A stretch of 64,000 nucleotides of DNA from the NCBI RefSeq assembly GCF_025118155.1, contig NW_026251403.1, positions 463,001 through 527,000 on the forward strand. The letters are read 5' to 3'. Below are positions 1 through 64,000 of the stretch, one piece after another. Every line of letters begins with the position of its first letter. Within the stretch, counting starts at the first letter, position 1. The notes under the pieces were generated by a model. The model did not search any database. It saw only the letters and a list, made by a program, of their open reading frames with translations, and was not told the origin of the DNA. Source of the stretch: Cokeromyces recurvatus (Eukaryota; Mucoromycota; Mucoromycetes; Mucorales; Mucoraceae). A program made the position numbers and the translations under genes.

Positions 1-1
1 T

Positions 2-529
2 GATCAAGGGATATATAAAAATATTCAATCTGTATTAGGAAAATATCCAATATTTTGGTTTTTACCAAGGCCTATGAGCGGCACTGGTTTAGATTTTCCT
101 ATTAGTACAAAATATCTTGATGAAGAAGTTGAAAACAGTACAACACTCACAACGGAAAAATTACATAATACATCCACTATTTCACTAAATCGATATTCTT
201 CCAACGCAAGCTCTCAATGGGCTTTATCCTCCTCAGTAATCGATATGTCTTCCTCTGCAATTGATGTTATACCTCCACCCTTAGCGTATAATACCATGAA
301 TGAGGGATATTATTATTGCCAAGCAACAAAAATAGATCATACGGCTCCATCTCCTATACTATTAAATGATATAAATACCTATAGTGTTAATACAATAATT
401 GAAGATAAATCAATTCATCATCCTATTACAGCAGTATCAAATACACCAGAATCAACTCTTACATTTGCATCCACCGCAACGACTTTAGTAGATCATTATC
501 ATCATTTTTCATCCATAGTAAAGCCGTAA
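2..529 (+). CDS. DHHC-type palmitoyltransferase, C-terminal part (5' end outside window)
   Basis: The frame is open from base 2 to the TAA at 527-529 with no start in view, so this is the last exon of a gene entering from the left. The first residues read D-x-G-x3-N-x3-V-x-G, then WFLP and G-x-G-x-x-FP. This is the conserved stretch just after the fourth membrane helix of DHHC S-acyltransferases (ZDHHC2/15 and fungal Pfa3 types). The remaining ~140 residues are Ser/Thr-rich, low in complexity and probably a disordered cytosolic tail. The catalytic DHHC Cys-rich domain would lie left of the window and is not seen, so activity cannot be judged. An internal Met at 74 is not a likely start because homology extends upstream of it. 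Confidence 0.6.
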   Translation, partial: DQGIYKNIQSVLGKYPIFWFLPRPMSGTGLDFPISTKYLDEEVENSTTLTTEKLHNTSTISLNRYSSNASSQWALSSSVIDMSSSAIDVIPPPLAYNTMNEGYYYCQATKIDHTAPSPILLNDINTYSVNTIIEDKSIHHPITAVSNTPESTLTFASTATTLVDHYHHFSSIVKP

Positions 530-1297
530 ATCAGAGTGAATTGTTATTTTTGTATATTTAAATAGATTTCTTTCCTTCTCTCTCATTTCTTTTGCAATAC
601 TACAGTCGCTTGGATATAGATTATATATAGAGAGCACTTTATTTCATTCTCAACCTATTGTTACTAACAAGAAATCATCAGATGCAACTCCGTTTTACTC
701 GTAATATTCATTCATCTTTTATATATATTCATTGTTTATAATTGTAAATTGTGTATATTGTCAAAGCTCCCATCACTTATATCTATCTATACTATTATGC
801 AGTACACATAACCTTTTTTTTTTCATTTCATTTCATTTTATTTTTCATTTTATTTATTCTTGTATAAAGAGTATATTATATACTGTTTATATATATCCAT
901 ATTTCCATTTTATATACCATACAACATATACATCAATTATTAAAATGTACCAAATTTAGTCTACACTTGATATAATTTATTTTATTGAATAATAATAAAA
1001 TTCATAATGTCAATAAACTTCAAGAAATATATATAAATACAAACACATGTGATTGTTTCTAATTTATTATAATTAAATTATATACTAAATATAATGTATT
1101 ATAGAATGATAAAAGCTACAAAATGAGAAATGATGATAGAAAATATATATATATATGTATATATAGTAAATAAAGCGAATATCACTCGTGGGTATTTAAG
1201 CGAAGGACATTTGAGATAAAAAAAAATGACTCTAAATATGTATATAAATATATAAAAAGAGGGGAAGGGAGAGGGAAAGGGAGAGGGGGGGTGTTGT
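530..1297. other. Intergenic, convergent 3' flanks
   Basis: AT-rich, T-tract-rich spacer between two convergent genes. Short ORFs here are low-complexity and I see no supported gene. A purine-rich GGGA/GAGG stretch lies at 1260-1290, just past the permease stop codon. Confidence 0.6.
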
Positions 1298-3064
1298 TTA
1301 TGCTTTAGAATTATCATTTCCAACCAAAGTAGATTCTGGAATGGCGGCACCAACAGCAGCAGCAGCCTCCAAACGAGCCTTACGAAGATTTCTCCTTCTT
1401 TTATCCTGAACGATATAGGCCTCTTGATAATTAGGAATCCAACCAAATAACATACGACCGATATGTGGTTTTTTCACACGAACAAACCAAATAGGGATAG
1501 CCAAAAGACCAATAACGATACAAATAATATATTGGTAGACACCTGCAGAACCAGCATCAACTAAGGGGGCAATGACCAAATAAATATCAATAATACAAAA
1601 GAAGATAGCAAAGGGGAGCCAGATCTTGAAGGGTCTGTGTAAATTCTTGGTTGACTTTTTAAAACGCATAATAATCAAACCAAAGACAGCGATACCATAG
1701 AACAACCAGTAGATGAAACTGTACATTTTGGCAAGATAAGTAAAGTTACCGGGAATACACCAGATAGTTGCAATGATACCCACAAGTATAAGGGCCCAGA
1801 TAGGTGATTGACGCTTTTCATTTAATTTACCGAAAAAGGATGGCATATAAACACCATCTTCATTAGCAGCCGTTAAAACAACACGAGAGGCGGCCCAGAT
1901 GTTACCATTGACAGCACCAAAGGTCGATAAGACGACCATCAGGGCAAAGAAATAAGCGCCGCCTTTACCCCATGCAACCATACCAACCTGCATAGCAACA
2001 GTGGAAGAATTAGCGACAGTGGAGATAGGAAGGGTAGCAAAATAAGCGATATTACCCAAGACATATACTAATGTTACTAGGATACAAGAAATAGTAATAG
2101 CCAAGGGTAAATTACGTTGAGGGTTCTTTACTTCAGCGACACCGTAATTTAAATTATTCCAACCGTTGTAAGCGAATAAAGCCATGTACATAGCGGTACC
2201 ATAATCAAGTGCATTTGTAGAACTATTATGGAATGCATTCTTGAAGTTTTCAGTATGTCCTCTGCCAAGCCAAATCCAACCAATGATAATAATCATAGCA
2301 AGAGCTAATAATTTAGCTGCTGTAAAGACATTAGCTACCATTGCACCTGCTTTTCTACCGAATGCATTGAAAAGTACAACTACCCAAATACAGGCAATAG
2401 CAACAAGTTTAACTGCATAATCAGGCATATCTGTACTTATACCCTCTGTATTTGAAGGGTCGAAATAGGCCATTTCCATAATGTATTGAGCAAACACAGT
2501 AGCAATAGAGGCAGTACCGATAGGATTAGATAATAAAAGATTAGACCAGCTAAAAGTTAAACCAAGACAAAGGCCATAAGCTGATTTCAAGTATTGATAT
2601 TCGCCACCTGATTTTGTAATCATCGTACCTAATTCTGCATAGCAAAGAGCACCTATCATACTCAATAGACCACCAATCGTCCAAACAATCAAAGAAGGGC
2701 CAACAGCTTGAACCTTTAAGGTAACAGGGCCAGGAGTAGCAAAAATACCACTACCAATAATAAGACCTACAATCTAAATATAGATAGATCAATAAAATTG
2801 TTTCAAAATAGATCTTTCTTTTTTTTTTTTCTTAACTCCCCCGCTTACCATATTACAACTACTGATAAGACCCATATGAGGCACAACAGCGGGTCCTTCA
2901 TCTGATCCAATAGACTGACTATCTGATGCATTTAAGCCTGCTTCAATAGAAGTAATAGAGTTTTCCTTGTTTATTTCACCATTACTACTATAGGGAGGTA
3001 CTGAAACGTTTGAACATCCAGTAGGGGCATCAGAGCCGAGACTGGCGCTATGATGTACTGTCAT
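1298..3064 (-). CDS. L-type amino-acid/methionine permease (APC superfamily, LAT family)
   Basis: Plasma-membrane amino-acid transporter. Exon 1 is 3064-2849 and exon 2 is 2773-1298 (complement). The intron is GTAAGC...TTTAG in phase 0, giving 563 residues, normal for the family. Residues 1-65 are a hydrophilic cytosolic N-terminus. The splice joins SCNM to IVGLIIGSGIFATPG, which rebuilds the family's TM1 signature with its GSGIF helix break. About twelve membrane segments follow, with the intracellular motif NYGVAEVKNPQRNLPLAI matching the LAT loop (E-V-K-N-P-x-R-N-L-P). The C-terminus is basic. It resembles fungal Mup1-like permeases and animal SLC7 light chains, and substrate cannot be read from sequence. 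It is divergent from the Duo1 gene across a 1.5-kb spacer. Confidence 0.85.
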
Positions 3065-4530
3065 CTATATGTATGTGTGTCTAATTATTTATGCTTTATT
3101 AGAATGTAACTGACGAGTTATTTAATAAATAAGAAAAAAAAAATTGAATGAATAAATATGAATAAATAAATGATTTTCGATTGTCATTTATATGTATAAA
3201 GAAAAATGAGACATTTTTTTTTTTTTGTAGAAAATTTTTTTTTTTTTTTTTTTTTTTGAATTACGATATTCAGCTTTGATTCCGTTAATAGTAGTTCTGA
3301 ATAAAATTAAACTATTATTTCGATTTTCTTTAATTATGATTCCTTGATAATAAATTTTCTTTTATTTTATTTTTTCCCAAAAAAAAAAACAGATAACAAC
3401 TATTAAATCAAAATTTATTGACTGAATATCAGAATCAGAAAAACAAACAAACTATTTTATTTTACTATTATGAATAATAAGTATGTACGCTAAACTATTG
3501 AAAAAAAAAAAATAAAAATAAAAAAAATAAAAATAAAAAAAATAAAAATAAAAATAAGGGTCTACTACAGGCATCAAATCACCTTTTTTTTTTTTTTTTG
3601 AAACATGTCGAGCTATTTTTTTTTTTATTTTACACAGCACAGATTTACTGTATTACCTATTCAATATAGCACTGTTTTCCACAAAAAAAAAAAATAAAGA
3701 GTCTATTATTGGACATGTATTTCATCTGTAGATAGCCTTAACTATTTGGATATATAAATGAAAAGTACCAAGTAGACAAAGGGCTGTTGATACAAAAAAG
3801 ACTAGAAACATTTCAAATGATTTAATATTAAATAATAATATGCAGATGCTATTGTAAGGTTATACCAAATTATTTAGAGTAGCATTAAAATACATTCCTT
3901 AAAAATGATTGGCTGGAAGTATGTTTAAAGCGTATGAGTCAATTTTGTTCACTCAACTTTCTCCCCCACTGTTTAACCTAAATCAAGAAAAATTTGAACA
4001 AATTAAATTTTCTAGAAAATAAGGTACATTTTATTGTTGCTATGCATGTGAAGTTAAAAATGTAAAATAAATAAAAATAAATAAAAATAAAAAAATACAA
4101 AACAGCATTTATTAATGATACTAATTGTTAGGTATAGTTACCATAGAAACTAAATATGTAGTCTATAATAATGGATGTCATAAATAGAATAATAAGAAAA
4201 AATATTTCTAATTTAAGCTCAGCGACTATGATTTTTTTTTCTTTTCTTTGTTTTTATCACTACCTTTATATATTTACTATGTCCATTTTTAGAATGTAAG
4301 CTTCTATCATAACTTTGCTTGATTCAGTAAATATATATCTATTGCTAGGAAATAAGGACAATAATCGATCATATACAATGTTCTTATATTTTCCTTATAG
4401 TGTTTAAAAGAAAAACAAAAAAATTACATATTCATGTACAAGTTGTGACGTTGATTTCGTTTTTTTTTTCTTAAAAAAAAAAGAAAAGAAAGAAAAAAAA
4501 GTACACCAGTTAAAAGGCCTCAAATTATAA
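3065..4530. promoter_or_regulatory. Divergent intergenic region, permease / Duo1
   Basis: 1.5 kb of very AT-rich DNA between two divergent start codons. It holds several A/T runs (near 3207, 3236, 3500 and 3590) and short AAATAAAAAT repeats. No gene or RNA is recognised. Both promoters must lie here. Confidence 0.5.
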
Positions 4531-5098
4531 ATGGAAGATTATGATGAACAAGTAATTGAAGCACCAGTAGGCTTGCAGTCAACAACGTCTAGACAAAGTT
4601 TATTATTGAATAAAAGTAATCGAAGATCAACTATTCTTACTAGACCTCAAAATCAAACGGAACCACCAACTGGAAATCCAAACAAGTCTAGTCAAGTTAA
4701 TGATCAACTAAAACAAGAATACGAAACGGTTCAATCAATAAATAAAGTCTTGGAAACAGTATTAGAAAACTTTGAAGAGACTCAAGATAAGTTACAGCGA
4801 TTTTCAAAAACTGTAGATCAAACGGATAATTTATTGAATCTTTGGTTATCTATTTTAAAGCGTACGGAGGATACAAAATCAGTAATAGAGGATACTGCCT
4901 GGCTTAATACAGTAAGTTTATTAGATATCAAAAATTATTATCTTCAAAACATGGATTAATATCATTTGTTAGGAGAAAAGAATTACATCAAATTTTGAAT
5001 CAGGTAAAATAATAATGATAAAGATAGTATAGTGTCTCAAGTATTAAGTTCTTTCCTTTGTAGATAATAACACTAAGAAAAGGCGTATGAAAGAGTGA
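4531..5098 (+). CDS. DUO1: DASH/DAM1 complex subunit Duo1
   Basis: Kinetochore protein of the fungal DASH ring, which couples kinetochores to microtubules. Proposed exons are 4531-4911, 4973-5003 and 5064-5098 (148 residues). A single-exon reading stops at 4957-4959 after 142 residues. I prefer the spliced model because ACA|GTAAGT is a strong donor, TTGTTAG and TTTGTAG are good acceptors, phases agree, and the protein then ends in a basic KKRR tail. Residues ~60-125 form the Duo1 core: a heptad-like helix with N-K-V-L-E, then TVDQTDNLLNLWLSILKRTE and a conserved Trp in TAW. The family is fungal. The first ~50 residues are disordered with basic Ser/Thr patches that could be mitotic kinase targets (inference). 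Confidence 0.8.
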
Positions 5099-5355
5099 TA
5101 ATGATAGGCTCTAAACACTTATATACCACATATTTCTGTTCATGTAAATAAAGTTATCATTTAAAACGTAATGTTGAGATAGATAAATCTTAATTATGTG
5201 TTTAATGAAAAAAAAAAAAAATGAAATGAAGACTCATTTATTTAACATCTTTTGTTTTTGATATAATTATTTATTTATTTTTACTATTTTAGTTTGGTCA
5301 AGTCTATAAATATATATCCATATACATGTATACATTATTATTATTATTATTATTA

Positions 5356-8300
5356 TTATAAATTATTAGAACCTAAACAATATTTCCGTAAGATTATTGC
5401 AAGATCCTTTTGCATTAAAGGTTTAGTCACATAATCATTCATTCCAGCATTTAGACAGTTTGTTTGAGAAGTTAGTTGTATATCAGCTATATAATTATAT
5501 ACATGTTATTTATTGATATATACATATATGGTCTGTTTTCATTCTTCCTACCTGTCAACGCTATAATGGGTAAAAGAGGACTATAATTCATTCTTTTCTC
5601 ATATTCACGAATCTTTTTTGTAGCTTCTAATCCATCACAACCTGGCATATGATGGTCAATCCAAGCTAATACAAAATATCCTGGTCCTCTCGCTTTCCAT
5701 GTATCAAAACATTCAAATCCATTATTACATTTTTCAACAATAAATCCTAATCTTTTCAGCTGTTTAATAATCAATTTTTGTGCAATAATATTATCTTCCG
5801 CAATTAAAATTTTTTGTCCTTTGAAGATAGCTAGTTCTTCGGGTGAGAAGGTTCCATGATTTTTTCTTGAATAAGAAGATGTAACGATAATAGCCGGCTC
5901 TGGTTCAAGTTGGGTTGTGATTGCTGTTTTCTCATTAGGTAATTGGTCTATTTTGTGCTGCCTCTTCATCATATTACTATTATTGTCATTTGTCACATTC
6001 GTGCTACTAATAGCTGGTGCTACAGAATATGAACTTGAAATTAAAGTTTGATCATCTAATCCTAAATTGTTAACAGTAGTATGATTTGACTCTAGGATGG
6101 TAGTAGTAGTAGTAGTAGTTGTTGTTGTTGTATCTGATTTTGAAACAACTCGAATTAAGGCATTTAATAATTTTACTGTCCTGATAGGTTTTAATAATCG
6201 AGTAACTAAAGGGTGAAATATGTGCTGATAAGGAAAGGGTGTTGTATAATCATTCTCTGTATCATCATGTGTATTATGTGTAAAATGGCGACGAATATTA
6301 TCAACTGTAGGCGCAATCAAAAGTAATATACTTATATTCTTTAGACTAGGCGTATTTTCAATATACTTGATAACCTCTAATAGAGTGTCTGAACGGGAAG
6401 AGTTCATAATAACACAATCAAAGGGTATATTTTTTTTTGAGTTCTCAATAGCAAGTTGAATACCTTCTACAACGTTATCTTTTTGTTCTAAATATTGTAT
6501 CCAAGGAATAAAGGCCTGGATCATCAACTTAGTCTTTTCCTCACTAATAATCAAAATGCGAGGTTGTCCCAACTGGTCTCGAAGTTCCTTAATAGTATTG
6601 GATTGTAAATCATAACTAATATCAGGCTCAGCTATAGTATTCCCATTTTTTACTTGAATTGTAAACGTAAATGTAGAACCCTGATTTACAGCAGAATTAA
6701 CCTGAATATCGCCATGCATCAATTTGACAAGTTGTAAACAAATTGAAAGACCAAGGCCTGTTCCACCAAAATTTCTTATAATAGAAAATATATATAATGT
6801 CAATATAAAATAATTATGTACTATGAATAGTATATATTTATATATCATATCATATCATATCTAGTTACCTAGTTGTTGATCCGTCTACTTGACTAAATGG
6901 CAAGAATAGTCCCTTAATTTCATCTTTAGACATACCTATACCAGTGTCTTGAACAGAGATTTTAAGGATAATATTATCTTCTTCAACTGCTATGCTTTCC
7001 TTATCTATTCCACATCGAATAATCACTTCTCCATGATGTGTAAACTTGATAGCATTTCCAATCAAGTTCATTAAAATCTGACCAATACGATTTCCATCAC
7101 CATATACGATGGAAGGCACGTCTTCATCAATAAAATAATATAGTTCAACATTCTTATTTGTAGCGAGTGTAATCAACAGTTCTATACGATCAGCAATCAA
7201 GTCCTCTATGTAAAATAGACCATAAAGTAATTTAACTTTGTGTGCTTCTAATTTAGAAAAATCCAATAAATCATCAATGATATGCAAGAGCATTTCACAA
7301 CTTTGTTTTGCGATTAAAATAAGCTCTCGTTGTTCAACGTCAAGCCGTGTTTCACTCAAAAGACAAATCATGCCATAAAAGCCGGAAAATGGCGTGCGTA
7401 ACTCATGTGACATATTTGCCAAGAAGTTAGATTTCATTCTTGTGGCATGAAGCGCTTGTTCTTTACTTGCTCGAGCTTCTTCTAGTGCTTTCAATTGTCT
7501 TTCAATCATTAACGCATTTGCCATAGTTGCCTTTTGAACTGATTTAAATAAGAGCGCATTAGTGATCGAGATACCGATTTGGTCACACAAAATAGCAAGA
7601 ACATTAGCGTGTTTATGTGTAAAAGTATTCAAATTGGCTTGAAGATAAAGGACTCCTACTAGTGTATTTTTATGCATAATAGGCATGCATATGACAGCTC
7701 CTTTCTTTATATTATTATCGCCTGTAGAAAACCTGTGATCAGCTTCAACATTTGAAATGAAAAGGCTGGCATGCGTATGAATAACGTAATGGACAATAGA
7801 AGTGAATACTTTATCATCATCATCACAAAGTGGAAGGGGAGGTTCGAAGGTTTCACATATATCTGTAGAACGTACTGAATGGGCAGCAATACCAAAAATT
7901 CCTTCTTTAATTATAATAGCACCAGATTCTGCTCCTGAATTAGCCATAATAATACCAATCATCTTTTTTAACAGCTCATCAAAGGAATTTACTTCATTAG
8001 ATATAACTACAAATAACCAAAATATATATATATATATGAGATTTGTATATTCTTTATGCATATTGCTTCATATACTTTACCTTGAGAGCTTTTAATGATT
8101 GAAGTTAAATCAACCATATCTAAAGAAAATAATGTGTCTTCTCGATCAAAACCAACATCATCTAAAATGGTGATAGGATTATTCATACTGGAATTACTTG
8201 CCAAGACACTATGCTCAGAAAAATCTTCGTTCCCATACAATTCTTTTAAAGAAGAATCTGGTGTAATCTCATCACTACTATTATTATCCCAAATACTAAC

Positions 8301-8663
8301 TTCCTTCTCTGTAACTGTTGTTGTCAAACTAATAATAACGTCTTCTGTTTGAATAGCTGCATCTTCTTTATCTGTAATTTTTTGGCTGCTTAATTCTTTA
8401 CTGTATTTTTTCTTAAGATACTGTACTTTGCCAAAGGCACCCCAATGGGAATAAAATTTTAATGATCTACATAATGTTGGAATAGCAAGCATAGTTAAGC
8501 CACAGCGCATATAATATTCAGATAAAAGCTCATATGTAAGACCCAAAAATGAATACCATCTTCCTTTTAGACATAAGTCAATCACTTCATTGTATAATGC
8601 CAAAGTATGCTGCATGTTAATATTATCGAGAGTTGAAATTTGTGCTTGCTAGTTGAATTCAAG

Positions 8664-8705
<42 letters not shown>

Positions 8706-8939
8706 GTTTTAGTTGAATGCATAAAATACAGTTATTTCAGGAATACTTACGACAATTTTATGATACATGCGGTAATTGATTTCAGAATAGGATGCAAGTT
8801 CATTCAGTCTGGCCTCATTCTTTTTAAGCTGCCTTTTATATTTTTCATGTTTTAAAGAGTCTATATTTGGATCACGTAAACTTTCAACTATTGCCATTGA
8901 ATGATAATACATGGCTATACCGACATGACGATGTCTATG

Positions 8940-8976
<37 letters not shown>

Positions 8977-9156
8977 TAAACGTTAAGATTAGAAGAGCAA
9001 TAGCTTAGTAGGATCATTGTTTCGTATACTTACAATGCTTCGTTAATTGAGCTATCGAAAATTTTGAAACCTAAATCAGAAGCTTCTTGAGTAAATCCAA
9101 AGTGAAATAAAAGGATCATTTTAAAACTATAATGCCTGGATATATAAAAGTAATAA

Positions 9157-9201
<45 letters not shown>

Positions 9202-12200
9202 AAAGGAAAATCTAGCTATTATATGTATAATTTACCAGTTTAATGGGTTCCCAGAATTAACACTTTGGCTCTTGATATCTTCCACAAATGAAGGTTCATC
9301 AAAACTCCTATCCGGATCATTCATCATTGTGTCAGGATCCATAGTGATATCGGTCTTTCCTTGAAAAACCAATATAGATCTCCAAAGTGAAATGTTTAGT
9401 ATAAGCACGTCCTTAGAATTGCCTTTGCTACATTCTTCCATTGAATGATTGAGATGCCAATGAAGTTCGGATAGGTTACAGCTTGTCCAATATAATGTAC
9501 ATGCTACATGAAATAAGGCCATAGAGGAAAACAGCTATGATAGTTTTTTTTTATGCAAATTATATAAATATAAATATAAATATAAATATAAATATGTATA
9601 TATATGTATATGCATATATGTATATGCATATATATATATTATTATCTTAATGCTATAACCATTTATACTCCAAATAAGAATAAAATCTTGGAGTTATTTA
9701 ATTCCTCTTTTTCTTACCTGATCTCCACCAGCAATAGCAAATTTATAAGCTCTTTGATACTGATAAATATATTCTCGTACATGAGCGCCAGTCCATTGAG
9801 CCAACATGGAATGATGAACAATAATAGCTCTTGCAATCTCTGAATTCCCTGCGTATTTTTCACTGATAGTCATTCCAAATCGGCCTAATTGAGCGGCAAA
9901 GTGGAATTCAGATACACGTGTTGCCGTACAACCTGCCCAGATAAAACCACCACCGCTAGCAGCTGTATAGCCATATTTTAATGAATGTTCACATAATTTG
10001 AGAGCAAAGAAATCAACCAGAAGAGGATTTACCCAATAAGCTCCCGCACATGCCTCATTTAACAAAGCCATGATTGCCATCTGTTTCGGGTTTTGACAGG
10101 GACCGCCCTTCAGTAAGATTTCAAAACCAGGTTTGACAATACTAGGTTTCATAATGTGATAATAGTCAAGGACTTGCTCCTCTGTGATGTTTGTATCGAC
10201 AAGGATACCCAATTCTTCTAAACCTTCCAAAATATTATGTACACCATTTCGATATTGAGATTGTTCAAAGTAAATACGGGCCTTGATACGCCACACTTGA
10301 GCTCTTTCAAGTGGAAGGTGATGAGTATGGTCCATAATTTGCTTTATCATGCTGCTTCGTTCCTCATCACTCATGAGAGAACGAGCTGGGGCTAGGTTCT
10401 CTGTGACTTTATTCCTGCTGTTCTCTGTCGTAATCAGTTTGTCTTTATAAACAGTTCTATTATTACTTAATAACTCGTGTTCTAATATCTTCATATAAAC
10501 ATTCAAAGTCTCTGAACTTGAATTGTCTGGACCATCTTGCCATCGTTTTACAATATCCTCATCCAACAAAGATAAAGCAGATTTGTAATAGGCTGAAGAG
10601 AGTTGTATTGCACCTGATAATGCTGCTTCATTACCTGCTTTAATTAAAATACTACGATAACACTTTCTTTTATCCATCATTTGAATCAGTCTTTCGCTCT
10701 TCATAAGATGGTATGCCGTCAAGAATATATTATCCTCCTCTTCCATTTCTTCTTCCATCATCAGCATTTCGCCAATTTTAAGATGCATACTGTCTCTTTG
10801 TTGTGGGTCAACAATTAACATGGAAGCAGCCTGATAATAACGATCATGAATGAATTGAAATTCATTCCCTGACTTGTATTGAATAATGCCCTCACTGAGT
10901 GCTACTTGAAGTCCGATCATAGCTTGGCTTGAACGTCTTTCTTCATCTTCAGATAATAGAGTGACTGTTGCTGTAGTAGTGAGAGGAGGAGGAGGATCAG
11001 ATGATAATGGATAGTTTTCTTCAGCTATGGGTACTGTTGACCTGTTGTTGTGATAACCCGCACTATGGCTACTTCCAATACTACTGTTATCGTCGATTAG
11101 GTCACCGTTTGTAGTTGAAGAAGCTATCATGAGCCATTTAATTCGTCTAAAGTTGAATACATGACCAATAAGGCTAGCCCACATTAGAAAACATTGAACA
11201 CTTGGTTCTAGAGAACGTAAATGAGAGACAAGGTTTTGGATATCAAAGATATGATGTTCATCATGTTGAGGTTGTTGTACGTGATGATAAGATCTTTTAT
11301 ATTCCATATCTCGTCGAAGTAGATCATTACTATGATTGATAGTAGACGATGACGTTGATGCAATTTTCATGATACTAGGCTTTTGCTCTGTATCAAATAA
11401 TTTTTTGATATTGTCTAATCTAAATTTCCAATGTTTAGCATTCCAATCAAACCAAATATCCTCTTTTCGTTTCATCGTCTTTAAAAACTGTTTGACATAA
11501 AATGGATTTCCTCGGGTCCAACAATAGATGATGTCTACAAGAGGAGCTATTGTCTCCATACGTTGTTGTTCTTCTTGTATACCCCATGGAGATTGTTGTT
11601 GCTTGTTGCTACTATTGCTGTAGAGGGTGTCAAAGACAAGTTCATAAAGGACATCTTTATTAAATGTTCCAAGTTCAATTGTTGTGATAGGATGAATTGT
11701 TTCGAATTTTTCTAGAATTTTGATTACTTTTGAAGGTGTTTCATCGCCATCTCGAAAAGTTAAAATAATTAACATGATTGTATGTGAATGTAAAAGTGCA
11801 TTAATTAAATGAATAGATGGATCATCTATGAAAAGAAAAAGAAAGGAAACAAATAATTAATAAAAAAAATTGTTATATATATTTAAAAAAAAAATAGGCA
11901 AGAGTTTGGTCTATTAAAGACAGATTATATGAGTATTATTCATTACTAACCTGCTTCTTGTAGATCATCTAGACACTGGTTGTACAAAAAAAAATAATAA
12001 GATAATGCAATGTCATGTCTTTTTTTTTTTTTTTTTTACTTACCAAAGTTAGCAATTTTCTTCTAGCAATTGTTCTAATAATGTTCAAAAATACCTAATA
12101 AGGTATAGTTAGATTCTATTAAAAAGAAAAAAAAAAAGAAGAGGGAACCAAACTTACAGAATGAAATCTAGCTTCAGTATTTAAAATGTTAGAAAGAGCA

Positions 12201-14569
12201 TCATCATCATCTGGTGAGTTTATTCTTTCTCGACAATCGTACAAAATAGGTTTTAATTCAGGTACCATATTGACCATTAAACGAACATTGCTGAATTGAG
12301 GACCTAGATTATGCTTCAAGTCCTTATAAAACTCACGAATAACCTGTTCTGATTCAGTTAAAAGTTGTCTTAGAATAGAAGAAAGGCACCTTAATAGACC
12401 ATTGTAGGGCCTCTTTTGATTCTTATCAAATTTGGCTGTTGCTGTATAACCACAATGACGAGCTTGTATACTTAGGGTCGAGATCAGAGTTGATTTGCCT
12501 ATACCCCCTGGCCCCTTCAGAACGATCACTTCGCAAGCAGTATGGTCAAGTGATATAGATGTATTAATACGTAGTAAACTGTCTGCTTCTTTGATTAAAT
12601 TGTTCTCCTCCTTTTCATTCTCACAACATAATACTTGTTCTGTTGTCGTTGAAAGAACTGGCATTTTTTCTGTACTGTTATTATCATCAGTTGCTTCTTC
12701 TGTTGCAATAGTCATATGATTTAGTGGTGTTGCATCTTTTGAATTAGAAGTCGTTGTAGCTAAATTATTCTTATTAGAAATTGACGCTGCCTGTAGCATT
12801 TTTACTCTATTCTTTTCCTGTTGATGAAGATTATATGTATTTTCAATGATAGAGCTCATGAGTTCTGATTCTTTATTTCGTCCGTATAAACTATCTGATA
12901 CTTTAAAAACAGGATTTATATCACGTAAACCTAATTGAAAATGAACAAGCTATTATATATACGTATATATATATATATATGACAATAAATAAGATAAATA
13001 TGGTACAATTCATTATTATGAATAATAATTACTTGATCAAAATTTGATTCAGAAAGTCTTCTTTGACATTCTAATAAATCCTCCCTTAAGCCATAGGCAC
13101 TATCATAACGTTCTTCTACAGTCTAACCTCATGTATAATTAGTAGTCCATCTATCTATAGAAATTAATATTCTATCTTACTTTCTGGGTCAATTTGTTAA
13201 TAATATAGCTAATGGTAGGAGGTATGTCGTTTCGAATAGTATGAACCAAAGGTACAGTTTTTGATAAAATAGCATGTATAATATCCATAGCTGTTCCTTT
13301 AAAAGGATCGTTGTTAGTTAAAATGATAAAAAACATAATACCAAGTGAATATAGATCAGTTCGATGATCTAAAGCATCTGATGTTCTTCCTGTCTGTTCT
13401 GGACTAACATAAACTAGAGATGATTGAAATTCTTTTGGAGAATAAAATCGAACTGATGAAGAGGCATTCGTATAATAGTCACTGACTTGAGAGAAATAAA
13501 CAGAATTAGAGAGACGCTTTGAATGATAACTAGTAGGTTGAGATAGTGTTGCTATTGGTGGTGGTGGTGGTGGAGGTGGTGGAGGTGGTGGAGGAGGAGG
13601 AGGAGATGGAGAAGAGGATGATGATGAGTTTGTATAATTATTATCAGACATAAAAGATCTCCATCTAGAAGTAGTCAATAGTAGTTCTTCATAAGAATTT
13701 AAGCCTCCGCCAAAGTTCCATACCTTTGTGCGTAATTTTTGATCTTGATCATAAGTACATTGAAAGGCAGAAGGACGCAGCTCACCGTGTACTACACCAT
13801 TTACATGAAGGAATTGAAGAGCCGAACAGCATTCAATAGCAAATTCAAGAAAGGTGTCTAGAGTAATCTCGTTACAATCTCGAATTGGTAGTTGATCATT
13901 CCAGATCTCAAAATTATTTGTGGTCTGACTGAGAGAGAAAAGAGTAAAATAATGTCTCCTTTGTTGATATTCGAAATAAATGTAGTCATTTGGTTGAATA
14001 TCTTGATAAAGTATAGCAGCTAAGCCATCCTGAACGAGAGAGACATATTCGGTAACATGTGGTATATATTTATATCCATCTGGTAATGAGTATAATCTTT
14101 TTGTTACATAATATTCTCGTTCAAGTCGAACAGAATGTGGTGAAATTTTAGCCAATATAGGCTTATTATCTTTATTTCTTGAATAAGAATGAGTGAATGA
14201 ATAAAAAAATGGAAGGGGAAAAGCGAAAAGCGAAAAAAGAGAAAAAAGAGAAAAGAAAAAGAAAAAAAAAAAGACAAATTTTATTATTATTGTTAAAATT
14301 CTTTTAAATATTCATTATTACCTCTTTCCAACACTGACAGCAATTAATCCACCAGCGCCGGCAAGTTCTATTGCTTTACCAAATGTATAATTTGGTATGT
14401 TAAACTCATATGTTTCATAGTTAATATTAAAATTGCCAGGGGGAAGTGTTCTCGGAAGAGGTCGATCAAATAAAGAAGATTTTGTCTTCTTATTGTTATT
14501 GGTTGAATTTGATTTTTTTATTTTTTTGTTTTTGTTTGAATATTGATTTAAAATATGAAAGGAAGACAT
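5356..14569 (-). CDS. Chk1/Mak-type hybrid histidine kinase (pseudokinase-AAA-GAF-HisKA-HATPase-REC)
   Basis: Multistep phosphorelay sensor kinase of the Candida Chk1 / S. pombe Mak type. Fourteen exons (complement): 14569-14322, 14177-13181, 13122-13033, 12949-12158, 12094-12044, 11975-11951, 11825-9718, 9534-9236, 9135-9034, 8934-8751, 8648-8081, 8006-6869, 6774-5552, 5486-5356. All phases agree, giving 7,956 nt and 2,651 residues. Order: Ser/Thr-kinase-like domain (~40-440), with HGELRP where HRD is usual and NFGGG where DFG is usual, so probably a pseudokinase as in its relatives. Then an AAA-type ATPase with Walker A GPGGIGKST (~591) and LDD Walker B (~730), a long helical region, GAF (~1830-1990), H-box SHELRTP (His ~2022), an ATPase with N box and GTGLGL, and a receiver with phospho-Asp ~2574 and a TKP lysine. 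No membrane segment, so it should be cytosolic. Poly-Pro and poly-Thr tracts are present. Confidence 0.92.
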
Positions 14570-14799
14570 GATATCTTCTTTTCTTTAATAAAATTACAAT
14601 AAAAAGTAAAAATTAAGGAAGAAGAATGAAAGAAAAAAAAATATATATAAAAATATGTATGTATATATGATAGAGAGGAAAGGGAAGAGAAAAATGAAAA
14701 AAAAAGAAAAGAAAAAGAAAAAAAAATATATGAAATATAAAATAAACAGTGTATTATAATCATCCAATTTTGGATTGTTGTACCGACCCACTGTTCCAA

Positions 14800-15575
14800 T
14801 TACAACATGATATCTGCTCCGGTTACAATTGGCCTTTGTGGAGGTATAATATTTCCCATTATGGCTGCAGACGGCATATGTGACATTTGTCTATAAATAA
14901 TTGTTTTTAATTCTAGGTTAAGTTTTCGAGTAAAGGAATAAATAGTAATTGTCCAATATGACTATAATGTATGGTAAAATTAGTACAGGCATTCATCTAT
15001 ATCAACATAAAGATATATATTACATAAGTTATTATCATTATTATAGTTGATAAAATCGTAAACTTTAATTCATTTTCCCAAGTTTTGTTACAGTTGAAAA
15101 ACTCTTCTTTCCCTATAAATCGGTTTTCATCAAGAATAGTGAAATCGAGATTATAGGGGTTTAAATCTATATCACTGCAATGTTGAATATAATTGTCCTT
15201 TTGAACGATGAATAAAACTGTGTTTATAAATGTATCCAATAACAAAATAAAGACTAGAATAAATATGGTTAATGAGGCTATTCGCATACCATTTGCAGAT
15301 CTCTATGATAAATTAGAATAAGGAACAACTTTTTAACTCTGTAAATAATAGAATTATAATACAAACCAAATAAATAGGAATTAATGACCCTAAACAAATA
15401 GTAAAAAAAATAAGATTGATTAAACCAAATAGATAAACTCCAGTGTTATTATCGCTCATTTGAGTATAAAAAGCTAATAATAAAGGATGAGTCTAGTACA
15501 TGTATATCATATTAAATAGAATAAACTTACGACTTTTAGCCTGAAATGATAATATTGTAAAATATAAAGAAAGTC

Positions 15576-15608
<33 letters not shown>

Positions 15609-15772
15609 TATTAGTAGTTAGTATTTAATTATCCTATTTTATTATATAATACCATCCATATTAAACAAGAAAAGAAGGCTCCTATTCTTAAATGTATGCA
15701 GCCACAACATTTATGAATATAAGGATTCCTTGAATGTATAATCTGATTATGAATTATAAAAGGCCGTATCAT
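14800..15772 (-). CDS. Four-TM (tetraspan-like) fungal membrane protein
   Basis: Five exons (complement): 15772-15653, 15576-15531, 15473-15367, 15302-15024, 14961-14800. The reading is continuous over 237 residues. It starts with a short basic tail and CCGCIHLRIG, then TM1 and TM2 and TM3. An extracellular-type loop with two Cys and N-K-T-W follows, then TM4 (after ENELKFTI), a YSF motif and a polar tail. The shape recalls tetraspan proteins common in mucoralean genomes; this is from memory and the function is unknown. The assignment rests on phase agreement at all four introns. No single uninterrupted ORF shows the gene. It sits 230 bp upstream of the histidine kinase on the same strand. 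Confidence 0.6.
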
Positions 15773-16288
15773 TTATTTATTTTTGGTTAAAAGATCAATA
15801 AGGAAGAAGAAGAAAATAAAGAAAGAGGAAGGTAGATATTTGGTTATTTTCTCATTGTTATTATGGTCTTCTTCTTCTGTAATAAATTGTAAACATTTAC
15901 CTTTTTATTCTTCAAATTGTTCCACAACTTACTTAATCTAATTATTTATTGAAGATCTTTTTCCTTTATTTGATATTTTAACTCAGTTTAATATTATTAC
16001 ATGGCACGTTAAGTAATAGAGAGTTTCCATGTATTTAAGAGGAGCTATTGTAGCTCAACATGCTTCCCCTGTTAACTTTCCTCTTTATTAAGCTTACCAT
16101 ACTTAAGTTAATTATATGATAAAAGGAAGGGAAAAAAATAGTAATAAATTACTTCCATTTTATTGGATACTTTTAGGATCTTGGACAATATCAAAGCCTA
16201 TTAATCCAGATTATCAATAAAAGTTAAGAATGTTCTACTAGAATATAACCTTATTTGTATTAAATATTGGCGGAATAAAGTATTTATT

Positions 16289-16338
<50 letters not shown>

Positions 16339-16608
16339 TTGCTTTTATACGAATAATAGTGCATAATAACAAAATTAGAACTCTATATTTTATAATGAAA
16401 TTAAAATTAACAGAATTCATTAGCTATTAAAGACTGCTGCGTCCGTTAATTATGAACAGATATAGAATACAGTATTTCAGCTTATGATTGAGATGAATCT
16501 TTTTTTTTTTCTTGTTTATCAATAAGAGTTTGGGTCGAGAAAAAGCGAAAATAAAATAAGGAAAATTAATGGACAAATAAAAAGTGGTTTGTATGTAAAT
16601 ATCTTAGT
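15773..16608. other. Intergenic
   Basis: AT-rich spacer with a ~43-base A run at 16294-16336. No gene seen. The first part should contain the promoter of the tetraspan-like gene. Confidence 0.5.
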
Positions 16609-17210
16609 CATCAAAGGACAATGTCTCTGGTAAAAATGATGAGACTTTCACTTTCCTTCCAAATAGAAAATGGGATAACAACCCTATTTTTACTATCATT
16701 GATCTCTCTGTTCCATCGTGTGCTGCAGCTTTTACATTTGAGTATATTGTAAGAATATTTACTATTGAGGAAGTCTTGCTGGTTTCAGGTCTTTTTTTTT
16801 CTTATAGTTATTGCCTATTTAATATCTATACCTTGAAGATGGTACAAATAATTAAGTTTCATACAATACAACACTTCAGATACTCTAGATTCATTAACAT
16901 TGATCGCCAAAGACTTGAACAATTTTGATCTCTATTTAAATTATTTGTAGAATATACCAGTAGTTTCAGAAATTATTCTTCTTATTGGTACTGTACTCTT
17001 GTTTTTTTTTTCATACCATCATCAAATACAATCAACTGTGCTAACTCTCATCTTTTAAAGGATATCTTTGGCCATCGCTATTTCTTCTTATGTTTATCGC
17101 TTTCTTTTTTGGACTATTATGTTTTCTTTTCTATTTTTTCTTTTGTTTTACTCTATTTTGACTTGTTTGTTTGTGCTTAGTAGGATTATACTTTTTTTTT
17201 TTCATCTAAG
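16609..17210 (+). pseudogene. Decayed membrane-protein gene, left part
   Basis: From 16609 the frame stays open for ~105 codons without a start codon. It includes DNVSGKNDETFTFLPNRKW and DLSVPSCAAAFTFEY, which read like genuine protein. After a stop at ~16928 hydrophobic stretches continue in shifted frames (IILLIGTVLL at ~16970 and a longer run at 17060-17190). I cannot build an uninterrupted gene. Together with the fragment at 18960-19320 this may be one membrane-protein gene split by the transposase element between them. The family is not recognised. Confidence 0.35.
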
Positions 17211-17311
17211 GGATCGTCCAAGCTGAAGTGAGATAAGATTGTCTAGAATTGATCTCGTTCTTTTTTTTTTTTCAAATAGATATTGTCTTATGATTTTTTA
17301 CTTGTTACATT

Positions 17312-18720
17312 TCAGCGAAGACAACGATCGAAAAATGAAACTGAATGCCTTGTCCATCCTTTACAGTCTGCTAGAGTAACTTCAGAACATGCTTCTATAA
17401 TTTGAGGAGTCAATGCATCACTGCCATCGAAAGGTCGTCTTTTGACATTATATTTTTCTTTCGACCAAAACTCTTCAATAGGATTAAGAAATGGTGAGTA
17501 TGGTGGAAGATAAGCACATTTGTAACTTCTTTTCTCAATGAACCCTCTCACAATGACAGGCTTATGTATAGGAGCATTATCCATGATAACGTAGTAACTT
17601 TTCATCTCATTTTTGTCAAGAATATCCATCGCATTACTCAAATAGTTCAAAGAATGTTCGGTTCTTGTGCCTATTTTTGCTGTTGTAGCTATTATTTTCC
17701 CATCTGCGTTTCTCTTTTTAGTTCCAGCGACAATAACAGGTTTTCTCCGAGAAATATCAATAACACCTTGGTTCGAAATAGCGCCAAGAATAGTGATTGT
17801 AGTTTCCTTGCTCTTTGGAATTACAGTTTTTGCTGGCTCGCCCGCTTTTGACCAACCTCTTGTACGACTGATATGTAAATTAAAACCGGCCTCATCTATG
17901 AAAACACAATTCTTTTCAAAATCCATTTCATTATTAGATAACCATGATTCAACAGTAGTTTTTTCTTTTCAAGAGGTTCCCATCCGAATTTCGATATTCA
18001 GTAAGTTTTTCTAGTTTCTTTATGCTTAATGCGCGTTGTTCTTTAACATGGCGATAAAACTGGCTTTTCGAAATAGAATTATCAGGATATTGTTCGATAA
18101 GCTTTTCCTTCAACTGCTCTAAGGTCATTGGTGCAAAATTATCGATAAGTTTTATGACAAACAACGTGTGTTCTTCCGTTAAAACCTTAAATCGAACTCG
18201 ACCCCTTTGTTTTTTTCTCAGGAACATCTTGAGTTTCATGCCATAACTTTCGATATCGATAAGCAGTTAAAAGAATAATGCCTTTTCTTGTTGCAGCATC
18301 TTTTACCGGTACCTGTTCAACGATTAAACCAATGAAATCGACAATTTGAGAAACCGTATATGATCTGTAAGACGTTGCAGACTTCTTACCCTTAATTTTT
18401 ATAGCACCTGCAAGGTTTTCAGCGAATTTCTCCAGCTTCACCTTCTCATTGTCTTCTTCTTCATACTCGCTATCTTTTTCTTCACTTTGTTTTGTATCTC
18501 CATTTGCTACTTCAAAATCGTTTATAACTTCCTCATCGATTTCCATAGCAGCCTCATCTCGATCAAATGTAAGACGCATCATTGACATCAAACCGGAATA
18601 TACCACGACTGTTTGATCATCAAAGTTTTCAGAATCTTTTAATGACAGATCTTCCTTGTAAATATCTTTTGTCATGTTTAAATTGCTAATGTTTAAAAAA
18701 AGTTGGCTATCAATTATCAC
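17312..18720 (-). pseudogene. DD34E (DDE_3-type) transposase with two frameshifts
   Basis: Three overlapping reading frames make one transposase. Frame 1 (18720-~18210) holds an acidic N-terminus and a helix-turn-helix ending at YRKLWHETQ. Frame 2 (~18210-17960) holds a second HTH. Frame 3 (~17960-17312) holds the catalytic core: FIDEAGF, MDNAPIH and LNPIEEFW, with 34 residues between the second Asp and the Glu. Both breaks fall in A runs on the coding strand (7 A at 18210-18216 and 6 A at 17959-17964). One fewer A in each restores the frame. All catalytic residues are intact, so this is either recently dead or miscounted in assembly. The unbroken protein would be ~465 residues. Confidence 0.85.
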
Positions 18721-18836
18721 ATAAAATTTTCCAAACTAGTTATCAACCAATATAATTTTTCTCATTTTAGAACTTTAAAATTCTCATTTTATCGAATTAT
18801 TTTCTCATTTATTTGGAAAATACAGTATTAAGGAAC
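17312..18836 (-). mobile_element. Tc1/IS630-like DNA transposon, one end missing
   Basis: The element contains a DD34E transposase read from 18720 to 17312. Upstream, at 18750-18836, lie three copies of a TCTCATTTWT-like 10-mer and then AAAATACAGTA. The latter is a plausible terminal repeat ending on a TA target dinucleotide. I found no matching inverted copy on the 17.2-kb side, so that end appears lost or diverged. Confidence 0.6.
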
Positions 18837-18959
18837 TTCTTTTGACCAGTCATTAGTGATATAAAGTAATAAAAAAAAAGTATCGTCTTCATTTAGTTGG
18901 TACTTGATCGAAGTTTTTTTTTTTTTTTCGCGTTTCACACTAACCAAATATATTTTCAG

Positions 18960-19320
18960 AAAAAGTCAGGCGTTGTCCGTGTCACTTTTAATGGTGATGT
19001 TATTTTTTTTTCTTTGTGCAGACTTTTTCTTTTGTGGCGCATCTTCTATGTAACATTAAAACATTGACCAACGTAGCTATCTCGTACAGGATGAAAAAAA
19101 GTAATCGTATACCAAGACAGGGCATTGCGAGGTATATCTTTGCTTGCTACGAACATGCTTGTACTGCTTGCTCTTCTTCCTGAGGAGACGGCCAATTCCT
19201 TCTACAAGATTGGTGGCATAATTTTTTTTCTATGCCTTTTGCTTGTACTAGGTAGCAGCTACAGCATGGTACTATCCTTCATCAACAAGAAGAAAAGGAA
19301 AAGTCTTTTTTTTTTTTTTA
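18960..19320 (+). pseudogene. Decayed membrane-protein gene, right part
   Basis: One frame reads CRLFLLWRIFYVTLKH, then KKVIVYQDRALRGISLLAT, then two hydrophobic segments ending GSSYSMVLSF. It contains three in-frame stops between 19070 and 19115. The pattern is a multi-pass membrane protein with several nonsense mutations. Only the part from 19125 is a clean ORF. The family is not recognised. Confidence 0.35.
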
Positions 19321-20486
19321 GTTAAGCTAAGTATCTTTTAAGTTGATAGTTTGACACATCTTTACTTACGTTAACTGACGATAATTATGTAGGTTGAAAA
19401 CCATACGTTACAATCCTTCTTGAATTATTCCCTAATGCAGCTTCTATATAGAATTAAGATCACATATTTATGCTATACGAAAAGGGATTGCATATCGCAA
19501 ATCACGTTTGCTCTCTGTTCCTTCGTAAGAAGCAAGAAACTAAAAGTAAAAGGGTTTGCAGTAAAGATTATCTTGTCTATCGATGTTTAATCCGTTATTA
19601 ACTATTTTTTAGCTATACACCATGTTCTATCATGATGAGAAGAATTCTTGCACTTTAGGTCCACGCTGTTATTAAATAATATTTAAGCACAAAGCATAAA
19701 CCTTTCAAGTTCATAGGCTTGAATGTATCTAACTTCAAGAGACGTAAGCCCAAGAATGAATACTCAACAAAAATAAAAGAGTTGCTAGCTATAAGAAAAA
19801 GTTTGAATGACTTCCTATGACACATGCCAAAAAGCAGCATAATCAAATTCTGAATAAAGAAGACCATCAGAGTACTCTCTCTGTTCTTTGTTTTACATTC
19901 AACCTATTAAGGTTAAAGTCTTTCGAGTCTTTACAAGTTGCTAGTTTTTTTTTCTTATGAGCTATATTTTTCTCTTTTCTTTTTCTTTCTTCTAATGGGA
20001 GAATTGTCTGGGCTATGTATGGCTTTACGAAATATGAAATCAACAGGAAAAAAGACCTGTTGGTGATGCTCTTTTGAAACGCGATATATCTTGTTTTATT
20101 TATGTCTATCTATAATGGCTTGCTTTTCTTTTAATTGTCTTTTTTATTGCATTTGTGTAAATTTAGGGAAATTATAAAATCATCGATTGTTAAAAAAAAA
20201 GGAACAAATCAGGTAGCAAGTATAAGTGTATTATAGCAGTACTTCAAGTGATAGGTTTCTACTATCTGATATACGTTATCAAACAAAGTAGACATGGATA
20301 AAAATTGCTATAGCATTCCAGTTTTTATGGTTTATCAGTTAGGCTAAAGCGACAAACACAATTTCAAACTACGACAACCTGATATTGTTGTTGTACATAT
20401 ACAACAAATGATTTATTCTCATTAGAAAATGTATACCATTTAGCATCTTTTTTTTTTAAAAAAAAAAAAAGAAAAAGAAAAAGAAA
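19321..20486. other. Intergenic
   Basis: No gene supported. A 70-codon minus-strand ORF at 19655-19867 has no recognisable feature. The last ~60 bases before the Nudix start are A-rich. Confidence 0.5.
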
Positions 20487-21300
20487 ATGTCATCCCACTC
20501 GTTTCCTCTTGTATTTAATGCTAATACACTTGCTTTATTTCGTAAACGATTACTTAATTGTCCTAAATTTAAGTTGAATTACAAACCAGATGTTAAAGAT
20601 GCCGCTGTTCTTGTACCATTATGCATTGTTCAAGAAAAACCAAGTATATTATTTACTGTTAGAAATTTAAATATGAGGACTCATCGTGGAGAGATAAGGT
20701 AGAAGGCAATAGTTTTATACATGTCTACATATAATTTATTTCTTATTTATGTCGCATAGTTTTCCTGGTGGAAAAAAAGGTAATATACAGTCTCTATATA
20801 TTTCATTGATAATTTATATTTTTTTTAATGTTAGATGATAGCGATATATCGATAGAGTCCACGGCTTTAAGAGAAGCACAAGAAGAAATTGGATTAAATC
20901 CTTCATCTGTTGATATTTTGGGATGTTTTTCACCTTTACCAAATAAAACAGGATCATTAAAAGTGTATCCGTATGTGGGGTTTATTAAGGATCAAGTCGA
21001 TTTAAAGAAGTTTAATCCTGATGAAGTATCTAGCGTATTTACTTTACCGATTGATTATTTAATCGACCCAAGTATAAGACAAATAAAGCAATTCCGTGAT
21101 AGCAAGCATAAATATACTGTATTTAAAGTACCTGAGCCTATGGAAGGAGAAAATGAAATATGGGGGTTAACAAGCTTTATTTTAGATGGTAGTATATTGT
21201 TAGAGTAAAATGTATACATGAATGTTAATCATGAGTATCTTTTTTTCTTCTTCTTCTTTTAGGTGTATTTCGTAAGATTATTCCAGAGTATTATTCTTGA
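20487..21300 (+). CDS. Nudix hydrolase, CoA pyrophosphatase type (NUDT8/Pcd1-like)
   Basis: Likely cleaves CoA or related nucleoside diphosphate derivatives in peroxisome, mitochondrion or cytosol. Exons are 20487-20698, 20760-20779 (only 20 nt), 20835-21188 and 21263-21300; phases agree and give 207 residues. The tiny second exon carries FPGGK. Joined to exon 3 it forms the Nudix box G-G-K-x-...-REAQEEIGL, with catalytic Glu residues present. Upstream, AAVLVPL and HRGEISFPGG match the CoA-diphosphatase subfamily. The C-terminus is WGLTSFILDG then a short final exon. No obvious PTS1 (it ends in YYS). Confidence 0.85.
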
Positions 21301-21971
21301 AGGTGTCGTTATTAAATAAAAAGATGTACAGTAATTATAGATTTTAACCCATACTCTCTCTCTCTCTCCTCTCTCTATATATATATTTGTATACATACAA
21401 GACTGAATATATTCTTTTTATATAAAAGTAAGCACTAAGAGGAATTTGCATAATAATATGTATATTAGGGCTGATTTCTTCCCTTCTTGTAATAATTTGG
21501 TATAAAGGGAATAAAACAAAATAAAATAAACAAAAAGGATATAAGTGTACACATTATTAATATTTTAGCACTGTATGCCTAACAGTTTCTTTTAAAGTCT
21601 AATGTTATTTATAAATTAAGAAAAGACCGAACAGCAACTGTTACTACTACTGTCATTGTAGTTAAGCTTGATACGTAGCATATACAGATTGTATACGATT
21701 TAAGTAATACTATTATACAAATGAAAGAAAAACAAACCTATTCTGTTATAATTTAATATATAATAATATACTACAGCAATAGAAGTTGGCAATTGCAATT
21801 ACTACAAGGAAGCACAACAAAAAAAAAAAAAAAAAAAAAAAAAAAACAAAATATATCGGAAATTAAATTAAACACAATACTACTGGACAAGAACGGAAGG
21901 ATCACGTGATACTTTCCTAATTAAGAAGGTACAAATTTATGATATTTTTGACGATTTTTTAATCATCAGAT
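21301..21971. other. Intergenic
   Basis: Holds a CT/TA microsatellite at ~21353-21390 and a ~28-base A run near 21820. No gene seen. Confidence 0.5.
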
Positions 21972-22045
21972 GGTTTCTTGGTGTAGTTGGTTATCACGCC
22001 TGCTTAACACGCAGGCGGTCGCCAGTTCGAGTCTGGCAGAAATCA
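21972..22045 (+). tRNA. tRNA-Val (anticodon AAC)
   Basis: Full cloverleaf. The acceptor stem GGTTTCT pairs with AGAAATC (one G-U). The D arm contains the A box GTGTAGTTGGT. The anticodon stem CCTGC/GCAGG holds the loop TTAACAC with anticodon AAC. The T arm is GCCAG-TTCGAGT-CTGGC with a B box. The discriminator base is A at 22045, and CCA is not encoded, as expected in a eukaryote. There is no intron, and a run of six T soon after serves as Pol III terminator. Confidence 0.95.
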
Positions 22046-23145
22046 TCTTTTTTTACATTTTTTATATCGTATTTTATCTTTATATCGTTTATTCAACAAA
22101 TTATGTAGAGTGCCTCTTTTACTTTTATGATGTGACAACATTAGCAAGTTCTATTATTATTATTTGTTGGTATTATGATAAAACCTTTATCTTTAAATTA
22201 ATTCAGTACTAAATAAAATAAGAAAGCATTTTTGCTCTATTAACTCGAAGTAACAATATGCCTAAACATGGATCTTAAATCACATGAATATGAATTTTTT
22301 TTTTCTTGCTATAATTAAAACTAATAGTATATAAAAAAGGATACAAAGAAACTTGTGAGCCAAAAAAAAAAAAAAAAAAAAAAAAAAAAACGAAATAGAA
22401 TATTGATTTTCAAAAATATGAAGTAATATTAAAGAATTCTCATTAGAGACACTCTTAAATTTTGACACTTTCCTCATTTTGTAAATGTTTGTTTGTATCT
22501 AACAAGCTTGCACTATATTCTTCACATTTTTCCTGATTTTAAACTCGCTATAAATAGGAAAAAAGAAGTAATATAATATATTTGCGATAGTGAGGTGTAA
22601 AAGTATACATGTATAAAATATTTTTTTTTAAGATTTACTTATTAAGCGGTAAAAAAAGTAGAAAATATAAACAAAAAGGATTGATTTTTTTTTCCCAGTA
22701 AGCATCTACGTACTATTTTTGAATTTGCAGACATTTTGATATCAAATTCTAATGAAGATAATTGTTATTCTTATTATTGACTATGTATGCCATTCTTTGA
22801 CACTAGCATATTTCTTCTTTGATTTATCATAATGATAATTTATTATACTTTTTCTAACATGCATCAAACAGTCAAAGTATATTTTAATATGCATAAATAA
22901 GAAAAGTGATAGGCTCTGATATGCATACTTTCATAATATACATGTATATATATATACGGTTACTGATATTAATACAATATTAAAATAGAATGCGATGGTA
23001 TAAAACTGCATCAGTTTTTATGTTTATGTTCAATATAAATTCATATAAAACTGAAAAATAAATAACAATAGATTAACAGTAAATCTATCTTTTCTATACT
23101 AACTAATTATATATATATATGTATATAAAAGACCTCTATGCATTT
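22046..23145. other. Intergenic
   Basis: AT-rich spacer with a ~30-base A run at ~22361-22390. Predicted short ORFs are poly-Phe artefacts. No gene seen. Confidence 0.5.
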
Positions 23146-24376
23146 CTACATTTTTGGTTTGTGTGTGGTTATTCCTATTCTCTGTTTAGTTTTAAAGTCA
23201 TCTTTGCTATTACGACTCCATGGTACAACCAGACATTGATGTCTAATGGTTTAGTCAGTATAACTACTTTAGATAGGGCCGATATATACATATATATAAA
23301 TATTAGTTACCTTGTTATAGCTAAAATCTCTCCTTTTTCGTTCCAAATTTCGCCGTCAAGATCAAATCGTCCATTTATTATGTGTGGAGTGATAAAATGA
23401 GCCATAATTTGTTTACCAGAGGGCTTCCTTTTGAATTGTATTTCTAATTGCATAGTTGGACACCACACAGGTTCCTTTAAGATCGCAGGACCAAGAAGTG
23501 AGGGTGGAGTGATGAACATATCACACCAATAAGGAATACTCTTGAAATCGATAGGTCTGCCATCAGAAAATGCCATGGTTTGCGTGACTTCAGGAACACC
23601 GGGTTCTGTATCGTTTATCGGAAAGGAGCTCATATCAAAATACGCTGTTAGATATTCGCCCATAAATAGATAACTATAAGGTTGAAGGTGATTCATTGTA
23701 GGAGGTGGCGTCGGGTTTTTATGATAAAAAGTAGGTCCTTGCTCGTTATCCATATTACCCATTGTAAAAATACACTGAACCTTATCAATCCAGTCAGAAG
23801 GGTTATAGTTTATTAATTCAACTAAAGGCTTTAGGTCTTTTCTTTGTTTAAGAGTGCATCGTCCAACACAGTACCCTTTGTTACTCATTTTAAGTTCATG
23901 TATTTCTAAAATTAGATCACCAGGTATAGTCTTGCTAAAGAAGAAGCAATTGAGGGCAACAGGGTCTGTTTGATATTTATTAGAAAAGTGTTGAAGTACA
24001 CTATCGATCATGATACCCATTACATATCCTAACATTCATATACAATTTATTAGCGTATATTTATTAGTATACTTTAATGATTATTATTATTTTCTACCTC
24101 CCTATACAGGAATGGTTAGAGTTTATATTAGTTTTCAGTTAAACGACAACTTACATGAGGAACATCACCAATACACCATTTCTTTTTGATGATAACAGTT
24201 AAAATACTTCGGACATATACATACATACATTTATATATATACAATAGATTACTTACATCGCTGGCAAAACCTCTGTAAATGTAAGCGTTCTTATCTGTCT
24301 TTCCCAAAAATGAAGTATTTGTAACCTGATCAAAAGATGAGATAACTGCTTGCTGTAAGGCTTCTGAAGTATTCAT
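23146..24376 (-). CDS. Acyl-CoA thioesterase-like hot-dog protein
   Basis: Proposed exons (complement): 24376-24257, 24181-24155, 24028-23311 and 23242-23146, about 320 residues. Exon 2 (27 nt) encodes KWCIGDVPH. With exon 3 it would give GDVPH-G-YVMG, the N-terminal hot-dog signature of fungal double hot-dog thioesterases (4HBT_3/TesB-like). Exon 3 contains the second hot dog, with WCDMFITPPSLLGP and a QLEIQFKRKP strand. The final exon completes AITRHQCLVVPW, another family motif. The exon 2 to 3 junction is one base out of phase with every GT-AG choice I tried; the other junctions agree. Either a base is missing in the assembly, the splice is unusual, or the gene is damaged. It probably hydrolyses acyl-CoA; the substrate is unknown. 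Confidence 0.65.
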
Positions 24377-24606
24377 ACTTACAAAAAATAAATAAAAAAA
24401 TAAAATAAAATAAAAGAAAATGAGAAAAAATATATCTATAGTTTAATTTATATAGAAAAAATAATCGTGGAACAATAGTATTACTAAATTTTTAATTATG
24501 TAATATTTTTTTATTTAGAAATACGTTTGTACAATTTTAACAAACAGCCCTTTTTTTTTTATTTTTATTTTTTTCATCTATAATTTATAATTTTACACTA
24601 GTTATT

Positions 24607-26521
24607 TTATGACCGTGTACTGCTACTATGATTACTATTGGCAACAGTAGTAGTCATCATTAATATACCAGTGCCGGGTAAAGAAGACGCTATATTTCGA
24701 TAACCTAATGCTGTACCCTGTTCTTTTGAATAAAGTGATTGTTGATCAAAATAACGTGGCTTCTTAATTTGTTCATCTGCAACAGTTGAAGCAATTAATG
24801 TTTCTGTTCGTTGCCGTTTTTTTATTACGTCTGTTTTCATTGAAAGTGGTCGTTGTTCATTATGTAATTTTAAACTATATACATATAAAGTTAGTATTTT
24901 ATCAGCATACAGATTAAAAAAAAAAAGAGTACTTACTATAATCCACATGCATTACAAAGAGGTGAACCTTCAATATCGCGTCTCCATAAAGGTGTTTTTG
25001 TTGTACCACAATTAGAGCAGATTATTTTCTGTTGATGATGTTGTGTTTGTTCAGCTAATGATGTTTCTGATTTTTTTTTTTTATCTATTTCGGTTACACA
25101 TTGTGAAGGACAGTTATCTTTATTCTTCCCAGGGGATGACTTGAAGTGCTTTGGTCTTGGCGTATTATGTAATTTATAACTAAATTGACAGACATATAAA
25201 TATTTATACATATTAATGCATGCTAATTAAAACAAAAGTCTCTATTTACTTACTATAATCCACAAGCATTACATAAGATTTTATCATCAGTAGATCTTCT
25301 CCATAAAGGTGTTGATGTTGTATTACAATTGCTACAAATAGACGGCTTTTCATTATTAGTAGAGTTTGAAATAGTCGAAGAGAAATTACTGTCATTATGT
25401 TTTGTTTTTGATAAAGTATTACTGTAAGGATCCAATTGAAAAGTGCTATAATAATGGTGCTGTTGCTGGTGCTGTTGCTGTTGCTGGTGCTGTTGCTGCA
25501 GCCGCTGCTGCTGTTTTAACAACATAGGTTTGTCTTTTAGCTCTGTTTCTTTCTTTACAAGTTTATGATGTGAATCATTTTCAGGTATAAAGTTGAGCTG
25601 TTGAGAAGATGAATTCATTAAATTTTTCTGCTGTAAATTGGTTGGGGCTCTTTTAGCTGGAGATAAAAGACGTTCAGCAGAAGCTAATGTTTGTGGCGGT
25701 AAAGTAGCTAAAAGTTTATTATGAAGTGTAGCATTTGGAATAGTTGTTAGAGCAGCGGCGGTAGTTGCAGCAGCAGCAGCTACATAGACTGCATTGTTAT
25801 AATCTACTACAAAGCTTTGTTGTTGCTGGATATTATTATCTGCGGGTATTGTCATTGAAGGTATATTTGTTTGATCAGTAGAGAATAGTGAATTAATCCC
25901 TGAAATAGGATTCACTACTGGAGTTGATGATATCATTGGAGTATATGACGTTTCCTGTAGTGTTGTTTCGGGATAGATTGAGGTATAAATAGGTGAACGC
26001 TGTTGTTCCCATGAAGATGCATTATTAAAAGAAAAATTGACTTGATCATTAGAATACATAAAATCTTCTTGCATACTAAGAGGGAATATATCTTTCAATT
26101 CGATCATTTGGTTTCCTTCTTGGTCAGAAGTGAATTGGTTCAATATAAAGTTTTCAGTTCCAATTGCTGGTTTAATTTCGTCTAAACTATAATTTAATAC
26201 TGATTCTGGCGTTTCATTTTGTAGCATAATAGTATCTCTTTTTAAAGTTGAAGCAGTAGCAACTTCACTCGCTTTTCCCATATTTTCCGTTGTCTTTATT
26301 GACCATTTTTTAAATTTTGAATTGGACTTGATATCGTTGCCCAAAATAACATTCTGTATAAACCATAATCTCCAAGATAAATTTTCAAGTCTAGAACCAT
26401 TTTCAAGAGAGTCTTTTACTTTAGTACAAACTCTCCATGTTTTCGATAATTCATCTTCATTGAGATTTGAGAATGGAAGAAATGAATCATTTCCTTTAAT
26501 CTTTAACACGATGGGAGGCAT
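24607..26521 (-). CDS. GATA transcription factor with two zinc fingers (AreA/Gaf1 class)
   Basis: Three exons (complement): 26521-25254, 25179-24937, 24874-24607; 592 residues. The N-terminus has the LSWRLWF box typical of fungal AreA-type nitrogen regulators (DUF1752 region, residues ~45-55). The middle is Gln-, Ala- and Ser-rich (activation-domain-like, with a polyQ/His tract at ~365). Two GATA fingers, both C-x2-C-x17-C-x2-C with TPLWRR and CNACGL, sit at ~400-425 and ~460-485. Each is followed by KLHN and a basic tail. Introns cut both fingers after the same Tyr, in phase 2. The C-terminus is basic with KKRQR. A nuclear regulator of nitrogen or similar metabolism is inferred. One finger is the AreA norm; two is the SreA-type count, but without the Cys-rich linker. 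Confidence 0.88.
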
Positions 26522-28400
26522 GATTACTATCTTTTTTTTTTACTATAAGTGAAAGAGAGAAAAAGGAAAAAAAAAAAAGAAAAAAGAAAAGAAAAAAAGA
26601 AAAAAAAATAATTAAAGCTTAATGGAAAAACGGGTAAAAAATAAAAATAACTTCAAAATCACACATACATAAAACAGCATCATTTTTTCATTCACTTAAA
26701 GAAATAGCACTACCTTTGTTTTTTTTTCTTAAAAAAAAAAAGGGGCAATGAATACAAAAGAAAGGAAGACATATCTTAATTAACTTTTGTCTATTATTAC
26801 GTTATTAGCCATCATATACATATTTTGTGTGGTTGCAGTTTATAGATTACAGCATAAATTTGCAAATTTTATAATCTCCGACTGATGCATTATTACAAAA
26901 ATGAATGTCGATCCAAAGTAATTTATTCTAATAGTCTTTACATTTGTTATTTAGGCCAATAAAATGAACAATTAAAATGTAACCAAACATCTGACAAGTG
27001 CATTTGAGTTATATACATGTCTATATTTTTATAGAAAATAAACATACACACATACAAAAAAAAAAAAAAAAGCGTAAGACATAATAAAAGGCTTGAACTC
27101 TGACGGTTATATAATACCAGTAGCTTCTTGTTAATAAAATCCTTTTGAATGTGAAGATATAATGAATAGTCAGTCTATATGCTCTAGATAACTGTTAAAA
27201 AGAAAAAAAAACATCAAAAATAGTACTGATACCTTACAATGAATGTTTTCAGAATACCAAGATCCCTCTTTAAATACAATACAGAAAAGTGGATATTTGT
27301 TCATTTTATCAAATACAGAATAGAGAAACTTTGAGCAGGTATTCAGTCAAAACAATAGATAGCTTTAGAACACAAACAGTTCATAGTAATCTTATCTTTT
27401 AAGCAAATAAATGAAATGACCAAAGCTTTAAATGTCTCTATATTTTCTTTATGTAGGTTATATTTGTATCATATATGAGAAGTTTATTCATAGAAGAATA
27501 TCCAAGAGCAAATGACAGTTATCAAAAAGTCAATTCTTGAAAACCTTGGATTGTTAGAAGTTTAAAAAGCAATATGTCTATAAAACTGTTTAGGCTGATA
27601 TATATATAAAGGTTAGTTCTTTTTATAGGAAAATAACATATCAATAGATTGCCTTCTATTAAAATTTGCTGCTGAAAGGCTTTTAATTGAAAATAAAGCT
27701 ATAAAGGAAAAGAGAAGCGAGAAAGCATTTTTTTTTTACTAGTATATTATCTTTTCTAAACCTAGGAGAAGAGAGTGCATGTAAAATTACTACTTATTTA
27801 ATCTTGTAAATACTGGCTAAAAGTCGCAAATCCTAACGCCTAAAGACATAAATTTTGTTTTAAAGGTCATATAATAAAAAGAAAACCTCTCAGTAGTAAT
27901 TCAACAATATTATTTTAGCTATGCAGTACAGTCTTTAAGAATCACTCTATTAACCTTTTTAATGTCTTTTTAATTATAAGTATGTAAAGAAATATATCAG
28001 TATAGTTTATTATGATAACTAGATGTATCTTTAAATATTTCCGGCGTATGCATATCTAAGGGTTGAACTCAATCATCTTCCAAGAAAACCATCAAACATT
28101 AGATAGCAGAGTGAGCACCGTTAGATGTATTCATTTATTAAATACAATGTTTTTGAATAGAAAAGAAGTCGATTATATAAGAAATCATATACGCTAACAT
28201 TGTGCCTAAAGCATTTAATCATTCATATAATATTCTTCTAATGTGTATGAATAAACACATTAATGTATATATATATGTGTGTGTGTGTATTCTTATTTCT
28301 TAGTGTAAAAGAGAATTATAAAAATGAATGTAGACTTGATAGATATTTATATAAGAAATATCATATTTATAATATATTATATTATTATTATTTTTTTTTT
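26522..28400. promoter_or_regulatory. Long 5' region of the GATA gene
   Basis: 1.9 kb without a supported gene, between the GATA start codon and the Gid9 stop codon. The first 70 bases are purine-rich (AAAAAG repeats). A GATA-factor gene often has a long regulatory upstream region (family knowledge). I see no clear binding-site cluster. Confidence 0.4.
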
Positions 28401-29986
28401 CTACGAAATAAAGACCTTTTTAAGATCTTGCATTGTATATACATCGCCAGTTCTAGGACATATAATTTTACCATCAAATTTCATTGCCATATCTTGTAAT
28501 GCCTAAAAAAAAATAGATATAAATATATATTTAATACCATATAAGATATTCACATTCATTATTAGCTTTTACATCAAAACTATAGACTCTTCCGTTTGGT
28601 AAGAGCATAGGTGGGTTATCTTCGTTCATTATTTTGCCACTAATACGACAGACAATTGTCGAATTTACATGATGACTCAAAGGTAGTTTCTCTGCTAAAC
28701 TACCTAAAGTCTGGTTATCACAAATGGGACAGTTCACATTTTGATTCTCATGCTCATAACATTGAGGTGTCTTTAAGGCTGATAATCCAGCTTGTAAAGT
28801 AATTGATAGTAGAGGATGATGAGTAAGTAAACATAAAGCATAATAATCTGTTCTAAATTGTTCAATTAATTCTTGCCAACGATTGGGATCATAAAGATCC
28901 TATATAAATGATAATTTGTTAATAGGTATAGTCTGGATATATAAATATATACCTTATATGGCTGGCATTCAGTATCGCTTTTATAAGCTAATAATCCCAT
29001 TGCTTGTCCAATCCTTTTATATTCAGTTGTCTTCCATGGTGCTAAATATTTTTGAGCATAAGTAATCGCCTCTAAGCCCTTATTTGATCTTGCTAACTCA
29101 ATATGTTCTTGCAATCTTAAATTAAATTCCAGTTTACTCTATAAGTATAAAAAGAATATTCATTTAAAAATTATTCCATAGTCAACTGTAGTTCATTTAC
29201 TTTTATCTTCCTTAAGGTGGATTTATTCTCATTGCACCAAGATAAACATTCTTTACAACTGCGATTTCTTAACGCTTTTTCAATTTTTTCTGACTGAGTG
29301 AATAGTTGAATGTCCACTAAATCCTGCAAAAATTATATTTCAGCCTATATACGCTTGCTGTATTTATAATGTATGCAAATACCTCTATTCCACTTTCCTT
29401 TGCAACGCTTTTTGCAGTATTTGGCATATTTTGTCTTAGTAAATAATCAACAACTATTCTATCTAGTCTTGTTTTACTCCATGATATAAATTCTGGTGAT
29501 TTTGGTGTTGTCACATTTTCAATTTCACTTAAATATTGAATTCTTTTTTCCATCCTTTTGGAATGTTCCAATTCGTCATCCTTTAGTTTTTCTAACTATA
29601 CAAATATGTATGTATGTATGTGTATGTGTGTTTGAAAGAAAAACAAATATAAACAAATGGAAAATAGAAAAAAAAAGAGTAACAAATACTTTACTTTGCG
29701 AGTTAATTTATCTACATGTTTTAATAACTCATCGATAGTCTGAGATGCCTTTTCAGGAGATAAACTATTATCTTTAAGACAAATGTCGATTTGGTCTTGA
29801 ATGATGGTTAGTTCTTTTTCGATATATTTATATTGATATCGGAATGACTTTCGAAGTTGTTCACAAGGGGCCTGATAATATAAAATACAAAGATTAATTC
29901 CATCATAAAGAATTATGAAGGTTTCTTATTACCTTAATGAGTGATGGATCCAACTCAATAATTTGATCAGCTTTAATACTATTCAT
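28401..29986 (-). CDS. FYV10: GID/CTLH E3 ubiquitin ligase subunit Gid9 (Fyv10/MAEA)
   Basis: Core RING-type subunit of the GID complex, which ubiquitylates gluconeogenic enzymes. Seven exons (complement): 29986-29933, 29871-29695, 29595-29383, 29323-29201, 29138-28953, 28899-28573, 28502-28401. All six introns are phase 0; 393 residues, close to human MAEA (396). Order: N-terminal coiled coil (~20-100), LisH (RLDRIVVDYLLRQNMPNTA), CTLH (DLVDIQLF, CLSWCNENKS), CRA region (QAMGLLAY, LQAGLSALKTPQCY), then the atypical RING with CPICD, C-R-I-S-G, LPNGRVYS and a final CPRTGDVYT. It shares a 258-bp promoter region with the CHY-zinc-finger gene. Confidence 0.95.
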
Positions 29987-30244
29987 TTAATTAAAGAAAG
30001 TTATATTGATATTATAAATGGAAGAGAAGAAGAAATAAGAAGAAAAAAAATAAGCAAATAAGAAATAGTAGTTTGAATTACATTGTTACGTTTTTTTTCC
30101 ATTGAAAGAATTAAGTGTTGAAGTTATGCTTTAACGATAGTCACGGAATTTCAATTTCCGGATATAAATTCAAAAATCTTGATTCCTTTATTTTTTTATT
30201 TTATTTTATTTTATTTTATTTTTTCATTTTTAAAATAATATTCA
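29987..30244. promoter_or_regulatory. Bidirectional promoter, Gid9 / CHY zinc-finger gene
   Basis: Only 258 bp separate the two start codons. In the middle (~30144-30160) lies CGGAATTTCAATTTCCG, an inverted CGGAA...TTCCG motif, one of few GC-bearing palindromes nearby. T tracts and ATTTT repeats (~30190-30225) follow on the CHY side. Confidence 0.5.
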
Positions 30245-33149
30245 ATGGTCGAGAAAACAAATAAAGTAGCTACAAGGCCTCAACCTGTCACAGTAAGTAT
30301 TTATTTTTATTTTAATTCTATTATCTGATCTTTTTACTCTTGTTTAAATTATTCATAAATAGAACACAAGTAATCCCGAAAAAAGAAAACTCGAGTTGAT
30401 TCAACTTGAAACTCGTTATAAGTCAACCTATCGACTTGTTAGGTACTACCAAATAAAACAGATTATTATTTGAATGTTAAATATTATTATTTCTTTTAGC
30501 GATAATGATAGAGAAACTATAATTAGACTTTCTATTAAACCGTCAGACCCTGATTTCCCATATGAACTAGATTCGCTTAAGCTTCAACTATATATCCCTA
30601 TAGAATATCCTAAAAGCCCGTGCTCTGTTCAGGTTCTTAATTCAGATATACCTAAAGGATTTGCATTGTAAGAGATAGCACTCTTTTTTTTTTATCGTTG
30701 TACTCTATTTTAATTAATTCAATTCATCGTATAATAGTAACCTCGAAAAAGGATTTGCCTCTCATGTAGATCCTTCAAACTCAAAAATCCATCAAACACT
30801 TGTTCGACAGATGAATTGGCTCGATCGTAATATGGAGACTTTATTGCAACAAGCGCCTGCTCCTACTGTTCGCTTTGTTTCCAATAGTAGTCGAGCTTCT
30901 TCAGCAAATAAAAAAAATGATGATGTTCATGCTAATACTACCGCAGTATCCGAAACGCAACAGTCACAACCTGCCAATGTTACTGCGGCCAAATCTCAAA
31001 ATTCTGAAAGCAGTTCATCCAAGTCATTAAAAGACCTTCACGTTAGTAATCACGATACTGCGGTTGATTTATCAAAACCAATCATAGTTCAAGCTAAAAA
31101 AATCGAATCCTCTGAAAAAAAGGAAGTAATCCCACAGCATAAATATTCAAAAGAAGAAATTGCTAATGCAGATAAAAGACGCAAACAAGAATATCGACAA
31201 CTTGAGACGCGTTTTTGTGATAGCTTTAAGACAATAAGGTACCGTAATTAAGAAAAAGAAAAAAAAAAAATTAACAATATTTTTTTAATAATAATTTTTT
31301 TTTCTTTTCTTTTTAAGAACGAATTCAAAAGAAACACTCATTACACTTATATTAATCATTAACGATCCTGAGTTTACTCAAGAACATTTAATAGGAGGCA
31401 AAGAGCTCCATATTAAATATCATATACCTATATTATATCCTCTTGAACCCTGTTATGTTGATATCGAAAATAAGCAATTAGATAAAACAAGAGCAAAGTA
31501 AGTAAAGAATAATGTATAGCAAGTTAGGATCTTTGATATTTACCTTTATATTAGTTGGGTTTCTTTAGGCTTTAGTGAGCATGTTACAAATGGAGATTAT
31601 ACATTATTTGAGAACCTTAATTGGTTAAATCGTAATTTGGAATTACTGTTAAGCTCTCCACCTCTGCAAAAAACCGAAGAACAAATAGAAGCAGAAACTA
31701 TCTCTAGTGAACAGCAAAAACATTTAAAACCTCCTTCAAAGAAGGATATTTTGACAAAGTCATCGTCTCAAGAGCATATAATAAGCCAACAAAAACCATT
31801 TGAGGCAAAGAAAATATCTTCGTTATTTGAAGAGGATACTAGTTTTAAAAATAATAGGGTTATTATCGTGAATGATCCCAGTTTAGCTTACGGACAAGCT
31901 GATGAAGAAGATGTTGAAGTTGAATTAGCTGAAGGGGATGAAGACATATCACCCTTTGTAGATCATCAAAATGATACCGAAAGTGAAGATGAGAAAACAA
32001 AGACTTTAGTTGGACTTTCTCAACCTGTTGTTCGTAGAGGAACAGAGATTCGTTTGATTGATCCAAAATTGGAAAATATTTCATTATTTCGTTGTGCTTT
32101 ACTTCACATGATGGTTAAATGCGCTCGTTGTAAAGAAACGGTAGAAGTGGAAAATATTAAACCCGAAGAAAATGAAAGAGTAAGCTCTTCTTCTTCTTCT
32201 TCTTCAAATACTTCAGCTTCTAAAACAGAAAGATGGATGCCTTGTCCAACGTGTTCATCTATTTTAGGAATTAAATTTCATGGAGGTTATTAACATATAC
32301 TTGTATGTATAATAGTTTTTTTTTTAAAACTAACATTCCACTGTTTTTTGAATAATTTAGAACTTGTACATCAAGGTGCCTTATCTATTGGGTTAGTTCA
32401 GCTTGCAGGATGTACAGCTTATGATATTTTACCTTCAGCTTATATCGGTACATGTGGTTCTTGTATGGCAGATATGTCAACAGCTATTCGATTATCCCCT
32501 CACGATCCACCTCGTACTATAAGGTGTTTTTCCTGTCATGCAAAAATGACATGTAGTTTAGGCGATTATCGATTTATTAAAATTGGAAGTGAAGGTGGAG
32601 AAAGGTTAAAAGCTAGTGAGCAACAAGTGATGAAGTTGAAGAAGAAGAAAAAGTCAAGGGAAGAACATCTTACGATTGGTGAATCTTTACCTGATCAAGG
32701 CACCTGTCCTCACTATCGGAAATCAAAACGTTGGTTCCGATTTTCATGCTGTAATAAATTATATCCTTGTGATATTTGTCATGACAGCAAAGAAGATCAT
32801 ATTTCAGATATGGCTAAAAGACATGTTTGTGGATTATGTTCAAGAGAGCAAAACATTGTTAGCGGAAAACCCTGTATATGTGGCCATGAATTCGAAAAAG
32901 CACCTCAAAAAGGTGCATTCTGGGAAGGCGGTAAAGGTGTAAGAAATAAAGTAACAATGAGTCGAAAGGTAAATAAACAATTTTTTTTTTTAAAAAAAAA
33001 CCAAATAATAACATTTTACTATTTAGGATCCGCATAAACACAAGGGATTGGGAAAAACAGTATCTAAGAAACAAGAAAGAGTAGGAATTGCTGGTAAAAA
33101 ACAACGCCAACAGAAAACTGAATCATCTACTACTACTACTACCGAATAA
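30245..33149 (+). CDS. RWD-domain CHY-type zinc-finger protein
   Basis: Eight exons: 30245-30292, 30363-30442, 30500-30667, 30738-31238, 31318-31497, 31576-32285, 32361-32968, 33027-33149; 805 residues, all phases agree. Two RWD-like modules occur in tandem. Each starts with a QLETR(Y/F) helix, contains YP-x-x-P, and ends in NWL-x-RN-x-E-x-LL. A Cys-rich middle (CARCKE, CPTCSS, CGSCMAD, CFSCHAK) precedes the CHY finger: C-P-H-Y, CCNKLYPCDICHD, H-V-C-G-L-C and CICGHEF. The last exon is a basic, Gly/Lys-rich tail. Fungal CHY/RWD proteins of this size are conserved but poorly studied; the CHY module in other proteins supports ubiquitin ligases or metal handling. Role here is inference only. Confidence 0.85.
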
Positions 33150-34163
33150 TCCTTATTAGAATAAAGCGGAGACATAAATTAAAGCAAGAAGAGTTTTTTT
33201 CTTTACAGAAGAGCTAAGGAATATGAAATATTGTGGCTGTACTTTCTTTTGCGGTTTAATTTAATATTATACGATAAAAATAAAATAAATACAAAGCTGA
33301 ACTAATAACGAGTTACTTTTCATAATCGTGTTGGCTTTTAAAATATAAATATAAATATGTATTTATATAACGTAGAGGTCGATTCAGGACGTAACCATCG
33401 TGCATACAAGAAAGTTTTCTGTCTCCGAAGTGTTATTAAACCCTTGATTTCTTCGTCATACCAACAACAACAACAACAAAAAGTGTATCCTAAGTAACAA
33501 AATATCGAATTTCTTTTATTACATAAATTAAGGTACTAAACTACCTTTATAACATATACCATGCATTTAAATTATTCTTAAAAATGTTCCAAAGAAAAAA
33601 AAACAAGCTTAATGTTTATTATTATTTGCAGTTATTTAAAGAATCGAGGATATAACTTTATTTAGGCTTTGTTGAGAGAAGCAAAAGAGGACACAGGGGA
33701 ATTGTCTTATAAAATGCCTGAATGCCAAGTTAAATTAATAGATCCCAACATTCTTTACTTTGCAAGTAAACAATCTATAAAAATAGCTATTCATTTGTTT
33801 CTTAACTAGGACAATATTATTGTTGTTATCAACAAATATCGTTAATTAAATAAAGAAATTTTTGCTCAACAAAACTCTTTGATCAGCTTTCTTATCGGTT
33901 GTTATTCTTTCGAAGACTTTTCTTGTTCAACTAAGAGCCTTTATCAATAATTAACTGAATTATTGACTGTTCATTAAATATCAAACAAATACATATTTGT
34001 TTACTTGTAGAGAACATATATTCACGAGTATATTTATTAATCTGTTCATTATCTTTCTCCGTCTTTTTTTTTTTCTTTTAATTCAGAATAATACCAAGTC
34101 TTTTTATATTATCGGTTAAATGCATCGAAGATATTACATCTTTGGCTTTAAAATATATGGATA

Positions 34164-34205
<42 letters not shown>

Positions 34206-35931
34206 ATGCCTTTTTTAAATCAGTGTTAACTAAATTGTTTATCAAATACTTTGTGATTCCCAGTAAGATTTTTATAGGCGTATCTTTGGACGCATAAAAA
34301 GTTTGCAACTTTATCAAATTGCCTGTTTCTCCGTACCTGAAATAATAATAATAAAAAAAACTATATGCAAATAAAGTATATCCAACCTATAACACATTTG
34401 AAATTAAAGTATGCCCATTATGAGTAGAAGAAGCAAGAAGTTAATATTTTATTGTTCCCTTTGTTTACTAGTTAATATAATAGTTGCATATAATTTGCTT
34501 TCTCTTCCTTGAACTCAAATAGTATTTTCTCTATAGACAGAATAATAATAGATTATTGAAACCGCATAGTCTATAATGGTATGATGTGTCAACTTCTAAT
34601 TATAGAAGATAGAATACAAGCAAGATAACTTTATTACATATTACATATTACAAAATACATTACTACATAATATCTTTGTTATTTTCTAATTCACAACCAA
34701 TAAAATTCTACTAGCATTATATTTCTTAGGACTAGCCACGATAATATAAATATCTGTTATCAATAAGTTCTCTTTAAGGGATAAAACACTACATTTTATG
34801 GACTAACTTTTGTAAGAAGTTGCATTGTTTTGAAGTATTATCAGAAATATTATTAATAAAGAGAATTATAGAACACTAATTTTAATTTATAAAATTTGTT
34901 TGAGTCCATCACTTTTTCATGCTTATAGTTAGATTATCCTCCCCTTCAAATAATAATAATAGACAATTATGTAATTTATTATTATGAATTGTAGGATTTC
35001 TTTAAAGTATTAGCAAAAAGGGTTTATTCATTAGATTATATTCAGTACATTCTACTAACATATTACTTCCTTTACTTACCATATTAATTATATAATTAAT
35101 ACTCATGTCTTCTTCTAGCACAGGTATCTTTATTTAAAACATAAAATGAGTCAATTAAGAACTAGTAATATATAGTTCAATTAGCAACTTATATCAACAT
35201 ACTAGTGGCTCTTAATATATATATAGCACGCATAAGCTATAGAAGAAACTATCTAAATCCCCGATTTTCATCTTGTTGAAGAAGATAAGTAATCTAATAT
35301 ATAGTTGTAACGAGATGAAGAAGAGGCAGATAATACTTTTTGTAGGATTTCAAAGTAACAACTTCATATGCTCGGACAGAAACTTCAGAGAAACAAAAAC
35401 AATAGAATTATTAGAAACTGAAGCAAGCGCTTTCATAAGGGAGCATTTTGGAAATTTGCTTCTTCTTCTTTATTGAAAGTCCAACGAGTTATCCAAAAAT
35501 CAGAGATATAGCATGATCAATTTAGGATTAAAGAATTAATGAAAACTAAAAGTAAATTGAAATTAAAGCTATATTATTCTCGATACAATTTTTGATAAGT
35601 ATATCAGCATCATCATTCACCGAACAATATGCGTTTATTATAGATGAGATAGTTATATCAGATATTCTGCTGAATATATGATCATAATCTTGATTTCGAA
35701 TACTATCAAAGCACTTACTATTGGCCAATCCATTATTAGTTTAATTAGCTTAAGTTTCATTTTTATAATGAGGTTATTATAATACACATATATTTATATA
35801 TATAAAGCTAGCTTTTTGCATTTACTTCTTCTTTTCTTTTTGTATCTGTGTGTTAGAATAAAAGACAAACAGCTTTCAATAAGTTATTTACTTAGTCTAT
35901 GTATTTTTTTGAATATCTATTTTCAAGTTTA

Positions 35932-35975
<44 letters not shown>

Positions 35976-36527
35976 AAGCCCCTGACGATAAATCATTTAA
36001 CTTAAAGGTTATTTTAAATATCCATAGTTTTATCAGCAACCATATTTATGATGATGCTATTTTTAACGGCTGTTTCTTTTTTTAAACTGGAAAATCTTTT
36101 TAATAATAGGTAGTCCGAGGAAATGAAAAGGATTACGTAAAAAAGAAAAAAAAATCTTATAAAAGATAGCTTTTTTTTTTATTAACGACCAATAGAAAAT
36201 AGAAGGTGTTTTCTTTTGCTTTGTTACTTTTTTTTTTTATTTTTTTTTTTTTTTTGCATAATATATTGACATGCATAGTTTGAAGAAAAATGGTCTGTGT
36301 TTTTTTTTTCTAGTATTTGGAAAATTTCTGCTTTTTAAAAAAAGAGAAACTTTAATTTGTTTTTTTTTTTTTTTTTTTTTGTCAATAAATTTGTAAGCAA
36401 GACTTTACCATTTCCCCCGCAACATTCATATCCATATAATAATAAACAAATTACCCACTGAACCCCTTGTTTCTCTTTTTGTTTCTCTTTATATTATTTT
36501 TACCTTTATTTTTATTTTTAAAAAAAA
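33150..36527. other. Long gene-poor stretch
   Basis: 3.4 kb with T/A runs of 35-40 bases (34166-34200, 35934-35973) and scattered debris. A possible retroelement remnant is listed separately. A 45-codon open stretch at ~33667-33808 (+) reads ALLREAKEDTGELS but has no start and no match I know. The 3' part before 36528 is the Whi3-like promoter, very T-rich. Confidence 0.5.
33365..33470 (-). pseudogene. Possible non-LTR retrotransposon remnant
   Basis: On the minus strand an uninterrupted frame reads YDEEIKGLITLRRQKTFLYA followed by RW. This resembles the W-x-x-E-I-x-x-L-I-x-x-R-R linker between endonuclease and reverse transcriptase in LINE proteins. It is only ~35 codons long and nothing continues on either side. 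A microsatellite (CAA)n adjoins it. Confidence 0.25.
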
Positions 36528-38077
36528 ATGACAAGTAGTGATGATACATCTTGTGATACAAGGACATCAGTTCACCCTTTAGCTACGTCTACTGACAATG
36601 ATAATAATAATAGTAACTCATCAAATTCTCCCGACTCCTCAATGCAGTCTTCACCAGTGTTATCTTCTTCAACAACAGAAGATGTTACTACTATATTTGT
36701 AGTCGGATTTCCTGATGATATGCAAGAAAGAGAATTTCAAAACATGTTTATTTTTTCAAAGGGCTTCGAAGCAGCTTCGTTAAAATGGCATTGTAAAGAG
36801 CAAACTGATGATCAAGAACTCTTCTATAATCCATTTAATAATTTTAATAACAAGAAACAAATGGTAAAAATGAATGTTAACAAATATGCTACTGTCTTTT
36901 TGTTGTTGTTGTTATTGTTATAAATAAAGGGACGCTGGTATTAATAGATATATTTCTATAGATAGGATTTGCTAAATTTCATACTCGTCAGGAAGCAATT
37001 GATGCAGCAAATGAAATGAATGGTAGAAAAGTAGATATAGAGAAGGGGTCTATCTTAAAAGCTGAAATGGCCAAAAAGAATTTACATATTAAGCATAATT
37101 CTACTACATCCTCTACAAATGCAAATATTAGTAGCAATAATTTATTATTTTTGCCTGATCAGACTACTACTACTACAAGTCCCCCAATAACAACCCACTT
37201 TTTACGAAGATTTAGTCAACCTCAAATTCAACAGCCTGATATATTATCTTCCTTTCCTAAAACTGACACTTCTACCTATCTAAAATCATTTTCTCCTCTT
37301 CCTAGCGATCTATTATCTCCCGGAGATTATGAAAATGACCCATTTTTGTCTGATCCACTTTTAACAGAACCTAATACACCTTCTTTTAATGAATCCCTGT
37401 TTGGTTCTCGTTCACAACCATTTGATATTCAAAGTAACAGAAACACAACAATAGCAACTCAAAGTAATCATAATAACACAGTTCATCCATATAGTTTGTT
37501 TTCTGCTTCCTCAAGATCACCTGAAACATTAGATGCTACCAGTTCATTAGGTTATCTTTCTAAATCAACACCTGCATTTTATAATAATTACGATTTTGCC
37601 TTTCCTTCTTTAAATAATGGGCTCCTTAATGGAGATGAATTTAGTTTATTAGGACGTAAGAATTCATTACAGCCGTCATCTAATACAAACAGTATTTTGC
37701 CAACATCATTATTTCGTAACAATTCAGCGGACCAGAATCCTCCATGTAATACACTCTATGTTGGTAATTTACCTCCAACTACGAGTGAAGATGAGTTGCG
37801 TTCTTTATTTTCTAGCTGTGAAGGTTATAAGCGTATGTGCTTCCGTCAAAAGCCTCAGGGACCCATGTGCTTTGTAGAATTTGAGGATATTGCCTACGCT
37901 ACTCAAGCTATAAATCAACATCAAGGTCATATCCTCTCTAATTCTATTAAAGGCGGTATTCGACTTTCATTTTCTAAAAATCCTCTTTTTATCAAACCTA
38001 ATAAGGAAAATATGGCTGTTACTAGTAATGCATTTAATTTCAAACAAATGGGCACCGCTTTGTTGACCGAACAATAA
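36528..38077 (+). CDS. Whi3-like RNA-binding protein, two RRMs
   Basis: Exons 36528-36863 and 36962-38077 (phase-0 intron); 483 residues. RRM1 (~53-150) is split by the intron: [11 protein letters not shown] is RNP2-like and [12 protein letters not shown] is RNP1-like. A long Ser/Asn/Thr-rich linker follows. RRM2 (~370-450) has [20 protein letters not shown] and [12 protein letters not shown], which is diagnostic of the Whi3 family. Whi3 proteins bind mRNAs of G1 cyclins, delay the cell cycle and form condensates (family knowledge); the low-complexity linker here fits that. The usual polyQ tract is absent. Probably cytoplasmic. Confidence 0.88.
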
Positions 38078-39083
38078 TCTCAAACAATCTTCCATAACTT
38101 TAAATCATATCTATATCTTGCATAATTTTAATTATTTTTTTTTTGTTCTAAAAAAGAAAAAAACAACAACTGTACATTTCTTTATATCGTCTTGTATCTT
38201 ATTATCACACATATTTGTTATATAGCATATTATTATTTTACCTTTTCTTTTCTTTTATCTTTAATACCTTTACATTTAAAAATAAAATAATAGTAAAAAT
38301 ATGTTCTCAATTATGATTTTTATTATTATTATGAGAGCTATTCCCAAAATTCTTAAAGGTTTTGTTTAATTTTAGAAAAACGTTATCATAAAAGAAAATC
38401 CGATGTAAATGAGCTTGAATATAAATATGTATATGTGTATATATATAAATATATACATTATATAAAGGCAAGTCTAAATGCTTCCAGACTAACATTTCTT
38501 TCCGAAGAATAAATTTGCGTAGATTTAAATTCTTGTGTTGAACGCCTATAATACTATTATATTTTCTTATATCCTGCTCTACAGGAGGGTTGCCCTAATT
38601 ATATCTATATAACACACACACACACACACACACACACAAAGGCCCTATTAATAATTACAGATACGTTAGTCTATCATTTGTCTTTTAATAAAAGTCTTTG
38701 AATACTGCAACATCATAACTTTTAATTTGGATATAATCTAGGGGACTAAAGAAGCTTCCTTTAACAAACTCAATATTTTTATGAACCATGCCGGATGAGA
38801 CAAATATTTATTTTATAAATAAATAGCCTATTATCGTGTATGTTTTTTTCTTTTGGTTATAAAATCTGCATTTGATATGTAACTGACATTTTTATATCTA
38901 GAATTATAGTTTTATCTTTACTTATCGGGGTTATTGACACAATTACATAATGATGTCTATATTGAACAATGTATACATCTTTTCAATTTTAACTTTCCTT
39001 TTAACTTTCCTTTTTTCTTTTTTTTTTAACTGGTAGCCTGTTAAATCTTTATTCTTGTCTCTTTATATAACAAAAATTATATA
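38078..39083. repeat. Intergenic with (AC)n microsatellite
   Basis: Contains an (AC)13 tract at ~38612-38638 and ATTATT repeats near 38320. No gene seen. It ends at the TA that borders the first terminal inverted repeat. Confidence 0.6.
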
Positions 39084-39399
39084 CTGTGCTTCCACTCTCA
39101 GTTTACCAGATGTTTGAAAACTTTGCTCACTTTTTTGAATTTTTTTTGGATTTAAATTGCCCAACTTTTCGAAAATAAATTGTCTACTTTTTCAACCAAC
39201 CAAAACAGTAAAGCAATCACAAAGATGTCTTTATTCAAGCATTTAGGGATTACATTGATCGAGTGCTGAATGAAGTTTTGTATATATTCAACAGGAATAT
39301 CTTCACTGACTTCAATTATTCTTGAAGAAATTGATTCTGTATCTTTCCATTTCTCTCTTCTAACTCGATCCTTCAGCACTTTCTAAAACATCTCAATAG
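39084..39399 (-). mobile_element. Transposon end: terminal repeat plus transposase 3' end
   Basis: Preceded by TA (39082-39083), the segment starts CTGTGCTTCCACTCTC, the same terminus as the 46.0-50.4 kb element. From ~39148 to 39399 it is the reverse complement of 42832-43086. The 73 shared residues (MLKDRVRREKWKD...) are identical, and I saw no base difference over the coding part. The match stops abruptly at 39399, so this is a fragment cut off by a rearrangement. Confidence 0.85.
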
Positions 39400-40184
39400 A
39401 TGTTGTGTATATAATGATATATTACATAATATCTTATAATATATAGATCAGAGTCATGATGGGCCGAATGATATTGTAGTTATTAGTTGTACACTTTATG
39501 CATACAATATTATTTGATTTCAGTTGATATAAGACATTCTTGTAATGAGAAAAATAATAATATTATAATAAATACTAACATTACGAGATAATGATAAGCC
39601 AGACAGTAGTGTAAAGAGTTATTAATGATAAAGACATATATGAATTATAGACTGTACCTATTAGTTATATATATACACATTATTATAATATTATCTAATA
39701 TACTAATTTATGAATACAATCATATACTATCTATACACTATACAATATAATGATATTCATTCAAGTAGTATATTGAGAAATGAATATATACATTATAAGT
39801 ATCTTCCCTATATCATTCACAAGTATGAACAAACGAGATTTCATTATTTGGTTTCAAGAAAAATGACCGGCTAGATCAAGCACCAATAATTTAATATTTA
39901 TTAGAGTTAACTGAGATTAATTCTCAGTCAGGGCAAAGACTAGAGCTCAAACACAATAACTTTAATTATTCTGTGGGAAAATATTCCTCTTTCAAGATAT
40001 CTTCATTCTGTTCCTGTCACAAAGTAACCCTGTTCTCCACAAGATCCATTTTGCACTCATTTTTGAGAAATTCAATTTTAATTCAATTTTTTATTTTATT
40101 CAATTTATAATAAAAATTTTATACAAAGTTTTCACAGATTTATTCTGTCTTTTTTTTGTTTTTTTTTTATATCTACCTTATCAA
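39400..40184. other. AT-rich filler between transposon fragments
   Basis: Many ATAT/TATA and ATATTATA strings and no ORF. Possibly a degenerate repeat element, but no terminal repeats were found. Confidence 0.4.
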
Positions 40185-40696
40185 CAATTTTCAAGATCAT
40201 CGAATATAGTATCGATCAAGGACCACACACGCGCAATGTACCATGATTCCTTATGAACAGTTTTCAAATTTCCTAATTCATACAGTCTTACAAAGGAATG
40301 GATGGTGTGTTTGGCCGAATCCAAATCATGATCCTTATCAATACTATAATTTATTTCCCAATCCTACGCCTTCAAGAGCTCAGCTCGTAGATCTTCAACA
40401 TTTCTAAGATTGAATGCATTGATATAAGTTGCAAGTTTTTCTGGTATAGAGTTGATGAATTGAATAGGGTTCTTTATCTTCATCTTCTCGATCTCTACTC
40501 CTGTAAACACACATTCCTTCAAATAATTTTTATCTTCCAAATCTAAAATCATGGAGCAAGCTGGGTGGTCCGCAAGATATTGCTTCCCAAATTCGTACAA
40601 AGCGTCTTCAACGATTTTACCGGTCGAGAGTTTCCATTTCTTTTCTTTTTCAAGTTTACTAAAAACTGCTTCAATCTCTGGATGTTTGCAAGACAC
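40185..40696 (-). pseudogene. Decayed member of the element-borne KW-x-LS-x-GK gene family
   Basis: An ORF at 40696-40364 reads EKKWKLSTGKIVEDALYEFG and later HPACSMILDLEDKNY. After an in-frame TAG at 40364-40366 the same frame continues with HTIHSFVRLYE and WYIARVWSLIDTIFDD to ~40185. Each block aligns by eye with the gene at 46.4-48.1 kb (KWYLSNGK...EDEL, HPCHSFIVD, YSFVREYE, WYKAHVWHFLDTVFNN). The C-terminal half of the family is missing. Function unknown. Confidence 0.7.
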
Positions 40697-41680
40697 TGAA
40701 TAAAATATCTTACGTTAGTGGGTGTTTCATGAGTATAATAAGCTTAACGTAATGACTTGCCGTGGGTACTGAGTAAGCGTTCGCCTAGTTCATCTAAATC
40801 TTCCTTGTAAACATTACAGCAAAGGCAAGCATATTGCTTATTAAAGGTCGTCTAATAATTTGGTTTAGTAAATCAATTGAAGCACAATGTGTCTGTTTTA
40901 AATACAAAAGATAAGGAAAGAGTAAACAGAAAAGACAAGTCCGTGAAAACTCTGTATAGTTCATTAGAAGAGGGAAAAAAAAAAATACAAAAATTGTGCC
41001 AAGGAAAATAACATGGAAAAATGACAAGGGTTATTTATATGTTTTTGCAAAGCATGATTTGGATAAGTGAATACTGCTATAATAAAGCATTATATGTAAA
41101 TGTTGTCAATGTAAATGTTGTCAGTGTGGATATTGTCTCCGAACAATCCTGCTTGTAATAAGATATATTTTTATCTTTATTCTCTCTGAGCTGTCGTTGT
41201 TACTAAAAATATACCCGACTATTATTTCTGAGATAAGTGTTAATATTAATTCACAGTGAATATTCCCGCTATAACAATACAAATTATTTATATGCTACTA
41301 TTATTATTATTATCATTCTCTAAGATGTTATTACATAACAATATTCAACATTATAGATGCATATATATAATATGTATGACTTGTATAGATAATTTTGTAA
41401 TTGCATATAACATTCATAACCCTATTGAATTCTTATAATTACATATTATGATGTATATAATTATTTTGTTTAATGCTCGAATACTCTAACAATGACTGTT
41501 ATTAAAACCGGATGTAGAATAAATATTATGCTGTGAAGTACAATACACTAGTTTTATCTGAATAACCTCTTCGCTATTTAAATAAATGATGGTTTATTTC
41601 TATTAACTTGGTTGTAAAGACGACTACAATCATAACAGACTACTTTTCTTATTTTATTATTGTATCCATTGTGTTTTGAG
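40697..41680. other. Spacer inside the mobile region
   Basis: No gene supported. The part to ~41030 may hold remains of upstream exons of the pseudogene (in one frame EDLDELGERLLSTHGK), with stops. TGTTGTCAATGTAAATGTTG at ~41100 is a small direct repeat. Confidence 0.4.
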
Positions 41681-43079
41681 ATGAATTTCTTTTATGAAGA
41701 TGACAGAGGCGGGATTGTGGATGATTCTGGTAACGAAGCGGCTGCTTTCGTTGTAGATTTGTCCTTTCAATTAGCTAATTTGACGAATCTACACAAGTTC
41801 ATTAAAAATAAAAATAAAAAGTCATCGTAGAAAACGAAGAGCCAAAAAGACACGGATATGTAGGAAGCAACCGTCAAGAAGGAAAGAAGCTCAACTTATA
41901 ACATCTATACAAACAAAGATCGACTACGATATATCTTTTTTCCTGCATGAAAAGTTGATGAAACACACTGAGACAGTTAAAGTAGCCAACGTTAATCCTG
42001 AGACTGCGAGAAAGTGGAAGAGAGAAATCACGAAAGACCCTGAGAAGAAGATACCCTTTTAAAAAAAAACGATTCGTACATCAATCAGAGCACCAAGTCA
42101 ACTAAATGAGAACCACAAAATGCACTTGATCAACTTTTTCGATGAGAATCCCTCAACTGTTATCCAATCCAGGATGCAGTCGAAAATTTAACCAAAAGCT
42201 TTGAAGGTTTGGAAATGGAAATAAAAAAAGAGTAAGGTTGTTGAATTGGTGAAAGAGGATTGCAATTTCAGTATAAAAGTTGTCACCCGCCATTCCAAGG
42301 AGAGAAATAGTCAGACGACTCTTGAGGCTCGCGCAAACTGGATTGAAGAAAAATGGCAAAACAAAGGTTTGCTTTTTATAAAGAATTGTGTTTTCCTTGA
42401 TAAAGCAAGATTCGATGTAAATATGCGTCGTTCAAGAGGTTGGGCACAGCATGGTAAACCAGCAATTGAGGAAACAACTTCTGCGAGGGGTATATCACAT
42501 ACAGTTATTGGTGCAGTTTCAGCATTTGGTGTTGTGAATGTAAACATGAGAGGGCCGGGCAATGTCAAGAAAAGAAGCGTTGTTAGTGCTAAAAAGAGAA
42601 AAACACCTAAGGATGCTGTTGCTGCTATACCAAAAGGAACTACAGTTGGCCACTTTGTGCAAATTCATTAGGGATACTTTAGACATTATGGATGAATTTT
42701 CCAACATGAAAGGATTTCATATGATTATGGATAATGCACCGATCCATTCTTGTAATATCGTTGACCTTATCATTTTAGAAAGGTTTTTTATATACCAGTA
42801 TACATCCCTCCATATTTGCCTAAACCCAATCCTATTGAGATGTTTTAGAAAGTGCTGAAGGATCGAGTTAGAAGAGAGAAATGGAAAGATACAGAATCAA
42901 TTTCTTCAAGAATAATTGAAGTCAGTGAAGATATTCCTGTTGAATATATACAAAACTTCATTCAGCACTCGATCAATGTAATCCCTAAATGCTTGAATAA
43001 AGACATCTTTGTGATTGCTTTACTGTTTTGGTTGGTTGAAAAAGTAGACAATTTATTTTCGAAAAGTTGGGAAATTTAG
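41681..43079 (+). pseudogene. Tc1/IS630-like transposase, heavily mutated
   Basis: From the ATG at 41681 the frame reads an acidic N-terminus, then stops at 41828, 41861 and others. HTH-like pieces (TVKVANVNPETARKWRREI) and the catalytic core follow in shifted frames. At 42390-42450 the usual LDEAGF is LDKARF, so Glu is Lys and Gly is Arg. MDNAPIHS is intact at ~42728. The PIE-x-FW region is frameshifted (~42830). The last 73 codons (42852-43079) are clean. Several nonsense and frameshift mutations make it clearly dead. It belongs to the same broad family as the 17.3-kb element but is a different lineage. Confidence 0.85.
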
Positions 43080-43283
43080 ATTCAAACAATCAGCAAATAA
43101 TTCATTACCTTTTAAATTTTAATATTGTTACTAATTATATTGGCTTTCTTTAAACACTATTTAAAGCAAACAAAACTTCTTTTCATTATTAATTATATGA
43201 GTACCTCTAGATCAAAACATAGGAATGTTAATTATTGGAGGAATATATATGCATATATAATTGGATCAAACTCCTTTAATAAA

Positions 43284-44159
<876 letters not shown>

Positions 44160-45584
44160 TTATATGTCATTACGCTTGACACTTGAATTTCTGCGTCCAC
44201 CATAAGATCGAGAGCTGCTTCGTCGAATTGGAGATCTGTTACGTCTGATGGGTGAACGGCTGCGTCTGATAGGTGAACGACTACGTCTTAAAGATGATCT
44301 TCTACGTCTCAAGGGTGATCTACTACGTCTAATAGGAGATCTACTACGACTCAAAGGGGATCTACTGCGACTCAAAGGGGATCTACTGCGACTTAAAGGA
44401 GATCTACTACGACTAGAAAGTGATCTACTACGACTGGGAGTTAAGCTTCTAGAATAACTTCGGCCTCGTGAATAACTACTACGTCTTCTACGTGAATAAC
44501 TACGTCTTCCACGAGAATAGCTACGTCTTCCACGGGAATAGCTACGTCTATCACGAGAATAGCTGCGTCTATCACGAGAATAACTGCGTCTATCACGAGA
44601 ATAAGATCTCTTTCTTCCTCTAGAATAGCTGGGGCTAGGGGATCTTGAGCGAGAGTAAGAATAACGTCTTCCGCGGCGAATAGGTGAGCGAATAGGTGAG
44701 CGAATAGGTGAACGAGAATAACGTCTAACTCTATCTCTACCACTACCAAAACGATCTCCACGTTGACTCATTGCTAGAGGACCACGATTACTAAGTCTTC
44801 TATAAGGAGGTGGAGAATAGCGTCCTAAAATATTTATTTTAGTAAATTAATCATTTTTTATCTAATAAGAACTTACCTCTACGAGGTGAAGGTGATCTTT
44901 TACGATATTTAGGAGCTACAACACAATCAAGTCTTTTACCATCTAATTGCGCCTAAACATATACATCAATTGTTAATCATTTTTCCAAATAAATAATATA
45001 TATAATTACATTATCCATATAACTTAAAGCTTTATCAGCGTCTTCTTGTGTTTCAAAATCAATATATGCTTTTCCCTTGTTGGTATTTACTATTTGTTAT
45101 TATATACATATATAGTTATTCTATTTTTATTTTTTGCACTCTTTATTCATTCATCTTTAACTGTTAATTACTTACAGGTTTTGTTGAAAGGGAATTCAAG
45201 GTGAGTAATTTTACCAAACTGACTAAAAATCTCTCTTATATGTTCTTCTTTTACATTGCGCGTCAAATTGGTGACAAGAATCGAATGCAGATGCTCTGGA
45301 CTAGCAGATCGTGAACGGCTACGGCGAGTAGGAGATTTGGAGCGTGGTGAGTGTGAACGGCCTCTTGAAGTAGAACGGCGGCGAGGAGAAGGTGATCTGG
45401 AATGTTGAGATCTTGGGGAAGCCCTGTTTTATATAATTAAAATTGAACAAAAAAAAAGTATTAAATATAAAAAATAGAGTAGAATGCTTTTTCTTTTTCT
45501 TTTTCTCTCTCTCTCTTTTTTTTATTCATAAATCTTTGAATAAAGAAAAATAGAATGAATTGATAAAGAATTATTTTCTTACAT
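44160..45584 (-). CDS. RNPS1-like SR splicing factor (RRM plus RS domain)
   Basis: Five exons (complement): 45584-45583, 45423-45176, 45089-45010, 44952-44877, 44824-44160; 356 residues. The start codon itself appears split: AT ends exon 1 and G begins exon 2 (AT|GTAAGA...AACAG|GGCT). No other in-frame Met precedes the RRM. An N-terminal RS stretch (1-45) is followed by one RRM (~48-130) with SILVTNLTRNV, IFSQFGKI and GKAYIDFE. TRNV and the overall plan match RNPS1, a nuclear splicing activator of the EJC/ASAP complexes. The C-terminus (~165-350) is a long RS domain of SYSR(D/G)RR and RSRSPLS repeats. Confidence 0.85.
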
Positions 45585-46017
45585 TGTAAATTTAAGTATT
45601 AAATGCTCGACTTCTACAAAAGAAGAAGAAGGAAAAGTAGGGAAAAAAAGACTACAAATTAGGTGACGTTAAGAAACAGTCACACTATTATTTCTATTAT
45701 TATTTTTATTTTGAAGAAATGAGGACATTTGTTGTTAGAATTAAGTTAATTTTCAGATGAGGGAAACTGTATTCAAGGTAACAAAATAAAAGATGTATTT
45801 TATTTGAGGTGTCTATCAAAGTACATTATTTATTTGTCAAAGTGTTAGGGGAAAAAAAAATGATTAAGTCTGATAATGAAAACAAGACTTACAATAACAA
45901 TAGTACTAAATATTTTCGGATGAAATGTAGACTAGTTCCATAATTTTTTTAAATCAATCAATAAAAATTTGAGAAGAAGCAAAAATAGATTTAGACAAAA
46001 TAAAACTAGTTTTTAGA
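45585..46017. promoter_or_regulatory. RNPS1 upstream region up to the transposon border
   Basis: 433 bp with no gene. The TIR element begins immediately after, so the promoter of the SR-protein gene lies within ~430 bp of a mobile element. Confidence 0.5.
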
Positions 46018-46019
46018 TA

Positions 46020-46156
46020 CTGTGCTTCCACTCTCAATTTACTGACTTTTTGAAAATACTGCCTACTTTTTTGAGAAAAATTGCACATTGTGCGAGGCTA
46101 ATTTGCCCAACTTTTTGAATATAGATTGATCAGCTTTCACGAATAAGTTGGCCAAT
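46020..46156 (+). repeat. Left terminal inverted repeat of the 4.4-kb element
   Basis: Begins right after TA. Contains an inner palindrome GCACATTGTGC (~46083-46093). Confidence 0.9.
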
Positions 46157-46366
46157 ATTTTGAATTCTTATAGTAACAAAGGATTATACACAAAAATGAG
46201 CATCTCTTATGAAGATGGAAAAATAACTCTTTTAGAAAACACGAAAATGCATAATAGTAGAAAAGCATTGTTTTTTTTAACATTTGAGAAAATATAATTT
46301 TACTACCTATAATTTACTTTTCCTCGTTATCCATATAAGTATTGTTTTGCTTACATGTACAACTAT

Positions 46367-48094
46367 TTAACGCATGTTTTTAATTTTTTTGTTGCTCCTA
46401 TTTGAAGTCACAGAGCTAGTGCTAGTCTCAGGCATAACAGATGGTTTAGAAGACGTCCAATATGTTTCTAGCCAACTTGAATCAGCATTGCTGACAGCAG
46501 TAGGTGAGGTAGGTAACAACAGTAAGACTCTCTTCACAATTTCTCTAGCAAGCCAAGCGGAGTTCATGGATGGTAATACAGTAGGACCGAAGTTGGATAT
46601 GTCGCTGCTAATATGAACGGAACGGACTCTTGTTATTCTTTTTACATACGGGGTAGGACGATCAGCTCTGATAAAGCGAGATTGTAATCCCGAGTGTATA
46701 AAACCAACAACTTCAATGTCAGCTATTGCTTGAATGTTCATTGCTAGATTGTCCAGCATATCTTTTAGACATTTTGGCAGCTTGATATATCCTTTAATGA
46801 GTTTTTTGATTGCATCGTCACCATCGTAATCTTTGCCAGTTTCTGTGGCTCCGGATTCGAGGACATTATCGTGGTTGCATACTAACTTGCGGAATATTAT
46901 GTCACATTTGGAACCAATTTTCTTTGTTACAAGTGAGTCAATGGCTCCAATAGACCTATCCTTGTTCTTTCTCTTACTAGAGGAAAAACTTGTTTTTTCA
47001 CCTCTAAAATAAGCAGAGTTAACCCTTTATAAAATTGAATAAAAGAAATTCAATGTAGCTTACCTTAGTATTTCTATCTCACTTACGTTGTTGAATACTG
47101 TATCTAGAAAATGCCATACGTGTGCTTTATACCATTCTTCACTATGTGGTCGTTTAAAACTTTCGGATTCGTACTCTCTTACGAAAGAATAAACGGTAAA
47201 TCTAATCCAATCCATGTCTTGAGAATAATTTTCATCCAATTGCTCTGGTGTAAAAATTTTCTGACGTAAAGCAGTTGTGATAGTGAGATTGTATTTATTG
47301 AAATAGTCACGTAATTTAGTAGGCATGGTTGGCAGCTTCTTCTCTCCAAACGACCCGATTTCCTGCAATTCATCATCACTGAACACTCGATATTTCTGAT
47401 AGTTGGCATCAGTCGGATCTACGATGAAGGAGTGACAAGGGTGCTCTTCATTGCATTGCATCCCAAAAACGAAAAGTTCATCCTCCATACATTTACCATT
47501 AGACAGATACCATTTTTCTTCGGCTTTCATTTTATTGAAGCTTCTTTCAAATTTCATTTTGGGATCGTCACTTGGTATATTCAAAAGATTTTTAGTTTGT
47601 TCAGTATCTTTTTGCTCGTTTTGTTCGTCGGTTTCATTGGTACCATCATCAGTTTTTTCATGGTTTTCTTCAAGAGCTTCTTCTTGTGTTTTTTGATTTT
47701 CAGCAAGTTGTTCGTTAGTAAATTCTACCGCGTTTTGAACATCAAAAAGTTTCTCGGAATAAAATAAAGATCGACGGCGGATTGAATAAAAATGAATTTT
47801 GACAGCTTGATCATCAAAGAACTTTAAAAAAAATAACTTAGTATCACATTCAAATGATTGAAAGCTTCATACCTACATCCAATTTGTGCTTTTTCACGCG
47901 CCTTGTCCATAGAATCAAATCCTTGTCATTTTTTTTTTTTTTGCTTTTAGAGAACGGTTTGAAATTGACTTGATTGCATCATAAAATTCTCTTTTAGCAT
48001 CTTGTAAACTTTTTAACTTTAACACACGAGAAAATTGAAGAACACTAAAGTTGAAATAGTGTTTTTCGATGTATTCCACAGCTCTTAAATTCAT
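46367..48094 (-). CDS. Element-borne gene of unknown function (KW-x-LS-x-GK / KLPK family)
   Basis: Exons (complement): 48094-47877, 47821-47064, 47003-46367; GTAGGT and GTAAGC donors, AAAG and TTTTAG acceptors, ~538 residues. Exon 1 has a 14-A run (47929-47942) that is one base off frame, so it is either miscounted or disabling. The N-terminus has FSVLQFSRVLKLKSLQDAK then WTRRVKKHKLD-FFDDQ. The middle is acidic and Gln/Glu-rich. Next come EEKWYLSNGK...EDELFVFG, HPCHSFIVD and WYKAHVWHFLDTVFNN. Exon 3 starts GEKTSFSSSKRKN, then GSKCDIIFR, KLPKCLKDML and VVGFIHSG, and ends basic (KKIKN). No domain is recognised. The D-IIFR ... E ... K-LPK layout faintly recalls PD-(D/E)XK nucleases; this is speculation. 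An ATATAG acceptor just upstream (48106) leaves room for another 5' exon. Confidence 0.6.
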
Positions 48095-48235
48095 TGGTAG
48101 TATATCTATATGCAGAAAAGAGAATGGTCTGTCTTTTTTTTTTTTTTTTTGAAAATTGACTACGTAAGCAATTTCTCAATTCCAAATGCCTTTTAACTAG
48201 GGGGAATATACATACACTGCAAAAAATTTATTCGT

Positions 48236-48340
48236 CGTACGTATGGAGTACTATACGGTGTACTATACATCGTACTCACGTACTGCATATATGGTGTACG
48301 GTACGTCGTACGTGCGTACGCCGTATAGTACTCCATACAT
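48236..48340. repeat. GTAC-rich palindromic cluster
   Basis: Perfect 18-bp inverted repeat GTATGGAGTACTATACGG (48241-48258) / CCGTATAGTACTCCATAC (48321-48338). The 62-bp loop is itself full of CGTAC, GTACG and TATAC words. The composition is wholly unlike its surroundings. Confidence 0.85.
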
Positions 48341-48938
48341 ACAACACATAACTTTTTACATTTGATTGGCTATTTTTTTTTTTGAAAAACATGAACCATC
48401 ATTGGTATTTTGCAGAATAAATAATGTTTATTTACGTTTGATCTTTATTACTTACTGGCTTATAAAATATATTTAATACATATTAGGCTTTTATTATTGC
48501 CTTGTTTATTAGACATTATTTATAAATAAACATATAGTTTGCTTACATAAAATGTGACTTTATTTACATTTAGAATAGTAATAATAATAATAATGGCATA
48601 TATAGCAAATGAATTATTACAAAAAATAAATTGCTTTTGAAATAATAATAATAATAAAAAAAAAGAATATTTCTTACAATAATTAATAATAGAAAATAGG
48701 ATTGCACTCACTTACCTTTGCATCTTTAAAAAGAAATAGTACTATTACGCAGCAAATAGATACAAATAAATAAGAGAAAAAGACAGAGATAATGATGATA
48801 GGGGTCTAAGAGGTTAAATTATAGCAGTTAAACAGAAGCAAAATAAACAATCTATAATAAACAAAATTGATTAGTTAGTAAAAAATAAAAAAATAAAAGA
48901 GTATTGTTATTCAAAAGAATAAAATGCTTACCGAAAAC

Positions 48939-48969
<31 letters not shown>

Positions 48970-49734
48970 AAGTCCTAAAAGAAGAGAATAAAAGGCAAGG
49001 TTGGTATATTTTATATTAGACAAAGAAAGTATACTTTTGTAATCAACAGATTAGATAAATGTTATGTTTTAATTTACCTTTTTATATACATTTGTTTATC
49101 TGTTTAAAAAGCGTTTGATTAAAGATAATAGACAAGTTAATATATGTGTTAATATAAAGAACAAGAGTTATAGACAATAGTTATTATCTTACCTTTAACA
49201 TATCATTGAAAAATGCTCTGTATAAAAAGTAGAAAAAGCTACTGCCAACATAAACAAGACTCTTTTGCTAAGAAAGAAATAAAACTGGTCAGTTTAAATT
49301 CGTTAATAAGGATATTCTAAATCTTTATACTACCTTGAATATAATAAATATCTATAGAAAATAAAACAATTGTAAGTAAATAAGTATTAATCTAAAAGAA
49401 TAAAAAGAAATAACAATGAATGTGGAAAGCTAATAATTTTCTCAACTTTCTCTATGATCATATGATTTTCTATAGATCCATTTTTGTAATTTCACAATGC
49501 AAATAGTGTGATTACCCCCCCTTTTTTTTTCTCTCCCTGTAAAAAAAAACACAGCCAAAATAGCTGTAAATTTAAACATTAAAAAAATAATGAATATTAG
49601 CAATAGAAATGTCTTTTTTTTGGATATATTTATTCTATGATAGTATATTAAACATAATGTATTTTTTATTTGGAAGTTTTATATTAAAAATTAGTAGAAA
49701 TAAACAATTAAAAAAAACCGCAGCTTAAATTGTG

Positions 49735-49769
49735 GCGTACGACGTATAGTACTTTTATACGTCGTACGC
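49735..49769. repeat. Perfect 14-bp hairpin, CGTACG-rich
   Basis: GCGTACGACGTATA, a 7-base loop, then its exact reverse complement. It shares the CGTACG/TATAC vocabulary of the 48.24-kb cluster, 1.5 kb away. The two may be the ends of a nested non-autonomous element. Confidence 0.85.
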
Positions 49770-50293
49770 AGCGATAGTATTCTTTTGTTCTCTGGATTTT
49801 TGTAACATACTGAAGGTTAGTTACATGTCACTAAAAGTTAATGTGTTCTTTCTAAGGATTGCTTTCTTATACTGTATTTTAGACATCTCTTTGATTAGAC
49901 TCTTGATTAATAGGCAAAGAAGATACAAACACCTACTTCCAACATAGTGCTTGGGAATTCATAGCTTCTTGCTGTAGATTGTAATGAAGATGTATTTATA
50001 TACTGCTTTTGGCTTCAGTAAGGTGATTCTGACTGAATGCCACTTCATTATGGTAGTCCTTTTAAGCGGTAGTATTGCTGGGTTGTGATTTTTTGAATGC
50101 CTCATACTATGTGCTGAATAAAGGAGTTGTATTCTTTTGTTCTCCGATTTTTTGTGTGGAAACTCTTACTTCAAGAGTTGTTGGAAGCAAAGACACCGTA
50201 ATGGAACCTTTGTCACTTTTTCCCAGTATTCTGCAGATATTCCTTGAATATTTCAATAAACAACTTTATAACCATTTTGACTTTTGACCAGTA

Positions 50294-50430
50294 ATTGGTC
50301 AACTAATTCGTGAAAGCTGGTCAATCTATATCCAAAAAGTTGGGCAAATTAGCCTCGCACAATGTGCAATTTTTCTCAAAAAAGTAGGCAGTATTTTCAA
50401 AAAGTCAGTAAATTGAGAGTGGAAGCACAG
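50294..50430 (-). repeat. Right terminal inverted repeat of the 4.4-kb element
   Basis: Reverse complement of the left repeat with about four substitutions, all in the inner third. Followed by TA. Confidence 0.9.
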
Positions 50431-50432
50431 TA

Positions 50433-50988
50433 TGTTAAGAAAAAAAAAAAACTCCTCTGTGTTTGAGACGGCAATATTATTGTTTCTGGCAAGAGAATGC
50501 AGAAAAACGATCTTGATCAGTTAGTATCTCCTTAGAGTTCGATAAATATTTTTTGCAAGCATTGCAAAAGTTGTAGAATGTTGTAGCAACGTGATTGCAA
50601 GCTAAGACACTATGACAGCCCATTATTGTAGACGTAATTTTTTTTCAAAGCATAAATGGCAAGTCTATTTTATATAAAAGTGGATATGTTAAGCTGGTGT
50701 TAACAGAGCAGTAATAATTTTTTTCACTTTGGAAGTTCTAAATTCATCTATAAAAGGTACAGTCAAATCAGCACGTCTTTGTATATTCAATAATTCTTTC
50801 CACAATATACTTGGTGACTCCTATTCGAACACTTTTAAACTTGACAATATCTATTGAATATTCCATTAAAAATGCTATAACTAGAATTTTCTTCTTATTT
50901 TAAACTTTTTTTTGGTGTCCAATATATACTCCTTTGGTGTCCACTACACAATAAGTATATTATCACTTAGAAAATGCCTGCATTTATT
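50433..50988. other. Intergenic
   Basis: No gene seen between the transposon border and the next gene's stop. Confidence 0.5.
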
Positions 50989-51599
50989 TTACCTTGTCTC
51001 TTTTATATCGTCTGAAATCCCTGCTTTTTTTTTTATATAGAGGGATGCTTTGTTATCTTTGAGGAAATTGTTCCATTCTTCCAGTAAGTCGTTAGGAATA
51101 GCGTTGAAATTTTTTGGTTTTGATCCAAGCACCAAAAGAGAAACAAAATACCAAAAATTCTGTGTGAAACCTCTCTTGTAGGTTTTATTATTTATTGATT
51201 TGTTTGATATCTTAATTATATAGTAATTTACAAATATTTGAGAACAGATAAAGACTTGATAGATATCCTCTGACACCTTCAAGATTTTGCTTATAATGAT
51301 ATTCTTGTATTTTGGCCGTAAAATGGTTTCCAGTTTTAGCTTTTTTTGTTACTGTTACATGATCTCTAAGCAATTTTTTTTTAAAATCGCAAACTTGTTC
51401 TTCAGTAATATTACTACTATTCTCTATTTTAGCTCTTTTCTTTTGCTGTCTCAATATGCTTGTTTCTAATTCGCCTATTTTCGTTCTTTTAGAACCAACT
51501 AATTTAAAAAAATTAATAAATAAATAACATAAGCATAATGATATGTCTAATAAAGAGGGAAGGGATACATTGAATAAGCGAAAAAGATTCAATTTTCAT
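50989..51599 (-). CDS. Hypothetical small basic protein
   Basis: Proposed exons (complement): 51599-51569, 51498-51277, 51170-50989; 144 residues, phases agree. It begins MKIESFSLIQ, then a basic helical region (GSKRTKIGELE, RQQKKRAKIE), then YHYKQNLEGFTQNFWYFV and NDLLEEWNNFLKDNK, ending with KKKAG...KETR. The last codon falls at an AG|GTAAAA, so another 3' exon is possible. Not recognised. The good phase agreement and non-repetitive sequence argue for a real gene. Confidence 0.45.
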
Positions 51600-52746
51600 A
51601 CTATAGTCTCTATTAACCCTTCAATTTAAAATATTTATTTCGAATTAGATTTGAAATGCTATCTGATCAAAGTTCTTCTAAAGAACCAACAACAACAATG
51701 CTACCTTCACTCTTTCAAATGAAAGATCTCTTAACAGCTTTCACAACAAACAAAAATCAAATTAGCTGTTCTCGCTACAATAAAATAACTTCCCTTTACA
51801 GGCATGGGTCTACAAAACAGACTCCTCCTCAACCTCTATTCAAACGTTCCTCTTACACTAAGTAAATACACGCTTACAAACTACACACCACTCTATTCAA
51901 TACAATAGATACTGATTACCTACCTACCTTTCTGTTCTATTACTGAACTCTATACCTCCCTCTAACTACTGATAGCAATCATGATCAACTACTTTTTTTT
52001 TTCCCATTTGCCTTCTCAATATGTCAACACCGCCAATGTAGTCGCTCTTCTAATACATTTTGACTATGTACTTGAATCAATCAACTAAAATCAATATTGC
52101 CCAAGATACAGATTTCAATCCCTACAACGGTAATTACCTTCGAGGGCTCAAATTTTCCAATTTATCCAAAGCGGGATAAAGATAATAATAAAGCCATTTA
52201 GAATCCAACATGACCGCTCGTCGAAAGTTCTTTTCAAACTTCGATCTCACATCGAAAATGCAGTCGCAAGGTCTTTCTTTTAGAACAGAGGTATTCCGCT
52301 CTAATCTTGAAAAAAAGAAAGTTTATATAAAACCCGTGTCTTTAATAAAGGTAATTCTACTTTCCCTCCACCTCTTCCTATACAGACATAATAGTCTCTG
52401 TTCTTCCTCATCCACGTTTGAGTTTACTCTTTTTTTTTCATTTTGTTACTTCTTATCTCTTAAGAGAGATATTAGTTCCTTTTCTCCTTTTTGAACTGAC
52501 CTGGGCAATCCAGTATTATTTAGACACTATGTGCTCATAAAGATCAAAAATTTAATTATAATAAACTATTGAATTGTATAAAAATTGCGCTATTTAAAAT
52601 TGAGAGAACACATTATTTCTCGTTATGTTTATTATGCAATGGAATTTACAAGAATTAAAATGAAATTTTAAGGTTCACAAATTTAAAATACAACCTTTCA
52701 AATAGATAATTAAAAAAAATAAAAAAAAAATAAGCATGTAATATAT
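51600..52746. other. Region with two unrecognised small plus-strand ORFs
   Basis: ORF 51656-51865 (69 codons, Ser/Thr-rich, starts 57 bp from the divergent gene) and ORF 52210-52494 (starts MTARRKFFSNFDLTSKM). Between them, at ~52093-52180, one frame reads NIAQDTDFNPYNGNYLRGLK before a stop. Base composition is slightly less AT-rich than typical spacer here. They may be pieces of one decayed gene or retroelement. No function is assignable. Confidence 0.3.
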
Positions 52747-54020
52747 CTAAAGATCATCATAGCTAGTTAAGGCTCTTCGAGGTATAGGAAGTTCTAGTGA
52801 GGTTTGGTTTTCATCCTTTAAATTATCTAAAATCATAAGTGTAGAAGATCGTCTTCGATTATAACTATGATAGGATGCTGCCTCCTTTGCCATAAGGCCA
52901 TCCTCATCTTGCCAAGGTATATTACCGAAACCAATCTTATTTCTTTCCGGTATTTTAGCACGATTCACTATAATGGATGCATAAATATGTGTTCCACTTC
53001 AAAAAAAAATAATAGAAATAAAGCTTTTTTTTATGTAATACCTTTAATATGCTTTGATCCTAGTAATGCGCCGTTCATATTTTGAATTGCGGCTAATGCT
53101 GATTCTTTCTTTTCATAAGTGACAAATCCATAGCTTTTTTTTTTTTTTAAAAAAAAAGGTAAAATTTAGTACTCACCAAGAAACCTAATAAATGCTTATC
53201 CTTCTTTTATTACTTACTCTTTTCCTTCAACAAGCTTAACGCTCTCAAGTGGTCCAAAACGAGAGAAAATTGATTCAATTTGAGATTCTGTGACATTTTC
53301 AATGTCTCCAATATAAATTTTTGTTGGATAAAATTCTGTATCAATATATTGAGCTGCCTCTGTATAAACCTATTTGTATATATTATAGATTAAAAGCATA
53401 TTAATATCCATGTACTCTTTTTTCTTTTTTCTTTTTTTTTTTAATTAATTAATAAATTAATCCATTACATCTCCTCCTTTATTACTACGACTACTATAAC
53501 TACGGTCACTATGATGTCTGTGACTACTACGATAATGTCTATGTTTACTACTGCTATGATGGCGCTCATAATCACTATCTGAATCAGAATATCGTCGTCG
53601 ATAATAACGTCTTGGAGAACGGGAACCCGATGATGATCTACGACGATGGCGTCTATGATAATATCTATCTTCTTTTCTATCTCGATCGCTGTCTGATCGA
53701 TCGTCATAATCTAATTCTTCAGATCTTTCACTTTTAAATTTCTGTCTACGACGTTTAACTCTTCCAAATTCGTCCAATTCCTCGTCCTCATCTTCTGAAA
53801 AGGGCGATCTACAACAAAGTTTTTTATTATTATTTAAATGCATATCAGACAAACTTCTTTTATCTTATCTACCTCTCTCTCTCTTTTGTGAGTTTTGGTT
53901 GTTCGTTTTCCTCTTTAGTAACACTCTCCCTTTTATCAATAGACTATTCTGAAATATAAGCATAAAATTACAAAAAAAAAAGAAAGTCATTATGTTATAT
54001 ACCTTTTCTTCACTTGACAT
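52747..54020 (-). CDS. RS-rich single-RRM protein (probable splicing factor)
   Basis: Six exons (complement): 54020-54003, 53943-53873, 53808-53469, 53369-53218, 53133-53042, 52967-52747; 297 residues. Exon 2 uses the second of two AGs five bases apart, since only that choice keeps frame. N-terminal part: acidic SEDEDEELDEFGRVKRRR, then an Arg/Ser/His/Tyr-rich domain (~60-145). RRM (~155-230): TKIYIGDIENVTESQIESIF and DYGFVTYEKKE. After it comes a conserved-looking tail, NRAKIPERNKIGFGNIPWQD, and Pro/Arg residues. Nuclear RNA-binding role inferred; I do not recognise a specific orthologue. Confidence 0.75.
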
Positions 54021-54185
54021 TCTTATAAAAGTAATTGTTTCGAAAATGTCAAAAAAAAAAAAAAAAAGTTTTTTTTTTATTTGGCTTTCTAGAATTAAGG
54101 AGCAATCGTGACTGCTCAGTAAGAGAAAAAAAAAAAAAGAACATGGCATAAAATTTCACAAATAACATTAATTGTACACAGTAAT

Positions 54186-55065
54186 CTACATCTCTTCTAG
54201 TTCATCATCAGTTAAAGAGAAATCCTCTTCTGGGAAATCACCTACAGTTACCTTTGTAGGACGAACAAAACCACCATATTTTTGAGGACATGTAAAATAT
54301 CTTTCACCTTGAACACTACCATCGTTTTTACCTAAGGGTTCATCATATTGAATACCAACCCAAAAACCAGATTGGAATTTTGTTTCACCAACAAATCGAA
54401 CAGTACCACGTCTTGAAGTAGTCTGATCATCACCTTCTACTTCACATCGATCTCCAACTTTGATTTTACTTGCTGCTTCTTTATATGCTTTTTCTATTGC
54501 TTCTTCTCTTGCAGCAGCTTCATCTGAAAATCGACCCAGTTTATTACGTTCCTTAAAAGCTCTCACAGTATCTATCAGTACAATAGAATTTATTGTATCA
54601 AGAAAAGAAGATTGTATATTTAACTTTTTTTTTTCTTACCTGATCTTTTTTTATATTCTTCTTCTGTTAATTCAAATTTTTCAACAAGAGAGACATCGGT
54701 ATATTGATTTTTGACACGATGAGGATTAGTGTCGATAACATGAATTCTCATGTAATCCTCCACTGGATAAGAACCCAACATTCTATTTTCATCATCTAAT
54801 GTTCCCTGTAAAATATTTCCCTGATACAATTCGATTTTTTGTGTTGAATAAGGAATGCCTGTAATAGGTTCAAGTTTATACTTTTATAAATAAATAAATA
54901 AATATGAACTTGTATTATTAATATTTTTTTTTCTTAAAAAAAAAACAAAAGAAAGAAAAAAAGAAACTTTACCTTGAGTTGAGAGATAGTCAAAGCTTTG
55001 TCAAATCGTCTTTCTGCACTGACTTTTTCGTCAGATGTATCAACAAATAATGTTACGATGGACAT
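54186..55065 (-). CDS. Tubulin-folding cofactor B (Alf1/TBCB)
   Basis: Binds alpha-tubulin in the chaperone pathway. Exons (complement): 55065-54973, 54880-54640, 54571-54186; 239 residues, close to human TBCB (244). Ubiquitin-like domain (1-88; ends [11 protein letters not shown]), a linker helix ([11 protein letters not shown]), then a CAP-Gly domain (~150-222) with [20 protein letters not shown] and the GKNDGS signature. The C-terminus is acidic, ending ELEEM, the usual TBCB tail that mimics the tubulin end. Its start codon is 640 bp from the complex I gene on the other strand. Confidence 0.95.
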
Positions 55066-55446
55066 GATGATTGAAAAAGGAAGATGATGAAGTAAAACTT
55101 TGTTAAAATTTAAGTTAATGTCCCGCTATAAATTCAAATTGACTTTTTTTTTCATATAATATAATCAGCAAAAAAAAAAAAAAGAAAAAAAAAAGAGAGA
55201 GAGAGAGAGAATAGGAAGAAGGAAGGATATGAGGAGTAGTAATGATAGTAACGATTCTATTAGAATATTTGGTAATATCATACTTTAATATTAAATCTAT
55301 ATATTCGCTTTAAATGAAAGATATTAACATAAAATAAAAAATAACATTTTACAATAAGGAAGATGAATTTTTATTACCATTCTTTGTACAAAGTAATAGA
55401 ATTGATACTATTCTAATGAAGCATAAAATATTGATTCGATTATAAT

Positions 55447-55496
<50 letters not shown>

Positions 55497-55706
55497 CTCT
55501 TTCTTACTGCTAAAAATGATGTTTTATGCTGTACTATACCTTTTGATGCCAGAGATGAATTTGTTGGTGACGTTGTAATGAAAAAAAAAAAAATATTTTG
55601 CGCCATTTTCTTTTGGGGTGTAAAATAAACAAAAGTTCCTTTATTTTTGGTTTTTTTTTTCCCTCATTACTCTTTTTTTTTCCCCTCATTCTATAAATAA
55701 TACAAA
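55066..55706. promoter_or_regulatory. Divergent promoter region, TBCB / complex I 9.5 kDa
   Basis: Contains (GA)n at 55195-55212 and a ~44-base T run at 55449-55492. No gene; the 85-codon ORF here is a homopolymer artefact. Confidence 0.5.
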
Positions 55707-56110
55707 ATGTTTGCTAAATTACATCGCCTTGCTCTTGATAGACCTTCTGTATTTTGGTCATTAGTGTTTGGATCCATTGGTAGAATAATTTATTTAATAG
55801 ATTGAATGAATAAACAATGTTACTCACCATGTATTATTATTACCCCGCAAATTTTGTCTCCATTCTAGGTCCCATCATGGTGTGGACTGTTCCAAAAGTT
55901 AGACGTGAATATTTTGGATTTAAAGGTTACGAACCTCTTCCTATCACATATCCTCGTACGTAGTTTTTTATAATTACATTAAAAAAAAGAAGAAGAAGAA
56001 AAAAGACTAATTTGCTTATATTTATATATGTATATGCATATATATATTTTTTCGAAAAAGTCCCTAATCGTGCTCGCACTCCTACTAGTGGTTATGAGGA
56101 CAGCGAATAA
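55707..56110 (+). CDS. NADH:ubiquinone oxidoreductase 9.5 kDa subunit (complex I)
   Basis: Small accessory subunit of mitochondrial complex I. Exons 55707-55779, 55869-55955 and 56061-56110; 69 residues, so no single ORF reveals it. FWSLVFGSIGPIMVWTVPKV is one membrane segment. YEPLPITYPLPNRARTPTSG followed by a DSE tail fits the Neurospora 9.5 kDa subunit (FWS..GAIGP, PIPMTYPVP, TGYDD). There is no cleavable presequence, as in that subunit. The organism therefore has complex I. Confidence 0.85.
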
Positions 56111-56838
56111 TATCAAATGTATATTTCTCTCTTTTTTTAATTTTATTTATTTTATTGCAAAAGAAGATAACAGTAATAAATAATAATAGGGCATAAATGA
56201 TAGAATAGATGATTATCTTATTTTAAAAGAAAAAAGAGTAGTTAATTATAAGGACAATAAAAAGACTTTGATAGATGAAGACGAGTTACAAGTTTTCACT
56301 TGAAAGAGAATTATTTGATTGCAATGTATGCATGGTGACAGTAGTTATAGTAACAGGAATATGTATTTTTTTTTATCAATGGGCATTTTATGATACTTTT
56401 GAGAAGTAGTCACTTTTTTTTTCTGTATATATACTTGTTAAATGCATTATTATCTCTTCCCTTTTTTGTGTATATCTCCAAAATAAAAATGGTAAGAAAA
56501 TCAAGGAATAGAATTCTATCTTGACGATAAAACAACGATCTTTCATTATTACCAGCTCAGAATTTGGATTCTATTAAAAATAAAAAATAAAAAAACACAC
56601 TTCTAATGTCCACAGCAATACATATTGTATTTTGTCACTTTATAAAACAACTCTTTAAAGAAAGTTCTACCCATTTTTACTATCTTGAAAATAATACTTG
56701 GCATTATTCATCATACATTTTTTTAAAAAAATAAAAATAAAAAATAAAAATAAAAAAGAAAAAATAAAAAAAAAGACTGTGGAAATTAAAATACATTTTG
56801 AATAGCAATAACAGTAAACATTCATACTTTATCTTTGG

Positions 56839-56879
<41 letters not shown>

Positions 56880-57439
56880 TGCATATCACTTGTGAAAGAG
56901 ATCCATGCTCGGAGCTATTCCGTAAAACTTGTCCGTGGATAAGCTAAAAGTATATCGCCTTTTTTTTTTTTTCCTTTTTAAACTATCATTTTGACAAAGG
57001 ATAGCAGTAATGATTCTGCATTATTATTATTATTATTATTGCATAACAATAAGATATAAAAAAAAGAATCTACATTATAAGTTTAGATAACATGTCCTTC
57101 TAGAAAACTTTGTAGTATTGTTTACTACTATTGAATGTAGTTCCTTTAAAATAAATATCTATCATTACAGTCCACCACTAAACGTCTTTAAATGAAAGAG
57201 GCTTATACATGCATACATCTCTCCTCCTTTTTATTATATTATACCATATCTTCTATAATCAACATTATCATGTTACTTTTTTTTTTATGCAAACATTATA
57301 AATTAAGGAGAAAAAAAATTTTCTGTTTATTAAAACTTTAACTCTATCTATTCTACTCAATAATAAACAGATGATATTAATTGATAGACATTTAATAATA
57401 GATTTTCGACTTAATTTTATTTTATTTCTATTTTTTCTA

Positions 57440-57479
<40 letters not shown>

Positions 57480-58250
57480 AGATGTCTTTTAATGTTTATT
57501 ATACATTTATGACATCAAAAATACACACTAAATTTTCTTTTTTTTTTAAAAAAAAAACCCCATTTAAACTACAGTAATCAACCGTTTTTTACCACAACGG
57601 GAAGAGGGAAATTTCATTCATCAATAATTATAACAAAATTTTCAAAAAAAAAAAAAAAAAAAAAAACGGAATTAAAATATTGTAAATTCCCCTATTGTCA
57701 TTCTCTCTCTCTCTCTTTCTCTCTTTTTTTTTCGGTTTCAATTCCGAATCGGAAGTTAAAAAAAGCAGAACAAAAATACCATGTAATAACATTTCCTGAT
57801 CAATATAGAATCTATAAATGCCTGTTTTCCAAATTTTAGGATTTCACATTTTAATAAAGTGGTGTGCTTTTTTTTTTTAATATTAAAATTGAGCATCTTT
57901 CTTATTTATTATTAAATGCCTACAAAAAAAAAAATCTTTTCATTATTATTTCTCCAAAGAAAACAGAAACATATTTTTTTTTTACCTTCCGTTTCTTTCA
58001 TTCGTATCTCTCTTTTATTTTTTTTTTTTTTTGGCCTGTCTTCCTTTTAAAAATAGAATCATAAGAGAAATATAATATAAAACCTTATTCTTATCAAACT
58101 TATATAAACCGTAACTTTTTTTTTATTTTTTTATTTTTTTTAATTTTTATTTGTTTATTATCTATTTTATTTTATTTCAACTAGCTTTCCTTTCTTTTTT
58201 TTTTTACATTTATTTATTTATTTATTAATTACATTTTACATATAAAAAAG
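56111..58250. other. Gene-poor stretch, 5' region of the homeodomain gene
   Basis: 2.1 kb dominated by homopolymers (T37 at ~56842-56878, A31 at ~57446-57476) and a CT microsatellite near 57704-57726. No gene seen. The ~200 bases before 58251 are T-rich. Confidence 0.5.
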
Positions 58251-58934
58251 ATGCTCTCTGTTCGTAATATGCTCACAGAAAATAGTGTGCAACAAGAAGC
58301 AAAAGTATATAGTAGACCGTCTGTTTTGGATATCTCATTCTTATTATGTTCAAATACTGTTCCAACACAAAAGAATCATTCATACCTTCAACAAGACTAT
58401 CCATACCCTAATGATTATTCTAAATTAAGCAATGAGGAAGAAGAAGAAGAAGGTTATATGAACTTGTATTGGACAAAACGATCATACGATAATAAGAAAA
58501 CACGACAAGTAGTATCTCCTTATAGTTTACTAGATAAACGACAAAGAAGATCTTCAAGGCAAAATCAACTTGAATCAAAAAAGATAGAACAAGAGCTTTT
58601 ACATACTCATCGACGACCCTCTTCTTCTTCTGTTTACTCATGTTCTTCAAGTAGTAGAAATTCAAGTGATGAAAGTGAAGATGCTTTACCTTTAAAGGCA
58701 AAGAGACGAAGAGCCTCTTCTAAACAATTAGATGTATTGAATAAAGTCTTTGAAAGAACATTTTTCCCTTCTACTCAATTAAGAGCTGAGTTGGGTCGTC
58801 AATTAGGAATGAGTCCAAGGACAGTTCAAATATGGTTTCAGAACAGACGTCAAGCAATTCGTGCAAGAGAACGAAATAACTGCTCTTCTTCTACTTCTTC
58901 TATCAGTCGAGAAAATTCAATCTTATCTGAATAA
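58251..58934 (+). CDS. Homeodomain transcription factor
   Basis: Single exon, 227 residues. The N-terminal half is low-complexity with an acidic run (EEEEEE) and a basic RQRRSSRQ patch. The homeodomain (~150-208) begins KRRRASSKQLDVLNKVFERT, has FFPSTQLRAELGRQLGMSPR, and ends in the recognition helix VQIWFQNRRQAIRAR. WFQNRR with Gln at homeodomain position 50 or 54 is typical of non-TALE fungal homeobox proteins. No TALE insertion. Short Ser-rich tail. Nuclear; targets unknown. The long upstream spacer is typical of regulator genes. Confidence 0.9.
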   Translation: MLSVRNMLTENSVQQEAKVYSRPSVLDISFLLCSNTVPTQKNHSYLQQDYPYPNDYSKLSNEEEEEEGYMNLYWTKRSYDNKKTRQVVSPYSLLDKRQRRSSRQNQLESKKIEQELLHTHRRPSSSSVYSCSSSSRNSSDESEDALPLKAKRRRASSKQLDVLNKVFERTFFPSTQLRAELGRQLGMSPRTVQIWFQNRRQAIRARERNNCSSSTSSISRENSILSE

Positions 58935-60990
58935 GTAAATTCCTTTTTAACCCCAGATGATATCCCCCTTTTTTTTTTTCTTTTTCTTTCTATAACAAAA
59001 ACAAAAACAAGACAAAAAAGGAAGAAAAATAAACTCCTCTTATTCCTCATTTCCCTCTCTTTTTATTTTTTATATGTTTCTTTTTCTCTATCTTTTATTT
59101 GTATATATACACATTAATGCATTATAAAGTAAAAAATATAAAATATAATTCTTTCTTTTTTTTTATTTACATTGTTTTAATTTAAAAAAGTAAAAAAAAA
59201 AAAAAAAAAAAAGGCAGATGTGACTATTGGGGCAATATTTGTAATACAAACAAATAGCAATTTAAGGGTTTCATAAAACTTGTTATAAAAGTTTTGTTAC
59301 AGTCAGAATCATAGTTGACTATTCAACTACTATACATGTAAATTTATTACGTAAGTTTTCAAAGACCTAAAAACAACAACCAAAAAAAAAAAATGCTTCT
59401 CAGAAATACATAATATATTGTGAGATATAGCTGGTATAATAAACATGTTTAAGATAATTATAATCAATAAAAATCACACGTAAAAATTGTGTAAATGTAT
59501 CATATCTGTATATTTTATTATTTTTTTTTTTTTTTTAGGAACAACATGGAATTTTAATTATAACTATTTTTTTTTTCTTTTTTTACATTTTACTGTATTC
59601 TTTTAATAATTATGAATTCATCACAAAAAAAAAATTAAGACTTCAAATATAGAATTATTTTTATTATAATTTTAAAATAGCAAATATTTTCATCATGTGA
59701 ATCTTAGACCCTGAAGGAAAAAAAAAATTTTTTTTTTGTTCTTTTTTTAATCATAGCAGTTATATGACGGAGTTAAAATGAAATACTATGTAAAACAAAG
59801 TTGAATTCTAATTTCACACAACTTTAATGTTATTATTACTACTGTTACTACTATTATGACTACTGCGCAGCGTAATTAAAAACAGCGGTCATTTAAATAT
59901 CTACAACAGGTAATTTAAACACACGCACAAAAGAAACTTGAGAATAGGAAAATAAACAAAAAAAGGATAATAAAAACATGTGGAAATAACAGTGAAGTGG
60001 TAATAGCTCATTCTAATAATATAAAAAAGATAGATGATATCACAGACAGGTCTATATTATTTTGAGTTGCTATTTCTTTTATAGAATCCGATAATTTTAA
60101 TCTAATTGTTAAACGTCAAGGATCAGAGGAAAGAAGAAAAAAAAAAAGATATACAAGTCGGTTTACTATTTTAATTTGTAGTTTATGGTGTCAGCTATGT
60201 CTTTCATTTCCTTCCTCCTTCCCCCCCTTTTTTTGTGGTGAAAAAAAAAATTAATTAATTTCACTGGTATAATTTTGAAAGATAACGAAAATACCTGTTT
60301 AGGAAAACTGAATTACAATTAATATAGACTGTATAATTTATATTAAAATTATGTCGCAATATGAAAAAGCTTAAAATAGTGTAGTATCTTTTTTTTTTCA
60401 TTGTATCACTTTATTTAGAAAGGAAAAGAAAAAAAATTTTTTTTTAGGTATAATAAATTATAATACATGCTCTGCCTTTGATATTTTGAATCATTTCCTC
60501 GCAGGTTGTTTGACTTGTGAAATGACAGTAAGTTTTATATATTCAATTTTATTATCCAAAGCCATCTGTTCTGATCCAACTGATTTCATATCATTATAAA
60601 TCTTATTAATTGAATATAATACATAAAACTCCTTTTTTTTTGAGCTTATTACTGTTTGTTATAGCCTCCTTATGTAATTTTCACTCACAAAATAATTAAT
60701 AATAATTGTTGTATTTTAATATGAGTGTAATCTCATAAATAATGAAAATAATAATAATAATAAAATTTTAATAAACGATAATCCCCAAAAAAAAATGCTT
60801 TTATCTCTTTACCTACCTTTGTTTGCAATAATATATTATACCTACAACTACTACTATACAACTTGTCACTTTTCTGTTGTTGTCAAGTCTTTTTTTTTAT
60901 TTTTATTTAAATGACTATGCATGTATCTTATAACCACTTTTTTTCCTTTTTCCTTTTTTTTTTTTTTTTTTTTTTTTTTATACATTAAAA

Positions 60991-61104
60991 TGCTTGGGGA
61001 TGTTAATCCTGGTACTCTCCGCGCCAACTTCATGATGAGCAGCAGTACTTTAACACCCGATGATCGGATTTTCACAACAGTAAAATGCTCAATGAATGAA
61101 TGAT
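60991..61104 (+). CDS. Possible 37-codon small ORF
   Basis: ATG at 60991 follows a 24-base T run. It encodes a short soluble peptide (starts MLGDVNPGTLR, contains TLTPDDRIFT) and stops at 61102-61104. GC content is clearly higher than in the flanks. No homologue known to me; it could be an exon of an unrecognised gene or chance. Confidence 0.2.
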
Positions 61105-61257
61105 ATTCTATATTGGAAGTCTATATTCCGACCTCAATTATTATATAATGTTGTAAATAACACATCCTTATTCGTCCAATAAAAAAATACAAGTTTTTTT
61201 TTTTTTTTTTTTTTGCATTTTATTTTTTTTGTTTTGTTTTTTCCATACAATGTATAC

Positions 61258-61291
<34 letters not shown>

Positions 61292-62221
61292 ATATATTTG
61301 TCAATAGAAAGAAGCCTCGGTAAAATGGTAGTATAGTGACTTTACTTGTTCATGCTACTCTATATTGGAGAGAGAGAGAGAGTTGAATTAGCACCTCCCA
61401 CCTTCCGTAACTTGGGAAAGATGTAGATTTTACTAAAAAAAGATACCTACGATTATCAATAGCCAAGACGTAATATTCGTTAAACATGAATGAAGAATAT
61501 GAAAAAAGATAAAAAAAAATATATATGTATATATTGCCGATTCAATCCATGTGATGATAGATATTATTATTCTTTTCTCTTTTTTATTATTATTATTAGT
61601 TTCCCGTCATTAAGATAGCATCTATTATGACTTGGGGGGAAGGAGAAAAAACAAAAACCCCAAGCACATAGTGGAACGCTTTTAGGCCCCCTTTTTTTTA
61701 TATATATACCATACTTGGCTCGTATATGTATTAATCCCGATACGTAATATTCGTAGTATAATACAATTGTTTTTTTCTTTACTGTGACAGATCGTGGTGA
61801 GCCCCCATGAATTCAAAAAAAAAAAAAAAAAAAAAAATAGACCACTCAGGTCAAGTTGATCCTGGACGGCGTAATTCCTTGTCTATTTGTCCCTCTATTA
61901 TTCCTTTACAGCACTGTTGTACTTTTCTTGGATCGTTTTTAACTTTAAGAAAGCTAATTACAAACCTTTTTTTTTTCGTATATACACATGTATACACCAC
62001 ACATACACACACACATACATACACACACACACATACATACACACATATATATACACTAAAATACAATAAAATATATATAAAATATATTTACATAACGAAA
62101 TAAAAGTAAAAATGATCGTATATAGTTCTTTTTGTTGTATGGAAGAGATAAAAAAAAGGGGGGGTTAAAAATAAATAAAGTTGTGTATTATATAATCAGG
62201 ATAACTAAACCTGTTTGTAAT

Positions 62222-62254
62222 AATTATAATAATAATAATAATAATAATAATAAT
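62222..62254. repeat. (AAT)n microsatellite
   Basis: About eleven AAT/TAA units just beyond the stop codon of the Rua1-type gene. Confidence 0.8.
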
Positions 62255-62292
62255 TTTTTCCCCTCCCCCCCTTAATAAATTCTATATACATT

Positions 62293-64000
62293 TTATCGCT
62301 TCTTTGGTACATTTGGTTTTGGTTTATGATAAACATGACACTGTAAATATAAAAATAAGTATGAATAAAAAATTCAACTTTTTTTTTTATGAATATTATA
62401 TATACCTTATGTGCATGTCGGTACCAAAGAACACTATTCTTTCTTTTAATATTACTTACAGCTACCCACGTATGACATTGATGACATAAACCTTCCACTA
62501 AATCTTGATCAATCCAACGTGTTTCAATAGGTTGTACAAACTCTTTACCAGAAACAGATGAAATACCATGAAAGAATTGTTTATGATACCTAAAAATACA
62601 AACACATATTAATCATCCTTCTCTCTCTCTCTCTCTCCTTCGTTTTATTACCAGTAAGCACTATTTTTGAGCTGTAACCATTTGCCAGGTTTACAAGTGT
62701 CGCATAATCCCTCTTTTAATTGGCCATTGTATCTAACCCATTGAGGAGTATATTTATCTCCTATAAAACGAAGTTTTTGTTTACGTGGTCTTGCTTCAGG
62801 ATCTTTCCGTGCTGCTTCAATATCACGTGTAGACATATCTGGATAATCCTCTTCATTTGCTGCTTGTTCAATTTCTTCACCATATTCATCTGTATTATTC
62901 ATATTTGTTTTTTGCTTTTTACGTTTAGGTTTAGCCATAATTGGAGGTGGATGATGTATTTGTGACTGCAATGGATGTGGTTGTTGTTGTTGTTGTTGTT
63001 GTTGTTGCTGTTGTTGTTGTAGATGATGAGGGTGATGATGAGGGTCCATAGAGGGCTGATGGGTTGGTAATGGTAATTTACCATGGTTAGAATAATAATA
63101 ACGTTGTTGCTGCTGTTGTTGTTGTATAGGATGTTGAGGAGGGAAAGTATATGAATAATAAGGATGAATATCAAAGTCACGTTTCATAGCACTATTATTG
63201 GTAACATCAGATTGACGAGCAAGTGGGTGTAACATAGGAATATTAGATGAAGGATGATCTTGTTGTAAAGGAGGATAACGAGAATGATATGTAGTAGTAT
63301 GTGGACCTAAAGAAGAACTCATAGTAGGATGATAAAGTCTATGGGGTGGTGGTTGTGGTGGTTGTTCTAATGTTCCTGCTGTATTATAAGGATGCTGAGA
63401 AGTAAGATGAGGATGGTGATAATGAGGCTGTTGTGGCTGAGATTGTAAATCATCATGACTCCAACTTAACTTTGTCGTTGTAGGATTTAATAAATTATCT
63501 TGTTTAAATAAAAGTGAATTAGACTTGGAACTTGAAGAAGAAGAAGAGGGTGTTATACGATGAGTATCATCATCACCATTCATTTTATAATTTGATGTAG
63601 AAGACATATTATGTAAAAGATCATGTCTTTCTAAAAAGGTGTCAGGCATTGTTTGCCAACTCATATTTACATCATAAGAATAACGTCGATTTGATTCTGC
63701 TGCTACACTTTCTAAAGCATCATCCCAAGGTGTTTTATTTTGTGAAGGAATTGACATATCATCCTGCCATTGTTGTTGCTGTGAATGAACTATAATTTTT
63801 TTTTTTTAAGGGGAGGGGGGGGAGGAGAAAAAAAAATTTTTTTTTTTATAATCAGTTAAATAAAAAAAAAAAAAAAATTTTTTATGCGCATAATTTGACT
63901 CCTTATTTCATGCTTAAAAAAAAAATTACCTTTATGATCAACTTCATTATTTTTTGGAAAGGCCATTAATTTATTGAAATTAGCTAGTAACATAGCTGCT
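62293..64000 (-). CDS. Rua1-type transcription regulator (C-terminal zinc domain), 5' end outside window
   Basis: Four exons in view (complement): >64000-63930, 63789-62652, 62589-62406, 62340-62293, all in phase, ~480 residues visible. Residues upstream of the domain are low-complexity: polySer, Pro/His/Gln-rich, polyQ from (CAA/CAG)n at ~62980-63020. After an NLS-like PKRKKQK and an acidic patch comes RFIGDKYTPQWVRYNGQ-KEG, LCDTCKPGKWLQLKNSAYW, YHKQFFHGISSVSGKEF, LCHQCHTWVAV and YRHAHKCH, the Cys/His-rich module of the fungal Rua1 C-terminal family. In Ustilago, Rua1 controls a glycolipid gene cluster; here the targets are unknown. It ends in PNVPKKR. Confidence 0.8.

What the first reader, a model, noticed from the sequence alone, without database searches (positions are those of the whole stretch)
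46020..50430. TA-flanked 4.4-kb element with long TIRs that carries a gene but no transposase
Two ~137-bp inverted repeats starting CTGTGCTTCCACTCTC, each next to TA, enclose a spliced gene unrelated to transposases. Tc1/mariner elements usually carry only their transposase. A unit that keeps perfect outer ends but replaces the enzyme with another gene suggests trans-mobilised cargo. The near-identical outer ~98 bp imply recent or selected ends.
Basis: partly seen in the sequence, partly recalled or inferred. Interest (0 to 1): 0.78.

Follow-up and report, generated by a model that had tools for sequence, protein, structure and literature searches.

The report
Transposase-less fungal transposons carrying nuclease-like genes
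In this mould's genome a family of jumping-gene shells keeps the outer ends of a common DNA transposon but carries a gene of DNA-cutting-enzyme type in place of the transposase, and several such shells and gene types recur, which hints that the nuclease-like protein is useful to the element.

The parts
46018..46019 (.). left TA (target dinucleotide)
   Evidence: sequence
46020..46156 (+). left terminal inverted repeat, tip CTGTGCTTCCACTCTC
46367..47003 (-). cargo gene, last exon: core of the PD-(D/E)XK-like domain (GSKCDIIFR...LESGATETGK)
47004..47063 (-). GT-AG intron of the cargo gene
   Evidence: sequence
47064..47821 (-). cargo gene, middle exon (acidic linker and helical part); 5' limit inferred from the splice signal
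   Evidence: annotated protein P0001 of this locus
47915..48096 (-). cargo gene, N-terminal exon, out of frame at an A homopolymer; similar to the start of Rhizopus stolonifer P0003
48215..49771 (+). nested non-coding interspersed repeat with GTACG-rich palindromic ends
50105..50254 (+). weak trace of a transposase C-terminus (ETLTSR...)
   Evidence: E 0.011; clear tnp tails lie near the tips of relatives
50294..50430 (-). right terminal inverted repeat
50431..50432 (.). right TA
39082..39191 (+). left end of the second, related element in the window (same tip); its right tip is lost
40187..40714 (-). decayed relative of the cargo gene inside the second element (36-41% identity)
41639..43001 (+). 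decayed DDE_3-type transposase of the second element
   Evidence: DDE_3 E 1.8e-4, under Pfam's cut-off; 34-44% to the intact L036 transposase
42832..43089 (-). right inverted arm of the second element (98.5% to 39142-39399), holding the tnp tail

Best explanation
The unit is a non-autonomous Tc1/mariner-type element. Its ends derive from the transposase-tail end of a DDE_3 element, and the transposase body has been replaced by a gene whose product is predicted to have a PD-(D/E)XK (restriction-endonuclease-like) fold with its motif residues kept. A DDE transposase made elsewhere binds the long ends and moves the unit into TA sites (inferred). The cargo genes that could be tested have been kept by purifying selection (shown by dN/dS), so the protein most likely helps the element. 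My guess is that it favours copying or retention by cutting DNA around transposition, as has been proposed for TnpB/Fanzor (recalled). Shown: boundaries, recurrence, gene content, selection in two gene pairs. Inferred: the fold (predicted models), origin of the ends, trans-mobilisation, nuclease activity and its role.
Confidence: 0.72

Rival explanations
1. Passenger capture: a host gene family was picked up by chance between two transposase-derived ends and is moved in trans; the protein serves the fungus, not the element.
For: The cargo family is widespread in Mucoromycota, and 21 of 24 loci are not inside 6 kb of one of these tips. Purifying selection would also be expected for a host-useful gene.
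Against: Three different gene families with PD-(D/E)XK-like features recur in one tip family; random capture should bring random genes. Copies are many, diverged and often broken: stops lie inside the matched stretch at 8 of 19 places.
Confidence: 0.17
2. Two-part transposase: the PD-(D/E)XK protein works with a DDE transposase as TnsA works with TnsB in Tn7 (recalled), each cutting one strand. Nuclease-only and transposase-only shells are separated halves of one system.
For: The second element of the window (39082-43089) holds both genes divergently between inverted arms.
Against: Only that one decayed case. At C45 and C26 a transposase next to a cargo-family gene belongs to a separate element with its own ends. 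Six near-identical 1.7-kb elements with an intact transposase have no room for such a gene, so at most they would use it in trans.
Confidence: 0.08
3. The cargo gene is itself the transposase of a new kind (PD-(D/E)XK only), and the resemblance of the ends to DDE_3 elements is inherited but no longer used.
For: Five of six facing pairs have the nuclease-like gene, and no intact own-family DDE gene was seen in the six.
Against: Three unlike cargo families share one tip type, and same-tip relatives carry DDE_3-type remnants. TA preference is the habit of DDE Tc1/mariner enzymes (general knowledge).
Confidence: 0.03

Closest known systems
Fanzor1-only Mariner and MuDr elements (Bao and Jurka 2013, PMC3627910; section 7 and passages read)
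   Same: Transposase-less elements with the TIRs of a DDE family (TA TSDs in the Mariner cases) carrying a nuclease-type gene; Fanzor1-only MuDr-type elements are reported there from Rhizopus, Phycomyces and Mucor. The authors argue from long-kept coding capacity that the protein has a role.
   Different: Fanzor is of the TnpB (RNA-guided) kind; here the predicted fold is PD-(D/E)XK, the genes have no Pfam model, and three gene families share one tip type.
Mariner-1_OLpv and Mariner-2_PGv of algal viruses (same paper)
   Same: Mariner elements encoding a restriction-endonuclease-like protein.
   Different: Those encode a Mariner transposase and a methyltransferase as well, and lie in virus genomes. 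Here the transposase is lost or decayed, and no methyltransferase was noticed in the elements read (no dedicated search).
DDE_3 elements of the same genome, L036-L041 type
   Same: Tip TA-CAGTGCGTCCGCCGTCAATTG with TTTTTGAAAA sub-repeats resembles ours; the transposase has a DDE_3 domain.
   Different: 1.7 kb with one long transposase frame and no room for a cargo.
Type IIG restriction enzymes DrdV and BpuSI (N-terminal nuclease domain)
   Same: Best enzyme matches to the predicted fold.
   Different: No methylase or target-recognition part recognised in the cargo protein; sequence identity 7-9%.
Tn7 TnsA/TnsB (recalled)
   Same: PD-(D/E)XK plus DDE pairing, as in the second element of the window.
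   Different: No evidence here of a shared complex; one decayed case only.

Membership tests
Tc1/mariner superfamily | terminal inverted repeats shared with elements bearing a DDE_3-type transposase | tested here: met
   same-tip relatives with transposase remnants: window 39082-43089 (DDE_3), C1:519884 and C49:76194 (homologous to the DDE_3 protein of L036)
Tc1/mariner superfamily | insertion at TA with TA duplication | tested here: inconclusive
   TA at both ends and at 7 of 9 tips in a search not biased to TA; no empty site found
Tc1/mariner superfamily | element encodes its own DDE transposase (autonomous member) | tested here: not met
   only a weak tail trace at 50105-50254; so at most a non-autonomous member
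PD-(D/E)XK nuclease superfamily | alpha-beta core fold | tested here: met
   [not shown]
PD-(D/E)XK nuclease superfamily | catalytic D...(D/E)-x-K | tested here: met
   D354 and E374 invariant in the 10 sequences, K at +2 or +3; exact E-x-K in the C62 copy, E-T-G-K in ours. Exceptions among farther relatives: P0029 has R, P0027 lacks the stretch.
PD-(D/E)XK nuclease superfamily | DNA cleavage | not testable with these tools
   needs protein
Fanzor1/TnpB | TnpB-type C-terminal half with C4 zinc finger | tested here: not met
   no OrfB/TnpB Pfam match among 29 family members at E up to 0.1 (whose rows are chance-level, best 0.012, two of them naming Cas9/Cpf1 PI domains); predicted fold is PD-(D/E)XK
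TnsA/TnsB-like heteromeric transposase | both genes in one intact element | tested here: inconclusive
   one decayed case in the window; the C45 and C26 neighbours are separate elements

The most novel reading that the evidence does not exclude
Mucoromycota hold a persistent class of nuclease-only Tc1/mariner-type elements. Different PD-(D/E)XK families have independently become the sole gene between DDE-type ends because the nuclease gives the element a replication or retention advantage (cutting empty or donor sites, or acting as a TnsA-like partner of a trans-supplied DDE enzyme). This would be a protein-guided eukaryotic counterpart of TnpB/Fanzor.
Probability: 0.25. Interest if true: 0.82.

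Novelty: new variant of a known kind. Interest (0 to 1): 0.6.

Why it matters
Nuclease-type genes riding in transposase-less elements are known for Fanzor. Finding restriction-enzyme-type genes recurring in the same position, and under purifying selection where it could be measured, makes the question 'why do transposons carry nucleases?' testable in a second, unrelated enzyme fold and in culturable moulds. It would also give a likely home, mobile elements, to some unnamed Mucoromycota protein families.

Tried and rejected
Two-gene element as the general form: rejected for C45 and C26, where the neighbouring transposase sits in its own element with its own ends; C15 shows no such inverted ends in the 5.3 kb read.

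Other end types round the cargo family: C12:1018k lies between a 325-bp inverted repeat, but that repeat was found only there, so it supports nothing. C63 has 40-bp ends at 82% and C1:850k a nearby Tc1-type tip; both left open. C62:858k lies in a palindrome with tandem repeats, not taken as TIRs. C23:6k, the closest paralogue by some exons, has a decayed end of the L067 type about 1.1 kb away, with its tip lost; it is not counted among the tips.

Empty sites: six joined flank pairs were searched in the own genome (40 of 92 candidates scored); no match crossed a junction. The flank of C1:1254k is itself a dispersed repeat that ends before the junction. The flank of C62 is another Tc1 element's end on both sides.

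Sequence-based identification of the cargo: nothing convincing in Pfam or among PDB sequences. Profile-profile links between the cargo families were not significant. Foldseek was not significant.

Papers: ten searches were answered. Among the rows listed, judged by titles and abstract starts, I saw no paper on PD-(D/E)XK genes in transposase-less Tc1/mariner elements of Mucorales. Only PMC3627910 was opened (passages, section 7); all other papers were seen as listings. The library lacks most subscription journals, so this is weak evidence of novelty.

Full report
Observation. Counting from the outer base 46017, the four mismatches fall at 102, 114, 129 and 135, so the outer 98 bp from CTGTG are identical; with mismatches spread evenly this clustering would have a chance of about 0.006. 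Both ends abut TA. Matches at C40, C1:602k, C34:1051k and C1:1254k end within 3 bp of the tip, with other sequence beyond, so it is a transposon boundary and not a local palindrome.

The genome. The annotated protein of this gene is P0001, 'uncharacterized protein BX663DRAFT_456665 [Cokeromyces recurvatus]', on a 603361-bp contig, the length of contig C9 that holds the window. The assembly has 28.05 Mb in 64 contigs.

What lies between the ends. The gene is on the minus strand with GT-AG introns. Its first exon is out of frame with the rest at an A homopolymer, and the public protein starts further downstream. Bases 48215-49771 are a separate interspersed repeat with long copies at other places; without it the unit would be about 2.9 kb. 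Near the right end is a weak trace of a transposase tail. Clear tails lie near the tips of relatives: in the second element of the window (39152-39382 and 42849-43079), at C1:519884 and C49 and at C1:1254k. This suggests that the ends of the cargo units come from the transposase-3' end of a parent element (inference).

Recurrence. TACTGTGCTTCCACTCTC with up to two mismatches occurs 25 times, against 0 for the reversed control. I have the surroundings of 20 of the 25 (window); five are unread. Six facing pairs lie within 10 kb. They are: ours; C62:467565-472090, with a 467-aa open frame of the same gene family; C1:1254083-1256239, with an ORF holding GRKIDLLV...LELSSNEFK; C64:553128-558334 and C4:161274-170637, which share 2.7 kb at 89.5% from the tip inwards and a third gene with RPDMKF...CLLIEVK; and C4:711683-712972, with only a transposase tail inside. 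So 5 of 6 pairs hold a nuclease-like gene. In none did I see an intact transposase of its own kind; the DDE_3 transposase inside C4:161k lies in a nested unit with its own inverted ends. A further unit, C1:602k, with one tip found, contains a relative (82% over 72 residues, with a stop) of the C1:1254k gene 2.8 kb inside the tip.

Chance. Of 45 loci of the three gene families (24 merged, 14, 7), 8 lie inside 6 kb of a tip; 0.24 are expected. Some queries were chosen from inside elements, so I also left out the three query loci and counted the two arms of C64 once: 4 of 41, expected 0.2, P about 6e-5 (computed with n = 40). For our gene family 21 of 24 loci are not inside 6 kb of one of these tips. 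A few of those sit near other or decayed ends (C63; C1:850k and C23) and many flanks are unread.

Selection. Between the C64 and C4:161k elements 393 codons of the shared gene show 46 synonymous changes in 242 sites and 46 non-synonymous in 937: dN/dS 0.23 (Fisher P 4e-11). Between the window's second element and its relative at C26:252719, 116 codons give dS 0.444 and dN 0.116, ratio 0.26 (P 1.8e-5); both members of that pair carry stops elsewhere, so selection acted in their past. The pieces compared were picked because their frames are open, which leans a little towards low ratios. Our own copy has no close enough partner for such a test.

Mechanism. The likeliest course is that a DDE_3 transposase made elsewhere acts on the long ends; these carry TTTTTGAAAA-like sub-repeats as do the ends of the intact 1.7-kb families. 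No intact transposase with exactly these tips was seen, so the helper is a related family, an unread copy, or lost. The clustering of arm mismatches away from the tip fits selection on the transposase sites but could also be conversion between arms: some units have far longer, near-perfect arms (1399 bp at 99.86% at C64; at C62 1505 bp at 99.1% reaching beyond the element). Why the nuclease-like gene is kept is open; a role in retention or as partner of the DDE enzyme are the testable options.

Against known systems. Bao and Jurka (PMC3627910; passages and section 7 read) describe Mariner elements that encode Fanzor1 only, with Mariner TIRs and TA duplications; viral Mariners that encode a restriction-endonuclease-like protein; and Fanzor1-only MuDr-type elements in Mucorales. 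What looks new here is the enzyme fold, the recurrence of several such families within one tip type, and the selection estimates. I call it a new variant of a known kind.

Noticed in passing
window 39082-43089: A second element of the same tip family holding both a decayed DDE_3-type transposase (+) and a decayed relative of the cargo gene (-), between 258-bp arms 98.5% identical that include the transposase tail; the right tip is lost.
   Followed up: partly
window 48215-49771; C40, C63, C34, C2, C16 and others: Non-coding interspersed repeat of about 1.55 kb with GTACG-rich palindromic ends, nested in the element and shared by units with different cargo genes.
   Followed up: partly
window 17318-17953 (-): Another DDE_3 transposase stretch (Pfam E 6e-27), apart from the finding.
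   Followed up: no
window 45168-45428 (-): Arginine/serine-rich reading frame with part of an RNA recognition motif, about 0.6 kb left of the element.
   Followed up: no
L065 (C62:466300-473300): The cargo element of C62 abuts, at both TAs, inverted copies of another Tc1-like element (tip CAGTTAGCGCAACACTAAAGGGCGG); the whole forms a 1505-bp inverted repeat at 99%.
   Followed up: partly
L066 (C45) and L033/L074 (C26): Tc1-like elements of two other families, each with its own ends, sit within about 200 bp of the 3' end of a cargo-family gene; unexplained.
   Followed up: partly
window 41454-41638, L018 834-1015, L020 1981-2162: A roughly 180-bp repeat found inside or beside three cargo-family genes, in two of them within an open frame.
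   Followed up: no
[not shown]
   Followed up: partly
L036-L041: Single-gene 1.7-kb DDE_3 elements, six copies 99.4-99.8% identical to L036: probably active not long ago.
   Followed up: no
window 21971-22047: tRNA-Val.
   Followed up: no
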